64,000 bases of DNA. It comes from Pseudohongiella sp. (GTDB taxonomy: Bacteria > Pseudomonadota > Gammaproteobacteria > Pseudomonadales > Pseudohongiellaceae). The translations under genes and the position numbers were made by a program. Positions 1 through 64,000 of this stretch are shown in pieces. Positions within the stretch are counted from its first letter, which is position 1. Every line of letters starts with the position of its first letter. The stretch covers positions 1 to 64,000 of the forward strand of contig NZ_DRFV01000007.1 in NCBI RefSeq assembly GCF_011050365.1, in the 5' to 3' direction. The notes below the pieces were generated by a model, which saw only the letters and a program-made list of their open reading frames with translations, had not been told where the DNA came from and ran no database searches.

Positions 1-2
1 GG

Positions 3-1844
3 TTTGCTGGCGTTGACGTGTTTTTTGTCATCTCAGGCTTTTTGATGGCATCGATCATCCTGACCCGCCTGCAGCAACAAAGTTTCAGCCTGGGCCACTT
101 TTATCTGGCCCGCGTGCGGCGGATTGTGCCGACTCTGGCGGTGCTGGTGACCAGCCTGCTGCTGATCGGCTGGTGGCTGCTACCGCCCATCGATTACCGC
201 GATCTGGCTGCCAACGGTCTCTACGCTCTGATGTTAATCGCCAACATCCGCTTTCAGCGCGATGCCGGTTATTTCGAGGCGGCTTCTCACGACAACTGGT
301 TGCTGCACACCTGGTCGCTGGCCGTGGAAGGGCAGTTCTATCTGGTGTTACCTCTGGTGCTGATGCTGGTCTGGCGTTTCAGCCGCAACGGCCTGCTACC
401 GGTGCTGATGGCCTTGATGCTGGTATCGCTGGCCCGGTCCGCCTGGCTCGCCCACAACAGCCCAGATGCTGCGTTCTTCCTGCTGCAAAGTCGCGCCTGG
501 CAACTGCTCACCGGCGCCATTGTGTTTATGATCAGCCAGCGCGCCGTCGCTGGCCGAATACAGCCGTACGCAACACCCGTCTCTGCCCTGGGCTTGCTGC
601 TGATCCTGGCAACCATTGTCAGCGTTGATGCCAGTACTGTCTGGCCCGGCATCGCTGCCATTGCGCCGGTGGCCGGCACCGCCATGATCCTGCTGATGGC
701 ACCGCAGGCGCCCTGGATGCGTGCTGCCCCTTTGTATTATCTGGGCCTCAGCTCATATTCCCTGTATTTGTGGCACTGGCCGGTGGTAGTGGCGCTCATT
801 TTTCTGGGAATCGCCGATAGTGTGCTGGCCATCAGCGGCGGCATGGCACTGTCGGTGCTGCTGGGTCTGTTGTCCTGGCGGTTGATCGAAAACCCCAGCC
901 GAAAGACGCTAAAGTCCGCCTACGTGCTGGCCGGCATAGTTGCCGTCACGCTCACGCCCGCCGTATTGATCTACTCGCAGGACGGCATCCCGGGCCGATT
1001 GCCGGCCAATGCCGAACGCGCCGCGGCCGAAGCGCTAAATTTTGACCCACGACGCGGGGAATGCCTGGCGCGTAACGGCCGCGACTTTCCCTGGTGTCAG
1101 TATGGCGGGCCGGATACCCGGGCCATTGTGGTCGGCGACAGCCACGCCAGCAGCCTGTTTACCGCCATCACATCGCTTGTGCAGCAGGATGATGCAGCGG
1201 CCGAGGAAGAGCCCGAAGCAGGCATACTCGCCAGCGCCTACAATGGCTGCCCGACCCTGATGCAGGGCAGCAGTGTCGATAACAGTGCCGGTTGCCGTGC
1301 TTTTAATCAGTTTCTGGTCGAGCAGCTGGCAAGGCTCGACAGCAATATCCCGCTGATCATTGTCAATCGCAGCAGTGTCTATCATCTGGGCAGCGCCGTG
1401 CGCAGTGACAGCGACTTTCAGCGGCCATTGGTGAGTTACGGGCGCCGCCAGGCCCGGCCCAGCCCCGCGCTCACGGCGCGATACCGCGAAGACCTGATTG
1501 CCACTGCCTGCCATTTTGCTGCACAGCGGCCGGTATACCTGGTGCGACCGATTCCGGAGATGCCAGTGGATGTACCACGCAGCATGGCGCGCCGGCATCT
1601 GCTGAAGCGGGCAGGGGAGATCCGCCTTCCTCGCACCGTCTATGATCAGCGCCACGCCGCCGTGTGGCAGGCCCAGGACCAGGCCGCACAGCAGTGTGAT
1701 GTGCAGATTCTGGATCCGACGCAGGCGCTGTGCGACAGCGATGACTGCTACGGCAGCGACCACGGACGACCGCTGTACTACGACGAAGACCACCTGTCAG
1801 AGTTCGGTGCGGTAAAGGGGACGGAGGGATTTAGCCTGCGTTAA
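3..1844 (+). CDS. OafA/YrhL-type acyltransferase with C-terminal SGNH domain (5' end outside window)
   Basis: This is an integral-membrane acyltransferase (acyltransferase 3 family) that typically O-acetylates surface polysaccharide. The first visible in-frame residues, FAGVDVFFVISGFLMA, are the family's conserved early motif, so the true start lies upstream and only a short N-terminal piece is missing. About ten hydrophobic segments follow, then a periplasmic SGNH hydrolase-like domain with a GDSH block (near 1135) and the terminal Asp/His motif DEDHLSEFGA (about 1786-1815). The last eight codons and the TAA stop lie inside a REP-like palindrome, so the original C-terminus has been replaced just after the catalytic His. 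Its position next to a polysaccharide locus suggests O-antigen or capsule acetylation; the acceptor is unknown. Confidence 0.88.
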   Translation, partial: FAGVDVFFVISGFLMASIILTRLQQQSFSLGHFYLARVRRIVPTLAVLVTSLLLIGWWLLPPIDYRDLAANGLYALMLIANIRFQRDAGYFEAASHDNWLLHTWSLAVEGQFYLVLPLVLMLVWRFSRNGLLPVLMALMLVSLARSAWLAHNSPDAAFFLLQSRAWQLLTGAIVFMISQRAVAGRIQPYATPVSALGLLLILATIVSVDASTVWPGIAAIAPVAGTAMILLMAPQAPWMRAAPLYYLGLSSYSLYLWHWPVVVALIFLGIADSVLAISGGMALSVLLGLLSWRLIENPSRKTLKSAYVLAGIVAVTLTPAVLIYSQDGIPGRLPANAERAAAEALNFDPRRGECLARNGRDFPWCQYGGPDTRAIVVGDSHASSLFTAITSLVQQDDAAAEEEPEAGILASAYNGCPTLMQGSSVDNSAGCRAFNQFLVEQLARLDSNIPLIIVNRSSVYHLGSAVRSDSDFQRPLVSYGRRQARPSPALTARYREDLIATACHFAAQRPVYLVRPIPEMPVDVPRSMARRHLLKRAGEIRLPRTVYDQRHAAVWQAQDQAAQQCDVQILDPTQALCDSDDCYGSDHGRPLYYDEDHLSEFGAVKGTEGFSLR

Positions 1845-1865
1845 ATCCCTCCGTCCCCTTTACCG
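1810..1865. repeat. REP-like palindrome, type A, overlapping the acyltransferase stop
   Basis: The arms CGGTAAAGGGGACGGAGG and their complement flank an imperfect centre (ATTTAGCCTGCGTTAAAT). The element overlaps the 3' end of the acyltransferase gene and supplies its stop codon (1842-1844). It has the same core, GGGGACGGAGGGATTTA, as the copies near 4.3, 4.8 and 5.4 kb. Confidence 0.9.
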
Positions 1866-1959
1866 AAAACATACCCATCAGTCTAATAGTCAGGCTCTTC
1901 TGCACCGGCGTAGTATTAAACGCTCTGACATTCCAAATCTCGCCAAGAGGATACAGGTC

Positions 1960-3045
1960 ATGAGTCAGCATCTTGTTTTTCTAATCCATGGCATGGGCGA
2001 ACACAAGAAGGACTGGTCTCTCGATGCGCAGTCCACGCTTAAACGTGCCTATGAGCAATACCCCAACCTGGCGTCCATGCCGTTTGATGACGCCTATATG
2101 TTTCACGAAATTACCTACGATCACCTGTTTGAGGACATCCGTGATGCCTGGCAGGGTGAGGCGGATGCGGTAAAGGAACGACTGGTTGCCATGGGGGTGG
2201 GCAGCGGCCTGATTCATACCCTGACGCGCCTGGCACAGTCAGGCACCGGCGACGGTTTCTTTCGCACACATGTGCTGGATGTGATCTTCTACCGGTTTTT
2301 CCCCACCGTGCGCGACCCGGTACGCATACACGTGGCCAAGGCCATCACCGAAAAACTCAATGACGTGCGGCGCAACAGCACCCATGCCATCAAATGGTCG
2401 GTCATTGCCCATTCACTGGGCACGGCTGTTGCGCATGACACGCTACATTACATGTTTGCCGAACCGTCCCACACAAACAGCATGCCCGACATCGAACCCT
2501 TGAGCGTGCGCAACTTCTCACCGCATGTATATATGGCCTGCGCCAATGTCTCGCGCATCCTGTCCAAAGGCAACGAAATTCCCGTCTACAACTCACGCTG
2601 CCGGCCCGCTCTCACTCCCAGCCGCGACGCCATCATGCGCTACTTTCTTAACGCCTGGAACATGTTCGACCCCTTTACCCGGCCCTCGCGCTTTGAGCCG
2701 TCGCACACCTGGCTGGATGCGCGCACCCAGGCCGCCCGGCATGCCCGGTTCCAAGACATCAAGACCACCGAGGTGCGACAGAAAAACGTCCACGCGCTGG
2801 AACATTACCTGGAAAACCCCGCCGTGCACGTGCCATTTTTCCGCGCCACTAACGACTTCATGGGCATCGTCAGCCAGAGCGAAGCCAGCCAGGCGCTGCA
2901 GGATTACCGACAGTCCGTGTTGCAGGCGCACCTGGGTTCGCATACCGAAGAGCTGCGCGCGCTGATCGAAACACATGGTGGTGAGCTCGAAGACCTGTTG
3001 AGCATGGCCCACACCTTCCAGACCATGCAGGAGGCACTGCGATGA
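1960..3045 (+). CDS. alpha/beta-hydrolase-like protein of unknown substrate
   Basis: This 361-residue protein has no signal peptide. Near its N-terminus is LVFLIHGMGEH, the HG oxyanion-type motif of alpha/beta hydrolases, and further on VIAHSLGTAVAHD, which fits the nucleophile elbow G/A-H-S-L-G. Both suggest a serine hydrolase or lipase-like fold acting in the cytoplasm. The rest of the sequence gave me no named family. The gene overlaps the next one by four bases (ATGA), so the two are probably translated together, and the partner is an exported protein. Substrate and pathway are unknown. Confidence 0.7.
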   Translation: MSQHLVFLIHGMGEHKKDWSLDAQSTLKRAYEQYPNLASMPFDDAYMFHEITYDHLFEDIRDAWQGEADAVKERLVAMGVGSGLIHTLTRLAQSGTGDGFFRTHVLDVIFYRFFPTVRDPVRIHVAKAITEKLNDVRRNSTHAIKWSVIAHSLGTAVAHDTLHYMFAEPSHTNSMPDIEPLSVRNFSPHVYMACANVSRILSKGNEIPVYNSRCRPALTPSRDAIMRYFLNAWNMFDPFTRPSRFEPSHTWLDARTQAARHARFQDIKTTEVRQKNVHALEHYLENPAVHVPFFRATNDFMGIVSQSEASQALQDYRQSVLQAHLGSHTEELRALIETHGGELEDLLSMAHTFQTMQEALR

Positions 3046-4280
3046 AAACACTCAGCCGCGTTTCCATACAAAGCAGCCGGGTCTTCCTGCTGATTCTGAG
3101 CCTCTGCTCAAGCGCCTTGCTGTTGATGCCGGCCACCGCTCTGGCACAACTTCCTGCATGCACCACGCCCACGGGCAACACCGTTGACGAAATTGTGGGC
3201 AGCCTGCAGACGCAGTTGCGCAACAACTGTTATGGCGATAGCCGCGACAACAGCGAACTGAAACTGTGGTTCGACCGGCAACTCACCGAGGCGGAAATCC
3301 CGGACCAGGGCGATCTGCAGGAAAGCCACCTGCAGGCGGTAGAGGCCATCATGCAGCGCCTGAGCAGCACTGTGCGCAGCCATGCAGCAGCCTTCGAAAA
3401 TGCCAACCGGCCCGGGTCACTCGCCTTGCGGACCGTGGCAGATCGCCTGGCCAGCGAAACGCCTTCACAAACGTCGGGTCCTTCCCCGGCTACCGTCATC
3501 GATGACAACGACGGCGGTTGGGGCGTGTATTTCGACGATGACCTCTACGGCCCCGATGCCAGCAGACAGCCGATGTTTTCCCCGCGCCTCGACTTGCTGC
3601 AACCCAATTGCCAGGGGCAAACCGGTAGCGACGATTGCCAGGCCGCTATTGAGGCACTGGTCGACCTGGTCCGCGTCGCCAATCTGATGCAATCGGTCCA
3701 TCAGCGAGCAAACCGCAGCCTGGGTGTTAACCTGCTGGCCTACCAGCGCGCAGAGGTGATGTGGGACCTGTATACCAACGAGGCCCGCGTGCAATATCCC
3801 TGGGAGATGTGGCTGAACGGTCGTTTCTACCAGGCAGACATCGATAAACTGGAAGCAGAGCAGGAGCGTGAGCTGGCTCTGGTTGACCGCTTGCCGCCCG
3901 ATCGTCAGATCATCCTGCTACACCCCGGGGTAGGGCTGGAGTACGTGGACGATGCCAGCGATGGCGGTCGGCTGGAACCTGCTGTGGTCATGGAGTGGGT
4001 GGGGTTTAACAGCTGGCGCTACCGGGGCAGCGGCAGCGACGTCACCATGGCTCGGCCGCTGGGCGTGTCGCTGGTAACCACCCTGTCTGATCGCAACGGT
4101 AGCAAAAACGTTGGCCATGGCCTGGCGTTCCACTGGAACCACACCATGACCACCGGCGTCACCTGGCGCAGCGGCGGCGAAGTCGGCCTGTTTATCAGCA
4201 TCGGCCTTGCTGACCGCTTCAGCAGTGAGCAGGGCAGGTTGTCCAAAATCAAGGATATTTTCGGAGCATTGCGACCCTGA
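3042..4280 (+). CDS. exported protein of unknown function
   Basis: The 412-residue product starts with a convincing Sec signal peptide: a basic start (MKTLSRVSIQSSR), a hydrophobic run, and cleavage probably after TALA. The mature protein is hydrophilic, acidic and has a few Cys (PACTTP, NNCYGD, LQPNCQGQTGSDDC). I recognise no domain. It overlaps the upstream hydrolase-like gene by four bases, which argues for a shared function, perhaps at the cell envelope. A REP-like element follows directly. Confidence 0.65.
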   Translation: MKTLSRVSIQSSRVFLLILSLCSSALLLMPATALAQLPACTTPTGNTVDEIVGSLQTQLRNNCYGDSRDNSELKLWFDRQLTEAEIPDQGDLQESHLQAVEAIMQRLSSTVRSHAAAFENANRPGSLALRTVADRLASETPSQTSGPSPATVIDDNDGGWGVYFDDDLYGPDASRQPMFSPRLDLLQPNCQGQTGSDDCQAAIEALVDLVRVANLMQSVHQRANRSLGVNLLAYQRAEVMWDLYTNEARVQYPWEMWLNGRFYQADIDKLEAEQERELALVDRLPPDRQIILLHPGVGLEYVDDASDGGRLEPAVVMEWVGFNSWRYRGSGSDVTMARPLGVSLVTTLSDRNGSKNVGHGLAFHWNHTMTTGVTWRSGGEVGLFISIGLADRFSSEQGRLSKIKDIFGALRP

Positions 4281-4287
4281 GGCATTT

Positions 4288-4347
4288 AAGGGGACGTTTA
4301 AGGGGACGGAGGGATTTAGCCTTCGTTAAATCCCTCCGTCCCCTTTT
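4288..4347. repeat. REP-like palindrome, type A, with an extra partial copy
   Basis: A full palindrome has arms at 4300-4318 and 4327-4345 (AAGGGGACGGAGGGATTTA and its complement). It is preceded by a truncated direct copy, AAGGGGACG, at 4288-4296. It sits between the exported-protein gene and the EPS regulator. It ends in TTTTA and could act as a transcription terminator. Confidence 0.88.
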
Positions 4348-4454
4348 AGGCCAAACATAGCCATCTTTCCTATTGCCAGCGTCCCCTTCGTACAATTAGT
4401 ATGTTCAAGCATTGAACAGAAGGTTCCGTCTAACCCTCAAGCAGAACAACAACA

Positions 4455-4775
4455 ATGCTGACAGATGACGCCCGATACAGAATTCTCAAGACCCTGCAGT
4501 CACGGCCGGGCATCAGTCAGCGCGAGCTGGCCAGAGAGCTGGGTATCAGTCTGGGCAAGGTCAACTACTGTCTAAAAGCCCTGATCGACAAGGGCACCAT
4601 CAAAGCTAAAAACTTCAGCAAAAGTGAACACAAGACCGGCTACCTGTATGTGTTGACGCCATCCGGGCTGGAAGACAAAGCCCGCATCACCGCCCGGTTC
4701 CTGAAGCGCAAAGTGGAAGAATACGAAGCCCTGAAGCTGGAGATCGAAGAGATCCAGAAAGAGCTGGGGGCGTAG
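4455..4775 (+). CDS. MarR-type EPS-associated transcriptional regulator
   Basis: This small 106-residue winged-helix protein has [26 protein letters not shown] as its HTH region, followed by a wing ([16 protein letters not shown]) and a C-terminal helix rich in Glu and Lys. It matches the short MarR-like family found at the head of exopolysaccharide clusters. Here it stands directly before an RfaH-like gene (two bases between stop and next start) and about 800 bases before the export genes. It probably controls entry into the polysaccharide locus; the operator is not known. Confidence 0.85.
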
Positions 4776-4777
4776 GA

Positions 4778-5347
4778 ATGAGCCAGCAACGCCAAACAAC
4801 TGCACAGGGAACGTCTGTAAAGGGGACGGAGGAATTTAGCGAGCTAAATCCCTCCGTCCCCTTTACCTGGTACCTGCTACAGTGCAAGGCCCGGCAGCAA
4901 GGCCGTGCCGAGGAACACCTGGAAAATCAGGGCTTTGCCATCTACTCGCCGCAGCACAAGGTCAAGCGCGTACGCCGCGGCCGCTACGAAACCTGCATCG
5001 AATCGCTGTTCCCCGGCTACCTCTTTATTCAACTGACCGACGACAGCAACTGGCGGGCCCTGCACGGCACCCGCGGGGTCAGCAGACTGGTCAGTTTTAA
5101 CGGCCGCCCGCACCCGGTCAGTGACGCGCTGATTGCCGCGCTGAAATCCCGATTTATCGCCCAGACTGAACCGGAAGCGCTGTACCGGCCCGGCCAGCGG
5201 GTAATGATCACTGATGGCTGCTTCCGGGATCTGGAAGCGATTGTCAAAGCCGTGACACCTGACGAACGTATTATTGTGCTGCTCAACATCATGCACAGCC
5301 AGCAGGCGCTGGCGATGAGCCCGACACAGCTGGCCCGGACCGGTTAG
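4778..5347 (+). CDS. rfaH: RfaH-like transcription antiterminator carrying an in-frame palindrome insertion
   Basis: A NusG paralogue of the RfaH type. The NGN domain begins at WYLLQCKARQQGRAEEHLE and continues through SLFPGYLFIQL and RGVSRLVSF; the C-terminal KOW-like domain starts at RPGQRVMITDG. RfaH proteins normally begin within a few residues of the WYLL strand. Here the only usable start (ATG 4778, just after the marR-type stop) puts 30 residues before it, and 17 of these (VKGTEEFSELNPSVPFT) are translated from a REP-like palindrome at 4817-4867. The insertion is 51 bases, so the frame is kept. An ops element lies 120 bases downstream of the stop, which fits a locus-specific regulator. 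Whether the extended N-terminus still works is open. Confidence 0.88.
   Translation: MSQQRQTTAQGTSVKGTEEFSELNPSVPFTWYLLQCKARQQGRAEEHLENQGFAIYSPQHKVKRVRRGRYETCIESLFPGYLFIQLTDDSNWRALHGTRGVSRLVSFNGRPHPVSDALIAALKSRFIAQTEPEALYRPGQRVMITDGCFRDLEAIVKAVTPDERIIVLLNIMHSQQALAMSPTQLARTG
4817..4867. repeat. REP-like palindrome inside rfaH
   Basis: The arms at 4817-4840 and 4843-4866 are 24 bases each with one mismatch and a 2-base loop. The core is GGGGACGGAGGAATTTAGC. With one more base it makes exactly 17 codons, all sense, so the host gene stays open. Confidence 0.92.
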
Positions 5348-5353
5348 CGGAGA

Positions 5354-5417
5354 GCGGGTTGTTAAGGGGACGGAGGGATTTAGCTCGCTAAATCCCTCCG
5401 TCCCCTTAACAACCCGC
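5354..5417. repeat. perfect 31-bp inverted repeat containing a type A REP-like element
   Basis: The arms at 5354-5384 and 5387-5417 are perfectly complementary with a 2-base loop (TC). The inner 21 bases of each arm are the REP-like core; the outer ten (GCGGGTTGTT / AACAACCCGC) are not shared with other copies. It lies seven bases after the rfaH stop and before the ops element. No T-run follows, so it is a strong hairpin but not a standard intrinsic terminator on the + strand. Confidence 0.92.
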
Positions 5418-5468
5418 CCCCTTACCCCCCCAAAGCCAAACCAAGATGCCGCAGAAATGCACGGGTAG

Positions 5469-5480
5469 GGCGGTAGCGTG
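5469..5480 (+). promoter_or_regulatory. ops element (RfaH recruitment site)
   Basis: GGCGGTAGCGTG is an exact match to the operon polarity suppressor sequence known from enterobacterial RfaH-controlled operons. It lies on the + strand 80 bases before the first export gene and just after the rfaH-like gene. In known systems RNA polymerase pauses here, and RfaH binds the exposed non-template strand and travels with the polymerase. No other full ops match was seen in the window. Confidence 0.85.
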
Positions 5481-5488
5481 TCTGAGGG

Positions 5489-5517
5489 GACAATAGACAG
5501 GACAATAGACAGGACAA
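5489..5517 (+). repeat. 12-bp tandem repeat in the leader after ops
   Basis: GACAATAGACAG is present twice in a row, followed by a partial third copy (GACAA). It lies between the ops site and the start of the export gene, in the predicted leader RNA. Function unknown. Confidence 0.85.
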
Positions 5518-5559
5518 GGGCCTCAAAACATTGCAAAATGCACACATCCAACCAAAACA

Positions 5560-8500
5560 ATGAAAAGCGATTCTATGATTAAGTTGAATACCGGCCGTTT
5601 GGCAGCACTGCTATGGCTGATACTGGCAAGTACCCTGGGTGCGTCATATTCACTGGCTCAGGGCGTGACGCTGACCCCCGAGCAAATCCAGCAACTGCAA
5701 AGTCTGTCCGAAGAGGAACGCCGGCAACTGCTGGACCAACAGATCAACGGCAACGCCATCAATCAGGAACCCATCGACAACCCCGATGTGGTGATGCCCA
5801 GAAACGTCAATGACAGTCGCACCACCGTCAACCAGGGGCAGAATGCCCAGCGCCGCCCCAGTCAGCTAAACCAGCAGACACCGCAAGACCAACAGAACCA
5901 GCAACTGCAGCAAAACTCACAAGGCCAACAGAACCAGCAAACCCAGCAATACCAACAAGGCCAGCAAACCCAGCAAAACCAACAGAATCAGTCGCAACAG
6001 GCCGGCCCGGAAAACGAGCTGCTGCTGGTCAACCCCTGGCCCCAATTCCAGCAACCGCCCCGCGACCCACTGCTGATAGAACAGCAACGCCAGCGCTTCG
6101 ATCAGGACCTGGAACCCTTCGGTTACGACCTGTTCGCCGGTACCCCCACCACCTTCGCGCCGGCCACCAATATCCCCGTGCCCAGCACCTATATCGTCGG
6201 CCCCGGTGACACCGTCATCATGCAGCTCTACGGCCAGCGCAACGTCACCCACGAACTGGTGGTCAGCCGCGAAGGCCAGCTGATGTTCCCCGAAGTCGGC
6301 CCGGTCAATGTCAGCGGCCTCAGCTTCGAAGACATGCGCGCGCAACTGCAGAACATCGTCGCCAATCAGCTCATCGGCCAGAACGCCTCCATCACCATGG
6401 GGCCACTGCGCTCCATCAACGTGTTTGTGCTCGGCGAAGCCTGGCGCCCCGGCTCCTACACCGTCAGCTCACTGAGCACCATGACCAACGCCCTGTTTGT
6501 CAGCGGCGGTGTCACCACCGTTGGCTCGCTGCGAAACATCCGCCTGATGCGCAGTGGCGAACAGATCACCGAACTCGACCTCTACGACCTGCTGCTGCGC
6601 GGTGACACCAGTGGCGATGCGCGCCTGCAACCGGGCGATGTCATTTTTATTCCTCCGGTCGGCCGTACTGTGGGCATTGCCGGCGAAGTGCGCCGTCCGG
6701 CCATCTATGAACTCAAGGATGAAACCAGCGCAGCTGATATTCTGGCGCTGTCCGGTGGCCTCACGCCTACCGCATTCCCCGCCGCCTCCCGTATTGAACG
6801 CATCAATGAGCGCGGCGAACGCACGCTGATCGACGTCAATCTCAGCAATACCAACAATACGCCGCCACTGGCTGATGGTGACGTTATCCAGATCCACTCG
6901 GTGATGGATCAGCTGGAAAGTGTGGTGCTGCTGGAAGGCCACGTGCAACGTCCCGGTGGTTTTCAGTGGCGTCAAGGTCTCCGAGTCAGTGATGTACTGC
7001 CCAGCGTTGGTGCCATGTTGCCCAATCCCGACCTGGAGTACGCGCTGATCGCGCGCGAAGTGCAGCCCACCCGTCGCATCGAACTTATCTACGTCAACCT
7101 GGGCGCCGCCATCAACAACCCCGGCTCCGCCGATGATCTGGTGCTGCAGCCACGCGATCAGCTGCATACCTTTGGTGCCAGCCAGAACCGCCAGGTGCAA
7201 TTGCGCACGTTGCTGGATCGACTGTACGAGCAGGCCAGTTTCGAAAACCCGCCGCTGGTGGTCGAGGTCAGCGGCAATGTCCGTTTCCCCGGTGAATATC
7301 CGCTGGTACGGAACATGACCCTGGGCGCTGCCATCCGCTTTGCCGGCGGCCTGCTGGCCAACAGCGAACTGGAACACGTGCTGCTGGAGCGCCGCATCGA
7401 TCAGCGTGGCACCATCGCTGTCGAGCGCCATGGCCTGAACCCGCAAACCCTGAGCACCGAGCAGTCAGTGACGCTGCGCGAACTGGACCAGATCATCGTG
7501 CTGAACGCCAACGAGCCACGTGAAGAGCTGCTGGAAGACACGCTGGAACAACTGCGCACCCAGGCCACCACCGGACAACCGACACAAGTGGTCAGCGTCA
7601 ATGGCCAGGTGCGCTTTCCCGGTGACTATCCGCTGACGCAGAATCTGAGCGTGGATGCCCTGATTGATATGGCCGGCGGCCTGAATGAAAGCGCTGATGC
7701 GTCCACTGCCGAAATCACTCGATTTGATGCCGACCCGGCCATCGGCCGGGAAATCGCCCACGTGGAGCTCGATCTGCAAACACCCGGACTGATCGGGAGA
7801 GGTTTCCAGTTGTCTCCTTTTGACCAGTTGGTAATCCGGCAGATGCCCAACTGGACCGAGTACGAGACGGTCTATATTGGCGGCGAAGTTAATTCACCAG
7901 GCACCTACTCCATCACCAAGCGTGACACGGTCAGTTCACTGATCGCGCGGGCGGGGGGGTTAACCGATTTCGCTGACCCGCGCGCGGCCATTTTCCTGCG
8001 CGAGGAACTGCGTGAAACCGAACAACAGATGCTGGATGAGTTTCGCGATCAACTGGAGCGCGATGTGGTGACCCGCCGTCTGCAGGCTGACAGCAACAAC
8101 GGTGCCACCGGCAATATGGAAGTGATCGAGATGCTGGACCGTATCAGCGACATCACCGCCACCGGTCGCCTGGTGATCGATCTGCCGAGAATACTGTCCG
8201 GACGGGCCGATACTGACGCAGATCCGGTATTGCGCAATGGAGACGAACTGCTTATCCCCCGCACCCAGCAGCAGATCACTGTGGTGGGGGAAGTACACCA
8301 GCCCACCTCCCACCTGTTTGATCGGCGCATGTCCGTGTCCGACTACATCGGCAGCAGTGGTGGTTATACCCAGGAGGCCGACCGCGGCAGTGTCTATATC
8401 ATCAAGGCCAGCGGTGAAGTGGTGTCCTACGGCGACACCCGCTGGTTCTTCCAGGAACGTGAACGCCTGAGTGCCGGCGACACCATTATTGTGCCATTTG

Positions 8501-8601
8501 ACACCTACCGGCCAAACTACCTGCAGACCTGGACCAGCATTTCGCAGATTCTGTTTAATATCAGCACGACTTTGCTGGCGATTGAGAGGGTGGGGAACTG
8601 A
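5560..8601 (+). CDS. large Wza/WbfF-like polysaccharide export protein with seven SLBB repeats
   Basis: This outer-membrane or periplasmic export protein of 1013 residues has a signal peptide at residues 1-34 (ending YSLAQ) and no lipobox. Next come a Gln/Asn-rich tract (about 92-147), a Poly_export domain (from about 207, YIVGPGDTVIMQLYGQ), and seven SLBB-type repeats beginning near 288, 371, 455, 566, 677, 770 and 905, each with a G-x-V-x-x-P-G pattern. E. coli Wza is under 400 residues with fewer SLBB units, so this is a long form like V. cholerae WbfF/OtnA. It is followed by wzz with a one-base overlap, and it is the first gene after ops. It probably forms or gates the exit route for the polymer. 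Confidence 0.87.
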   Translation: MKSDSMIKLNTGRLAALLWLILASTLGASYSLAQGVTLTPEQIQQLQSLSEEERRQLLDQQINGNAINQEPIDNPDVVMPRNVNDSRTTVNQGQNAQRRPSQLNQQTPQDQQNQQLQQNSQGQQNQQTQQYQQGQQTQQNQQNQSQQAGPENELLLVNPWPQFQQPPRDPLLIEQQRQRFDQDLEPFGYDLFAGTPTTFAPATNIPVPSTYIVGPGDTVIMQLYGQRNVTHELVVSREGQLMFPEVGPVNVSGLSFEDMRAQLQNIVANQLIGQNASITMGPLRSINVFVLGEAWRPGSYTVSSLSTMTNALFVSGGVTTVGSLRNIRLMRSGEQITELDLYDLLLRGDTSGDARLQPGDVIFIPPVGRTVGIAGEVRRPAIYELKDETSAADILALSGGLTPTAFPAASRIERINERGERTLIDVNLSNTNNTPPLADGDVIQIHSVMDQLESVVLLEGHVQRPGGFQWRQGLRVSDVLPSVGAMLPNPDLEYALIAREVQPTRRIELIYVNLGAAINNPGSADDLVLQPRDQLHTFGASQNRQVQLRTLLDRLYEQASFENPPLVVEVSGNVRFPGEYPLVRNMTLGAAIRFAGGLLANSELEHVLLERRIDQRGTIAVERHGLNPQTLSTEQSVTLRELDQIIVLNANEPREELLEDTLEQLRTQATTGQPTQVVSVNGQVRFPGDYPLTQNLSVDALIDMAGGLNESADASTAEITRFDADPAIGREIAHVELDLQTPGLIGRGFQLSPFDQLVIRQMPNWTEYETVYIGGEVNSPGTYSITKRDTVSSLIARAGGLTDFADPRAAIFLREELRETEQQMLDEFRDQLERDVVTRRLQADSNNGATGNMEVIEMLDRISDITATGRLVIDLPRILSGRADTDADPVLRNGDELLIPRTQQQITVVGEVHQPTSHLFDRRMSVSDYIGSSGGYTQEADRGSVYIIKASGEVVSYGDTRWFFQERERLSAGDTIIVPFDTYRPNYLQTWTSISQILFNISTTLLAIERVGN

Positions 8602-9554
8602 TGGATAACAAAGATCCCAGGACTGGCGCGCACCAGCCAGCCTTGGGCTATCCAGCGCAAGGCTATAGCCAGCCCCAAGATGGTGAAATTGACCTGCGGG
8701 AGTTGTTCGGCATTGTGTGGGCGGAGAAATGGCTGGTCATTGGTATAACTGCTATTTTCGCTATCGGCTCTGTGATTTACGCTCTGAATCAGACAGATAT
8801 ATACCGGGCGGAAGCGGAGCTGGCGCCAGCGGACCCGGAACGAAGCGGCGGTAGTCTATCATCACAGCTTGGAGGGGCAGCAGCTTTGCTAGGTGTAAAT
8901 ATTGGAGGTAGCAATGGTAATGATATCAGCACCGCGCTCGCAACGTTACGTTCCCGTCAATTTCTGGGGCGATTTATCAGTGATAACGATTTGCTGGTAC
9001 CGCTGTTTGCATCTGAATGGGATAAAAATTTACAGCAAGCCATCATCGACGATACGGTATTCGACCAATCGACTGGAGAATGGCAGCTGGATAGTGGAGC
9101 ACCCACCGAGCATGATGCCTACCGCAGAATCAGCGGAATCCTTTCCGTCAATGGTCCCGACACTCAAACCGGCATTGTTACAGTTGCCATCGAATGGCCA
9201 AACCCGGAACAAGCCGCAAAGTGGGTTAACTGGCTGGTAGATGCTATAAATCAGGAGGTGCGGGTGCGTGATATTCAGGAAGCCCAAAACGCCATCGATT
9301 ATCTTCAACAGCAACTGCAAAGCACACAGTTGGTAGATATGCAGCGCGTGCTCTACCAATTAATTGAGTCGCAAACAAGGATCACCATGTTGGCTGATGT
9401 TCGGGAAGAGTATGTGTTTCGTGTAATCGATCCCGCCGTTGTGCCGGATCAAAGATCAGCGCCAAGGAGAACATTTATTGTCGTTATCGGCACCATGATA
9501 GGTGGTATGTTAGGACTGATGATCGTGATTGTCAGGCGGCTTTTTCGGGTTTAA
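8601..9554 (+). CDS. wzz: Wzz-type chain length determinant
   Basis: The 317-residue inner-membrane co-polymerase has the Wzz domain near the N-terminus (EIDLRELFGIVWAEKWLV) leading into a first membrane segment (about 37-58). A periplasmic region follows, with a coiled-coil-prone part (AQNAIDYLQQQLQ). A Pro-rich stretch (IDPAVVPDQRSAPRR) precedes the second membrane segment (about 289-311). It has no cytoplasmic tyrosine-kinase domain, and no separate kinase was seen in the window, so it resembles O-antigen Wzz more than capsule Wzc. The start overlaps the stop of the export gene (TGATG). Confidence 0.88.
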   Translation: MDNKDPRTGAHQPALGYPAQGYSQPQDGEIDLRELFGIVWAEKWLVIGITAIFAIGSVIYALNQTDIYRAEAELAPADPERSGGSLSSQLGGAAALLGVNIGGSNGNDISTALATLRSRQFLGRFISDNDLLVPLFASEWDKNLQQAIIDDTVFDQSTGEWQLDSGAPTEHDAYRRISGILSVNGPDTQTGIVTVAIEWPNPEQAAKWVNWLVDAINQEVRVRDIQEAQNAIDYLQQQLQSTQLVDMQRVLYQLIESQTRITMLADVREEYVFRVIDPAVVPDQRSAPRRTFIVVIGTMIGGMLGLMIVIVRRLFRV

Positions 9555-9689
9555 CTAGAGCGCCGAGACGCATCTCTATCATTTACCGATTAAAGAATCT
9601 GTGTTCAAGTTATAGGATGAGCTCAACTTCTAAACCTAAAAAGATGCCGAATTAAATCTGATGAAATGTGCGTTGAAGTGGCGAATTAG

Positions 9690-10679
<990 letters not shown>

Positions 10680-10681
10680 TT

Positions 10682-11263
10682 ATGAGCGTCACGATCCATG
10701 CCTCCGCAATTGTAGATGAAGGTGCACAAATTGGTGGCGGCAGCCGCATCTGGCACTTTGTTCACGTTTGTAGTGGCGCTGTTATCGGAGAAAATTGCTC
10801 GCTTGGGCAGAATGTGTTTGTTGGTAATAAAGTAGTTATAGGTAATAACTGCAAAATTCAGAACAATGTCTCTGTGTTCGACAACGTGATATTGGAAGAT
10901 GGAGTGTTCTGTGGTCCCAGCATGGTGTTCACCAATGTCTACAACCCTCGTGCAAGTATAGTCCGCAAAGACGAATATCGCGACACTCTCATAAAACAAG
11001 GCGCCACATTGGGTGCAAATAGCACCATAGTCTGCGGGGTCACGATAGGCGAGTACGCATTTATAGGTGCTGGCGCTGTTGTGAACAAGGATGTGCCCGC
11101 CTATGCATTGATGGTTGGTGTGCCAGCCAAACAGATTGGCTGGATGAGTCAATTTGGTGAGCAACTATCTATACCGCTGCAGGGCAACCTGGACCACACA
11201 TGTCCGCACACGAAGCAGGTGTATCAACTCACGGGTAATACGCTAAAGGTAACAAAAGGGTGA
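10682..11263 (+). CDS. wbpD: WbpD/WlbB-like UDP-amino-uronic acid N-acetyltransferase
   Basis: This 193-residue left-handed beta-helix acetyltransferase shows repeated hexapeptides ([42 protein letters not shown]), with the expected insertion loop ([14 protein letters not shown]) holding Asn and Arg residues typical of WbpD. It transfers acetyl from acetyl-CoA to the 3-amino group made by WbpE, giving UDP-GlcNAc(3NAc)A. It starts two bases after wbpB and overlaps wbpE by four. Confidence 0.9.
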
Positions 11264-12363
11264 GTATTCCGTTTGTTGATCTGAAGACCCAATACGAGGC
11301 GTTGAAAACGCAAATTAACGCAAGAATTCAAACAGTTCTTGAGCATGGCAAATACATCATGGGGCCTGAAGTCAAAGAGCTGGAGGACAGACTGTCGATA
11401 TACTCTGGCGCAAAACATTGCATTACCGTTGCCAGCGGGACTGAAGCTTTGTTGATCAGCCTGATGGCGCTCGAGATCAAGCCTGGCGACGAGGTTATTA
11501 CAACGCCTTTTACCTTTGTTGCGACCGTTGAAGTAATTGTTCTGCTAGGGGCGAAACCCGTTTTTGTAGATATTGACCCGGATACTTGCAATATTGATGC
11601 AGCACTGATAGCCGCCAAAATTACAAAAAGAACACGCGCTATTGTCCCGGTAAGTCTTTACGGTCAGCCGGCAGATATGGAAGAGATTAATAGAATTGCG
11701 TCGCAACACGGCAACATTCCAGTCATCGAAGATGCGGCGCAAAGTTTTGGCGCCAAATACCAGAACCGGAAAAGCTGTAATTTAAGTACTATCGCTTGTA
11801 CCAGCTTTTTTCCGAGTAAACCTCTGGGGTGCTACGGTGATGGCGGTGCCATTTTCACTGATGACGATGAGATAGCCCAGACGTGCCGAGAAATCCGCGT
11901 TCATGGGCAAAGTAAACGCTACATACACACAAGGGTGGGTGTGGGCGGTCGAATGGATACATTGCAATGCGCAGTTGTTTTGGCCAAGTTGGATCGATTT
12001 GATTGGGAAGTGGAACGCCGGATAGAAATTGGTCAGCGTTATAACGATTTGTTTGATAGGGCCGGTATTGACCGCGTAAAACAACGCCCTGACCGCAGCA
12101 GTGTTTTCGCCCAGTACACAATTCGTGTGCCGCAGCGCGAAAAAGTGCAAACCTATCTGAATAACGTAGATATACCCTCTGCTGTGCATTATCCTGTGCC
12201 GCTTAATGAACAGCCAGCCTACCGCCATCTCTGCTGCTCCGATTGTACGCCCATATCTATGCAGCAATCGCAACAGGTAATCAGTCTGCCAATGAGCGCG
12301 GATTTGGCTGAAACCGATCAATTCCGGATAGTCAGAGAATTGCAGGCGGCGTTACAAGCCTAG
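11260..12363 (+). CDS. wbpE: WbpE/WlbC-like UDP-3-keto-GlcNAcA aminotransferase
   Basis: A DegT/DnrJ/EryC1 PLP-dependent aminotransferase of 367 residues. Motifs are [29 protein letters not shown] (Asp contacting PLP) and [15 protein letters not shown] with the Schiff-base Lys near residue 188. It uses glutamate to aminate C3 of the WbpB product. The start is GTG within GTGA overlapping the wbpD stop. Together with WbpB and WbpD it forms the same three-step block as in P. aeruginosa and Bordetella. Confidence 0.9.
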
Positions 12364-12428
12364 TAGCGATTACAGATGGATCAATTCGAAAACTTGGCAT
12401 AGTCAAATATTAGAAACAGGAATAGAGC

Positions 12429-13409
12429 ATGAATTCTTTGAGTGGAGCTAGAGTACTTGTTATAGGCGGTGCTGGTTTTATCGGCAGTCATGTCGTTGCA
12501 GAACTGCTAAAAACCGATATTGGCGAAGTTGTTGTGTATGACAATTTTGCCAGAGGCAAACGTGACTATCTCACTCCTTATATGACAGATGCACGCTGCA
12601 AGCTGTTCCTGGATGGTGCCGACATACGGGATACTGATGTCCTGGATAGCGCCATGGCCGGCTGTGACTATGTGATACACCTTGCGGCCATGTGGTTGCT
12701 GCACTGTAAAGATTACCCGCGTACCGCCTTTCACGTGAATGTTGAAGGCACCTTCAACGTGCTTGAGGCGTGTGTCAGACACAAGATCAAGCGTCTTGTG
12801 TATTCTTCGTCTGCATCCGTGTATGGCGATGCGGTTGAAGTGCCAATGACAGAAGAACATCCTTTCAAAAATCGTAACTTCTACGGCGCCACTAAAATTG
12901 CTGGTGAGGCAATGTGTCGTGCGTTTTATGATCGCTATGGTCTGGATTATGTCGGATTGCGCTACATGAACGTCTATGGCCCGCATCAGGATCAGACAGC
13001 AGCTTATACAGGCGTTGTACCTATTATGCTGAACAAGATTGATGCAAACGAAGCGCCAGTCATAAACGGAGATGGCAGTCAGGCCTATGATTTTATCTAC
13101 GTAGAGGATGTTGCACGATCCAATGTACTCGCATTACAGGCCAGCGCCACTGACGAATTCTATAATGTCGGATCCGGCGTTCAAACCAGTATAAAGGAGC
13201 TATGTGATCTGATTCTGCAGTTGAAAAAATCAGCTCTTAAAGTTACCTATAAGCCGTACTCTGAAGATGATGCGCGACGTCTCGTGCAAAACAGAATTGG
13301 TTGCCCGAAAAAGGCGGCAGAAGATCTTGGATTTACCTACAAGTATGCGCTCGATGAGGGGCTGCTGAGGTTGATCGCCTGGCGCGATGACAATGAGGGT
13401 GCGTACTGA
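12429..13409 (+). CDS. NAD-dependent sugar-nucleotide epimerase/dehydratase (extended SDR)
   Basis: This Rossmann protein has GGAGFIGSH at the start, SSSASVYG as the Ser region and NFYGATK as the catalytic Tyr-x-x-x-Lys. It has 326 residues and resembles UDP-hexose 4-epimerases (GalE/WbpP group) and related 4,6-dehydratases; sequence alone does not settle which reaction. It is followed after three bases by an aminotransferase, so it may create the keto-sugar or the epimer used there. The 65-base gap upstream may be a boundary between gene modules. Confidence 0.85.
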   Translation: MNSLSGARVLVIGGAGFIGSHVVAELLKTDIGEVVVYDNFARGKRDYLTPYMTDARCKLFLDGADIRDTDVLDSAMAGCDYVIHLAAMWLLHCKDYPRTAFHVNVEGTFNVLEACVRHKIKRLVYSSSASVYGDAVEVPMTEEHPFKNRNFYGATKIAGEAMCRAFYDRYGLDYVGLRYMNVYGPHQDQTAAYTGVVPIMLNKIDANEAPVINGDGSQAYDFIYVEDVARSNVLALQASATDEFYNVGSGVQTSIKELCDLILQLKKSALKVTYKPYSEDDARRLVQNRIGCPKKAAEDLGFTYKYALDEGLLRLIAWRDDNEGAY

Positions 13410-13412
13410 GCA

Positions 13413-14612
13413 ATGACTACTAAACTGAATGTCCCCATTGCCCGCACGTCCCTAACTGAGGACGAAATTCAAAGTGTACTTGAGCCTCTACGCAGTGGAT
13501 GGCTGGTTCAAGGTCCGAAAGTGCGTGAATTTGAAGAAAAGTGGTCTGAATTTACGGGTGCGAAGCACTCCATTGCAGTGACCTCCTGTACCACAGGCTT
13601 GCATCTTTCACTGGTGGCGCTCGGTATCCAGCCTGGTGATGAAGTAATAGTTCCTGCCTTCACCTGGGTGGCGACCGCGAATGTGGTCGAACACGTTGGT
13701 GCCAAAGTAGTATTTTGTGATATTGATCTGAATACGTTTAATATCGATATCACTCAGCTTGAGAGCAAAGTTTCCCGCAAAACAAAAGCAATCATTCCCG
13801 TGCATCTCTTTGGTTTGTCCGCAGAGATGAATGCTATCAACGCACTGGCAAAACGCCATAACATTGCGGTGATCGAAGATGCCGCTTGTGGCTTTGGTGG
13901 CACCTATGGTGGCAAGCACGTTGGCACGCTCGGCGATACGGCCAGCTTCAGTTTCCACCCGCGCAAAGCCATAACAACAGGTGAAGGTGGAATGATCACT
14001 ACGCAACGTGATGATGTGGCTGAACAATTGCGACGTCTTCGCGACCATGGTGCAGCGATTTCTGATTTGCAGCGCCATCTCGGCCCACGACCCTATCTTT
14101 TGGCAGACCATCCATTGGCTGGCTATAACCAGCGTATGACGGATATTCAGGCTGCTCTTGGCGCGAGTCAGATGAGCCGGGCAGGTGGCATAGTTACTGA
14201 GCGGCGCTCACTGGCTGTGCGATACGACGATGCTTTTGGCGATCTGAGTTACTTGCGCGTACCGGCACATGTTGACAGCTGTGAGCACGGCTACCAGAGT
14301 TATCCCTGTTTGTTTATGCCGGAGCGAGTTCAAGCAGCAATTGAATCTGGTGACCTGAGTGAGATTCAAGCTGTCAATAGCGCCCGCAATGAGTTTATGG
14401 ATAGCTTGCAAAAAGCTGGTGTTTCTACGCGCCCCGCAACACACGCTGTACACATGCTGAGTTTCTATCAGGACAAGTATAAGCTGAAACCTTCTGACAT
14501 GCCTTGTTCATATGCCGCTAATGATTGCAGTATTTCGTTTCCGCTGTTTCATGGGATGACGGAAGATGAACAAAGCTACGTGATTGAAAAAGTAAGGGAA
14601 TACAAGATCTAA
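13413..14612 (+). CDS. DegT/DnrJ/EryC1 aminotransferase
   Basis: The 399-residue PLP enzyme has VTSCTTGLHLSLVAL, AVIEDAACGFGG and SFHPRKAITTGEGGM, with the PLP Lys near residue 189. It differs from WbpE and from the LegC-like protein further on, so the locus has three distinct sugar aminotransferases. Its direct neighbours are an SDR epimerase upstream and an asparagine synthase downstream with a one-base overlap (TAATG). It probably makes an amino sugar, but substrate and position are not known. Confidence 0.86.
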   Translation: MTTKLNVPIARTSLTEDEIQSVLEPLRSGWLVQGPKVREFEEKWSEFTGAKHSIAVTSCTTGLHLSLVALGIQPGDEVIVPAFTWVATANVVEHVGAKVVFCDIDLNTFNIDITQLESKVSRKTKAIIPVHLFGLSAEMNAINALAKRHNIAVIEDAACGFGGTYGGKHVGTLGDTASFSFHPRKAITTGEGGMITTQRDDVAEQLRRLRDHGAAISDLQRHLGPRPYLLADHPLAGYNQRMTDIQAALGASQMSRAGGIVTERRSLAVRYDDAFGDLSYLRVPAHVDSCEHGYQSYPCLFMPERVQAAIESGDLSEIQAVNSARNEFMDSLQKAGVSTRPATHAVHMLSFYQDKYKLKPSDMPCSYAANDCSISFPLFHGMTEDEQSYVIEKVREYKI

Positions 14613-16483
14613 TGTGTGGTATAGCTGGACTGATCAACCTGAAAGGTGAAGCTGTCTCACCAGTCATTCTTAAAAAGATGACTGATGCGATTGTGCATCG
14701 AGGGCCCGATGGCGAAGGCCTTTGGATAGACGAGAATGTAGGCATTGGGCACAGACGATTGTCCATTATTGACCTCAGCCCCGCCGGGCATCAGCCGATG
14801 GTCAGTGCCGATCATCGGTATATACTCAGCTACAACGGAGAGATCTACAATTTTCGCGAGTTGCGAGCAGAGCTGGAAGCTGAAGGGTTCTGGTTTAGAA
14901 GTAATACGGATAGCGAAGTTGTTTTGCATGCGCTGTCTTTGTGGGGTACGGATGCGCTGCTGAAATTTAATGGGATGTTTGCGCTGGCATTATGGGACCG
15001 AAAAGAAAAGAAACTTTTGCTGGCTCGTGATCGTTATGGCATTAAGCCTTTGTACTATGCCAAGCAAGGTAAGCATTTCTGGTTTGGCTCTGAACAGAAA
15101 GCGATTACTGCGGACCCCAGCTTTAAGCGGACGTTGAACATAGCTGCTTTACTTGAATATTTTACCTTCCAGAACATATTTACAGATCAAACTCTGTTGG
15201 AAGGTGTGCACCTACTCCCAGCTGGAAATTTTCTGATATTTCAGGGGGAAAGGCAGGTCGTCGAAAAAACTCAGTACTGGGATTATCGCTTTCGCGAACC
15301 TGAGAACCCTGCAAGTAAGCAGGAATACCTGGAAGAGCTTGATCGCTTGTTTAAACAGGCAGTCAATCGTCAACTGGTCAGTGATGTAGAACTTGGCGCG
15401 TATTTAAGTGGTGGCATGGATTCAGGTTCCATCACGGCCATAGCGGCCCAACAGTTTCCTTACTTAAAAACCTTCACCTGTGGTTTTGATCTAAGTTCAG
15501 CATCCGGAATTGAATTAGCATTCGATGAAAGAGCAAAAGCAGAAGCAATGTCTGCCCGTTTTAAAACTGAGCACTATGAGATGGTCCTGAAAGCCGGTGA
15601 TATGGAACGCTGCTTGCCAAAGCTAGCCTGGCACCTTGAAGAACCTCGAGTCGGGCAAAGCTACCCCAACTTTTACGCGGCCAAGCTTGCCAGCAAATTC
15701 GTCAAGGTGGTGTTATCAGGCAGTGGTGGTGACGAGCTGTTTGGCGGGTATCCCTGGCGGTATTATCGTGCGGCTAACAGTCAAAACTTCGAACACTACA
15801 TTGATCAGTATTACCTTTACTGGCAGCGATTAGTTGATAATCGCCATCTGAAGGACATGTTTGCGCCAGTTCAAAAGGATGTTGAACATGTGTGGACACG
15901 CGATATATTTAGAGATGTATTTGCAACACATGACAACGAACTTTCCCGACCTGAAGATTATATAAACCATTCGCTTTATTTCGAGGCAAAGACGTTCTTG
16001 CATGGGCTTTTTGTAGTAGAAGATAAATTAAGCATGGCACATGGTCTAGAAAATCGCGTGCCATTCATGGACAACGATCTGGTAAATTTTGCCATGCGTT
16101 GCCCTGTAGGTTTGAAGCTTAATAATCTGTCGGAAGCAATCAAGATAAATGAAAATGATGTAGGAGACAAAAAAAACCAATACTTCCAGAAAACTAATGA
16201 TGGAAAACAGATACTTAGGGATATGATGTCGCGTTACATCCCATCGGACATTACCCGAGCAGAAAAGCAGGGTTTTTCGTCTCCTGACGCTAGTTGGTTT
16301 AAGGGGGAAAGTATTGAGTTTGTGAGGCGTACTCTGCTCAATGGTAAGGCAAATATCTACTCTGTCTTGGACCGCCAGTCGGTATCACCACTGATTGAAC
16401 AGCATCTTAATGGAGAGCAGAATAGGCGACTTCTAATTTGGTCACTTTTGAATGTTGAAGCGTGGCTCAGCGAAACCCTATGA
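14612..16483 (+). CDS. asparagine synthase-type glutamine amidotransferase (first copy)
   Basis: The 623-residue class II amidotransferase has Cys2 directly after the start Met (MCGIAGL), NGEIYNFRELRAEL in the glutaminase domain, and a synthase domain with the PP-loop LSGGMDSGSI and a second conserved block VVLSGSGGDELFGGYPWR. In polysaccharide loci such enzymes (WbpS type) amidate uronic acid carboxyls rather than aspartate. The fit here is a uronic-acid amide, since a UDP-GlcNAc 6-dehydrogenase and WbpB/D/E are present. A second AsnB-like gene lies at 27.5 kb; the two are clearly different in sequence. Confidence 0.88.
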   Translation: MCGIAGLINLKGEAVSPVILKKMTDAIVHRGPDGEGLWIDENVGIGHRRLSIIDLSPAGHQPMVSADHRYILSYNGEIYNFRELRAELEAEGFWFRSNTDSEVVLHALSLWGTDALLKFNGMFALALWDRKEKKLLLARDRYGIKPLYYAKQGKHFWFGSEQKAITADPSFKRTLNIAALLEYFTFQNIFTDQTLLEGVHLLPAGNFLIFQGERQVVEKTQYWDYRFREPENPASKQEYLEELDRLFKQAVNRQLVSDVELGAYLSGGMDSGSITAIAAQQFPYLKTFTCGFDLSSASGIELAFDERAKAEAMSARFKTEHYEMVLKAGDMERCLPKLAWHLEEPRVGQSYPNFYAAKLASKFVKVVLSGSGGDELFGGYPWRYYRAANSQNFEHYIDQYYLYWQRLVDNRHLKDMFAPVQKDVEHVWTRDIFRDVFATHDNELSRPEDYINHSLYFEAKTFLHGLFVVEDKLSMAHGLENRVPFMDNDLVNFAMRCPVGLKLNNLSEAIKINENDVGDKKNQYFQKTNDGKQILRDMMSRYIPSDITRAEKQGFSSPDASWFKGESIEFVRRTLLNGKANIYSVLDRQSVSPLIEQHLNGEQNRRLLIWSLLNVEAWLSETL

Positions 16484-16588
16484 GTGAGTCTTCCGTAATT
16501 CCACACTCTCAACGATAGTTGGCCGCAGCCCTATGACATTAATGAATATATTTTGCTAACGGGTGGAAAAAACGTTGGAATCAATGCT

Positions 16589-17662
16589 ATGTCCAGAATA
16601 GTAATGCGCTATACACCAGATTTAGCGTCGCAATACGAACAGTTATTGGCTGAATCGCCGATTGGTATGTTTAATCATTCATTGCGTTACCGAGAATTTT
16701 TGAAGGAAATTTTGCCGGATGCTGAAGATCACTACCTCTGCGCTTTTAATAACAATGAAATGGTAGCAGCGCTACCCGTTTTTGTGAAAAAGGGGCCTTA
16801 TGGTGCCGTAGTGAATTCATTGCCATTCTTCGGGAGCCACGGTGGTTTTATATATAAGGTGCCTGCAGATAGTACTGCTATTGCTGATCTCTTGGTGGCC
16901 TTTAACACGCTATGCGCAGACGTTAATGCTTTTTCGAGTACGGTTGTTGAAGCGGCATTGGAGAAAAATGAAGAAAAATACGAAGCATTCTGTGCAAATT
17001 TTTTTGATGAAAGAATCGGGCAAATCACGCATCTACCAAATATTTCCAATGCGGAATGTTTAGACAACGAGTTGTTTGGCATTCTGCATCAGAAGACTCG
17101 GAATATGGTCCGAAAAGGTCAGAAGGGTGGGTTCTCGGTAACGCATGATGGTTCAATGTCCACATTAAAAACGCTTCATGAAATCCACGATAATAACATT
17201 AGGAGCATTGGTGGATCTCCTAAACCGCTAAATGTTTTCATAGCGATCTCTAAAGTATTTAGATACGATGAGGATTATCGAATCTACACAGCATCAAAGA
17301 ATGGGCGGATAGTTTCGGCATTGCTGGTACTGTATTTCAAAGATATGGTGGAGTATTTTACCCCTGCTACGCTAGAGGCTTACCGCAGTGATCAACCGCT
17401 GAGTCTGCTTATTTACACAGCTATGCGAGATGCAATTTTAGAGAGGGAGTCACGACATTGGAACTGGGGAGGAACATGGCTAAGTCAAAAAGGTGTTTAT
17501 CAATTTAAATCGAGGTGGGGTACAACGGATTACCCCTATCGTTACCATGTGCAAGTTTCCCATACTATCAATGAGTTAAGTATTATTTCTAAAGAAGTAT
17601 TGCTTAAGGGTTACCCCTACTTTTATACCGTGCCTTTCGCAGCGCTAGATCTCTCTGAGTAA
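16589..17662 (+). CDS. FemAB/GNAT-like acyltransferase
   Basis: A protein of about 357 residues resembling FemAB-related acyltransferases with two GNAT-like halves (second half: SALLVLYFKDMVEYFTPATL, then WNWGGTWLSQKGVYQFKSRW). Such proteins in polysaccharide loci may attach an amino acid or acyl group to an amino sugar. I chose ATG 16589; a TTG start at 16553 and an ATG at 16604 are also possible. From here to about 33.4 kb the DNA looks richer in A+T than the flanking genes, as is usual for the variable core of an O-antigen locus. Confidence 0.7.
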   Translation: MSRIVMRYTPDLASQYEQLLAESPIGMFNHSLRYREFLKEILPDAEDHYLCAFNNNEMVAALPVFVKKGPYGAVVNSLPFFGSHGGFIYKVPADSTAIADLLVAFNTLCADVNAFSSTVVEAALEKNEEKYEAFCANFFDERIGQITHLPNISNAECLDNELFGILHQKTRNMVRKGQKGGFSVTHDGSMSTLKTLHEIHDNNIRSIGGSPKPLNVFIAISKVFRYDEDYRIYTASKNGRIVSALLVLYFKDMVEYFTPATLEAYRSDQPLSLLIYTAMRDAILERESRHWNWGGTWLSQKGVYQFKSRWGTTDYPYRYHVQVSHTINELSIISKEVLLKGYPYFYTVPFAALDLSE

Positions 17663-17820
17663 TATGTACGGGAATGTTATTTTTCCAAGTACGTGTAAAA
17701 TTTCCCATCCCCCGCACCTTGTCGATAGTTAAATTGCATGATTGAGCATGCTCTCATTGAGAGCTTGCGGCCAGCGCTGCTCATTGCATTTCACATTTAT
17801 ATTAGAGTTAGGTACTGTCT

Positions 17821-18471
17821 ATGACCGAACAATTCGAGCGCATTAAAAACCAGTACGCAGAAAGTTTTCGGGTTCACGGTGACTCCCCGGCATCGTTGTT
17901 GACCCCAAAGGGGCGTAATGAATTACGATTTCGGGCGATTGATCCATTTGTTTTGCGAAGAGGCGCCCGAGTACTAGATTATGGATGTGGTCTGGGCTAC
18001 TTGTATCAGTACTTGGTCGAAGCAGGTTGTGAGATCGAGTACTTTGGTGTAGATATTCTGCCCGAGTTCATAGATGCTTGTCGTGAAAAGTATCCAAGTG
18101 CGAACTTTATGCACATCGATGCGGATGAGGATGTCGATGGGATGTATGATGTCGTCTTTTCCAGTGGTGTGTTTAATTTGTGTACAAGCACAGATACCGC
18201 AAAGTCAAAAGAGTATGCCCTCCACAGGATCGAGAAATTGTTCAGCGTTGCTGGAGATGTGCTGGTTTGCGATTTTCTTAGTTCTTTTGTTGATTTTCAG
18301 CAGGCAGATGCTCAGCACTTTTCGGTCGGTGAGATAGCTGATTTTTGCGTGACGAAATTGGGGAGGCGATTCCAATTTCGTCACGACCTGTTACCTTACG
18401 AATTTACCATGATCGCTTGGAAAGACAGTGAGATTAAGCGCCCAGAAAACATATATGAGGTTGATATATGA
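17821..18471 (+). CDS. class I SAM-dependent methyltransferase
   Basis: The 216-residue protein has motif I ARVLDYGCGLGYLYQYLVE, an acidic ribose-binding Asp (YFGVDILPEF) and VVFSSGVFNLC as motif IV/post-I. Substrate unknown; a sugar hydroxyl, amine or carboxyl in the repeat unit is likely from context. It overlaps the next gene (FAD oxidoreductase) by four bases, so the two are tightly coupled. Confidence 0.83.
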   Translation: MTEQFERIKNQYAESFRVHGDSPASLLTPKGRNELRFRAIDPFVLRRGARVLDYGCGLGYLYQYLVEAGCEIEYFGVDILPEFIDACREKYPSANFMHIDADEDVDGMYDVVFSSGVFNLCTSTDTAKSKEYALHRIEKLFSVAGDVLVCDFLSSFVDFQQADAQHFSVGEIADFCVTKLGRRFQFRHDLLPYEFTMIAWKDSEIKRPENIYEVDI

Positions 18472-19844
18472 GATGCATTGTCATTGGTGGGGGGTTGGCT
18501 GGACTCATGGCAGCTAAGAAACTGCGCTCAACGCGGCCTGATGCCAAGATTACCGTCATCGAGCGTAATGAGTCAGTAGGTGGGCTGCTTGCCGGCGTAG
18601 ATTACCATGATCAGGAACTCTATTTCGATCTAGGGACACATATCTTTCAGGAGACTGGAGACACTGAGATTGACAAAATTTTGCTGAACGCAGTGTCAAC
18701 AGATGACTTGATCCACTTCCCCGTTGGTGAAGGAGATACCGCCGGTGCAGTTTTTCGTGGTCGTTTACAAACCAACACGCACTATCCAGATATCCGAGGG
18801 GGCGTCGTTGATGCCAACGTCGTCGCTTCACTACGGGGACACATAGCCTCAGCTGAGCATACTTTGAACCCTGTGGAGCGAACAGCATCACTTTTGGAAA
18901 CCGCTAGCTTGAGGTTTGGCGCTTTGTTTGCGGAAGAGATTGTTGGGCCTACATTAGCTCGAGCGTACGGGCACCCAGCTGATGCACTTGCGGGATTCGC
19001 AATGCTTCTACCTGGTTGGACCCGTGTTGTGGTCGATGACCATGCTGACTGGGAGGCTAGAGTGTGTGACGAACGGTACCGATCACTTGTGTCAGTCCCT
19101 AATCAAAGAGATCTTCCTGCGGAGCTGCGCCACGCGCGACGTAGCTTCTACTCTCGGAGCCGAGGTTCGCGAGCATTCGTGGATGGAGTCGCAAAGCAGT
19201 TATGTGATGCAGATGTCGAATTACTGTGTGGTGCGACGATTCTCTCGCTGGACACTGCGCGTCGTTCTATCGAAATGATCGATGGCAAAGGGCTTAGCCG
19301 GTCGCTCAGTGCTGACCTTATAATCCTGGCGACAGGGGTAATAGGCGCAGCCCAAATGCTTGGGGTAGATCTGCATCGGAAAGGGTTCGACCGTCCTATG
19401 CCACATTGGGTAGTCAACGTCGTGCTGGAGCAGCCCTGCGATAGCGATCTTTGTTATTTGTACGGGTTGGACACAGACTGTGATTGGTATCGAGTTACTA
19501 ATTATCGCGCGTTCTCAGGTAATAGAGTTGACCGTCGTCTAACCTTTGAGGTTCTCGGCCAGCACAGCGTAGATTCAACTTACCCTCAACGACTCGTAAA
19601 TCAGCTGCATCGGATTGGAATTATAGCGTCTTCAGGGATTGAGTTTGCCGAATCTCGAAAATTAGGGTCGGGGTTCCCTGCACCAACCGTACGAAATATG
19701 CGCGCACTCACGGCTCTGGGCGCAGAACTCTCGGCATCGCTGCCGCCCACAATTATCTTGGGAGGGATTGGTGCTAGCAAAGGATTATTTTTTCAGAACG
19801 AAATTATATCCGACTTATGTAATCGTATTGCTGCAACTAGTTGA
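18468..19844 (+). CDS. FAD-dependent oxidoreductase resembling UDP-galactopyranose mutase
   Basis: The 458-residue protein has an N-terminal dinucleotide fold CIVIGGGLAGLMAAKKL, an acidic ribose-binding end (VIERNESVGG), and FDLGTHIF close to the GAHIF motif of UDP-galactopyranose mutases. A C-terminal FAD segment, ILGGIGASKGLFFQNE, follows. It is longer than typical mutases and otherwise divergent, so oxidase or isomerase activity on a sugar is also possible. Mutases need reduced flavin, and the next gene is a flavin reductase-like gene, which supports a working pair. Confidence 0.72.
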   Translation: MRCIVIGGGLAGLMAAKKLRSTRPDAKITVIERNESVGGLLAGVDYHDQELYFDLGTHIFQETGDTEIDKILLNAVSTDDLIHFPVGEGDTAGAVFRGRLQTNTHYPDIRGGVVDANVVASLRGHIASAEHTLNPVERTASLLETASLRFGALFAEEIVGPTLARAYGHPADALAGFAMLLPGWTRVVVDDHADWEARVCDERYRSLVSVPNQRDLPAELRHARRSFYSRSRGSRAFVDGVAKQLCDADVELLCGATILSLDTARRSIEMIDGKGLSRSLSADLIILATGVIGAAQMLGVDLHRKGFDRPMPHWVVNVVLEQPCDSDLCYLYGLDTDCDWYRVTNYRAFSGNRVDRRLTFEVLGQHSVDSTYPQRLVNQLHRIGIIASSGIEFAESRKLGSGFPAPTVRNMRALTALGAELSASLPPTIILGGIGASKGLFFQNEIISDLCNRIAATS

Positions 19845-19931
19845 ATCTGCCTTGCTCTCTATCGAGCTATCGAATGCATTGGCGGTCTGATCGTGTTTTT
19901 CGAAGGCCGCCCGAAACTCCACGGATAATTT

Positions 19932-20683
19932 ATGAGAAAAACCTACAGCTCTGAAAGCATAACTTTCCGACTTGTTTTGCAAAATATAATTGAACTGGCA
20001 CCTGGAGTTCGGCAGTTTTTTTTCGACCCTCTTGATTTCGACGAGTTAGATTTTCAGCCAGGTCAGTTTATTCAATTAAGCTTCAATAATCATGGAGAAC
20101 GCTTTCGTCGCAGCTACTCCATTGCTACTCGCTGCGGTGAGACGACAGCTATTGAAATCGTAGTCTCGTCGGTACTGGATGGGCGAGTGAGTGGTGTTTT
20201 GTTCGGCACGAAAGTTGGCGATGTCGTAGAGGCTTCTGGCCCTTACGGGAATCATATCCTTATCAATGAACCGCCCGCACGCCTGTTCATGGTAGCTACA
20301 GGAACTGGGGTTATACCTTATCGTTCAATGTTACCAGAGCTGCTTCGGCGCGCGAATCTTGGGTGGCCAACAATTAAAGTTATATTGGGAGTACGATCAC
20401 GTACCCAGGCAATTTTTGCAGATGAATTTAGCGCGGCGGCAACTAGGAGCGAATCGTTTCAATTCACCTGCTGTTATAGTGACGATGAACCCATCAATCT
20501 TCAGTCGTGGGAGAGGGGGGGCATGTACAGAGTGTTTTGGAGGATGAGGATCTGGATCCCATCTCCGATATCATTTATTTGTGCGGGAATCCCAGTATGG
20601 TGGATGACCTAGAGTATAAATTAACTTCGTCAGGCTTTGCGCAAGCCAGAGTGCGCCGAGAGCGTTTCATAGCAGGTGCTTAG
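19932..20683 (+). CDS. ferredoxin-NADP reductase-like flavoprotein, frameshifted at a G7 tract
   Basis: The FNR-family protein has an FAD-binding RRSYSIAT and an NAD(P)-binding VATGTGVIPYRSM. The open frame that starts at 19932 runs to a stop at 20612 with a nonsense tail, while the expected C-terminus (VLEDEDLDP, IIYLCGNPSMVDD, ending FIAGA) continues in another frame to TAG 20681-20683. The switch maps to seven consecutive G at 20515-20521; one more G would restore a full-length protein of about 251 residues. This could be a real mutation, a phase-variable tract, or a sequencing error. By position it likely reduces the flavin of the upstream mutase-like enzyme. Confidence 0.82.
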
Positions 20684-20710
20684 CGCGTCAACAATAGGAA
20701 AGATATATGT

Positions 20711-21865
20711 ATGAACAAGTCAACCATCACATGCTCAAGATGTATATATGATTCAGAGGTCCCGGGGATCGCATTCGATAGCTTTGGCGTGTGTAACTAC
20801 TGTCAGCAAGTCGTAGATTTAATCGCAGAATATGGAACTGGTAATAAGAAAGGTATGGAGAAATGGTTGGCGATCATTTCGGAAATAAAAAGAAAAGGTA
20901 AGGGTAGGAAATACGACTGTGTTATTGGCGTAAGTGGGGGGACAGACTCTTCTTACATGGTGTATCTAGCCAAGCAGTATGGTCTTAGACCGCTAGCTGT
21001 GCATTACGATGACACTTGGAATAGCGCAGTAGCATCTGAAAATATTAGGAAAGTTCTATCTGACACTGAAGTAGATTTGTATACCTATGTTGTTGATAAC
21101 GAGGAGTCGAATGATATTTTTAGATCATTCTTTTACGCGTCTGTACCTGAGCTAGGAACTCCAACTGATCTTGCTTTGGCAGAAGTTCTTTATAGAGCCG
21201 CAAAAGAGCACGGCGTAAAGTATGTTTTGGAGGGGCATTCGTTTATTGAAGAGGGGGTTTCGCCAATAGGGAAGAACTACTTCGATGGCAAGTATATCGC
21301 TGAGATTCATAGGCGTTTTGGGCGTGTCAGGATGAAGACTTATCCACTAATGACGTTTATTCAATTTATGCGATGGACACTGTTCGGTCGAATTCAGAAA
21401 ATACGACCTTATTGGTATTTGCAGTATTCCAAAGAAGAAGCGAGGGGTTTTCTACAGGATACGTGCGACTGGACCTACTATGGAGGTCATCACCTCGAAA
21501 ACCGACTCGTCGCTTATTCAATTAGCACATATCTTCCAACTAAATTCGGGTTAGACTATCGTAATCTGGTACTTTCTGCCCTGTGTCGACAAGGCAAGAT
21601 GGATCGCGATGAAGCGATGGCGGAATATGCCCGACCTCCAGCATCGGATCCAGAATTGATTGACTACTTTATTCGCCGGCTTGGTATGACACGCGAAGAG
21701 TATGAGAGTGTGATGAAAAAGCCTCCTACTTTTTGGTGGTCCTACCCGACCTACAAGAAGCGTTTCGAGATGCTGAGGCCAATGTTCCGTATTTTGGCGA
21801 AAGCGAATATTGTTCCCATGAGTTTCTATTTAAAGTACTGCTTTCCGGTAGATACCACCAAATGA
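20711..21865 (+). CDS. wbpG: WbpG/PseA-like N-acetyl sugar amidotransferase
   Basis: The 384-residue PP-loop ATPase has an N-terminal Cys4 zinc ribbon (CSRCIYDSEVPGI and CNYC) and the ATP-binding loop CVIGVSGGTDSSYMVY. In P. aeruginosa O5 and flagellin glycosylation, this family turns an N-acetyl group into an acetamidino group using ammonia. The downstream hisH- and hisF-like genes provide that ammonia, and hisH overlaps wbpG by four bases (ATGA). The trio is a strong marker of an acetamidino sugar in the polymer. Confidence 0.92.
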   Translation: MNKSTITCSRCIYDSEVPGIAFDSFGVCNYCQQVVDLIAEYGTGNKKGMEKWLAIISEIKRKGKGRKYDCVIGVSGGTDSSYMVYLAKQYGLRPLAVHYDDTWNSAVASENIRKVLSDTEVDLYTYVVDNEESNDIFRSFFYASVPELGTPTDLALAEVLYRAAKEHGVKYVLEGHSFIEEGVSPIGKNYFDGKYIAEIHRRFGRVRMKTYPLMTFIQFMRWTLFGRIQKIRPYWYLQYSKEEARGFLQDTCDWTYYGGHHLENRLVAYSISTYLPTKFGLDYRNLVLSALCRQGKMDRDEAMAEYARPPASDPELIDYFIRRLGMTREEYESVMKKPPTFWWSYPTYKKRFEMLRPMFRILAKANIVPMSFYLKYCFPVDTTK

Positions 21866-22470
21866 TTACTATCGTCGACTATGGCATGGGCAATATAGGC
21901 TCTATGCTCAACATGTTTAAACGCATTGGCGTCAAGGCCCGCGTTGAAATCGATCCTGAGGCCATTCAACATGCCGACAAGTTAGTTTTGCCTGGAGTCG
22001 GGGCGTTTGATGCCGCGATGCAGCGCATAAACAATACGCCAGGGCTGCGTGAGGTGCTGCAACAGAAAGCGCTGCGTGAACGTATTCCTGTCCTCGGTGT
22101 GTGTTTAGGCATGCAATTACTTACCCGAGGCAGCGAGGAAGGTAAATTGTCGGGATTAGGTTGGATACCTGGTGACACCACTAGGTTTCCAAAAGGTAGC
22201 GGCCTCAAAGTACCGCACATGGGTTGGAATATAGCACAGCCTCGCACACCCAATATGCTCACGGCCGAGGTGGGCAGTGAGCCACGTTACTACTTCGTGC
22301 ATTCCTATTGCGTTCACGTGGATGACTCCACTTTCTCTCTAATGCGAACGCGTTACGGTATTGATTTTGACTCCGCCATTGGCAGCGATAACATTTACGG
22401 TGTGCAGTTCCACCCGGAGAAAAGTCATCGTTTCGGTTTGCAGATATTAAAAAACTTTGCGGAACTATAA
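21862..22470 (+). CDS. hisH: HisH-like glutaminase partner of WbpG
   Basis: Class I glutamine amidotransferase with the nucleophile Cys in LGVCLGMQLL and the His/Glu pair in VQFHPEKSH. At 202 residues it is the usual HisH size. The start is ATG 21862 inside the wbpG stop; a longer upstream reading would overlap wbpG by 130 bases and is unlikely. No other histidine biosynthesis genes are nearby, so it should act with HisF as an ammonia source for the amidotransferase, not in histidine synthesis. Confidence 0.92.
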   Translation: MITIVDYGMGNIGSMLNMFKRIGVKARVEIDPEAIQHADKLVLPGVGAFDAAMQRINNTPGLREVLQQKALRERIPVLGVCLGMQLLTRGSEEGKLSGLGWIPGDTTRFPKGSGLKVPHMGWNIAQPRTPNMLTAEVGSEPRYYFVHSYCVHVDDSTFSLMRTRYGIDFDSAIGSDNIYGVQFHPEKSHRFGLQILKNFAEL

Positions 22471-22472
22471 TT

Positions 22473-23234
22473 ATGCTCCGAACCCGAGTTATTCCCGTAC
22501 TACTTCTGCGCAACGAAAACCTAGTCAAGACTTTGAGGTTTGGGAAATTCAAATATGTCGGTGATCCTGCCAATACTGTGCGAATTTTTAACGAATTAGA
22601 GGTGGACGAGCTGCTATTCCTCGATATTACTGCCTCAAGAGAGCAACGTAGCCCGAACTTGAAGGTGTTGGCAGAAATGGCCAACGAATGCTTTATGCCT
22701 TTGGGATACGGAGGAGGGGTCCGCTCGTTAGCTGATGCAAAATCAGTATTTGACATTGGCTTTGAAAAGATATCAGTAAACTCCGGCGCAATCGAGAATC
22801 CCACGTTGATCACCGAAATTGCCCGTCAGTATGGCAGTCAGGCGGTAATAGCCTCCATTGACGTAAAATCAGGATTTCTGGGAAAGTTTAGTCTACGCAC
22901 CGACGCTGGACGACGCAAAATTAGGCGCGACCCAGTAGAATGGGCCAAAGAAGTAGAAGAACGAGGTGCAGGTGAAATTCTACTCACTTCCATCGATCGC
23001 GAAGGTACTTGGCAAGGTTTTGACCTGGACTTAGTCAGGCGTGTTACCGACGCGGTTTCTATCCCGGTCATCGCGCATGGCGGTGCAGGAACGATCGCGC
23101 ATGTTCGCGAAGTAGTCAAAGAAGCGCATGCTTCCGCTGTAGCTTTGGGTAGTATGGTCGTGTTTCAGAGAAAGGGGATGGGTGTCTTGGTGAGCTTTCC
23201 TGATCGGAAAAAATTGGAAGAAGCGCTGCAATGA
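22473..23234 (+). CDS. hisF: HisF-like ammonia-channelling partner of WbpG
   Basis: The 253-residue TIM barrel has [16 protein letters not shown] at the start, [19 protein letters not shown] and HGGAGT phosphate-site motifs, and [15 protein letters not shown] with the conserved Asp. In standard HisF the second strand reads DADELVFLDI. It forms the barrel through which ammonia from HisH passes. It starts two bases after hisH and overlaps the next gene by four. Confidence 0.92.
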
Positions 23235-24592
23235 AGATTGGCCTGATCGGAAACATGAATAACAATAACTTTGCTTTGATGCGGTATTTCCGCGACTTGG
23301 GAGTGGATGCCCATTTATTGTTGTACATCAACGACGGGCAAGGCACGATTAGCCACTTCAAACCTGAATACGATACCTGGGACATCGAGAAATGGGCGCC
23401 TTATATCCTTCAAACAAATATCCCAAATGCGCCTGTGTCAGCGTTGGATTTCCCACTCTCATGGTTGGTCGCCGGTCGTGCTATGTTTCGAACATGCCTT
23501 GGCTTACAAGAGGGCTGGGCGCAGTGCGTATCACGCAGGCAAATTCGGAATGCATATACGGGGTTCGATCGGTTGGTTGCGTCTGGCATTAGTCCAGCAA
23601 CGTTACTCAGGGCAAACCTCCGTTTGGATATATTTTATCCTTATTCCACCGGAGTGGAATTTTTAGAGACCGGTGAATTCGTTGCTCAATTTTCAACGGG
23701 GAGTAAATATTTCAATTTAATTCGACGGAAAGTCGCTGAGCGGCAGGCCAAAGGCGTAATGTCCGCGTTCAATTCGGTAAATTCAGAAATGGCTGTGACG
23801 CAAGATACTTTTCTATCTATTGGGGTAACTCCTCGAGTTCTTAACACTCCTTCGGTTTATAACAGAGAGCGGCTGCCTGATCTCGCTCCCACGGAAAATT
23901 TGCACAGAATCGCGGGATTGATCAGAAGCACATCCTTTAGCATATTTCACCAATCACGACTGATGTGGAAGAACAACGGACAGTTTTCAGATGAAGATTG
24001 GCGGCTTGAAAGCAAGAACACTCAGTGGTTAATCCATGCCTTTGCGCAACTTGTGTTGGCGCGACCTGAATTGAAACCATTATTGCTGATAATTGAGTAC
24101 GGGCCTGATGTTGGACCGACAAAACAGCTAGCGAAGGAGCTTGGTATTGCGGATTGTATCGAATGGCTTCCCAAAATGGGACGTCGAGAGTTGCTGTGGG
24201 TGTTGTCTCGAGTCTCCGTTGGTTGTGGAGAATTTTACGATGTGCCGAAGATGATTTGGGGTGGCACTGGCTGGGAAGCCTTGGCGAGCGGAAAGCCTTT
24301 GTTGCAAGGATTTAATTTTGAGTTGGGGGAGTTCGAACAGATTTACGGTTACCCTCAACCGCCAATGTTACCAGTGCGTGCACAAGAAGATATTCTCGTC
24401 CATCTGTTAGAAATGGCGGATAAGCCTGAAAAGTGTGAGGAGATAGGGCAAAACGCCAAGATATGGTTCAATCGCTACAATGGCATCGGTCTGGCTAGGA
24501 AGTGGTTAGATATTCTCATGGCGCCGCGAATGGACGAAAGTGCTGAGAAATATGACCGTCAGACCAAAACTACGCACACATACCCGAGGTGA
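23231..24592 (+). CDS. glycosyltransferase, GT-B fold (family unassigned)
   Basis: The 453-residue protein begins [24 protein letters not shown], as in retaining GT4-like transferases, and has a C-terminal nucleotide-sugar region (IEWLPKMGRRELLWVLSRVSVGCGEF, then WGGTGWEALASGKPLL, in which the E of GWEAL fits the conserved donor-binding Glu). It overlaps hisF and the flippase gene by four bases each, so it belongs to the acetamidino-sugar block and may transfer that sugar. Confidence 0.78.
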   Translation: MKIGLIGNMNNNNFALMRYFRDLGVDAHLLLYINDGQGTISHFKPEYDTWDIEKWAPYILQTNIPNAPVSALDFPLSWLVAGRAMFRTCLGLQEGWAQCVSRRQIRNAYTGFDRLVASGISPATLLRANLRLDIFYPYSTGVEFLETGEFVAQFSTGSKYFNLIRRKVAERQAKGVMSAFNSVNSEMAVTQDTFLSIGVTPRVLNTPSVYNRERLPDLAPTENLHRIAGLIRSTSFSIFHQSRLMWKNNGQFSDEDWRLESKNTQWLIHAFAQLVLARPELKPLLLIIEYGPDVGPTKQLAKELGIADCIEWLPKMGRRELLWVLSRVSVGCGEFYDVPKMIWGGTGWEALASGKPLLQGFNFELGEFEQIYGYPQPPMLPVRAQEDILVHLLEMADKPEKCEEIGQNAKIWFNRYNGIGLARKWLDILMAPRMDESAEKYDRQTKTTHTYPR

Positions 24593-26082
24593 AAATTCCT
24601 ACCCCAGTGGGTCTCTCTCAACGCGACCGCCTCAGCTTCCTATTGAGAGACTCCGTTCTATATGGTGGGGCGGCCGCGATCAGCAAAGCCTTCGCGCTGA
24701 TTACGTTCCCGATGCTAGCAAGACATTTTTCCGTAGCAGATTATGGGGTGCTTGATTACTTCATGGTGCTTTCTAGCTTTTTGGCCATTTTGTTTATCTT
24801 CGGCCAGGATTCGGCGGTGGCTCGCTACTTTTACGAATATGAAGACAGGGTTGTCCGTTGTCAGCTCATCTCACAGTCGCTGGCGTTCCAATTAGCTGGG
24901 CTTTCATTGCTCCTGCCATTGCTTTGGTGGGGTGCAGAATGGTTTGCTAACTTATTGGTAGAGGCACCGGAGAGCGTACGGCTCTTCAAGATCGTGCTGA
25001 TGCAACTACCGTTTCTAATGCTGATCAATTTTTCGCAAAATCTTCTCAAATGGACTTTTGCACGTGCTCAGTTTCTCACAATGTCGCTAGGCTTCACGCT
25101 TGTGCAGACCTCGTTGCTGGTCGTCGCTGTATTGCTGATGGATGTCGGAATTCAGGGTGTGTTGGTGGTCACCCTGTGTACGAGTATCGTGTTTGGTGCG
25201 CTAGGGCTGTTTTTTGTTCGTAGATGGTTAGCCCGCCCACGAGATTTCAAGCGCATTTACGAAATGCTGCCTTATGCTATGCCCTTTGGAGTAATTTGTG
25301 TCTTGGCGGGACTTTCTCCGACTCTAGAGCGAACGATTATTGATCAGTTATTGGGTGCGGAAGAGTTGGGCCTATATGCTGCGGGTACCAAGATCGCAAT
25401 GCTGGTCGGGTTAGCAGTGACTGCTTTTCAGACGGCATGGGGGCCTTTTTCGTTGTCGCTCTATAAACAGGAAGATGCCGGTGAGACTTATAACTTGGTG
25501 CTAAAATTTTTCGTCTTAGGTATGTGTGTCATCGTTTGCGTTTTGACGTTGATGGCGCAGCCGCTGATCAAATTATTGGCGACTGATCGCTATATCGGGG
25601 CGGTAGTCCTAGTATTCCCTCTTGTGATGGGCTTAGCGATTCAAGCCACAAGCTGGATTACCGAAATCGGCGTCAGTATTGCCAAACGCAGCTATCTAAA
25701 TTTGTACGCCTATTTCTTAGCTGTCATCGCAACGCTAGCTAGCATTATGTTGCTCGCGCCACATTTTGGCCTTCTCGGCGTGGGACTGGGAGTGATGATC
25801 GGTCACATAGTGAAAGCTATTGTCGCTTCGTGGCTGGCACAGCGAGTATATCCGTTACCCTGGCACTATTCGCCGGTAGTTAAAATTCTAGGGCTGACTC
25901 TGCTCTTTGGTCTTCTGGCTAAGTGGTTAGAGCATCATTGGGGAGCAGTTGCCTATAACATTGCAATGATAACTGGAATGATTGCTGTATTGTGTATGGG
26001 TTGGTCCGTACTCTTTAATCCGGAAGAGCGTCGAGGTTTGATTGCGTTTTTGCGATTACGACTAGTCAGATCGATTTTATAA
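24589..26082 (+). CDS. wzx: Wzx-type oligosaccharide flippase
   Basis: The 497-residue polytopic membrane protein of the MOP/PST family has an N-terminal SFLLRDSVLYGGAAAISKAFALITFPMLARHFS, typical of Wzx, and about 12-14 hydrophobic segments. It would move the undecaprenyl-linked repeat unit across the inner membrane. The start is GTG within GTGA overlapping the upstream glycosyltransferase. A 565-base region with IS remnants follows. Confidence 0.88.
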   Translation: MKIPTPVGLSQRDRLSFLLRDSVLYGGAAAISKAFALITFPMLARHFSVADYGVLDYFMVLSSFLAILFIFGQDSAVARYFYEYEDRVVRCQLISQSLAFQLAGLSLLLPLLWWGAEWFANLLVEAPESVRLFKIVLMQLPFLMLINFSQNLLKWTFARAQFLTMSLGFTLVQTSLLVVAVLLMDVGIQGVLVVTLCTSIVFGALGLFFVRRWLARPRDFKRIYEMLPYAMPFGVICVLAGLSPTLERTIIDQLLGAEELGLYAAGTKIAMLVGLAVTAFQTAWGPFSLSLYKQEDAGETYNLVLKFFVLGMCVIVCVLTLMAQPLIKLLATDRYIGAVVLVFPLVMGLAIQATSWITEIGVSIAKRSYLNLYAYFLAVIATLASIMLLAPHFGLLGVGLGVMIGHIVKAIVASWLAQRVYPLPWHYSPVVKILGLTLLFGLLAKWLEHHWGAVAYNIAMITGMIAVLCMGWSVLFNPEERRGLIAFLRLRLVRSIL

Positions 26083-26647
26083 GGTAATCTTTTGAGACGC
26101 TTGCGGCGACAAGCCGACGTTGCAGGCCAACAAGCTTTAGCGGTCAGGCCATCCGCGAGATGAGGAAGTCGCCAATCTCATGCGCGCAGTGGCCCGCGTG
26201 AAATTTTACGCCCAACGGCAACGTTCTTTCTTAGGGAGTTGACCTGAAGTATTAGGCGATCCAAAGTTGTCGCGATGAATTTTCCATCCGCCAGATGTGT
26301 CGATTTTTAAACGTTCCTACTAGTTATTACGGCTGGTGGTTCGCTAGAGAAAATCATAAAAGCAGAAGTCGCGTTATGGCTTTCCTCGAAATGTATTCAC
26401 GTGATTTTTTTAATGGCAATACAACCCGTCATTGTTATAGTAGTTTGAAAGCTCATAGGGATTCTTGACAGTCTCGATTGGCATATACAACAGTGCTGCT
26501 GTCAACATTGATTCGAGTTTAAGTTTCACTACTCTTAGGGTAGGGGCTTGGGCGTTCACTGTAGTAGGCCGTAACGCATTCGAATAGTAGCTGATTATTG
26601 AACTAATATAGTTAAATGTTAATGTCACAAGTAATAGGTTTTTGTCT
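26083..26647. other. gene-free region holding IS3 remnants
   Basis: There is no intact gene here. Decayed IS3 orfA and orfB pieces occupy 26141-26468. The remaining part (26469-26647) is A+T-rich, probably the leader of the methyltransferase gene; I see no convincing promoter with both boxes. Confidence 0.7.
26141..26468 (+). pseudogene. decayed IS3-family transposase (orfA end and orfB start)
   Basis: Two broken frames match IS3-family proteins by eye. At 26141-26242 a 33-codon frame reads RDEEVANLMRAVARVKF and then SFL before a stop, like the coiled-coil end of OrfA. At 26256-26468 a frame reads AIQSCRDEFSIRQMCRFLNV, then PTSSYYGWW and YSSLKAH before a stop, like the start of OrfB (pattern FSI-x-x-MCR-x-L-x-V-x-x-S-x-YY-x-W). 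The DDE catalytic region is missing. It marks an old insertion or recombination point between the flippase and the next methyltransferase. Confidence 0.7.
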
Positions 26648-27472
26648 ATGACAGTTTTTGACGAAAAGAAGAGATTTTCTTTCGGTGATAATTGGTCCAA
26701 TTTCCTAACGGTTCTTGATGCTGAACGAATCGTTGAGGCCGAGCGATCGCTTCGCTTTATGCTAAACGTAGACGCCTTGAACGACAAAACGTTTCTGGAT
26801 ATTGGGTCAGGTAGCGGCCTTTTCAGCTTGGCCGCGCGAAGCTTAGGCGCGAAAGTACATTCTTTTGATTACGATCCTAAGTCGGTCGCCTGCACTGAAG
26901 AGTTGCGACGACGTTACTTCCCCCATGATTTAGAGTGGAAAGTGGAGCAGGGGAGTGCATTGGATGCGACCTACTTGCAATCGCTTGGCAAGTTTGACGT
27001 TGTCTACTCATGGGGCGTTTTACATCATACTGGCGCAATGTGGCTAGGTATTGAAAACGCGATCGCGAGAGTTGCAAATGGGGGTAAACTTTATTTGGCA
27101 ATTTACAATGATCAAGGTATAAAGTCGCATATTTGGTGGTTAGTGAAGTTTATCTACAACAAACTCCCGCGTCCGATAAATATGATTTATGCGTACCTTC
27201 TTGGCTTAGTTGCAAATATTATTAATATTCTAAAATATACGATTAAATTGCAGCCTATGACAGCTATCAGCCCGCTGTTGGGATATAAAAAGAATCGTGG
27301 CATGAGTCTTTCGCATGATCTGATCGATTGGATGGGGGGATTTCCTTACGAGTTCGCTCGATATGATTTGCTGATGGAGTACGCTAAGGCACGTGGATTT
27401 ACCCTTGAACGAGGCGAAGAGGCTACAAGTCTTGGTTGTCATCAGATGGTTTTTAGAAAGGACTTAATTTAA
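26648..27472 (+). CDS. class I SAM-dependent methyltransferase
   Basis: The 274-residue protein has motif I TFLDIGSGSGLFSLAA, the ribose-binding SFDYDP, and VVYSWGVLHHTG. A hydrophobic stretch (KLPRPINMIYAYLLGLVANIINIL) suggests membrane contact. Such proteins appear in O-antigen loci; the target group is unknown. I chose ATG 26648 over an upstream TTG at 26642. It is separated from the next gene by ten bases with a run of C. Confidence 0.82.
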   Translation: MTVFDEKKRFSFGDNWSNFLTVLDAERIVEAERSLRFMLNVDALNDKTFLDIGSGSGLFSLAARSLGAKVHSFDYDPKSVACTEELRRRYFPHDLEWKVEQGSALDATYLQSLGKFDVVYSWGVLHHTGAMWLGIENAIARVANGGKLYLAIYNDQGIKSHIWWLVKFIYNKLPRPINMIYAYLLGLVANIINILKYTIKLQPMTAISPLLGYKKNRGMSLSHDLIDWMGGFPYEFARYDLLMEYAKARGFTLERGEEATSLGCHQMVFRKDLI

Positions 27473-27482
27473 CCCCCCCCAT

Positions 27483-29435
27483 ATGTGCGGCATAACCGGT
27501 TTTTTTAATGCAGCGGGATTTGATCCTAGTTTAGCTGAATCCACGATTATCGCAATGCGTGATCGTCTTGGGCATCGAGGGCCTGATGATGCCGGAATCT
27601 GGCTCGATGGCGATGCTGGTATTGCATTGGGACACAGACGATTGTCTATTTTGGATCTCTCGGCTTTGGGCCATCAACCGATGGTTTCAACTACAGGTCG
27701 CTATGTGATTGCGTTCAATGGAGAGATCTACAATCATCAGGAGATGCGGTCCGAAATTGATGGGTTGAACTTTGGACACTGGCGTGGCACTTCGGATACC
27801 GAAACCCTGCTGGCTACGATTGAATTATTGGGTCTGGAGGAGGCGCTAAAGAAAGCGGCGGGAATGTTTGCTTTAGCACTTTGGGATCGGCAAGAGCGAT
27901 CACTTTCACTTGCCCGCGATCGTATGGGTGAGAAGCCATTGTACTACGGATGGCAGCAAGGAACGTTACTTTTTGGGTCGGAACTAAAAGCGCTTCGTAG
28001 ACATCCGTCATTTGAGAATGATATCGAGCGTGATGTGTTAACACTTTATCTCACGCATGGTTATATTCCGGCGCCATGGAGTATTTGGCGTGGTGTTCGA
28101 AAATTGTTGCCAGGGACTTGGGTAAGTTTTGATGCCAAAAATCGGGATACCTTGCCAGAGCCAACCTCATATTGGTCATTAAGCCAAGCTATTATCCGCG
28201 GCCAGTCTGAGCCTTTCGTTGGTTCTGACATTGATGCCATTGATGCGCTTGAACGACAGCTTAGTGTAGCTATTTCTGGCCAAAGCATAGCCGATGTCCC
28301 TTTGGGTGCTTTCCTTTCCGGTGGTATTGACTCGTCGACCGTTGTGGCTCTGATGCAATCTCAGTCGGCGCGACCTGTAAAAACATTTACGATTGGATTT
28401 GATGCGGCTGGTTACAACGAAGCCGAACACGCGAAGGCTATCGCCAAGCATTTGGGCACCGAGCACACCGAGTTATATGTTAGGTCTGAACAGGCGCGGG
28501 ATGTAATTCCGCGCCTTACCAATATCTATGACGAGCCATTTGGTGATTCTTCAGGGATTCCCACATATCTTGTATCCAGGATGGCGCGCGAACATGTGAC
28601 GGTTTCATTGAGTGGTGATGGCGGTGATGAGCTGTTCGGAGGATATGGGCGCTATTTCAATCAGAAAGCGGAGAATCTATGGCGTAGCTGCCGCCGCATT
28701 CCCAGAGTAATGCAGCCGACGACCGCAGCTGCTTTGCGTTCGTCGCTCCCTAGATTTATTGATAGATGCTCGCAGCAATTCACAAATGCAATGGGTTTAC
28801 CGATACGTAAGTCTGTCGCTGCCAGGTGTTGTTTAGCTGCCAGCTTAATCGAATCCGAAACACAGAACGCTTACTACCGTACAATGATCAGTCAATGGAA
28901 CACGCCACCAGTGTTGCAACATAGCCCGAAATTGAAATATGGTTACAGCGATGATCAGGTCAATTGTATTCCCGAATCCGTCCAGCGCATGATGGCTATC
29001 GATAGCGTCACATATTTGCCAGATGACATACTAGTCAAGGTTGATCGTGCTGCAATGTCGGTTAGTTTGGAAACTCGAGTCCCCTTGCTTGATCACCGAG
29101 TAATCGAGCTGGCTTGGAGTCTACCTTATGATATGAAGGTACGTGATGTTCACGGGAAATGGTTGCTTCGGCAAGTGTTATATCGCCATATACCACGTGA
29201 ATTAATTGATCGCCCGAAGAAAGGCTTTGGAGTACCCGTTGATCTCTGGTTGCGAGGCCCTTTGCGCGAATGGGCAGAAGAATTGTTAAATCCTCAGCGC
29301 TTGCGTGATCAGGGCTATTTGGATGTTAAAGCTGTTCGTAGTCGCTGGGATCAACATATTAATGGTAGTAATAACTGGAAGGACAGTCTTTGGCTGGTGC
29401 TGATGTGGCAGGCTTGGTTAGAGAATAATGGGTGA
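27483..29435 (+). CDS. asparagine synthase-type glutamine amidotransferase (second copy)
   Basis: The 650-residue class II amidotransferase has nucleophile Cys2 (MCGITGF), HRGPDDAGIWLDGD, FNGEIYNHQEMR, the PP-loop FLSGGIDSSTVVAL and the second ATP-site block LSGDGGDELFGGYGR. It is closer to canonical AsnB than the copy at 14.6 kb. In this setting it probably amidates a uronic acid of the repeat unit. Its end overlaps the start of the membrane protein that follows by eight bases. Confidence 0.88.
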   Translation: MCGITGFFNAAGFDPSLAESTIIAMRDRLGHRGPDDAGIWLDGDAGIALGHRRLSILDLSALGHQPMVSTTGRYVIAFNGEIYNHQEMRSEIDGLNFGHWRGTSDTETLLATIELLGLEEALKKAAGMFALALWDRQERSLSLARDRMGEKPLYYGWQQGTLLFGSELKALRRHPSFENDIERDVLTLYLTHGYIPAPWSIWRGVRKLLPGTWVSFDAKNRDTLPEPTSYWSLSQAIIRGQSEPFVGSDIDAIDALERQLSVAISGQSIADVPLGAFLSGGIDSSTVVALMQSQSARPVKTFTIGFDAAGYNEAEHAKAIAKHLGTEHTELYVRSEQARDVIPRLTNIYDEPFGDSSGIPTYLVSRMAREHVTVSLSGDGGDELFGGYGRYFNQKAENLWRSCRRIPRVMQPTTAAALRSSLPRFIDRCSQQFTNAMGLPIRKSVAARCCLAASLIESETQNAYYRTMISQWNTPPVLQHSPKLKYGYSDDQVNCIPESVQRMMAIDSVTYLPDDILVKVDRAAMSVSLETRVPLLDHRVIELAWSLPYDMKVRDVHGKWLLRQVLYRHIPRELIDRPKKGFGVPVDLWLRGPLREWAEELLNPQRLRDQGYLDVKAVRSRWDQHINGSNNWKDSLWLVLMWQAWLENNG

Positions 29436-30888
29436 TCAGGTTTTTGTGAGTGCGGAGCGTATGAATACTATTCGAGCGGCCGTACCTATACGAGCAGGTC
29501 TATCTGGTCGTGTTAACGTTGTTACTGTCGGCATGTTCTACCTTGCCGCTATAGTCAATGCTTTTTCGTATATGTCTTTAGCTCCGATACTCGTCGCGGC
29601 AATATTCTTTCTTTCTATTTATTCGCTGCTTATTGTAAGCCCGCTGGGAGGCCTGCCCGAGCGGCGTATGTTCTGCCGGGTGTTTAGCGTTGGGTTTTTT
29701 ATGGCGGGTATTGCGGCAATATATGCCAACCAATTTCAGGATGCTGGTCAGCTATTCAGTGATCCCGCTGGATTTTTTAATATGGCCACTTCTGATGCAA
29801 GAGGCCTGTCGATGATACAAATCCAAGTGGCGCATGAAGGTGCTTTGGGTATTGTGCTGTGGCGTTCCGTCTATGATTTTTTTGCTGCGTTAGGCTTTGA
29901 GAAGGCGCGCTACATAGGGACTACCGTCAACATTACAGCCGTCTCTTTGACTGGGGTCATTGGTATTAAGATGATTCGCCAGTTGTTTGGCAACGACGAT
30001 TATCGCTTTCGACGGTTGACGTTGTTGGTTTCTGCATGTGGTCTTTTTTGGCTTTTTGCAGGAATTCACCTTCGCGACTCCGTTGTTCTATTAGCCGTGT
30101 CTGTGCTTTTTTATGCTTGGCTTACCTTTATGATGCGCCCAGACATCGGCTTACGGCTGGGTCTAATAATAGGATGGAGTTTTCTCGGACTTCTGTTTCT
30201 GGGTTTTCTTCGAGGGGAGTTTGTGTTTGTGCCTGTTGCTATGGCATTTGCGGCGATAATTGCCTTGTATCTGGGCCGCATTGAGCCACGTCGGCGATTT
30301 GTGGTGCACGGGCTAATGGTGTTAGGTGCATTCGCGGCCATGACGTTGTATCAGGCTTACGGGGCCGAGCTACAAAACGTTATAAATCTCAGGCAAGCAG
30401 GTTACACTGACTTGGCTAATGCACAGCAGAGCTCGGATTCTCTTGGAATGACGCTTATCGTTAACCAGCCCATGCCCATTCGTCTGATTTTGGGTAGCGC
30501 TTATTTATTTGTATTTCCAATCCCATTTTGGTCAGGATTTCAACTGGAAAGCGCTTACAATCTCTTCAAGTCAGTGAATGTCATTTACCTATATTTCGTT
30601 TCACCATTGCTCTTGATTGCTGTGATCCAACTGATGAAAGATAAGAAAGAACGTACTCCTGCACTATTGTTTATCCTGTTTCTAGCGGCAGGATTCACTG
30701 TCTCAATTGCAGCGACATCGCTGGAAACAAGACATTTCGGAGCTTTCCTGATGCCAATACTCGTGTTGTCAACAGTGCCGGATTTGCGCGAGTTCCATGT
30801 TTGGCGACAATACAAGATATTTTTTATTTTATTTGCGAGCGGTGTGATATTGGTACACGCGCTTTGGCTCATATTGAAGCTATTGTGA
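29428..30888 (+). CDS. polytopic membrane protein, candidate Wzy O-antigen polymerase
   Basis: The 486-residue protein has about ten to twelve hydrophobic segments and a central hydrophilic part with Arg (GIHLRDSVVLL, FLRGEFVFV). Wzy proteins are too diverse for motif calls, so this rests on size, topology and position beside a flippase, Wzz and glycosyltransferases. No other membrane protein in the locus fits better. Arg residues in periplasmic loops are known to matter in Wzy. Confidence 0.6.
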   Translation: MGDQVFVSAERMNTIRAAVPIRAGLSGRVNVVTVGMFYLAAIVNAFSYMSLAPILVAAIFFLSIYSLLIVSPLGGLPERRMFCRVFSVGFFMAGIAAIYANQFQDAGQLFSDPAGFFNMATSDARGLSMIQIQVAHEGALGIVLWRSVYDFFAALGFEKARYIGTTVNITAVSLTGVIGIKMIRQLFGNDDYRFRRLTLLVSACGLFWLFAGIHLRDSVVLLAVSVLFYAWLTFMMRPDIGLRLGLIIGWSFLGLLFLGFLRGEFVFVPVAMAFAAIIALYLGRIEPRRRFVVHGLMVLGAFAAMTLYQAYGAELQNVINLRQAGYTDLANAQQSSDSLGMTLIVNQPMPIRLILGSAYLFVFPIPFWSGFQLESAYNLFKSVNVIYLYFVSPLLLIAVIQLMKDKKERTPALLFILFLAAGFTVSIAATSLETRHFGAFLMPILVLSTVPDLREFHVWRQYKIFFILFASGVILVHALWLILKLL

Positions 30889-30895
30889 GAAATTG

Positions 30896-32011
30896 ATGAA
30901 AATTCTTTGTGTCATCGATTCATTGGGGTCGGGTGGTGCCCAGCGCCAAATGGTCAATCTTGCGATCGGCTTAAAAGCCAAAGGCCATGATGTAGAGCTA
31001 CTAATATATTTTCCCGAATTGCGTTTTTTCAAGGGGGAGCTTGGTGCGGCAGGTATTCCTGTTTATGAGGTACACAAAAGTAAAGGTTTTTCCTTCAAGG
31101 TCCTTGGTAAGCTAATTACTCTCATGCGATCAGGGAAGTATAAAGCAGTTATAAGCTTTCTGAGTGCACCCAATATTTATGTTGAACTTGCGATAATGAT
31201 TTCACGACCAAAGTTAAAATCGATTGTCAGTGAAAGAAGCTCATATACTCAGGAGTCCAGGTCACTTTTTAGAAAGATTCCCAGGTATCTGCATATATGG
31301 GCCGATACAGTTGTAGCTAACTCTCACTCTCATGCAAATTGGCTGAGGAGTCATGGCCATTTGCGCTATAAAACTCACGTTATCTATAATGGATATCCAC
31401 TATTGGCTACAGAAGATCAGCCAGATCACTATAAGAAAGATAAAGTTGTTGCATTCCTAGTTGTTGGCAGAATTAATGCCGGAAAGAACGGCGTTCGACT
31501 GGTTAAAGCGTTAGTGCTGTTTCATCAGAGGAACGGCTATGCTCCGTCAGTATCTTGGGTGGGTCGACAGGAAACTGACCCGCAATCACTCCAAACCCGG
31601 GCGGAGATGGATAGATTGTTAGGCGAAAATCCTCAAGTTTCTGCCCGATGGCGGTGGCTGGGTGAACGCGAGGACATTCCTCAGCTTATGGCAAGTTGCA
31701 ACTCGCTCATTCATGTAAGTCTATATGAAGGGTTGCCCAATGTCGTCTGTGAGGCTCTTATGGCTGGACGGCCAGTCATAGCATCAAATGTATGTGACCA
31801 CCCGTTCTTGATTGAAGATGGAGTGCGTGGTCTACTTTGTGATCCATTGTCATCAGATTCTATTTGCGCGACACTTGAAAAGTTTACAGCTATGACCGCT
31901 ACTGAAAAGGCTACTTTAGGTCAGAATGCTCGAAATTATGCGGAGCAAAATCTAACGATTGCTCGAATGGTAACAGAGTTCGAAACCTTTATTTTTGATG
32001 GTACTCATTAG
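30896..32011 (+). CDS. glycosyltransferase family 4 protein
   Basis: The 371-residue GT-B protein starts MKILCVIDSLGSGGAQRQMVNLAIG, a classical GT4 beginning, and has the donor-site region HVSLYEGLPNVVCEALMAG (E-x7-E pattern) and IASNVCDHPFLIEDG. I chose ATG 30896, just after an in-frame TTG. It follows the Wzy candidate by seven bases. The sugar it transfers is unknown. Confidence 0.86.
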   Translation: MKILCVIDSLGSGGAQRQMVNLAIGLKAKGHDVELLIYFPELRFFKGELGAAGIPVYEVHKSKGFSFKVLGKLITLMRSGKYKAVISFLSAPNIYVELAIMISRPKLKSIVSERSSYTQESRSLFRKIPRYLHIWADTVVANSHSHANWLRSHGHLRYKTHVIYNGYPLLATEDQPDHYKKDKVVAFLVVGRINAGKNGVRLVKALVLFHQRNGYAPSVSWVGRQETDPQSLQTRAEMDRLLGENPQVSARWRWLGEREDIPQLMASCNSLIHVSLYEGLPNVVCEALMAGRPVIASNVCDHPFLIEDGVRGLLCDPLSSDSICATLEKFTAMTATEKATLGQNARNYAEQNLTIARMVTEFETFIFDGTH

Positions 32012-32124
32012 GCGCCGAAATGCCTAGAGTCGAAGATCTGCTAGATTGAGAAAATTGGATGAAATCTCGGCGAGGTCCGACGAAAATATTACCACAAACT
32101 GAACAAGCTCACTGCACAGGTGAC

Positions 32125-32155
32125 TTGTCTTAAGTATTCAAGTTATTGCTATAAT
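32125..32155 (+). promoter_or_regulatory. possible sigma-70 promoter with extended -10
   Basis: TTGTCT (32125-32130) is followed 19 bases later by TATAAT (32150-32155), preceded by TGC (extended -10). It lies 121 bases before a glycosyltransferase start, in the 264-base gap after another. This is a pattern match only. Confidence 0.4.
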
Positions 32156-32275
32156 TTAAATTACTGGTTAGGGAAATAGTCCACTCAATGAAGAATGCCA
32201 GTTTAAAGACTATTCTTGTAACGTTAAATCTGCCCAAGAATCGTTCATTCGATTTGATTGATTATCGAGTGACAG

Positions 32276-33403
32276 ATGAAACCTAAACTGCTAATTGTAG
32301 GTTCTTTCCCCACGGGCAATTCCAAAATATATGGAGGTATTGCAACAACTTGCAAGACTCTTGTCAGTTCATCGTTTAAAGAGAGCTTTAAGCTTGTCCT
32401 GATTGATAGCACTCAAAGGAGCAATCCTCCGCCTAGAATATTTGTCCGCTCTCTTTTCGCATTTCGACGATTTCTTCGTTTTAGTTTGTCTCTTTTTTGG
32501 CATAGGCCAGATGCCGTACTTCTATTTGCTGCTGATGGCGCGAGTATTCTAGAAAAGGGTACGATGGCTTGGCTGGCAAAAACTTTAATGATTCCAGTGT
32601 TCCTTTTTCCAAGAGCTGCTGGACTGATTGACTCTGTAAGCGCATCAAGACCTAGGCGAGTCTGCGTTAAAATAGCCATGAGAGGTGCTACGCATATCCT
32701 ATGTCAAGGCGCCTCGTGGCAACGTTTTGCTACCAATGTTTTAGATTTTCATGTATCTAAATCGCCAATTATTTTTAACTGGTCTGCTACCAATGAGCTA
32801 TTGGATATAGGGGGTAGCCGAACAGAGTATATCCCTGGACATAGACCCCAGTTGCTTTTTCTTGGTTGGCTAGAGAAGGAGAAAGGGATATTTGAGCTGT
32901 TGCATGCCTTGTTGATTCTTTCGAAGCGTTACTGCTTCATTTTGACGATTGCTGGCCGAGGGCATGCAGAAATGGAGGCTCGAGACTTTGTGAAAGATAA
33001 CAATATGGAGGGGGTTGTCAAATTCGTTGGTTGGGTGGAGGGTGCAGAAAAAAATGCGTTAATGTCAAAAGCAGATATTCTAGTACTTCCGTCATGGGCT
33101 GAGGGCTTCCCAAATGTAATTATCGAAGCTATGGCTTCTAAGATTGCTGTAATTGTAAGTAGAGTAGGGACCGTGCCGGATATCGTTGTGGACAAGCAAC
33201 AGGCGCTGTTGGTTGCCCCCAAGAGTATCGAAGATCTAATGCTAGCGTTTACTACTCTTCTAGACAGCCCAGCTGTGTTGAGAAGTATTGCAAGCAATGG
33301 CTATGATTTTGCTCGCAATAATTTTTCAGTTGAGATGGGTGCTAAGAAAATGACACTCGTAATTCAAAGGGCTATTGAGGAAGTTAAGTCAAAAAAGTCT
33401 TAG
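32276..33403 (+). CDS. glycosyltransferase family 4 protein
   Basis: The 375-residue GT-B protein has LLIVGSFPTGNSKIYGGIATT at the start and a donor-site block VLPSWAEGFPNVIIEAMASK followed by VGTVPDIV. It has its own possible promoter upstream and is the last gene before a 440-base gap that separates the A+T-rich core from the fnl block. It is the third of four transferases in the locus. Confidence 0.86.
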   Translation: MKPKLLIVGSFPTGNSKIYGGIATTCKTLVSSSFKESFKLVLIDSTQRSNPPPRIFVRSLFAFRRFLRFSLSLFWHRPDAVLLFAADGASILEKGTMAWLAKTLMIPVFLFPRAAGLIDSVSASRPRRVCVKIAMRGATHILCQGASWQRFATNVLDFHVSKSPIIFNWSATNELLDIGGSRTEYIPGHRPQLLFLGWLEKEKGIFELLHALLILSKRYCFILTIAGRGHAEMEARDFVKDNNMEGVVKFVGWVEGAEKNALMSKADILVLPSWAEGFPNVIIEAMASKIAVIVSRVGTVPDIVVDKQQALLVAPKSIEDLMLAFTTLLDSPAVLRSIASNGYDFARNNFSVEMGAKKMTLVIQRAIEEVKSKKS

Positions 33404-33843
33404 AGAAATCCAAGAGGTTTATCCTCTATAGGACATTAAGTAGGGCTCTGTTAGTCAGACCCAATATTTTAGTTCTTTTTTGCGTTTCGAAAACGGTCTG
33501 GATATAAGCGGTAGTAGATTTTTTTCGTTCCCTGTGTGTGTACAACCTTTAAGGCGGATCTCCAAAGAGATGAAAAGGTTTTTGGTTGGTTTGGTAGCTC
33601 GATGATTGTAAGTGCCAATTTGCGCTATACTGCCGCGCCTCTTGCATAAGCTCACACTTACTTTATAAACTGCGCTTGTTTAATTAGGCTGTATATAAAT
33701 TAATGCCGAGCTTGCAGGAAAACTCCAATACTTCGTATGTGATCCTCAGTGACGTTGTAGATTTAGGGCCGGAACAACTGCCAAACCTATATGTTTAATG
33801 AGCTAGAATACTGTCTCAAGTTAGTACACAGTAGAGTTTGATT
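33404..33843. other. gene-free boundary before the fnl block
   Basis: I found no gene or transposon remnant. There is a -10-like TATACT at 33626-33631 without a good -35 box, and a GCGGTAG at 33508-33514 that shares seven bases with ops. The region marks a visible change from A+T-rich to more G+C-rich genes, so it may be a recombination boundary and may hold a promoter for fnlA. Confidence 0.5.
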
Positions 33844-34872
33844 ATGTTTAATAGGAAGAAGCTGCTAATTACTGGTGGTACAGGCTCTTTTGGCAACGCT
33901 GTCTTAAGGCGATTCCTTGATTCTGATATCAGCGAAATTCGCATCCTGAGCCGTGACGAAAAAAAGCAGGATGATATGCGTAAAAAGTATCCGTCCCCGC
34001 GGCTCAAGTTCTATATCGGTGATGTGCGCGACTACAATTCCGTGCTCAGTGCCATGCGCGGGGTTGACTATGTTTTTCATGCGGCGGCACTTAAGCAGGT
34101 GCCTTCCTGCGAGTTCCACCCTCTGGAGGCGGTCAAGACCAATGTGCTGGGCACTGAGAATGTGCTGGAGGCCGCGATAAACTGCGAGGTAGAGCGCGTT
34201 ATCTGCCTGAGTACTGACAAGGCGGTTTATCCCATCAATGCCATGGGTATCTCCAAGGCGATGATGGAGAAAGTGGCGGTCGCCAAGTCCAGAAGCAGCC
34301 GTTCAACCATTATCTGTGCGACGCGTTACGGCAACGTGATGGCCTCCAGGGGCTCCGTCATTCCGTTGTTTGTTGAACAGATTCGCAGTGGCCGGCCGAT
34401 TTCCATTACCGATCCGACTATGACCCGTTTCATGATGACGCTGGATGATGCGGTGAACCTGGTGCTGTTTGCCTTTGAGCATGGCAATCCTGGCGACATA
34501 TTTGTGCAGAAGGCACCGGCGTCCACCATCGAAACGCTGGCCCAGGCGCTGACTTCGTTATTGCAGGTGCCTGACCACGATATCCGCACCATTGGTACGC
34601 GCCATGGCGAAAAACGCTTTGAAGCGCTGCTGACGCGCGAAGAGATGGCCGGTGCGGCTGATCTGGGTGACTATTATCGGATACCGCCGGATCAGCGTGA
34701 TCTGAATTACGAGAAGTATGTTGAACTGGGTGAGACCCGTATTTCCAGTGCCGAAGACTACAACTCTGACAATACCACGCGCCTTGATGTTGACGGCATG
34801 AAGCAGCTATTGATGAAACTGGATTTCATCAAGGCTATTGTGGCGGGTTCACATGTCGAACCTGAGGCTTAA
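33844..34872 (+). CDS. fnlA: FnlA/WbjB/CapE-like UDP-GlcNAc C4,6-dehydratase/C5-epimerase
   Basis: The SDR enzyme of 342 residues is the first step from UDP-GlcNAc to UDP-L-FucNAc. The Rossmann motif is ITGGTGSFGNAVLRRF. CLSTDKAVYPINAMGISKAMME shows the Met-x-x-x-Lys variant of the SDR dyad used by FlaA1/CapE-type dehydratases. I placed the start at ATG 33844, directly after an in-frame TTG. fnlB begins one base after its stop. Confidence 0.93.
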   Translation: MFNRKKLLITGGTGSFGNAVLRRFLDSDISEIRILSRDEKKQDDMRKKYPSPRLKFYIGDVRDYNSVLSAMRGVDYVFHAAALKQVPSCEFHPLEAVKTNVLGTENVLEAAINCEVERVICLSTDKAVYPINAMGISKAMMEKVAVAKSRSSRSTIICATRYGNVMASRGSVIPLFVEQIRSGRPISITDPTMTRFMMTLDDAVNLVLFAFEHGNPGDIFVQKAPASTIETLAQALTSLLQVPDHDIRTIGTRHGEKRFEALLTREEMAGAADLGDYYRIPPDQRDLNYEKYVELGETRISSAEDYNSDNTTRLDVDGMKQLLMKLDFIKAIVAGSHVEPEA

Positions 34873-34873
34873 G

Positions 34874-35995
34874 ATGAACGTATTGGTAACCGGCGCAGAG
34901 GGTTTTATCGGCAAGAATCTTTGTCTGCGCCTGAGTGAAGAGGCATCGGTATCGGTTATCCCTTTTACCCGCAGTAATTCCAGAGATGATCTCACCGGCC
35001 TGGTAGCCGATGCGGACGCGGTGGTGCATCTGGCGGGCGAAAACCGGCCGCAGGATCCGGCCGCATTCGAGCAGGTCAACGTGGGTCTGACTCACGCGTT
35101 GTGTGATGCCATCAGCGCCGCCGGCAAGTCCATACCCATGATACTGGCATCGTCTGCGCAGGCTGAACTGGACAACCCCTATGGCAAGAGCAAACTGGCT
35201 GCTGAGCAGGCAGTGCAGGCGTTGGCGCGGGATGGCGGCAATCCGGTAGCGGTCTATCGCCTGCCCGGTGTCTTTGGTAAGTGGTGCAGACCCAACTACA
35301 ACTCGGTGGTTGCCACCTTCTGTCATAACCTGGCAAATGATCTGCCGATTCAGATCAGTGATCCAGCCCATGAAATCAAACTGGTGTATATCGATGACGT
35401 GGTTAATGCCTTCATTGATTGGCTGCGGGCGCCGGGCACCGGATACCAGTTGCAGGCAGTTGCCCCGGTGTATGAGGTCTCGCTTGGCGCGCTGGCTGAG
35501 CAGACCAAGGCCTTTGGCAATTGCCGTACGTCGTTAGTGTCTGAGCGTGTCGGCACCGGTTTTGTGCGGGCCCTGTATGCCACCTATGTCAGCTACCTGC
35601 CCACAGACCGGTTCGTGTACGATCTGCCAGTGCATGGCGATGAGCGCGGGGTGTTTGTGGAAATGCTTAAGACGCCCGATGCGGGGCAGTTTTCGTTTTT
35701 CACGGCGCACCCGGGCATCACACGTGGGGGGCATTACCATCACAGCAAAACGGAAAAATTCCTGGTGATCAAAGGCCAGGCCCGGTTTGGTTTTCGTCAT
35801 ATGTACACCGATGAAACATTTTATCTGGACACCGATGGTGACAAACCGCAGATTGTGGAGACGGTTCCCGGGTGGACCCACGATATTACCAATATTGGTT
35901 CAACAGAGATGATAGTCATGTTGTGGGCCAATGAGATATTCGACCGGGATCGCCCGGACACCATCACAAGCAAGGTTGCGCATGAAAAAACTTAA
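34874..35995 (+). CDS. fnlB: FnlB/WbjC/CapF-like bifunctional reductase/epimerase
   Basis: The 373-residue protein has an N-terminal SDR domain (MNVLVTGAEGFIGKNL, with NPYGKSKLAAE as Tyr-x-x-x-Lys) and a C-terminal cupin domain (GGHYHHSKTEKFLVIKG, metal-binding His). This matches CapF, which does C3 epimerisation and C4 reduction in UDP-L-FucNAc synthesis. The start is ATG 34874, with the family's known N-terminal sequence. It overlaps fnlC by 14 bases. Confidence 0.93.
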   Translation: MNVLVTGAEGFIGKNLCLRLSEEASVSVIPFTRSNSRDDLTGLVADADAVVHLAGENRPQDPAAFEQVNVGLTHALCDAISAAGKSIPMILASSAQAELDNPYGKSKLAAEQAVQALARDGGNPVAVYRLPGVFGKWCRPNYNSVVATFCHNLANDLPIQISDPAHEIKLVYIDDVVNAFIDWLRAPGTGYQLQAVAPVYEVSLGALAEQTKAFGNCRTSLVSERVGTGFVRALYATYVSYLPTDRFVYDLPVHGDERGVFVEMLKTPDAGQFSFFTAHPGITRGGHYHHSKTEKFLVIKGQARFGFRHMYTDETFYLDTDGDKPQIVETVPGWTHDITNIGSTEMIVMLWANEIFDRDRPDTITSKVAHEKT

Positions 35996-37112
35996 AGTTG
36001 TCTCCGTTGTTGGTACCCGGCCGGAAATTATCAGGCTGTCCCGTGTACTGGCCAGACTCGATGAGTGTTGCGAGCATATCCTGGTGCACACCGGGCAGAA
36101 TTACGACTATGAGTTGAACCAGATTTTTTTTGATGATCTGGGTATCCGTAAACCCGACTTTTTTCTGGAAGCAGCCGGTGCCAATGGCGCGGAAACCATC
36201 GGTAATGTCATTATCGCGGTGGATGCGGTGTTGGCCAAGGTGGCACCGGACTGCATGTTGGTGCTCGGTGATACCAATAGCTGCATGTCGGTGATTCCGG
36301 CCAAGCGACGCAAGATCCCGACATTTCACATGGAGGCGGGCAATCGTTGTTTTGATATGCGGGTGCCCGAAGAGATCAATCGCCGTATTGTTGATCACAC
36401 GGCTGATATCAATATGCCTTACAGCACCATTGCCCGCGACTATCTGCTGCGTGAAGGCCTGTCACCGGATATGGTTGTCAAAACCGGCAGTCCGATGTTC
36501 GAAGTGCTGCACCACTATCTGCCCAAGATTGAATCTTCGGATGTACTGGATCGCCTGGGTCTGGATGATGGCAAATATTTTGTGGTCAGCGCTCACCGGG
36601 AAGAGAATATAGACTCAGATCGCAATTTCACCAATCTGGTTGCCACCCTCAATACCATCGCCGACACCTATCAATTGCCGGTGATTGTGACGACACATCC
36701 TCGTACGCAAAAACGTATTGATACACTCAATGCCCGGTTCAACCCTCTTGTGCGGCTTCTGAAACCGTTGGGTTTTACCGACTACAACAAGTTACAGATT
36801 TCTGCCAAGGCTGTGTTGTCGGACAGCGGCACCATCAATGAAGAGTCGTCCATACTCAACTTTCCCGCATTGAATATTCGTGAGGCCCACGAGCGACCGG
36901 AAGGTATGGAAGAAGCGGCCGTGATGATGGTGGGATTGGGTGCGGAAAGAGTCATGCAGGCGCTTGCCGTGCTGGAGTCGCAGGGCAGGGGTGACGACAG
37001 AACGCTAAGACTGGTTGCCGACTATAGCACGCCGAATGTGTCTGACAAGGTGGTGCGTATTCTTCATAGTTACACTGACTATGTGAACCGGGTCGTCTGG
37101 AAAAAGTACTAA
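35982..37112 (+). CDS. fnlC: FnlC/WbjD/CapG-like UDP-N-acetyl sugar 2-epimerase
   Basis: The 376-residue GT-B-fold epimerase has VVGTRPEIIRLSRVLA, HTGQNYDYELNQIFF, HMEAGNRCFDMRVPEEINRR and VVSAHREENID. It completes UDP-L-FucNAc by C2 epimerisation. The start at 35982 (MKKLKVVSVVGTRPE) is the family start; a longer reading at 35931 only overlaps fnlB more. It is distinct from WbpI and MnaA, which fits its place directly after fnlB. Confidence 0.92.
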   Translation: MKKLKVVSVVGTRPEIIRLSRVLARLDECCEHILVHTGQNYDYELNQIFFDDLGIRKPDFFLEAAGANGAETIGNVIIAVDAVLAKVAPDCMLVLGDTNSCMSVIPAKRRKIPTFHMEAGNRCFDMRVPEEINRRIVDHTADINMPYSTIARDYLLREGLSPDMVVKTGSPMFEVLHHYLPKIESSDVLDRLGLDDGKYFVVSAHREENIDSDRNFTNLVATLNTIADTYQLPVIVTTHPRTQKRIDTLNARFNPLVRLLKPLGFTDYNKLQISAKAVLSDSGTINEESSILNFPALNIREAHERPEGMEEAAVMMVGLGAERVMQALAVLESQGRGDDRTLRLVADYSTPNVSDKVVRILHSYTDYVNRVVWKKY

Positions 37113-37127
37113 GAGCGAAATCGCGCA

Positions 37128-38342
37128 ATGGCACGCCGTATTCTATTGATTACTCAATGGTTTGACCCTGAGCCCACGTTGAAAGGCTTAGTGTTTGCGC
37201 GCGAACTTGTTAAACAAGGGTTTGAGGTGGAAGTATTAACGGGCTTTCCTAATTATCCCGGTGGATACATTTACCCTGGGTATCGAATTAAAATCTTGCA
37301 ACGCGAGGTTATTGATGGGGTGCACATCACGCGCGTTCCTCTTTATCCTAGTCACGATCAGTCGGCTTTTAGAAGAATTTTGAACTATCTAAGCTTCGCT
37401 TTTTCAATACTGATCTATGGTTTGTTCTTCGCAAAACGCGCAGATGTTGTTTACGCATATCATCCGCCGTTAACTGTCGGTATAGCTGCTGGTTTCATTC
37501 GTCTTTTTAGACGAATACCCGTGGTATACGACATACAGGATATGTGGCCAGATACGTTAAAAGCGACCGGAATGATTCGCAGCCGCACGGCCCTTAAGGT
37601 CGTTTCTATAATCTGCACATGGGTGTACGCACGAGTAACCCGTATAGTTGTACTTTCACCGGGTTTCAAGAGATTGCTTATTGAGCGTGGAGTGGCGGAA
37701 ACCAAGATTGATGTGATCTTCAACTGGGCAGATGAGAAATCTTTAATGGAGCCTGAAGGCACTATCCCTGATGTTTTTCCAGAGAATGATCGATTTCGCA
37801 TTCTGTTTGCTGGGAATATGGGGGTGGCACAAGCTCTAGATGCTGTCCTCGACGCTGCAGAGCTATTACAAAGTTACCCTGACAAAATTAGTTTCATTAT
37901 GTTAGGGGGTGGCGTTGACGTGGCAAGGCTTAAAAAAAAATGTAGGGATATGAATCTGGATAATGTTCTATTCCTGCCGCCTGTTCGTATGAATCAAGTA
38001 GGCGCTCTATTAGGCGCTGCGGATGCACTACTTGTGCATTTGCGAGTAGATCCGCTTTTCAAAATTACAATTCCGTCTAAAACACAGGCATATATGGTAG
38101 TGGGTAAGCCTGTAATTATGGCTGTAGATGGTGACGCCGCGAATTTGGTTCGTGAAGCCGATTGCGGTTTTATCGCAGAATCAGAAAACGCACGTAGTAT
38201 AGTCAATGCCGCTCTTAAGATGTCAAGGCTCAGCAATTCTCAGTTGGTTGCCTTGGGCGACAACGCGAAACGTTATTATCAAAAAAATCTATCGCTCAGT
38301 GCAGGTGTAGAGCGGTTTGCCAAAGTATTCAATTCTTTATAG
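37128..38342 (+). CDS. wbuB: WbuB-like glycosyltransferase (probable L-FucNAc transferase)
   Basis: The 404-residue GT4 protein has ILLITQWFDPEPTLKGLVFARELVKQG, VLTGFPNYPGGYIYPGYR, YDIQDMWPDTLKATGM and a donor-site region around 260-360. This is the transferase class that regularly follows fnlABC in E. coli O26-type and Pseudomonas loci, where it adds L-FucNAc. Position 15 bases after fnlC supports the same role. Confidence 0.86.
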   Translation: MARRILLITQWFDPEPTLKGLVFARELVKQGFEVEVLTGFPNYPGGYIYPGYRIKILQREVIDGVHITRVPLYPSHDQSAFRRILNYLSFAFSILIYGLFFAKRADVVYAYHPPLTVGIAAGFIRLFRRIPVVYDIQDMWPDTLKATGMIRSRTALKVVSIICTWVYARVTRIVVLSPGFKRLLIERGVAETKIDVIFNWADEKSLMEPEGTIPDVFPENDRFRILFAGNMGVAQALDAVLDAAELLQSYPDKISFIMLGGGVDVARLKKKCRDMNLDNVLFLPPVRMNQVGALLGAADALLVHLRVDPLFKITIPSKTQAYMVVGKPVIMAVDGDAANLVREADCGFIAESENARSIVNAALKMSRLSNSQLVALGDNAKRYYQKNLSLSAGVERFAKVFNSL

Positions 38343-38368
38343 TTAGCTAGGTTGTTTGAGATACACGT

Positions 38369-39553
38369 ATGGTCAATGACACTGAACATCAATTGGTCAG
38401 CCTTATCAGGGATTTGTATGGCCCTGAGTCTCTGCCGCTTCACCGTCCTGTATTTGAGGGTAGAGAAAAGCAGTATCTAAGTGAATGTATCGACTCGAAT
38501 TTCGTCTCTTCTATAGGAGCAAAAGTTACCGAGTTTGAACAAAGAATTGGCGAGTATACCGGAGGGCGGTTCGCTGTAGCGACAGTAAATGGCACCGCGG
38601 CACTTCATATTGCTTTAAAAGTAGCTGGGGCTAAGCCCGGAGATGAAGTTATCAGCCAAGCACTGACATTTGTTGCTACCTGCAACGCGATCTCTTATGC
38701 GGGCGCAGAACCTGTCTTCATAGACGTTGATTGTGGCACCTTGGGAATGAGTCCTGACGCATTGCAGTCCTGGCTCAATGACAACGCTGAGCGTCGTGCA
38801 GAGGGAGCGTGGAACAAAAACACCGGTGCTCGACTTGTTGCTTGCGTCCCTATGCATACCTTTGGTCTACCTTGCCGCATTCAACAGATTGCGGATGTTT
38901 GTGCAACGTGGGGTATTGCGTTAATTGAGGATGCCGCCGAGTCTTTGGGAAGTTTCGTCAACACGCACTCTGGATGGCGTCACACGGGTACGTTTGGAGA
39001 ATCAGCCACATATAGTTTTAATGGCAATAAGATTATTACCACTGGTGGCGGCGGCATGATTGTTACTAGTGATGAACATCTGTCGAAATCAGCCAAGCAC
39101 CTCACGACGACGGCTAAAGTCCCGCACCCGTATGAGTTTACCCATGATCAAATCGGTTACAACTATAGACTGCCAAACTTGAACGCTGCACTAGGTTGCG
39201 CCCAGATGGAGAAGTTGGAAGTAATGCTTAGGATTAAGTCTGAAATTGCCAACAGCTATCGCCAGTTTTGCAGTGAACACAAGGTACATTTCGTTGATGC
39301 TCCGGCTGGAACTCAGCCTAATTTTTGGTTGAATGCTATACAATTGGAGTCTCGTGAGCAACGCGATGAGTTTCTGAAATATACAAACGCAAATGGCGTG
39401 ATGACACGACCAATTTGGCGTCTAATGAGTTCTCTTGAAATGTTCAAACATTGCCAGCACGATGGACTGAAAAACTCTCACTGGTTGGAGGAGCGTGTAG
39501 TTAACCTGCCGTCAAGCGTACCAGAAAGTGAGTTCTGGAGGCTTCGCCAGTGA
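38369..39553 (+). CDS. LegC-type PLP aminotransferase
   Basis: The 394-residue DegT-family enzyme has VNGTAALHIALKVAGAKPGD, ALIEDAAESLGSF and YSFNGNKIITTGGGGM with the PLP Lys near 219. It resembles LegC-family aminotransferases that act on UDP-4-keto-6-deoxy-GlcNAc. The following gene is a matching 4,6-dehydratase and overlaps by four bases, so the pair probably makes a UDP-4-amino-4,6-dideoxy-GlcNAc-type sugar. Confidence 0.86.
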   Translation: MVNDTEHQLVSLIRDLYGPESLPLHRPVFEGREKQYLSECIDSNFVSSIGAKVTEFEQRIGEYTGGRFAVATVNGTAALHIALKVAGAKPGDEVISQALTFVATCNAISYAGAEPVFIDVDCGTLGMSPDALQSWLNDNAERRAEGAWNKNTGARLVACVPMHTFGLPCRIQQIADVCATWGIALIEDAAESLGSFVNTHSGWRHTGTFGESATYSFNGNKIITTGGGGMIVTSDEHLSKSAKHLTTTAKVPHPYEFTHDQIGYNYRLPNLNAALGCAQMEKLEVMLRIKSEIANSYRQFCSEHKVHFVDAPAGTQPNFWLNAIQLESREQRDEFLKYTNANGVMTRPIWRLMSSLEMFKHCQHDGLKNSHWLEERVVNLPSSVPESEFWRLRQ

Positions 39554-40737
39554 ATATGCTAGAGTTGATAGGGCGCAGTAAGCCACTGTTTGAGGGCGAT
39601 GTGTTGCGCGAAGAGCGCAATTTGTCTGAGTTGGTGGCTAAGAGCCGATTTCTTGTAATTGGTGGTGCTGGCTCAATTGGCCAGGCGGTGGCCCGCGAGA
39701 TATTTAAACGTAGACCCGCCGCTTTGCATGTGGTCGACATCAGCGAAAACAACATGGTTGAGTTGGTGCGCGATATCCGCAGCACCCTGGGTTATATCGA
39801 CGGCGACTTCCGAACCTTCGCCATAGACTGTGGCTCCCATGAGTTTGCAGCCTTGATGAATGCGGGGCAGGGCTACGACTATGTATTGAATCTGTCGGCA
39901 ATGAAACATGTGCGCAGCGAAAAAGACCCATTCACGCTGATGCGCCTGATTGAAGTCAATATCCTGAACACCATTGCCTCAATGCAGCAGGCGAAGAAGC
40001 AAGATGTACATAAATATTTTTGTGTATCAACTGATAAAGCTGCTAATCCAGTGAATATGATGGGAGCAAGCAAACGCATTATGGAAATGTTCCTGATGCG
40101 CGAAAGTCTGACCTTGCCGATATCAACCGCCCGATTTGCCAATGTGGCATTCTCCGATGGTTCCTTGTTGCATGGGTTTAACCAGCGCTTTGCCAAACAG
40201 CAGCCAATATCTGCCCCCAATGATGTACGCCGCTATTTTGTGACACCACAGGAGTCTGGAGAGCTGTGTCTGATGTCAAGTCTGCTCGGCGAGAACAGGG
40301 ATATCTTCTTTCCAAAACTAACCGAAGCATTGGATCTGACGCGTTTTTCCGATATTGCCGTGCGCTATTTGCAGGCGCTGGGTTTCGAACCGTTTGAATG
40401 TGGTTCAGAAGACGAAGCCCGCGGCCGCAGTGCGGAGTTGATTGCGCGCAAGCAGTGGCCCGTTTATTTCTTCGCCAGCGACACCACCGGCGAGAAAGAC
40501 TTTGAAGAGTTCTACACGGACGCGGAAACACTGGATATGGACAGGTTTCCGAATCTGGGTGTGATCAAAAATGAACCGATATTTGATGCTGACAAGCTCG
40601 ATTGGTTTATATCCCGCATCGATGATATTCGTTCTGGCGCCACGTGGGATAAGCCGGAGATTTTGGCGTTGTTTAACGAGATGATTCCGGACTTTAATCA
40701 TAAAGAAACCGGGAAGTACCTTGATAACCGGATGTGA
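39550..40737 (+). CDS. UDP-GlcNAc 4,6-dehydratase (FlaA1/LegB-like SDR)
   Basis: The 395-residue cytosolic SDR has FLVIGGAGSIGQAVAREIF, YVLNLSAMKHVRSEKDP and CVSTDKAANPVNMMGASKRIME with the Met-x-x-x-Lys form of the catalytic site. It lacks the N-terminal membrane region of PglF. It would form UDP-4-keto-6-deoxy-GlcNAc for the upstream aminotransferase. The start is GTG in a GTGA overlap; an ATG two codons on is possible. Confidence 0.86.
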   Translation: MNMLELIGRSKPLFEGDVLREERNLSELVAKSRFLVIGGAGSIGQAVAREIFKRRPAALHVVDISENNMVELVRDIRSTLGYIDGDFRTFAIDCGSHEFAALMNAGQGYDYVLNLSAMKHVRSEKDPFTLMRLIEVNILNTIASMQQAKKQDVHKYFCVSTDKAANPVNMMGASKRIMEMFLMRESLTLPISTARFANVAFSDGSLLHGFNQRFAKQQPISAPNDVRRYFVTPQESGELCLMSSLLGENRDIFFPKLTEALDLTRFSDIAVRYLQALGFEPFECGSEDEARGRSAELIARKQWPVYFFASDTTGEKDFEEFYTDAETLDMDRFPNLGVIKNEPIFDADKLDWFISRIDDIRSGATWDKPEILALFNEMIPDFNHKETGKYLDNRM

Positions 40738-40769
40738 ACGATGGTTGAACGAATAAGGGAGCCTCCAGC

Positions 40770-41546
40770 GTGCAACTGATTTTTGACCATAAGATGCTCA
40801 GGCATATTAATGAATCTGCTGAGAAAGAACACGGCAGATCTTCACGCTTTTTGCGGATGCTAGAGCGTGCTCTCGGTTTATCTGTTATACGGTACCCACT
40901 TGCGTTGGTCGAATACGCGGTCGGATTCCTCCTTGCGCTACCGATTCCCATTTACAGTTCTATTGTGTACGGCGCGATTAGCAGCGCCCGCGGCTTGCCG
41001 CACATGGGAGGTATGTATTTTCGAGCGTTGTATTACCGGCAAAAGCTTGGGCATATGGAAGCAAATGTTTTCATTGATCAGCGTGTGTTCTTTGCCTACC
41101 CGAAAAGAGTAAGTCTGGCCGAGTTTAGCTATATTGATAAAAACGTAATTATCATGAGCAAGTCAGCAATAGTGGGGCGACGAGTACATATTGCGCCGCG
41201 CGTGTTCGTGAGCGGTGGGGGCGAATTTGAGATTGAAGATTATGCTTGCGTTGCTACCAACTCCAATATTATTACGTCGACAGAAATTCTCAAAGATGGC
41301 GCACGTTGCTCTGGACCCATGGTCAGCGCAAGTCAGCGATATGTTTATAGAGCCAAAGTGTTGATAAAAAAGGACGCTTTTATTGGTGCGAACGCGACAT
41401 TGCTGCCGGGAGTCGTGATCGCTGAAGGCTCGGTAGTGGGCGCCGGGGTAACGGTCGCCAAATCCACTCAAGCGTGGGGGGTTTATGTTGGTTCAAAGAC
41501 CCAGAGAGTTTCTGATAGAGAACCGGTGAAGTGGCCTGACGACTGA
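40770..41546 (+). CDS. left-handed beta-helix acyltransferase with hydrophobic N-terminus
   Basis: A 258-residue protein. The first third holds a hydrophobic region (SVIRYPLALVEYAVGFLLALPIPIYSSIVYG) that may bind the membrane. The rest has hexapeptide repeats (FIGANATLLPGVVIAEGSVVGAGVTVAKS). By context it may acetylate the 4-amino group made by the two preceding genes, as PglD does. The start is GTG 40770 with AAGGGAG upstream. The hydrophobic segment is unusual for PglD-like proteins, so an acceptor already on the lipid carrier is also possible. Confidence 0.75.
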   Translation: MQLIFDHKMLRHINESAEKEHGRSSRFLRMLERALGLSVIRYPLALVEYAVGFLLALPIPIYSSIVYGAISSARGLPHMGGMYFRALYYRQKLGHMEANVFIDQRVFFAYPKRVSLAEFSYIDKNVIIMSKSAIVGRRVHIAPRVFVSGGGEFEIEDYACVATNSNIITSTEILKDGARCSGPMVSASQRYVYRAKVLIKKDAFIGANATLLPGVVIAEGSVVGAGVTVAKSTQAWGVYVGSKTQRVSDREPVKWPDD

Positions 41547-41569
41547 TTTTTTGCTTTTAGGAATTGAGA

Positions 41570-42268
41570 ATGATTAGATTGCTGGACATTTTTTTTGCCG
41601 TGCTCGGCCTGTTGGTATTGGGCATTTTTATGATCGGCGCAACAGTAATAAATCTATGCACGGGCGAACACAAGGTGCTTTATAAACAGAACCGGGTAGG
41701 AAAGGATGGCAAGGACTTCAAGTTGTACAAGTTCGCCACCATGCTGGAAAATAGCCCCAATATGTCTGGTGGTCTGGTGACAGCCGTCAACGATCCGCGG
41801 GTGTTGCCGTTTGGCCGTTTCCTTCGCCGCACCAAGGTCAACGAGCTGCCGCAGTTGCTGAATATCATGAAAGGAGACATGAGTTTTGTTGGACCCCGAC
41901 CTCAAACCCGTCCACACTACAGCCTGTATACCCCGGAGCAACAGCGCATCATTGACGCCACGGGGCCTGGGCTGACCGGTGTCGGTTCCTTGTTTTTTCG
42001 CAATGAGGAGCAAATGTTGGTTGATTGTGGCAGCGACCCCATACGCTTTCATGACGAAGTTGTTACGCCTTACAAAGGCGATTTGGAAGTGTGGTATGCG
42101 GAGAACAAGTCGGTTGGCCTGTACTTTAAGATTATTTATCTGACGGCTGCCAGTATTATCAATCGTCACCTAAATACATTGAGCTATTTCAGAGGATTGC
42201 CTACGCCGCCGCCGGCATTGATGGCTTTGTTGACGCCGGAGCAGCAGGGGCTGTTCAAGCGAAACTAA
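41570..42268 (+). CDS. PglC/WcaJ-type initiating phosphoglycosyl transferase
   Basis: The 232-residue monotopic phosphoglycosyl transferase has an N-terminal re-entrant hydrophobic segment (LLDIFFAVLGLLVLGIFMIG) and KQNRVGKDGKDFKLYKFATM, then FVGPRPQTRPHY. It is the small PglC type, without the WcaJ membrane domains. In PglC the catalytic Asp-Glu pair lies in a DELPQ-like stretch; here it reads NELPQ. It probably places the first sugar-phosphate, likely the 4-amino-4,6-dideoxy sugar, on undecaprenyl phosphate. ATG 41570 has AGGA upstream. Confidence 0.88.
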   Translation: MIRLLDIFFAVLGLLVLGIFMIGATVINLCTGEHKVLYKQNRVGKDGKDFKLYKFATMLENSPNMSGGLVTAVNDPRVLPFGRFLRRTKVNELPQLLNIMKGDMSFVGPRPQTRPHYSLYTPEQQRIIDATGPGLTGVGSLFFRNEEQMLVDCGSDPIRFHDEVVTPYKGDLEVWYAENKSVGLYFKIIYLTAASIINRHLNTLSYFRGLPTPPPALMALLTPEQQGLFKRN

Positions 42269-42324
42269 CAATGGCAATCGTACAACTTAGGGATGTAGAC
42301 TGAACTTCTACATATGGATGAAAC

Positions 42325-43587
42325 ATGAATGATCTGAATCTCGCCATCATCGGCCTCGGTTACGTCGGCCTTCCACTCTGCGTGGAGTTTGCCCGCCAGT
42401 ATACAACCATTGGGTTTGATATTTCCCGACGCCGTGTTGATGAGTTGGCACAGGGGATCGACCGCACCCGCGAAGTCGATGAAAACGACCTGAAAGCTGT
42501 AAGCAAAAACGGGCTGCGCTTCTCCACTGAGCTCGACGATATTGCCGACTGCAATATCTATATTGTTACAGTGCCCACGCCGGTGGACCGGCATCACCGA
42601 CCGGATCTGTCGCCACTATTGGGCGCATCAGAAACAGTGGGTAAAGTTTTGAAGCAGGGCGACATCGTTATCTTCGAATCTACTGTCTACCCTGGCGCCA
42701 CCGAGGAAGACTGCGTACCGGTGCTGGAAAAGCAGTCGGGTCTCAAATTCAATGTTGATTTTTTCTGCGGCTATTCACCGGAGCGTATCAATCCGGGGGA
42801 CAATACGCATACCGTGACGCAGATCAAGAAGGTAACCTCCGGCTCCACACCAGAAATTGGTCAGCGGGTAGATGCGCTTTACAAGAGCATCATTACTGCC
42901 GGTACTCACCTGGCGCCTTCCATCAAGGTGGCCGAGGCTGCCAAAGTGATCGAGAATGCGCAGCGTGATGTCAATATCGCTTTTGTGAACGAGTTGTCGA
43001 TGATCTTTAACCGCATGGGCATTCGTACCTCCGATGTTCTGGAGGCTGCGGCCACCAAGTGGAATTTCCTGCCGTTTAAGCCAGGGCTGGTTGGTGGACA
43101 CTGCATTGGCGTGGATCCGTATTACCTGACACAAAAGGCGCAGGAGCTGGGTTATAACCCGGAGATCATTCTGGCTGGTCGACGCTTGAACGACAACATG
43201 GGCATTTATGTAGCCAACCAGGTGGTGAAACTGATGATCCGCAAGGGTCAGAAAATTGAGGGGGCACGCGTATTAATGCTTGGGATGACCTTCAAGGAAA
43301 ACTGCCCGGATATCCGAAATTCCCGCGTAATTGATGTGATCCGTGAACTGGCTGACTTTGGCTGTGTAGTGGATGTTTACGACCCTTGGGCTGATGCCGA
43401 TGAGGTGAGCGAGGAGTATGGTCTGTCCTTGCTGCCGGGAGATCGTGAACCACCCGTGTGTAATTACCAGGCGGTGGTGTTGGCGGTGGCGCACACAGAG
43501 TTTGTTGGTATGCCGCTGTGCCCGACATCGACGCAAGTGGTGTATGACATCAAGTCGGTTTTGCCGGAGAGTGACGGGAGTTTGTAG
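42325..43587 (+). CDS. UDP-N-acetylglucosamine 6-dehydrogenase (WbpA/TviB-like)
   Basis: The 420-residue nucleotide-sugar dehydrogenase has the NAD motif [45 protein letters not shown], and the catalytic Cys in [15 protein letters not shown]. It is closer to WbpA/WbpO/TviB than to UDP-glucose dehydrogenase, so it should give UDP-GlcNAcA or UDP-GalNAcA. That is the missing first step for the WbpB/E/D enzymes 30 kb upstream. It is the last gene of the locus and is followed by a terminator-like hairpin. Confidence 0.9.
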
Positions 43588-43591
43588 GACG

Positions 43592-43678
43592 AAAGGGACG
43601 GGCACTTAAAGGGGACGGAGGGATTTGCATAGCAAATTTTACCTCCGTTTCCTTTAAGTGCCCGTCCCTTTTTTAGTG
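43592..43678 (+). terminator. long terminator hairpin with a REP-like element in its stem
   Basis: A perfect 21-bp outer stem (43592-43612 with 43651-43671) is followed by a T-run (43668-43674), which fits an intrinsic terminator for the whole locus. Inside it is a type A REP-like core, GGGGACGGAGGGATTTGC, whose two mismatches would be G-U pairs in + strand RNA. Confidence 0.85.
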
Positions 43679-43734
43679 TTAACCTGACAGAATCAATAAA
43701 AAGTATCGAATCTGCCTAAAAAGAGAAAAAAATT

Positions 43735-45573
43735 ATGCCGATACAGTTCTTGCCTGATGATGAAGATGTCCGGTCAACTAACACAGGAAGCCAGACTGCT
43801 TTCACTATAGAAAACAACACCGAAGGATTAATTGGTGTTTTCTGGATTGATCACAGCGGTAGCTACAAACCGTATGGATACGTAAGCCCGGGTGGGGAGC
43901 ATTCGTTTAACACGAATACCGGCCACCCATGGTTTATCGAAACTGTTAATGACGATTTTAAGTTTTTCCCGACGCAAAAAGGCGTTATCGAGGTCAATAA
44001 TAAAGGCCCTGTCTTTGTGACGGAAAATGACTCAAGTGAGCAGTTCTTTGGTACATGGAGCACGCTTTGGGGCCACGGCGTACCGGATGTGGCAAAGGCA
44101 TTAGACATTGACGATGCCCATACGCCATTAATCGAAACCCAGATGAATAATCATGCAATTTTGAACATGCTCAACGTACCGGCAGCCTGGGCTCAAGGCT
44201 TGAGGGGAGACGGTGTCAAGGTGGCGGTTCTGGATAGCGGTATTTATACCCATGAAGAGCTTGAAGTTTTTCATGAATACGATGTGACGACCAGGAAAAA
44301 TGACAGTGGTGCTACTGCTGAGTATCTTCATGGCCTTAGAGTAGCCTCCCCAATTGCCGCTAGATACGATGAGCACAAATACAACGGATCGCCTGTGCCA
44401 GATATTTCGGGCGTCGCACCCAATGCGCAGATCATTGATGTCAGGATAACGCAGCAGGGTGGCGGCTCCAACGCTGAAAATATAAAACAGGGAATCGATC
44501 ACGCACTGCAGCAGGGTGCTAAAGTCATACAGATTTCCCAGATTAACAACGGCAACTTTGTATCTCCAATCATCATGGAGTCGGTAAAAAAGGCATTTGA
44601 TAGCGGCGCTCTTGTTGTCTGGGCCGGAGGCAATTTTGGCAGCCCTAACCCGACAGGCCTCGCTTTATCGTCTTTGACAGGTATGAGTATCAGCGTCGGC
44701 AATTACAATTTTGACAATCGTCAGCCTTTCGGTTCTTCCAACCTAGCTGGCGTGGTGAAGTCACCGTATGTGTTCGCCCCGTCCAATGGTTATTATCCTG
44801 ATGGCAATGAAGGCTATGAGCGCGTTGTGGATGGTGGCACCTCGTATGCATCGCCCTATGTATCGGGAATAGCTGCGCTATTATTTCAAAAGTATCCTGA
44901 CGCGACGGTAAGCGACATTATTGACCTTATTGTTGAGTCAAGCTGGATACCGTCGGTAGGGCGCGGAGCTGTGTTTAACAGCAATGGTAATCGCATTGTG
45001 AATCTCGACCTGTTGGATCAGGTGACCCTGGATACTGCGGCCACAGATGTGATTTTGGTGGACGGTCAAATTGCCCAGCACAGCTTTACTGTTGATAGTG
45101 CTGATAAACGGATACTGACGTTTGATAACCAGCAGTTTGATTTCACGGGCGCAGACAGGATCAAATTTGACGATCGGGCCCTTGCCTTTGACATGGAGGG
45201 CAAGGCGGGCGATGCGCTTGAGATCATGTTCGCGCTCACGCAGAGACTGTATTTTGATGATCCCAATATCGTTGGCATACTTTTGAACAAGCTGGACACG
45301 CTGCACAGAGATGAAGTCGTGGAGTTCGCCGCCCTGAATGTACTGGGGCCCAATTGGGATGCCCGGCAGTTAATTGCCACTACGGCGCAGAATATCTATG
45401 GTTTAGGTCCTGACTCCGGGATTGTTGATGTTTTGCTGGCAGTACAAAACACTAGTGGCGCCTCAGATATGGATCTGTTTTGGGATCTGGCAGAAAGTGA
45501 GCAAAATCACGTCAATATCGGGCTGGTGGGGATGCAGGCTGATGGGCTTGAGTACAACCCGGTCTATGGATAG
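43735..45573 (+). CDS. subtilisin-like serine protease with N-terminal VHL-beta-like domain
   Basis: A 612-residue protein. Residues 21-85 resemble the beta domain of the von Hippel-Lindau protein (IENNTEGLIGVFWIDHSGSY, then PYGYVSPGGEHSF and GHPWFI). The S8 protease domain has Asp167 (VAVLDSGI), His199 (EYLHGLRVA), the oxyanion Asn300 (WAGGN) and Ser370 (GGTSYASP). The C-terminal part from about 440 includes DRIKFDDRALAFDMEGKAGD, like the ends of proteins exported by type I secretion. There is no signal peptide. It is followed by a G-rich hairpin and faces a minus-strand gene. Confidence 0.85.
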   Translation: MPIQFLPDDEDVRSTNTGSQTAFTIENNTEGLIGVFWIDHSGSYKPYGYVSPGGEHSFNTNTGHPWFIETVNDDFKFFPTQKGVIEVNNKGPVFVTENDSSEQFFGTWSTLWGHGVPDVAKALDIDDAHTPLIETQMNNHAILNMLNVPAAWAQGLRGDGVKVAVLDSGIYTHEELEVFHEYDVTTRKNDSGATAEYLHGLRVASPIAARYDEHKYNGSPVPDISGVAPNAQIIDVRITQQGGGSNAENIKQGIDHALQQGAKVIQISQINNGNFVSPIIMESVKKAFDSGALVVWAGGNFGSPNPTGLALSSLTGMSISVGNYNFDNRQPFGSSNLAGVVKSPYVFAPSNGYYPDGNEGYERVVDGGTSYASPYVSGIAALLFQKYPDATVSDIIDLIVESSWIPSVGRGAVFNSNGNRIVNLDLLDQVTLDTAATDVILVDGQIAQHSFTVDSADKRILTFDNQQFDFTGADRIKFDDRALAFDMEGKAGDALEIMFALTQRLYFDDPNIVGILLNKLDTLHRDEVVEFAALNVLGPNWDARQLIATTAQNIYGLGPDSGIVDVLLAVQNTSGASDMDLFWDLAESEQNHVNIGLVGMQADGLEYNPVYG

Positions 45574-45606
45574 GAAATCTACCGGAAAATAGAGGTTGGC
45601 GCTTCA

Positions 45607-45650
45607 GGGGCAGGGGGGGATTGCGTGACAAATCCCCCCGTCCCCTTTTT
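45607..45650. terminator. G-rich REP-like hairpin between convergent genes
   Basis: An imperfect palindrome (left GGGGCAGGGGGGGATT, right AATCCCCCCGTCCCC) is followed by TTTTT. It lies between a + strand protease gene and a - strand pfpI-type gene, so it could terminate the protease transcript. It is a diverged relative of the other REP-like elements. Confidence 0.75.
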
Positions 45651-45651
45651 A

Positions 45652-46200
45652 CTAGTGCCGACCCTCAGCCAACTCCTCCAGCATCTTGTCGATAAACTGT
45701 GGAATGTCATCAGGCTTGCGGCTGGTCACCAACCCATCGTCGACCACCACGGGTTTATCCACCCAGTGTGCGCCGGCGTTTTCCAGGTCGGTTTTGACCG
45801 ATTCGAATGAGGTCATGGTTTTGCCTTTGACCGCGTCTGCCGTTATCAGCACTTGCGGGCCGTGACAAATGGCAAAAATCGGTTTGGCCTCGCGCACAAA
45901 ATCGCGGGCGAACGCCACGGCGCTTTCGTCATTGCGCAGGGCATCAGGGTTCATCACACCGCCTGGCAGCATCAGCGCATCGTAGTCTTTGCTTTTGGCT
46001 CTGACCGCCGTCAGGTGGACGGCGAAACGATCGCCGGTTTTATCGTGGTGCATGCCCTGGACTTCACCGGGTTTCAGTGACACCACGGTGACCTTGGCGC
46101 CGGCTTCGCGCAGCGCGTCTTTGGGCTTCTGGAACTCGACTTGTTCAAACCCGTCGGCGACAAGAATGGCGACATGTTTGTTGGCTAATTGTGTATCCAT
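45652..46200 (-). CDS. DJ-1/PfpI-family protein (YhbO/YraA type)
   Basis: The 182-residue protein has the conserved Glu in ILVADGFEQVEFQKP and the nucleophile Cys in FAICHGPQVLITAD with the following His. Family members are general stress proteins with protease, glyoxalase or deglycase activities reported. It is alone on the minus strand between two + strand genes, with GGAGGGA just upstream as ribosome binding site. Confidence 0.9.
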   Translation of the reverse strand: MDTQLANKHVAILVADGFEQVEFQKPKDALREAGAKVTVVSLKPGEVQGMHHDKTGDRFAVHLTAVRAKSKDYDALMLPGGVMNPDALRNDESAVAFARDFVREAKPIFAICHGPQVLITADAVKGKTMTSFESVKTDLENAGAHWVDKPVVVDDGLVTSRKPDDIPQFIDKMLEELAEGRH

Positions 46201-46531
46201 ACTCCCTCCTGTTCAGCACGGCTTCCATGGAAATGGTGGCATGAAAGCGATGTGTAACGGGCCAGTGTACAGATGTTGTGAGGAGATTAAAGGGGGGGGG
46301 CCGAAGGGGACGCAGGCGTTTAGCACACTGAACACCTGCGTCCCCTTTTTTATAAACTGGCGGGTCAATGACAGGGTAACGTCGCGTTCACTCGGGAACA
46401 CCTCAGTTTGCAAGTTGACTGAATCACTAATACCTTACCTGATACCTCAATAAATAGTCAGACAACTGCTCATCGATTGTGTTCGTATCAATCTACAGAC
46501 GATATCACCGGGATGCAAAGGAGGACGTCAG
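46201..46531. other. divergent intergenic region with a REP-like hairpin
   Basis: The gap separates the minus-strand pfpI-type gene from the + strand dehydrogenase gene. It holds a G9 tract (46292-46300) and a REP-like hairpin (46304-46347). GGAGG lies at 46520-46524 just before the downstream start. I found no convincing promoter. Confidence 0.6.
46304..46347. repeat. REP-like palindrome, type C
   Basis: The arms AAGGGGACGCAGG and CCTGCGTCCCCTT (46304-46316, 46335-46347) enclose a semi-symmetric centre, followed by a T-run. The core has CGCAGG where types A and B have CGGAGG. It sits in an intergenic region between divergent genes, so it is not simply a terminator. Confidence 0.85.
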
Positions 46532-47860
46532 ATGAAGATACCTGTACAACTAGCCGCGCTGGCGGGCACGGCGCTGATCAGCGCCTGTGGTCAAAACGCC
46601 CAGTTACCGATTGAGGCAACCATGGGGCCGGATCCGCAAATAGCCGAGTCGGCGGGTACGATGCTGCCCACCATCAACATTCCCGAGACCACAGGCTGGC
46701 CGCAGGAGCGCACACCGGTGCCTGCGGAGGGCACCGAGGTGTCGCTGTTCGCTGCGGATCTGCAGAACCCGCGCTGGCTGTATGAGCTGCCCAACGGCGA
46801 CATCCTGGTGGCCGAGAGCAAGGCGCCGGCAGGTTCCAGCCCCGGCGGTTTCAGAAGCTGGGTCGCCGGCATGCTGATGAGCCAGGCGACATCGGAGGTG
46901 CCCAATGCCAACCGCATCACTCTGCTGCGCGATGCTGACAATGATGGCGTTGTCGAAGAGCGGCACACGTTCCTGGAGAACCTGAATTCACCGTTTGGCA
47001 TGGCGCTGGTTGATGATCATTTTTATGTCGCTAACGCCGATGCGTTGGTGCGCTTCCCGTATCAGTCAGGGCAAGACGCGATCACTGCCGCACCGGAGCT
47101 GGTGCAGGACCTGACCCTGGGCAGCATTAATCATCACTGGACCAAGAGCCTGCTGGCCAGCCCCGATGGCGAGTATCTGTATATCGGCGTTGGCTCCAAC
47201 AGTAATGTTGCCGAAAATGGCATGGACGAGGAAGAGGGCCGCGCCGCCATCTGGCAGGTCGATGTCGCCACCGGGGAGTCGCGTATCTATGCGCAGGGGC
47301 TGCGTAATCCGGTGGGCATGGCCTGGCAGCCGCAGACTGGTGAGCTGTGGGTGGCGGTCAACGAGCGCGATGAGCTGGGCAGCGACCTGGTGCCTGACTA
47401 TATGACCAGCGTCTCGGAAGATGGCTTCTACGGTTGGCCGTGGCGCTATTACGGCAGCCATGTTGATCAGCGTGTTGAGGCGCCGATGCCCTATGAGGAT
47501 GATGAGGTGCTGACGCCTGACTATGCGCTGGGCGCCCACACCGCGTCGCTGGGTCTGGCGTGGCTGGGGGCCGGGGCTGAACTGCCCGCGCCATTTGCCC
47601 GGGGCATGCTGGTCGGTCAGCATGGTTCCTGGAACCGCGATCCGCTCAGTGGCTACAAGGTCATCTTTGTGCCGTTTGGCAGTGGTGAAACGGCGGGCGA
47701 ACCCGATGGCAATCCGGTTGATCTGCTTACCGGGTTTTTGAGCGACGATGAATCACAGGCCTATGGCCGTCCTGTTGGTGTGCTGGTTGAAGAAGACAGC
47801 GGCAGTGTGCTGGTGGCCGATGATGTTGGCGGTCGTGTCTGGCGCGTGACAGGCCGCTGA
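46532..47860 (+). CDS. lipoprotein of the sorbosone/PQQ-type sugar dehydrogenase family
   Basis: The 442-residue protein has a lipobox (ALISACG, Cys near residue 19), so it is anchored to a membrane. The remainder is a beta-propeller of the glucose/sorbosone dehydrogenase group (NPRWLYELPNGDILVAES, NSPFGMALVDDHFYVANAD, GLRNPVGMAWQPQTGELWVAVNERD, GQHGSWNRDPLSGYKV). Family members oxidise sugars or aldehydes with PQQ; the substrate here is unknown. It ends in GSVLVADDVGGRVWRV, typical of the last blade. Confidence 0.87.
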   Translation: MKIPVQLAALAGTALISACGQNAQLPIEATMGPDPQIAESAGTMLPTINIPETTGWPQERTPVPAEGTEVSLFAADLQNPRWLYELPNGDILVAESKAPAGSSPGGFRSWVAGMLMSQATSEVPNANRITLLRDADNDGVVEERHTFLENLNSPFGMALVDDHFYVANADALVRFPYQSGQDAITAAPELVQDLTLGSINHHWTKSLLASPDGEYLYIGVGSNSNVAENGMDEEEGRAAIWQVDVATGESRIYAQGLRNPVGMAWQPQTGELWVAVNERDELGSDLVPDYMTSVSEDGFYGWPWRYYGSHVDQRVEAPMPYEDDEVLTPDYALGAHTASLGLAWLGAGAELPAPFARGMLVGQHGSWNRDPLSGYKVIFVPFGSGETAGEPDGNPVDLLTGFLSDDESQAYGRPVGVLVEEDSGSVLVADDVGGRVWRVTGR

Positions 47861-47961
47861 CGCTGGTGAAATCTGTAAACCTTGACAGTTAAACGGCTAC
47901 TGCATAGCGCCTGTGTAGTCCGCCTTTATCTGCGCTGTCTCTTTTTTTTGTCACATCGACA

Positions 47962-49152
47962 TCAATAGAAACTCAAAAACAGATCCGCCAGCCTTTTCAC
48001 CCGGCCCCAGAACCAGATGGTGAGCCGATAATTCAGTGGCAGTTGTTGCCACTGCTGGCGGGTCAGCTCGGTGCTCTCGCTGAAGTCCTGTTCAAAGCTG
48101 TGTTGCACGGATTGCGACAGTGCCGGGTCCAGGGCGTTCTGGTTGGCTTCCAGATTCCAGTGCAGCGTCCAGTGATCAAAATTGCAGGAGCCCAGCGATA
48201 CCCACTGGTCGATGAGCGTCGATTTCAGGTGCAGGAAGCGTGGCTGGTATTCGAAGATTCTGACGCCGGCGCGGAGCATTTCGGCGTAGTAGATCTGGCC
48301 GGCGTAGCGCACCGGTGGCAGGTCGGTGAAATTGCCGCATACCTGCAGGCGCACGTCGATGCCGCGGCGCGCAGCGGCGGTCAGGGCCCGGCGCAATGAA
48401 CGTGGCGGCACGAAGTAGGGGGTGGCAAGCCAGACGCGGCTTTGTGCGTGACGGATGCGGCTGACCAGTGACAGCAGCAGGTCGCGGTTGTTGCGCGAGG
48501 CGCTGAACGCTACCCGACCCAGACCGGCCCTGGCGTCGGGCAGGGGTACGCTGGCATGTTTTTGTGACGGGCTGTCGAGCCGCTTGCGCTGCGGTCTGTT
48601 GGCTTGCTGCCAGGATTGCTCGAACAGCTTTTGCCAGTCGTGGGTGATCGGGCCTGTGATCACCAGCATTTGTTCATGCCAGCGCGTCTGCGGATCTTTT
48701 TCGCCGGGTTGGCTGTCATCGGCCTCGCAGAACGCATCAGTGAAACCCAGGCCGCCGGTGCAGGCGATGCGCTGGTCAAATATTAGCAGCTTGCGGTGAT
48801 CGCGGTGCAGGTTGCGCACGCCGTTATGCCAGGTAAGGGGGTTGTAGAAACGCAATTCGACCCCGGCCTGACGCAGTGTCTCGCGCTCTTCGGGGACAAA
48901 CTCGGACGCGCCGTTGGCGTCGAACAGGCAGCGCACAGACACCCCGCGCCCGGCGGCGTCCGTCAGCGCGGCCACCACCCGCCGGGTGGCCTTGCCGCTT
49001 TCTACCAGATACAGCTCGATGTCGATGTGGTGCTGTGCCTGTTCGATGTACTGCAAAATACGCGGGAAAAACTCGGTGCCGTCGATCAGTAGCTCGAACT
49101 GGCAGTCGGAGCGCCAGTTGAACGGTTTTTGCTGCTTTGTCTGCATCGTCAT
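47962..49152 (-). CDS. cardiolipin synthase-like phospholipase D family protein
   Basis: A protein of about 396 residues with two HKD motifs, HRDHRKLLIFDQ and HLKSTLIDQWVSLGSCNFD, as in ClsB. It would join phosphatidyl groups in the membrane. I place the start at ATG 49152 (or 49146). The frame is open much further upstream, including an ATG at 49182 that is part of a half REP-like element, whose GGACGGAGGAG also gives a strong Shine-Dalgarno-like sequence. The upstream AEC transporter gene ends at 49185. Confidence 0.86.
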   Translation of the reverse strand: MTMQTKQQKPFNWRSDCQFELLIDGTEFFPRILQYIEQAQHHIDIELYLVESGKATRRVVAALTDAAGRGVSVRCLFDANGASEFVPEERETLRQAGVELRFYNPLTWHNGVRNLHRDHRKLLIFDQRIACTGGLGFTDAFCEADDSQPGEKDPQTRWHEQMLVITGPITHDWQKLFEQSWQQANRPQRKRLDSPSQKHASVPLPDARAGLGRVAFSASRNNRDLLLSLVSRIRHAQSRVWLATPYFVPPRSLRRALTAAARRGIDVRLQVCGNFTDLPPVRYAGQIYYAEMLRAGVRIFEYQPRFLHLKSTLIDQWVSLGSCNFDHWTLHWNLEANQNALDPALSQSVQHSFEQDFSESTELTRQQWQQLPLNYRLTIWFWGRVKRLADLFLSFY

Positions 49153-49160
49153 TTGGTTAT

Positions 49161-49183
49161 TTTTTATCTCCTCCGTCCCCATT
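49161..49183. repeat. half REP-like element, type B
   Basis: TTTTTATCTCCTCCGTCCCC is one arm of the palindrome found near 51.0 and 53.9 kb; the other arm is absent. It lies between the AEC transporter and the phospholipase D-type gene, on the translation start region of the latter. Confidence 0.8.
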
Positions 49184-49184
49184 A

Positions 49185-50090
49185 TCACAGCAGTAACCAC
49201 AGCGGGATAACGGCGAAGGCTAGCAGGGTCTGGGCGCTGATGATGTTGGCCATCATCACTGCGTTGCCGCCCAGTTGCCGGGACAGGATGTAGGCTGAGG
49301 TGGCCGTCGGCAGACACGCCAGCAGCAGCAGGACCTGTCGGCTGAGCAGGTCGAGTTGCCACCAGATCGCCAGACCCAGCATCAGACCGGGGAAGACAAT
49401 AAATTTGAGCACGCTGGCCAGTACAATGGTGGGCCAGTCCTGTTTCACCGTGCCCAGGCTGAGGGCCACACCCACGGCAAGCAGGCCCAGCGGCAGGGCG
49501 GCACTGCCCAGGCGTGCCAGCAGACCTTCGATCCAGGCGCCACCCAGCCCGACGCCGCTGATGTTGAGTACAACGCCCAGCACGCAGGCGATGATGAGGG
49601 GGTTGCGCAGCAGTCCTTTCAGCACACCACCGGGCGTCCTGGTGCTGCCGTCGATGACCATTGAAAAACAGATGACACAGAGCACATTGACCAGCGGAAT
49701 CATGATGCTGACGGCAATCGCGGCGATAACCAGTCCCGGGTCGCCAAACAGTGCGCTGGCCACGGCCAGACCGATATAGGTGTTAAAACGGATGGCGCCC
49801 TGAAACAGCGAGGTAAAATCGGCCGCGGTGCGGCTTACCCACGGCCTGAGCAGCCACGTCAGTGCGCTGGTCAGCGCCAGCGCTGCGCAGATCACCAGGG
49901 CGAAGCGACCGAAGTCGGCATTGCTAAAGTCGGCCAGCGCCAGACGGTGCACCAGCAGGGCGGGAAAGGCGATGTAGTAGGTCAGGCGTTCGATGCCCGG
50001 CCAGAACTCGGCCCCGGGGAAGTTGATCCGGCGCAGCAGCGCGCCAAACAGTATCAGCAGGAACACCGGTCCCAGGGCATTGGCAATCAT
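49185..50090 (-). CDS. AEC-family transporter
   Basis: The 301-residue polytopic membrane protein has the auxin efflux carrier-type pattern of two five-helix halves (LGPVFLLILFGALLRR at the start; NPLIIACVLGVVLNISGVGL; YILSRQLGGNAVMMANIISAQT near the end). Members move small organic acids or amino acids; the substrate cannot be told. It overlaps no gene and is probably cotranscribed with the phospholipase D-type gene. Confidence 0.85.
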   Translation of the reverse strand: MIANALGPVFLLILFGALLRRINFPGAEFWPGIERLTYYIAFPALLVHRLALADFSNADFGRFALVICAALALTSALTWLLRPWVSRTAADFTSLFQGAIRFNTYIGLAVASALFGDPGLVIAAIAVSIMIPLVNVLCVICFSMVIDGSTRTPGGVLKGLLRNPLIIACVLGVVLNISGVGLGGAWIEGLLARLGSAALPLGLLAVGVALSLGTVKQDWPTIVLASVLKFIVFPGLMLGLAIWWQLDLLSRQVLLLLACLPTATSAYILSRQLGGNAVMMANIISAQTLLAFAVIPLWLLL

Positions 50091-50181
50091 GGACGATCCT
50101 TTTCACGTTTCCTGATGCAGACGGGCCGTGTCGCGCCAGTCTGCTATAGTACGAGTTTGCCGCACCTTCGGAGACAAACCA

Positions 50182-50988
50182 ATGCCTGATCCTGTTTTTA
50201 ATGGCACTTTTAATGACACTTTGCTGAATAACCGGGCTGAGCTGCTCAAACTTCTCACCCAGGTGGCCCGTGACGCGGGCAGCGTGATCATGGCCGTTTA
50301 TGCCACTGATTTCACCGTACGCGGCAAGGAAGATGAATCACCGGTGACCGAAGCCGATGAGAAGGCGGAGCAGGTGATTGTCAGCGCGCTGCGCAAGCTG
50401 ACGCCGCAGGTGCCGGTGATTGCCGAGGAGGCCATGGCCGCGGGCCATCGCGAATCGGTTGGTGACCTGTTCTGGCTGGTGGATCCGCTGGACGGCACGC
50501 GGGAGTTTGTCAATCGTAATGGTGAGTTTACCGTCAACATTGCGCTGATCGAGAACGGCGTACCGGTGCTGGGGGTGGTCTATGCCCCGGTGATCGACCG
50601 CATGTTTGCCGGCGCCAGTGAGCAGGGTGCGTTTGTGGTTGAAGCTGGTGGCCAGCAGCGGCCGGTGCGCACGCGTGAGGTGCCCGCAGCAGGCCTGACG
50701 GTGGTCGCCAGCCGCTCGCATGGTGATCCGCAGGCGTTGCAGGCGTTTCTGGGTGAGCGCACGGTGGCTGAGCTGCGCACGGCCGGCTCGTCTTTAAAAA
50801 TCTGCCTGGTTGCCGCCGGCGAGGCGGATCTCTACCCGCGCTTTGGTCGCACCATGGAATGGGATATCGCGGCCGGGGACGCCGTGCTGCGCGCAGCCGG
50901 TGGGCGCCTGACAGATATGAATGAGCAGGCGATGGCTTACGGCAAACCGGGGTTTGAGAACCCGAACTTTGTTGTGTGGGGGCGTTAG
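50182..50988 (+). CDS. cysQ: 3'(2'),5'-bisphosphate nucleotidase CysQ
   Basis: The 268-residue inositol-monophosphatase-fold enzyme has EESPVTEAD-like KEDESPVTEADEKAE, FWLVDPLDGTREFVNRNGEF and the C-terminal WDIAAGDAVLRAAGG. CysQ hydrolyses PAP to AMP, clearing the by-product of PAPS use. The start is ATG 50182 after TTCGGAGAC; an earlier frame opening at 50128 lacks support. It converges with cysC, so both ends of PAPS metabolism lie here. Confidence 0.9.
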   Translation: MPDPVFNGTFNDTLLNNRAELLKLLTQVARDAGSVIMAVYATDFTVRGKEDESPVTEADEKAEQVIVSALRKLTPQVPVIAEEAMAAGHRESVGDLFWLVDPLDGTREFVNRNGEFTVNIALIENGVPVLGVVYAPVIDRMFAGASEQGAFVVEAGGQQRPVRTREVPAAGLTVVASRSHGDPQALQAFLGERTVAELRTAGSSLKICLVAAGEADLYPRFGRTMEWDIAAGDAVLRAAGGRLTDMNEQAMAYGKPGFENPNFVVWGR

Positions 50989-50992
50989 TGAG

Positions 50993-51067
50993 AAAGGGGA
51001 CGGAGGAGATACTTTTTATCTCCTCCGTCCCCTTTAACGCTTTTATCTCCTCCGTCCCCTTTAACGG
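50993..51067. repeat. REP-like palindrome, type B, with tandem half copies
   Basis: A full palindrome (arms 50993-51011 and 51017-51035; AAAGGGGACGGAGGAGATA and complement) is followed by a second half copy and a third shorter one (TTCCCTTTAACG). The last piece provides the C-terminal codons and stop of cysC. It lies between convergent cysQ and cysC. Confidence 0.9.
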
Positions 51068-51618
51068 TTCCCTTTAACGTTTAAGACCTGCATCACGCGG
51101 GCGGCGCTTTGCTGCGGTGTTTCGGTTTCTGTGTGTATCGTCAACGCGGGCGCCAGCGGCGGTTCGTAGGGAGAGTCAATGCCGGTGAAGTTTTTCAGCT
51201 CGCCGCTGCGCGCTTTTTTGTACAGGCCTTTGACGTCGCGCTGTTCGGCGACAGCCAGCGGCGTATCGAGATAGATCTCAATGAAGTGGTCATTGCCAAT
51301 GCTGGTGCGCGCTGCGTCGCGTTCTGCCCTGAATGGTGATATTAGTGCCACGATGACGGTAAGACCGGCATCCCTCATCAGTTTTGCCACTTCGGCGACG
51401 CGGCGAATGTTCTCTGTCCGGTCGGCGTCAGAGAAACCCAGATCCTGGCTCAGGCCTTTGCGGACATTATCACCATCCAGGACAAAACAGGCTTGACCGG
51501 CAGCGCGCAGGTCTCGGGCCACCTGATCGGCCAGCGTGGTTTTGCCGGCACCGGACAGCCCTGTCAGCCAGAGTACGGTGGTAGTCTTTGTATTTTCAGT
51601 CGGTAAGGATCTGGCCAT
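51061..51618 (-). CDS. cysC: adenylylsulfate kinase CysC
   Basis: The kinase has the P-loop [48 protein letters not shown] and [23 protein letters not shown]. It phosphorylates APS to PAPS. I start at ATG 51618, leaving 185 residues; ATG 51684 would add 22 residues of unlike composition. The last residues (NVKGNR) are encoded by a REP-like repeat remnant. Without cysD/N or cysH nearby, the product may serve sulfation rather than cysteine synthesis. Confidence 0.9.
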
Positions 51619-51977
51619 GAGTCTCGATAATACGTCGTTGACATGATGAATTAACAGGCAAGGCTTGTGCCAGTGCGGTGCCATGCCGGTGTCATAAAGG
51701 ACCAGCCTGGACAATACCCGGGCGCAGCCGCTCAGTGTGTCAAAACGGTGCGCCAACGCTACCGGGAAGCACCAATAAGAAGCACCCAAAGTGGCATTGT
51801 TTCACGATCAAAATGCGTTCGATGTCAGATGTTTACGATGCTTCCAAAGTAAGTTGACAGCACACTGCAAATACTAATACTTTCGTGACTGAGGATTGAT
51901 TTTGATGCAGCGCGATGTTTGTGATCTGGGTTCTCGTGGCTACATCGTTCATTCATGCAGGCACAGGAATCATAATA
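51619..51977. other. divergent intergenic region between cysC and the ggt-like gene
   Basis: I see no gene. The region must contain the start signals for both neighbours. AGGAATC just before 51978 is a likely ribosome binding site for the ggt-like gene. No clear promoter was seen. Confidence 0.5.
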
Positions 51978-53852
51978 ATGAAAAACGTTCGCTGCTATTT
52001 GCCATCCGGCATTGGTTCTATCGTGACAGGCCGTAAACTAAGCGCCCCAAGCGTAATTGCCCCTGTCGTACTGCTGGGTTTGCTGGCACTCCCGCTCAGC
52101 GTTCAGGCGCAATCCCCGAACGCTTTTGGCCAGCCCAGCGCTGATAATCCCAACCCGGCGGCATCGATTGCCGCCATGCCGGGCTCCCGTGCGCAGGGCT
52201 GGCGTGCACAGGGGCGATCCGAATTACTGGCGCGTCATGGCGTAGTGGCGACCAGTGACGCTCTGGCCTCGCATGCCGGGCTGGAAATACTGCAGCAAGG
52301 TGGCAACGCCATTGATGCTGCGGTGGCGGCTGCTGCCGCCCTGGATGTCACCTCGCAGAACGACACCACCATCGGCGGCGATCTGTTTGCGCTGGTCTGG
52401 GTGGCCAGCGAACAGAAGCTATACGCGCTGAACTCGGCTGGCCCGGCACCCTCGGGCTGGACGCTGGATTATTTCCGCAACACGCTGGGGCTGGAGAGCA
52501 TGCCGTCGTCAGGCGTCAACTCGACCACGGTGCCGGGTGCCATTGCTGGCTACGACGCGTTGCTGTCGCGCTTTGGCACCATGGGCTTTGAGCAGACCCT
52601 GGCGCGGGCCGTGCAACTGGCCGAGGACGGTTGGGGGCAATCCGAGCGCCGCTACGATGATATCGCCAGTGTGCATGACAAACTGCTTAACGATGCCGAT
52701 TCCGCGAGCACCTTTCTGGTGGACGGTGAGGTGCCGCCGTTGTACAGCATCATCCGTAACCCGGCGCTGGCCGATGCCCTCAGACTGATACAGCGCGATG
52801 GGGCAGATGCCTTCTACCGGGGGCCGATTGCTGAAGCGATTGTTGCCAAGGTCGAGGCCGCCGGTGGTGTCATGTCGATGGATGACCTGGCCGGATTCTC
52901 ACCCGAGTGGGTGGAGCCAATTTCGACCAATTACCATGGTTACGATGTTCATCAACTGCCACCACCGGGCCAGGGTTTTGCCACGTTGCAGCTACTCAAT
53001 ATTCTGGAGGTCTGTGCCCCGGCGCACGATCTGTCGCTGGCTGATCTCGGACCCACCAATCCCGATTACTGGCACTTCATGGTTGAGGCCAAGAAGCTGG
53101 CGTATTCGGATCTGCAGGCTTACAACGCCGACCCCGATTTTGAAGATGTACCGGTGGCTCGCCTGCTGGAGAAATCCTATGCCGCGACGCTGTGTGACCG
53201 TATCGACATGAGCAAAGCGACACCGCCCTCGGTAACCGGTGGCCTGGATGGCGGCACCGTGTATCTGGCGACGGCAGATCGCTGGGGCAATATGGTGTCG
53301 TTGGTTCACAGCGGATTTTCGGTGTACGCCAGTGGCGTGACCGTGCCACCTTATGGCTTCGTTCTGCAAAATCGCGGTGCTGCCTTTTCACTGCAGGCGG
53401 GCCACCCGAATCAGGTGGCGCCGGGCAAGCGGCCTTTTCATACCATCATTGCCGGTTTTGTGACCCGCGACGGTGAACCCTTGCTGGCATTTGGCAACAT
53501 GGGCGGCAGCATTCAGCCTGAGAGTCATGTGCAACATATCGTCAACATGATTGATCACGGCATGAATGTGCAGATGACCACGGACGCGGCACGATTTACC
53601 CATAGCCAGAACCGGAATCTGTTGTCGCTGGAACAGGAACTCTACAACCTGGTGGGCTCGGCGCTGGAAGCCAGAGGCCATGAGGTCAGGGCGGTGGATG
53701 GCAGCGCCGTAGGCGGGTATCAGGGCATCCTGTTCACCCGCGACCCTTCACTGCCGGCGCCGGTGTTCAGTGCGGACAGCATGCTGCCGATCAATGGTGT
53801 TTACCGGGCCGGATCGGATCACCGCAAGGACGGCCAGGCCCTGGGCTGGTAG
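51978..53852 (+). CDS. gamma-glutamyltransferase family protein
   Basis: The 624-residue exported protein has a signal peptide ending around SVQAQ. The GGT fold is shown by RHGVVATSDALASHAGLEILQQGGNAIDAAVAAAAAL, NSAGPAPSGW, GVNSTTVPGAIAGYDALL, the autoprocessing region GGTVYLATADRWGNMVSL (nucleophile Thr), and GNMGGSIQPESHVQ. It may cleave gamma-glutamyl bonds of glutathione or related compounds in the periplasm. The start is ATG 51978 with AGGA upstream; an earlier opening at 51915 would disturb the signal peptide. Confidence 0.88.
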   Translation: MKNVRCYLPSGIGSIVTGRKLSAPSVIAPVVLLGLLALPLSVQAQSPNAFGQPSADNPNPAASIAAMPGSRAQGWRAQGRSELLARHGVVATSDALASHAGLEILQQGGNAIDAAVAAAAALDVTSQNDTTIGGDLFALVWVASEQKLYALNSAGPAPSGWTLDYFRNTLGLESMPSSGVNSTTVPGAIAGYDALLSRFGTMGFEQTLARAVQLAEDGWGQSERRYDDIASVHDKLLNDADSASTFLVDGEVPPLYSIIRNPALADALRLIQRDGADAFYRGPIAEAIVAKVEAAGGVMSMDDLAGFSPEWVEPISTNYHGYDVHQLPPPGQGFATLQLLNILEVCAPAHDLSLADLGPTNPDYWHFMVEAKKLAYSDLQAYNADPDFEDVPVARLLEKSYAATLCDRIDMSKATPPSVTGGLDGGTVYLATADRWGNMVSLVHSGFSVYASGVTVPPYGFVLQNRGAAFSLQAGHPNQVAPGKRPFHTIIAGFVTRDGEPLLAFGNMGGSIQPESHVQHIVNMIDHGMNVQMTTDAARFTHSQNRNLLSLEQELYNLVGSALEARGHEVRAVDGSAVGGYQGILFTRDPSLPAPVFSADSMLPINGVYRAGSDHRKDGQALGW

Positions 53853-53856
53853 CATT

Positions 53857-53901
53857 TAATGGGGACGGAGGAGATACTTTTTATCTCCTCCGTCCCCATT
53901 A
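53857..53901. repeat. REP-like palindrome, type B, between convergent genes
   Basis: The arms at 53857-53876 and 53882-53901 (20 bases, perfect) enclose a 5-base loop. The right end contains the stop codon of the MauG-like gene on the minus strand. It lies five bases after the ggt-like stop. It may terminate one or both transcripts. Confidence 0.92.
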
Positions 53902-55569
53902 GGGGAGCAGGTGCTCGTAGCGTTGATCAGTGAGCATGCGCAGGAAGGCGCTGAGCGCAGCCAGTTGGCGTTCGCTCAAGGGGAAGCCGACGCGCAGTTT
54001 GTCGGTGGCGACGCCGTCAGGGTTGTTTGCTTCAGTCCAGGGCTGACCGGTCTCGGGATTGATCTGGCCGCTGGCACCGGTTTCGTTGTAGTGGTTGTAG
54101 AAGCGCAACACGGTATCGAGTTCGCTGAAGACGCCATTGTGCATGTAGGGCGCCGTGACAGCGACATTGCGCAAGCTGGGTACTTTGAAGCGGGCGTTGA
54201 TGTCACTGGGGTCAAAGCCGGCGGCGAGCGCAGGATTGGCGGCCAGCCCGGGATCGCGAAAGTCAGTGCCCATGCCATTCAGGGTGAGCAGGTCCTGATT
54301 GATCGGGGTGCCGATGTTTTCGTAACGGTGGTTACTGAACAGCTCATTGGTGGCATAGGCGGCTGTTGATGACTGATGGCAGGTCGCACAGTTTGTGAAA
54401 CCGGGCGAGAAAAACAGGCCCATGCCGGCCATTTCCTGCGCGGTTGCGGTGATCTCGCCGCGCACGAAACGGTCGTAGCGCGAGTCATAGCTGTTAAAGG
54501 TATCACTGCGCAGGTAGGTGGCCAGGCTTTTCGCGATCAGGCCTGACATGTGCGCGGGTGATACTGCATCGCCAGTAACGTCGCCCAGGTAGGGCTGATA
54601 TCGTTCACTGCCGGCGACACGTTCAACCAGTTCAGACAGATCCTGCAAGCCCATCTCCCTGGCATTCACAAACGGTGTCAGTACCTGGTTTTCCAGTGTC
54701 GGTTCACGTCCGTCCCAGAAAAAACCACCGCGGATAGTATCGGCCGCTTTAGCCGTAGCGGCGACGCGTGAGCGATTCTGGGCAGGTGGCGAGGTTTGTG
54801 TGGTGTCGTTCAGGGTAAAAGCGGGTGTGGCAGCGACGTAGGTCAGTGAAGGCGCATTGCGGTGGCCAGTGGAGCTGCCATCGGAGCCGATAGAGGCGCC
54901 GCTGCCGACGGTCATCGAGCGCTGGTCGGCAAAGGCGCGTCCCGGATCGTGACAGCTGGCACAGGCCTGATTGCCGAAGCGCGATAACGAGGTATCAAAA
55001 AAAAGGGCTTCACCAAATGCCAGTTGTTGCTCTGGTGTGAGCGTCGGTGGTGGTGTTGCTGAGGTGGCGACTGAAAGAGACGCCAGTTGCTCTGGCGCCT
55101 CCTGATCAGCAGGTTGTTGTGGTCCGACGAACGCCTGCGGCGCGGCGGTGGTTTGCGGGGCTGGCGACATTCCCGCGTCGGGGTTGTCCTTCAGCTCCAG
55201 CAATTGCTTGCGTACGGCATGCACATCATTCATGCGAATGCGGCGGTTCGCGGTGACTTCGGCTTCGCTGTAGAGCTCGGGTTCATCCGCTGCAGCAAAG
55301 GTACGCAACATCCAGTTCATGACTTCAGTCAGGTCGCCGTCACTTAACGGCGAGTGTGACGCACCGGGTACACGTACCAGGTAGGAGCGGCCTTCGGTAA
55401 AACTGGCAAAGTACCCGAGGTCTTCATTCAGGTCGGGTACGATATCACCCATGCCCGAGCCGTCTTCGATGTGGCAACCGCCACAGTGCAGCAGGTAGTT
55501 GAACTGCGGTGTTGCGGCGCTGGCCATCGCGGGTGCGAAGCACAGACACAGCAACATCAACAGTTTCAT
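53899..55569 (-). CDS. three-haem cytochrome c peroxidase/MauG-like protein
   Basis: The 556-residue exported protein has a signal peptide ending ASA and three CxxCH sites: CGGCH at 29-33, CASCH at 204-208 and CATCH at 395-399. The first belongs to an extra N-terminal mono-haem domain; the others form the standard di-haem peroxidase/MauG pair (NQACASCHDPGRAF; FTNCATCHQSS). After a Pro/Gln-rich linker the main domain continues with FWDGREPTLENQ. It is the last gene of the TTQ dehydrogenase operon, so it probably completes the TTQ cofactor, accepts electrons from it, or both. Confidence 0.85.
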   Translation of the reverse strand: MKLLMLLCLCFAPAMASAATPQFNYLLHCGGCHIEDGSGMGDIVPDLNEDLGYFASFTEGRSYLVRVPGASHSPLSDGDLTEVMNWMLRTFAAADEPELYSEAEVTANRRIRMNDVHAVRKQLLELKDNPDAGMSPAPQTTAAPQAFVGPQQPADQEAPEQLASLSVATSATPPPTLTPEQQLAFGEALFFDTSLSRFGNQACASCHDPGRAFADQRSMTVGSGASIGSDGSSTGHRNAPSLTYVAATPAFTLNDTTQTSPPAQNRSRVAATAKAADTIRGGFFWDGREPTLENQVLTPFVNAREMGLQDLSELVERVAGSERYQPYLGDVTGDAVSPAHMSGLIAKSLATYLRSDTFNSYDSRYDRFVRGEITATAQEMAGMGLFFSPGFTNCATCHQSSTAAYATNELFSNHRYENIGTPINQDLLTLNGMGTDFRDPGLAANPALAAGFDPSDINARFKVPSLRNVAVTAPYMHNGVFSELDTVLRFYNHYNETGASGQINPETGQPWTEANNPDGVATDKLRVGFPLSERQLAALSAFLRMLTDQRYEHLLP

Positions 55570-55579
55570 CAGCGGGCGA

Positions 55580-56203
55580 TCAGGGCAGTGCGTTGTTGTC
55601 GCCATGACCAATCACCAGTGCCAGCGTACAATGGTATGCATGGCTGGTAGAACCAAAACACCACAGCACGTTGTTGGATTTAGACGGGAAGTAGACCGGA
55701 CGATCGCCTTCAGAGCGCGAGCAGCCACAACCACCACAGCTACCTTTACCACAACAGTCGTTGTAGGAGATCAGGTAATTGCGGCCGTCTGTCGGGTTAT
55801 GACAGGAGCCGACCCAGGCCACGGTAGCTGTCTGCGAACCGGGGGGGCAGGTTGTCAGTGAACCACCACAGCAGCTGCAGATAGAGCCGCTGAATGCACA
55901 GTAGCGCCAGTAATCACAGCTTTCGGTATCACCCATTTCCTGAATGTCTGCCACGCCATTGACCGGACCGGCATTGCCGGGCGGGGGAAACGGTGTCGCT
56001 GATGTCGATGGTGACGAGGCTGGCTGGGCTGATGCGCGTGACATGGGCAGCACGGGCAGGGCGCCCATACCGGCCATGAGCACACCAAAGCGGCCCAGGA
56101 ATGAACGCCGGGAGGTACGAGCTGCCAGCATACGAATGGCACCGGTGGTGACCGAGTCCAGATCTTTTATCATTTGTGAAATCAGTTCTTGACGGGTACT
56201 CAT
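55580..56203 (-). CDS. aauA: TTQ amine dehydrogenase light chain (AauA/MauA)
   Basis: The 207-residue protein has a long leader with a twin-Arg motif (TSRRSFLGRFG), consistent with Tat-dependent export. The mature part has CDYWRYC, CSCCGGSLTTCPPGS, and the Cys-rich ISYNDCCGKGSCGGCGC. The two Trp that form tryptophan tryptophylquinone align with W130 (ATVAWVGSC) and W181 (NNVLWCFG); the catalytic Asp fits D149. The SCCGG and CHNPTDG features are nearer to aromatic amine dehydrogenase than to methylamine dehydrogenase. It overlaps mauD by four bases. Confidence 0.92.
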   Translation of the reverse strand: MSTRQELISQMIKDLDSVTTGAIRMLAARTSRRSFLGRFGVLMAGMGALPVLPMSRASAQPASSPSTSATPFPPPGNAGPVNGVADIQEMGDTESCDYWRYCAFSGSICSCCGGSLTTCPPGSQTATVAWVGSCHNPTDGRNYLISYNDCCGKGSCGGCGCSRSEGDRPVYFPSKSNNVLWCFGSTSHAYHCTLALVIGHGDNNALP

Positions 56204-56823
56204 GACGCCTGCTCCTCCAGATGACCTTTCTTGACCAGATAATCCTGAATTGAATCGTAGCCACTTTGCATAGCTGTAACCAGTGATTCCAGGTGTTCGC
56301 GGCTGTTAACCAGACCTTTGGAGCGCAGCGCGCCGCTCTCATCGATCAGCACGGCGTAGGGCAGTTTGCCTACTTCAAAGCGCATGCCCAGCTCCAGTGA
56401 CACGATGTAAGGGTAATCCTGCAGGTTCATCTTCTCGATGTACTGCAGGTGGGTTTCAGCCTGTCCGCCATCACTGCCGAAGATCAGATCAACGTTGTCG
56501 CTCAGTGCCATGCTCTTGGCGGTTGGCACCAGCTCCTTGCAGATCGGGCATGAAGGTGACACAAACAGCAGCAGTTGCGCCTTGGCGGCGTTGATGCCGT
56601 TGCCGCTCGCACCAATGGCCACTGGCTTGCCGTGAATGTCAGGAATCGACATATTGGTGATTTTTTCGCCCAGCTTGGGCCCGGCCGTGGTCATCAGAGC
56701 ACCAGCGGGTGCCAGTCGGGTGTGCAGAATGCCTATCTGTCGTGCCAGTGCGATAACGGCAAATATCAAAGCCAGTACCACGAGCGTCAGTAGAATTAAT
56801 GTAGCTGCCAAAGCGTTGCTCAT
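56200..56823 (-). CDS. mauD: MauD-like thioredoxin-fold maturation protein
   Basis: The 207-residue protein is anchored by one N-terminal membrane segment (AATLILLTLVVLALIFAVIAL) and has a periplasmic thioredoxin-like domain with CPIC (LLFVSPSCPICKELV). MauD is needed for disulfide formation in the light chain, which has many Cys. It lies between mauE and the light-chain gene, the standard order. Confidence 0.92.
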   Translation of the reverse strand: MSNALAATLILLTLVVLALIFAVIALARQIGILHTRLAPAGALMTTAGPKLGEKITNMSIPDIHGKPVAIGASGNGINAAKAQLLLFVSPSCPICKELVPTAKSMALSDNVDLIFGSDGGQAETHLQYIEKMNLQDYPYIVSLELGMRFEVGKLPYAVLIDESGALRSKGLVNSREHLESLVTAMQSGYDSIQDYLVKKGHLEEQAS

Positions 56824-56826
56824 GGC

Positions 56827-57354
56827 TTACTCCTTATCGGTCAGTAAAGTGTGATTGCGGGATAACTGTTCGAACAATGTGTAGCTGAGCGAGCACGCTG
56901 CAACAAACAGCACAGCGAACAGCATGTCCAGTGCGTTGAGCGGTCGTGTTGCGACCGGCGCCAATAACAGCAGGGCACCGATTGCCAGCACGCAGTTACG
57001 CAGTACCAACAGGCCGGACAATGATTGTGGTGTGTCGCCACAGCCGCAATCGATCTGGGAACGTCCGCGGCTCAGGTTGATACCCATGGCCAGCGCATAG
57101 GTGGCCAGCAGGGTTGCTGCCAGCACTGCACCCACAGGACGGGTAGTGGCAAACAGCAGGCTTGCCGCAACTGCGATCTCCAGCCACGGCAACACGCGTG
57201 CCGCGGGGGATACCAGGGATTCAGGCAGAATGCGGTACGCCGCCAGCTGTGCTTCAAAACGACGGTGAGCACTAATTTTGTGCCGCGCCGCTAGCAGAAA
57301 CAGCAATGCCAGGGAGGTGGCAATGACGATGGTAACCAGTGGATCAATCATCAT
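56827..57354 (-). CDS. mauE: MauE-like membrane maturation protein
   Basis: The 175-residue protein has four to five hydrophobic segments and a conserved Cys pair (QIDCGCGDTPQ). MauE works with MauD in forming the light-chain disulfides. It overlaps the heavy-chain gene by four bases and precedes mauD by three. Confidence 0.9.
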   Translation of the reverse strand: MMIDPLVTIVIATSLALLFLLAARHKISAHRRFEAQLAAYRILPESLVSPAARVLPWLEIAVAASLLFATTRPVGAVLAATLLATYALAMGINLSRGRSQIDCGCGDTPQSLSGLLVLRNCVLAIGALLLLAPVATRPLNALDMLFAVLFVAACSLSYTLFEQLSRNHTLLTDKE

Positions 57355-58496
57355 TCCATTCCTTCATACAGTGCCTGCATGGTGCCGGAAACGTTTTCAA
57401 CAGTGCGCAGCAGGCGGCCGGTGCGTGGGTCACGCACTTGCAAACCTTCGCTGGTGGCCAGCACCATCAATGGATCATCACCGGGGGTCAGCAGCACGCC
57501 GCGGGCAGTTACGTCTTCACCCAGTTCGATGCGAATGCCGCGGTTACCGGTCAGCATGTTGTAAACCCACACTTCGGTGCCGGCTTTCTCAAAGGTTTCC
57601 TGACCACCGCCTTCATGCATCAGTGTCGCCAGCAGCGCTTCGCCGTCATGGTAGGCGAAAGGCTGATAGCTGCCGATGCGCCAGTTGTCATCGGGCTTAG
57701 GCATCACGCCATTGACGTCAGCAACGCCATCTGACTCGGGATTGATGTCGAAGGATTCCGATACCTGAAGCGTATCGCCATTCAGGGAAACCTTGCGCAG
57801 CAGACCGTCAAAGGACATGAACATCCAGCCGTCGGCGGCAGGTACGGAGTAATCGTAGACCGGATCAGCGAATACGTCGAAGAACGACGTGCTCTGAATG
57901 CGACGGGTTTCCTGACCGGCGTTATTCAACTGAATGTATTGCGCGGTGCCGTCACCACACACAGAGATCCAGCCCTGTGCTTCCGGATAAATGCCCGAGC
58001 AGCTTGGCAGTGAGACTTCACCAATGAAGGTTTCACTTTCAATATCAACCAGGCTGACGGAGGTGGCAGGTGTAATGTTCCACACACCCGCGAAACGGTC
58101 ATTGATCAGCCCCATCATGCCGGGGTGGCCGATACCGGCAGCACGCGCGGGAATTTCGACTTCGCTGATGGCGGTGGCAGAGGCGACATCATAAATCTGT
58201 ACCACGTCGGTTCGGTCTCCCAGGCTGCCGCGGGAGTAGTAGCTGCCGTAGGCATACAGCAGGCCGGCGCTCATGCGGGGTGCCAGAGCGGGCGAGAATG
58301 AGGACACCAGAAGTGTGCCACCTATGACGCCTTCATCGGCATCAACCAGGAACACGGTGTCGCCGCGACGAACGGTTACCCAGTGTTGATCGAATCCTTC
58401 AATAACGCCGACTTCGCCGACGACGGTATCCCATTGTGCATTGACGATGCCTGTGGCCGCCAACGATGCGGCTAGTGCAAGAATACGTATTTTCAT
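57351..58496 (-). CDS. aauB: TTQ amine dehydrogenase heavy chain (AauB/MauB)
   Basis: The 381-residue exported protein has a signal peptide ending IVNA. The mature chain is a seven-bladed propeller-type subunit (FDQHWVTVRRGDTVFLVDADEG, RTDVVQIYDVASATAISEVEIPARA, LPSCSGIYPEAQGWISVCGDG, WVYNMLTGNRGIRIEL). The tail with QVRDPRTGRLLRTVENV is typical of the family. It is the first gene of the operon, giving the order B-E-D-A as in aauBEDA and mauBEDA. No amicyanin, MauF or regulator gene is next to it. Confidence 0.9.
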   Translation of the reverse strand: MKIRILALAASLAATGIVNAQWDTVVGEVGVIEGFDQHWVTVRRGDTVFLVDADEGVIGGTLLVSSFSPALAPRMSAGLLYAYGSYYSRGSLGDRTDVVQIYDVASATAISEVEIPARAAGIGHPGMMGLINDRFAGVWNITPATSVSLVDIESETFIGEVSLPSCSGIYPEAQGWISVCGDGTAQYIQLNNAGQETRRIQSTSFFDVFADPVYDYSVPAADGWMFMSFDGLLRKVSLNGDTLQVSESFDINPESDGVADVNGVMPKPDDNWRIGSYQPFAYHDGEALLATLMHEGGGQETFEKAGTEVWVYNMLTGNRGIRIELGEDVTARGVLLTPGDDPLMVLATSEGLQVRDPRTGRLLRTVENVSGTMQALYEGME

Positions 58497-58658
58497 TGGT
58501 CACCCCATTGTCTGCCGAGTTCTGTTGCTGTGTTGTGTTGGAATTCCGAGTCTTGTTCCGCGTCAGTCTGCTTCATTTTTTTCTCGCTCTGTTGGGACAT
58601 TTATTTCTGTTAAGCACTTTATGTGCACTACAACATGTCGCTTTTTCTGTGTCGGGCA

Positions 58659-60506
58659 CTACATTGATGCGCCCGACGGTGTGAAACCCTGATTTTGCGT
58701 GGCATTACTGGTTTTCTTGTAGGGTATTGCAACATTAATGCCGTATCCATGGCTGTGCAGCGCATGACGTAACGGACTGAGTTGTTTGACGTAGTTCGCC
58801 GAGCGACCGCTGAAGCTGCTCGAGATTGGCTGCTGAACCTGAACTGCACTGAAAGTGGCGACCGCCCGTCTGGTTTTGTGTGGCGACAGGCAGGCAGCTT
58901 CAAACTCAAGGCCGGCGACGTCGAGCAACTGTCGGATGCAGGTCTCCTTATCACGCACCAGTGAGGCGTGATCAACAACATGGATCGACCCGGCATGGTG
59001 TGATTGCCACATCGCGATGATGCGGGCGTGAACTGCATAATAGTGACCAATGTCATCCAGCCGGTGCGCGCAGGGCCAGTCCTTGGAGAATTTGTGGCGA
59101 TAGATGGAAAACCCGACATCCATGGCGTCGCGTTGGGTATAAATTATCGGGGAGTCAGGAAACAGCAGGCGGATCAGCCCGATTGAGCGGAAGTTCAGCG
59201 GCTGCTTGTCGACGATGTGGGCCTGGTCGGGACAGGAGGGCATGGCAGCAAGGTAGCGCTCTCGCCAGCCATTGGCCTGCTTGCGCACCAGGCTACGGGC
59301 GGCCTCGATGCCCTGGCCACGTGCCACCGCCATCAGCTCTTCGTGAATATCGTAAAGTGTCGGCAGTTCTCCCGCGCCGTGTACGCTGGAATGGGACGCC
59401 AGGATCGATTCGATCAATGTGGTGCCGGAGCGCGGCATGCCCAGCACAAAAATTGGTCGCGGATAATTCGTGGTGCTATGGTCCGTGGTGCAGTGCTCCG
59501 GCTCGACTGTCAAATCGCTGAATATCCCGGGCAGCAGTGCCAGTTCACTTTCAATCAGTGCGGGCTGGTAATTCATGCCTTCCTGTTGGGAAATTCTGCG
59601 GTTGATATCGTTGCCCTGATCCCAGGCTGCGAAAGCCTGATCAAATGCCTGAAGACGATCCAGCGCGTCGCCCAGCGTGAAACCCAGCATGACCCGGTAC
59701 TCAGGATGCACGGAAGGGTCATCAAACAGTTGTCTGATGGCGGTCATCTCGGCATCGTCCAGCCTGCCTTCACGCAGGGTGCCCAGCTCCACATAGGCGG
59801 TGGCGAAGCCTGGTCGTGCGGCGATAGCGCGTCGGCAGTATGACTCAGCCGCCTGCAGTTCGCCGGTAAGGTGGTGTAGCCGACCCAGTGAATACAAAAG
59901 CTCTGCGGAGTCCGGCGCGATTTTCTGCGCAGCGCCAAGGAATTGATGTGCCTGCTCATAACGCTGCGCCGAGATACTGAGTCGCGCAGCGCCGATTAAG
60001 TGTGAGGGGTTGTCGGGATCCAACTCGAGCACTCGTGCATAGGCAGTAATGGCTTCGTTGAATCGCGACTCTTCAAAGTGGGCGCGTGACAATGCCTGCC
60101 AGGCCTCAGTGGAGGCAGGGTGTGCCTGCGTCCAGTTGTGTGCAATGTGTAACAGTTGTAACCAGTCCCGCTGTTCCGCTACCAGTGCGGCGGCGACCTG
60201 CCACGCCTGGTGGTGCTCAGGATTGACGTGCTGGGCGCGTGCCAGAACCTGCAGAGCATCCGTGCGTTGGCCGGCGCGTGCCAGCGTTCGGGCCAGCAGC
60301 AACAATGCCTGTGGATGGTCGGGGTGATGATTGAGAAGTGAGCTGAAGGCCGAGGCTGACTCTTCATAGTTGCCCGCCTGGTACAGAGCGGAGCCAAACA
60401 TCAGACTGCTGTCGAGGTCGCCCGGGTTTCGGGCGACCTCGTCACGCAATCGTTGGATCACGTCGCTTGCTTTGAGTGCGTCTGGTCGCTGCATAGTATC
60501 TAGCAT
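58659..60506 (-). CDS. TPR-containing sulfotransferase
   Basis: The 615-residue protein has a first half of about eight TPR units (SSLMFGSALYQAGNYEESASAF and so on) and a second half that is a PAPS-dependent sulfotransferase with the 5'-phosphosulfate loop FVLGMPRSGTTLIESIL and a later Tyr/Asp-rich block (PIIYTQRDAMDVGFSIYRHKFSKD). There is no signal peptide. It lies just downstream of the TonB-dependent receptor, a pairing common in marine gammaproteobacteria. The target of sulfation is unknown; cysC and cysQ 8-10 kb away could supply PAPS and remove PAP. Confidence 0.87.
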   Translation of the reverse strand: MLDTMQRPDALKASDVIQRLRDEVARNPGDLDSSLMFGSALYQAGNYEESASAFSSLLNHHPDHPQALLLLARTLARAGQRTDALQVLARAQHVNPEHHQAWQVAAALVAEQRDWLQLLHIAHNWTQAHPASTEAWQALSRAHFEESRFNEAITAYARVLELDPDNPSHLIGAARLSISAQRYEQAHQFLGAAQKIAPDSAELLYSLGRLHHLTGELQAAESYCRRAIAARPGFATAYVELGTLREGRLDDAEMTAIRQLFDDPSVHPEYRVMLGFTLGDALDRLQAFDQAFAAWDQGNDINRRISQQEGMNYQPALIESELALLPGIFSDLTVEPEHCTTDHSTTNYPRPIFVLGMPRSGTTLIESILASHSSVHGAGELPTLYDIHEELMAVARGQGIEAARSLVRKQANGWRERYLAAMPSCPDQAHIVDKQPLNFRSIGLIRLLFPDSPIIYTQRDAMDVGFSIYRHKFSKDWPCAHRLDDIGHYYAVHARIIAMWQSHHAGSIHVVDHASLVRDKETCIRQLLDVAGLEFEAACLSPHKTRRAVATFSAVQVQQPISSSFSGRSANYVKQLSPLRHALHSHGYGINVAIPYKKTSNATQNQGFTPSGASM

Positions 60507-60529
60507 TGTACACTCGCCGCGTCTAACGT

Positions 60530-63500
60530 CTATCGAAAAGGATTAAGGCTGCTCAAACTCTGGAAATCAGCCGAGACTCCCAGGTAGGCAACACGTCCTC
60601 TGGGACCGACCGGCAGGTTCAGATAGCTGGGGTCAGGCTCCTGCTTGGTAAGGTTATTGACCCCACCGTACACTTCAAAACCATTGCTGAAGCTGTAGCT
60701 GCCCTGGATATCGTGTACCGTCACCGGGTCTGTTTTGAGGAAATCGGAAATATCCGGCTGGCGCTCAAGTTCCTCATCTTCAAAGATATTCAGCGCACTC
60801 TGGTAACGGAACCGGTAAGTCAGCGACAGCGGTCCGCGCAGCCAGTTGGCGCTCAGGTTAGCGACCCATTCAGGTGCCTGCTGCCCAAGCAGGGTGTCAA
60901 CCATGCCTGCTTCCTCGATCTGCCTGGGTTCAACCGTGGGTTGTGTTTTCAGCGACTCAAGGTAGGTACCGTTCAGGGATAGCGAGAGCATACCCAGATT
61001 GTTCAGGTTAATGGGGTAGTTGACACTGAAGTCGACGCCGGATGTGTACAGGTTACTGACGTTGACCGGGCGTTGTTCCAGATCAACGATGACACCGACC
61101 AGCGCGCCTTCGGTTGAGCGACTGAAAAGATCGCAGAACGCGTTGTCTGTTGTGGGTTGGTCGTAACAGCGTTCGACGATTTCGTCGTCGCTGGGATAGA
61201 GCACACCCTGGGACATGTCGATCTCCCACCAGTCAACAGCAGCAACGAGGCCGGGCATCCAGGAGGGCGTATAGACCAGGCCCAGAGTCTGGGTGTTACT
61301 GGTTTCCTCTGCCAGGTTGGGGTTGCCGCCACGCACGCCTGGACGGCCCACGGGTGAGGAGGAGACAAATGTGTCCGGATTCAGCCCTAGTGCGCTGATC
61401 TCCGCACGGCAGTTGGCAACCGTGTTGGCGGTCTGGGCATTGAGGTTGGCTGCTTCGCAGACGTCTTCCGGTCGGAAAGAGGACTGGTTCTCCGGCTCGA
61501 ACAGTTCGGCCAGGTTCGGCGCCCGTACAGATTCACCCAGCGATCCACGAACGATCACACTGTCGTTCAATGCCCAGTTCAGGCCAAAACTGTAGGCGGT
61601 GGTTTCGCCGATTGTTGACCAATCGGAATAACGGAATGCGCCATCTATCCGCAGGCTTTGCATGAAGGGGCCCAGATCCTGGAAGACCGGTACCGATACT
61701 TCGGTAAAGACCTCGGATACGTCATAGGACGAACTGCTGGGGCGGGTGAAATCCAGTGGTGTCAGGCCGTTGGGGTTGCTGCGCAGACGGTCGGGCGTGT
61801 TGGAGATTTTTTCCTCGCGGTATTCCCCACCCAGCACGAAGTCAACGGCACCGGCGGGCAAGGTAAGTCCAAGGCCGGAACTGTCGCCGGAGACGAAGGC
61901 GTTGAAGACTGTCTGCTCGGATTCACCTTTGCTTACGATGGGTGCGCCGGCATTGGTGATAAACGCCTGGGCGGCACCGTTGGGATCGTCAGCATTGATC
62001 TGCCCCGGCGAGAAGTAGTACTGCGTACCATCAATAAACGGGTTGAAGGGCACACATCCGCTGTTGGCGCCGGGCGTAAACGTCATATTGGCCGGGTCTC
62101 CCCAGACCCCCGGATTCCAGGGCGATACCACCGGGTCGTTGGGCGGAACGGCGCCCGGGTTCAGGTTGGAGCGGCAGGTGGCCTCGCCGGTGGCGGGGTC
62201 ACGCACGGCATCCAGCGATGCGAAATAACGGTCCTCAAGGCGCTGGTTACTGAGCCTTGCGGTGACTTCGGTGATCCCGTAGTTGGCCGATGCTTCGTAG
62301 CGCAGCCAATCGGTAAGGTCACCCCTGAAGCCGGCTACCAGTCGGGTGGTATCCCGGGTATTGTCGTTCAGCGAGCGCATCTCGAGGTCGTCCCGTGCCA
62401 GGTTGATTGTTGGATCCTGGATGGTAGCGAGTACATCATTGAACGCATCTGGAATGAACGGGTTGTCAAGACTCAGCTCAAGTACGGTGGTGTACGAAGA
62501 GCTACGCGGGTTGACGGCGTCGGAGCGCACAAACTTGAATTCGGTGAAGGCAGTGTGGTTTTCATTCAGGTCGTAGCGTCCATTGACGTTGAATGAATGT
62601 GTTTCCAGTTCGGGAATCAGTGATGACGAGAAATAGGCTGTGGGTGTGCCATCGCCACCCAGATGAGCGAAGCCGGAGGTCTGCTGGCCCACTTCAAAGG
62701 GAGTGCCGTCGGCGGACAGAGCGATGGGGGACGGGTAGGTGAGCGTTTCTCCGGTCACTGTATTGAAACCTAGAATATCGTAGCGTCCATCGGGCGCCGT
62801 GTAGGTAAAGTTACGTGCGCCTGGCGGGGTAAGAGTTCGGTCTGGTACATTGGGATCGTCTGCCTGGCCGTATTCAGCCGGATTGTTTCTGAGATACTGT
62901 CTGCCGGTGATGCCGTACTCACGATCCTTGGTTTCCAGTCTTTCCTGCTTGCGATACTCATAGCTTGAGGTGACATTACCGCGACCGCCGTCAAAGTTGG
63001 TACCAAATACAAATGACGCAAAGAAGTCTTCAGCATCACCTTCGTCAGACATGCCGCCCTGAGTTCGCACCGCGACGCCTTCGAAGTCATCCTTGAGGAC
63101 AAAGTTGACGGCGCCGGAGACCGCATCGGCACCATACACCGCAGACGCACCGCCGGTCAGCACGTCGACCCGCTCAATCAGTGCGACAGGAATAGTGTTG
63201 GTATCAACCAGTGGCTCACCGGTGGCGAGGGCGCTCACGTGACGCCTGCCGTTAACCAGTGTCAGGGTGCGGTTGTTGCCGAGGTTGCGCAGGTTCAGCG
63301 CGTTCACCCCGACCTGGGAACCACCGTCGGTGCCCTGTGTTTCGAATGAACCGGACGAACCCACGAGGGCGCCCACCTCACTAATGAAGTCTTCGATATT
63401 GGTGGCGCCTGATTGCTCGAGCTGCTCTGCTCCCAGAGACAAAACAGGCGCAGTAAAGTCACCTTCAAAACGGGTGATACGTGACCCGGTTACAACAACC

Positions 63501-63628
63501 TCTTCGAGCTGAGCTTGTTCTGCACCGTCCTGAGCGTAAAGCGCTGAGGTCATGGGGAACAGGGCAAATGATATTGCAGCCGAGAGTGCATTTATTTTGT
63601 GTGGACTGTTCTTGCTGTTGGCGCTCAT
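60530..63628 (-). CDS. TonB-dependent receptor
   Basis: The outer-membrane receptor has about 1032 residues. The start is ATG 63628 with AGGAG upstream; a longer reading to 63769 is not needed. The signal peptide ends near SALYAQ. The TonB box region is EEVVVTGSRI, the plug has GGASAVYGADAVSGAVNFVLKDDF, and the barrel ends with VYGGVNNLTKQEPDP and a final aromatic/Arg pair. The ligand is unknown: such receptors import iron complexes, vitamins, or oligosaccharides and peptides. Length suggests a large substrate. It is followed after 23 bases by the sulfotransferase gene. Confidence 0.93.
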   Translation of the reverse strand: MSANSKNSPHKINALSAAISFALFPMTSALYAQDGAEQAQLEEVVVTGSRITRFEGDFTAPVLSLGAEQLEQSGATNIEDFISEVGALVGSSGSFETQGTDGGSQVGVNALNLRNLGNNRTLTLVNGRRHVSALATGEPLVDTNTIPVALIERVDVLTGGASAVYGADAVSGAVNFVLKDDFEGVAVRTQGGMSDEGDAEDFFASFVFGTNFDGGRGNVTSSYEYRKQERLETKDREYGITGRQYLRNNPAEYGQADDPNVPDRTLTPPGARNFTYTAPDGRYDILGFNTVTGETLTYPSPIALSADGTPFEVGQQTSGFAHLGGDGTPTAYFSSSLIPELETHSFNVNGRYDLNENHTAFTEFKFVRSDAVNPRSSSYTTVLELSLDNPFIPDAFNDVLATIQDPTINLARDDLEMRSLNDNTRDTTRLVAGFRGDLTDWLRYEASANYGITEVTARLSNQRLEDRYFASLDAVRDPATGEATCRSNLNPGAVPPNDPVVSPWNPGVWGDPANMTFTPGANSGCVPFNPFIDGTQYYFSPGQINADDPNGAAQAFITNAGAPIVSKGESEQTVFNAFVSGDSSGLGLTLPAGAVDFVLGGEYREEKISNTPDRLRSNPNGLTPLDFTRPSSSSYDVSEVFTEVSVPVFQDLGPFMQSLRIDGAFRYSDWSTIGETTAYSFGLNWALNDSVIVRGSLGESVRAPNLAELFEPENQSSFRPEDVCEAANLNAQTANTVANCRAEISALGLNPDTFVSSSPVGRPGVRGGNPNLAEETSNTQTLGLVYTPSWMPGLVAAVDWWEIDMSQGVLYPSDDEIVERCYDQPTTDNAFCDLFSRSTEGALVGVIVDLEQRPVNVSNLYTSGVDFSVNYPINLNNLGMLSLSLNGTYLESLKTQPTVEPRQIEEAGMVDTLLGQQAPEWVANLSANWLRGPLSLTYRFRYQSALNIFEDEELERQPDISDFLKTDPVTVHDIQGSYSFSNGFEVYGGVNNLTKQEPDPSYLNLPVGPRGRVAYLGVSADFQSLSSLNPFR

Positions 63629-64000
63629 GTTAACTCCTGATAAAAGCGATACGGTTGCGGGATGCGGGTCGGTGTTCGGTTTTTGTTTTATGTTCCATGG
63701 GTGCTCCGCATTTTCCGTGCCAAAGTTTCTGAATATTTTTGTGCCTACAAAAAGTGCATAAAAAGGCACCTAGCAGATACAGACAGAGAAAAACCAATAA
63801 TTTGTTAAGCTTCTGTCATATAAAGCGAAAGCGGATTTATAAGATGATGGGTCAAAATGCGGCGAGCACCTTAAAAGCACCGCAATGACGCATATCTGAC
63901 GTTGTGCACAACGCCTCCGCACTTTGCTGGTGCGACTGCTTTTAACGGGAAATGCGCCCCCGGCTGGTGCGGCCTGGATCAGAACAGTGCTGATCCGTGC

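Follow-up and report, generated by a model that had tools for sequence, protein, structure and literature searches.

In-frame palindromic REP-like elements in rfaH, ligA and smc of Pseudohongiella, and their probable relation to a neighbouring RAYT transposase

Here we report that the rfaH gene of Pseudohongiella sp. contains, in frame, a 51-base palindromic element that belongs to a repeat family of this genus. The gene lies in the window, the stretch of 64,000 nucleotides that was analysed (assembly GCF_011050365.1, contig NZ_DRFV01000007.1, positions 1 to 64,000 of the forward strand), whose genome is designated G000. Copies of the family also occur in frame in LigA and SMC, they are clustered around ligA and rfaH, and relatives carry a palindrome-flanked transposase gene. 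The best explanation, to which we assign a probability of roughly 0.8, is that the element is a REP-type palindrome spread by a RAYT, that it favours the neighbourhood of the transposase, and that it survives in frame in flexible linkers. On this reading, in which transposition is proposed from the pattern of the sequences, the 51 bases would be one copy of a palindromic repeat spread through the genus by a RAYT (an IS200/IS605-like tyrosine transposase), and copies are over-represented near that enzyme's gene. Landings out of frame in ligA, smc and rfaH would presumably have been lost, and those in frame in flexible linkers would survive and be translated. The outcome in RfaH would be a disordered tail ahead of the RNA-polymerase-binding NGN domain, most likely near-neutral.

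The rfaH gene (4778..5347, forward strand, 189 codons) matches the NCBIfam equivalog model for RfaH, TIGR01955, with 156.2 bits against a cut-off of 144.5, the match beginning at residue 31; PF02357 is also matched, and together with an AlphaFold2 model this places the NGN domain from about residue 30. Directly upstream of its start is a MarR-family EPS-associated regulator (4455..4775, forward strand; TIGR04176, 160 bits against a cut-off of 88), and the gene order of this stretch is similar in G007. The sequence GGCGGTAGCGTG, which resembles ops, the RfaH recruitment motif, stands 122 nt past the end of rfaH (5469..5480, forward strand) and occurs twice in the window against 0.14 expected. 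Of the 12 genomes examined, 9 have this 12-mer in the first 1.4 kb after rfaH; it is absent from that interval in G001, G010 and G014, the last of which is the other species with the element in RfaH. Such an ops-like motif near the gene suggests that this genome makes use of the regulator. The second site of this kind in the window is at 12215-12226 on the minus strand. A pattern search located three further cores of the palindrome that share the same 4 kb with the element in rfaH: 1817..1858, 4302..4343, which is upstream of the MarR gene and preceded by a tandem half-arm, and 5366..5405, which begins less than 20 nt past the rfaH stop codon.

The element itself occupies 4817..4867 of the forward strand, with its stem at 4817-4866, and forms codons 14-30 of rfaH, read as VKGTEEFSELNPSVPFT directly N-terminal of the first NGN strand (WYLLQCK). 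Folding of the 51-mer gave a hairpin with 22 pairs and one mismatch at -36.8 kcal/mol, compared with a mean of -12.1 for shuffled sequences (z -8.83; 0 of 200 shuffles equally good). A chance hairpin was ruled out by this z-score and by the 30 palindromes with perfect arms of the pattern GGGGACGGAGG..CCTCCGTCCCC in the genome of the window, where a reversed-pattern control gave none. Sequence, frame, fold and repeat family thus bear out the first-pass annotation, which had described a palindromic REP-like element in frame inside rfaH. Its further statement that the element adds 17 sense codons holds in that 17 codons are open and in frame; this number is the length of the element and not a measured gain, and the net gain over relatives is only 13 to 15 codons. 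With the first ATG taken as the start, 30 residues precede WYLLQCK here, against 17 unrelated residues in G007 and 15 in G071.

After codon 1, rfaH contains no in-frame ATG, GTG or TTG through at least codon 135, which rules out a start downstream of the element, a possibility raised earlier, so that the element is translated if RfaH is. In the AlphaFold2 model of RfaH (34 sequences, mean pLDDT 72.5), residues 7-24 have a pLDDT below 50 and the strand at 30-36 is confident. The tail before the NGN domain is thus predicted to be disordered, in support of the earlier proposal of a tolerated N-terminal extension, which the element in RfaH likely is. An alternative is that the hairpin has been kept in the mRNA because it tunes translation or decay of rfaH. 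It is very stable, begins 39 nt past the A of the ATG, has other copies on either side of it, upstream of the MarR gene and just past rfaH, and has a counterpart at the start of rfaH in a second species (G014). However, the predicted fold keeps the hairpin separate from the ribosome-binding region, with no pairing between the two, family copies sit mid-gene in ligA and smc, where control of a start site is impossible, and most RfaH orthologues of the genus do without the element. We consider such a regulatory role improbable.

Only 2 of the 11 RfaH orthologues of the genus contain the element, and 9 are without it. In the second carrier, G014, another variant of the palindrome is read in frame at this position, MRTLEIMGTEEPRSSVPIISH ahead of WYLLQVK, and in none of the 11 do the same residues appear in a non-repetitive form, as might have been seen had they been an ordinary conserved part of the protein. 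The closest RfaH matches of both carriers lack the element, namely that of G071 for G014 (75% identical) and that of G007 for the window (70%, the nearest RfaH relative found). From these sequences, two separate insertions in RfaH, one in the genome of the window and one in G014, seem likely; the RfaH tree did not resolve G000, G007, G009, G014 and G071 and was discarded as proof of independence. An exact empty site for the rfaH element was not seen among the compared relatives, and no rfaH match was obtained in G012, to which the genome of the window is closest by LigA.

A nearly identical peptide is found once in RfaH and twice in LigA of the window's genome (LVKGTEGFSELNPSVPFTH and SLKGTEGFTELNPSVPFTE), as would be expected if the peptide itself were useful and spread as a protein module. 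Against this, the palindrome is read in other frames, giving other peptides (NGDGGDTSAGESISSVPI, MGTEAIKGESIASVPI), in other species and at other sites, and the RfaH tail is of low predicted order. Because the frames differ from site to site (VKGTEGF, NGDGGDT, MGTEA), the peptide seemingly is not what is selected and looks like a by-product; a peptide module was accordingly rejected as the main reading, and we hold it to be very improbable. The claim that the palindrome spreads as peptide therefore does not stand, nor does the description of its presence in RfaH as a rare event, that copy being one of a series in genes around the transposase locus.

The pattern GGGGACGGAGG..CCTCCGTCCCC is present in 13 of the 15 Pseudohongiella genomes, and a related GGATC/AGATC form in 6 of the 15, including G001, which is without the first; G013 alone has neither. 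In an order-wide sample of 293 genomes 7 match, of which two lie outside the genus with one copy each. The genome of the window also holds more degenerate copies. Copies at 50996-51032, 53861-53897 and 46306-46345 of the window have other loops (AGATACTTTTT) or other arms (GGGGACGCAGG). More than one palindrome subfamily seems to coexist in this genome. Among 134 copies from G000, G003, G007, G008, G014 and G002, a half-arm in the same direction was present within 30 nt outside the palindrome for 41 (for none of the six in G002), and a half-arm in the opposite direction for none, at a background of 1.0-3.1% of windows; these half-arms may be targets or leftovers. An unpaired GTAG ahead of the stem is absent, the element beginning with GTAAAGGGG within the stem, and some copies of G002 and G006 read GGTAGGGG..CCCCTACC, with GTAG inside the symmetric part.

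LigA is essential, and the protein of the window's genome has profile matches to the adenylation, OB, zinc-finger, HhH and BRCT domains of NAD-dependent DNA ligase. Its gene (L040:882-2987, minus strand) contains two in-frame palindromes, and a third supplies the stop codon. Both inserts were placed where the chain of the solved E. coli ligase 2owo is shorter, and the second separates the OB-fold match from the zinc-finger match. Judged by eye on the DNA, 10 of the 15 genomes are occupied at site 1, 10 at site 2, where G007 and G012 are doubtful, and 11 at one or both; LigA of G008, G010 and G013 shows no trace of the palindrome at either site. A single arm, with or without loop, is recognisable in LigA of G001, G002, G004, G005, G006, G011 and G014 site 2.

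The hinge of SMC likewise contains in-frame copies in G000 (split), G003, G007 and G014, that is, in 4 of the 8 SMC sequences in an alignment that left out G001, G002, G006, G012, G004, G005 and G011, one of them being partly masked; the hinge-domain match was scanned in G003 and G014. In smc of the window's genome (L040:5512-9054, minus strand), the palindrome near 7248 is split, with extra DNA in its loop, and is in frame; three other species have variants of their own at this place.

Reading frames were surveyed for 134 of 186 perfect-arm copies in six genomes, excluding ORFs of fewer than 150 codons (G000 30 of 30, G003 20 of 21, G007 14 of 14, G008 19 of 24, G014 45 of 63, G002 6 of 34); nested matches are included in the total of 186 and counted once in the survey. 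The gene continues on both sides of 12 of the 134 copies, five in LigA, three in SMC, two in RfaH and one each in a beta-CASP/RMMBL protein and a CysC-CysQ fusion, a tally that leaves out spanning ORFs with an end-placed copy or without a Pfam match and that includes RfaH although its upstream side is start and linker only. The beta-CASP/RMMBL ORF of G014 (L248:8840-10441, minus strand) has one in-frame copy between two domains and another at its N-terminus. The CysC-CysQ fusion of G008 (L279:16941-18407, minus strand) has an in-frame palindrome in its linker, and the linker in G010 (L295) is different. Palindromes lying in frame in coding genes, a feature of the Rickettsia palindromic elements (RPE), were thus found in RfaH, LigA, SMC, the beta-CASP protein and CysC-CysQ.

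Compared with G012, whose LigA is 93% identical, the net gains at the two LigA sites are 12 and 8 codons, and CysC-CysQ has gained 8 compared with G010; the same comparisons revealed no clean empty site or target duplication at the LigA sites or in CysC-CysQ. At these two LigA sites, in CysC-CysQ and in RfaH, the net gain over the relative compared (8-15 codons) thus falls short of the length of the element, which speaks against simple addition: either the linkers change rapidly, or part of the target is replaced by the element.

The LigA inserts are largely in the form of their own species. GGGGTC is the form in G001 (20 of the 20 copies listed there), G011 and site 1 of G004 have GGAGAGATC, G009 has the GGGGACGTAGACCGCC form, and G000, G003, G007 and G014 each have the loop form of their own species. 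The bases just past the insert are alike in G001, G002, G004, G005, G006 and G011, which suggests either that the insertions were inherited from a common ancestor and later overwritten, or that re-insertion was precise. These observations raise the possibility, compatible with the best explanation, that each in-frame site is one old insertion that has been overwritten by the current variant of each species, and the apparent decayed half-arms at LigA site 2 of G012 fit an older insertion. But not every insert agrees with the form of its species: LigA of G001 has GGAGGGATC, a minority form found in 3 of the 20 copies of that genome, and GGAGGGATC recurs at site 2 of G004, whose other copies seen read GGAGAGATC. 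In G002, G005 and G006 two or more forms coexist within the genome. The nearest relatives of both RfaH carriers, and LigA of G008, G010 and G013, are moreover without trace of an insertion, and the RfaH tree does not order the five genomes concerned. We put the overwriting of old insertions forward tentatively, as somewhat doubtful. A step further, ligA, smc and the nearby rfaH, core genes close to the transposase, could offer the palindrome protected harbours in their loops. From these it could not be lost out of frame, and the current variant of each species would overwrite them repeatedly by a copy-and-replace process that exchanges a few linker codons for the element, in place of simple insertion. 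This we think rather unlikely; if it were true, parasitic DNA would be constantly renewing peptide loops in core proteins throughout the genus.

Assembly error has to be weighed, since several assemblies are metagenome bins and the contigs of G014 break inside ligA at the site 1 palindrome. Independent assemblies nevertheless agree, and G001 and the single-contig G009 both have element-derived in-frame inserts in LigA; we regard such an error as the least probable of the explanations considered.

The preferred reading, spread by a RAYT with survival in linkers, draws on the location of the copies. Nine of the 30 perfect copies of the window's genome lie in C9:1-5500 and C7:1-5411, a region of 10.9 kb around ligA and rfaH that was picked after the data had been seen, against 0.09 expected (binomial p 2.7e-16); the other 21 are elsewhere, away from the transposase neighbourhood. 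The ends of the two contigs, C9 and C7, overlap by 25 nt and their order is consistent with that in G007 by similarity, so that smc, one ORF, ligA and rfaH can be read as one neighbourhood. A short form of RAYT has 5 of the 20 copies of G001 within 2.5 kb of it; in G007, 4 of the 14 copies are no more than 9 kb away from it.

PF01797 was matched above its cut-off in all 15 genomes of the genus. The short form of RAYT occurs in nine of them, with open frames of 235-261 codons (162 in G009). It is on the ligA contig in eight of the nine, 0.3-2.1 kb from that gene; in G003 it is on the rfaH contig, the start of which resembles the region past ligA in the genome of the window. Wherever ligA, rfaH and the short RAYT share a contig (G001, G002, G007 and G009), the transposase gene lies between the other two. 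Palindromes are within about 110 nt of, or overlap, both ends of the short frame in seven of nine genomes; G014 has a close palindrome on one side only, and in G009, where the frame is short, the nearest are more than 500 nt away. The motif [ST]NHxH and the Tyr of CxxYxExNP, which from knowledge of the family we take to be the HUH and catalytic tyrosine motifs, are aligned in the nine short forms. NF047646, the model for REP-associated tyrosine transposases, was run on two of the nine short forms and gave them E-values of 2e-17 and 2e-20, with scores (63.7 and 73.1 bits, and 41 for the long form of the window's genome) that do not reach its cut-off of 80 bits. A solved-structure search with one RAYT gave no match at E 0.001. 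In G014 the RAYT frame (L246:1816-2559, minus strand) appears to have gained N-terminal residues from an in-frame palindrome that precedes the start used in its relatives.

A short RAYT was not found in the genome of the window, which has the long form only, and neither GGGGAC nor GTCCCC occurs in the 4.4-kb stretch (L045) around this long form. The long Y1 transposase was rejected as the driver, the stretch around its gene being without palindrome. The C-terminus of the long Y1 transposase-like protein (L039:1468-2433) resembles that of DnaA (TIGR00362, E 6e-12, far below the cut-off). Past ligA, G007 has a palindrome, the RAYT and a second palindrome; the same interval in the window's genome has a single palindrome, which is also the source of the ligA stop codon. 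This looks like a loss of the RAYT between its flanking palindromes, although a separate insertion would give the same picture. Copies also occur in genomes without a short RAYT (24 in G008, 10 in G012, 10 in G005, one in G010 and none in G013), and those of G008, G012 and G005 indicate that copy number is not strictly tied to the short gene.

The larger pattern around ligA is of more interest than the copy in RfaH alone. One genus offers a natural series, with mobile DNA in core proteins, a likely enzyme nearby, relatives with and without the insertions, and species variants, in which it can be tested how REP-type palindromes move, whether they spread locally and how linker peptides are gained from parasitic DNA. 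The proteins concerned would carry short stretches written by mobile DNA. The mechanisms of REP dissemination are described as poorly understood (PMC8266576).

Intragenic REP-type palindromes are already known, from the RPE of Rickettsia and from the work of Di Nocera 2013. A literature search, mostly of titles and with subscription papers largely outside it, returned no report on palindromes within Pseudohongiella genes or on a REP in rfaH. Within that search, it appears to be new that the same loops are occupied time and again across a genus, near a transposase and largely by the form of each species, and so does the case of RfaH. The RPE are alike in that palindromic DNA lies in frame in unrelated genes (PMC10969869); they are about 150 bp long, compared with about 40-60 bp here, and the likeness is one of description. 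Their host is Rickettsia, whereas the host here is a gammaproteobacterium, and RPE-4 and RPE-6 are CGTC repeats, stated by Di Nocera 2013 (PMC3733652) to be without a dedicated transposase. The enterobacterial RU repeats (Delihas 2007, PMC2759123) are likewise small mobile repeats with open frames inside annotated genes, but longer (103-168 bp), and the abstract, on which this comparison by description draws, names no neighbouring transposase.

The REPs of E. coli and other bacteria with TnpA-REP also combine palindromes with an IS200/IS605-related transposase, and REPs of group 3 are described as generally perfect palindromes (PMC8266576). Classical REPs are mostly intergenic, with an unpaired GTAG before the stem, and no such GTAG is present here. 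In the TIR repeats of TIRYT/RAYT (PMC3733652), a gene for a transposase with HUH and Tyr motifs is flanked by repeats, some of them self-complementary, with dispersed copies in some species; some share GGGGWSAS, whereas the motif here is GGGGACGG or GGGGTCGG, which fits 7 of the 8 positions of this consensus. The same paper (Di Nocera 2013, PMC3733652) describes REPs inside ORFs, many of them genes of DNA synthesis and repair and including DNA ligase in O. terrae, in an intragenic tally that covers GTAG and CGTC repeats, and also different REPs at about the same recB site in two Xanthomonas species. Compared with the cases described there, several of the struck genes in Pseudohongiella lie near the transposase, and most members of the genus have the palindrome in the same loops.
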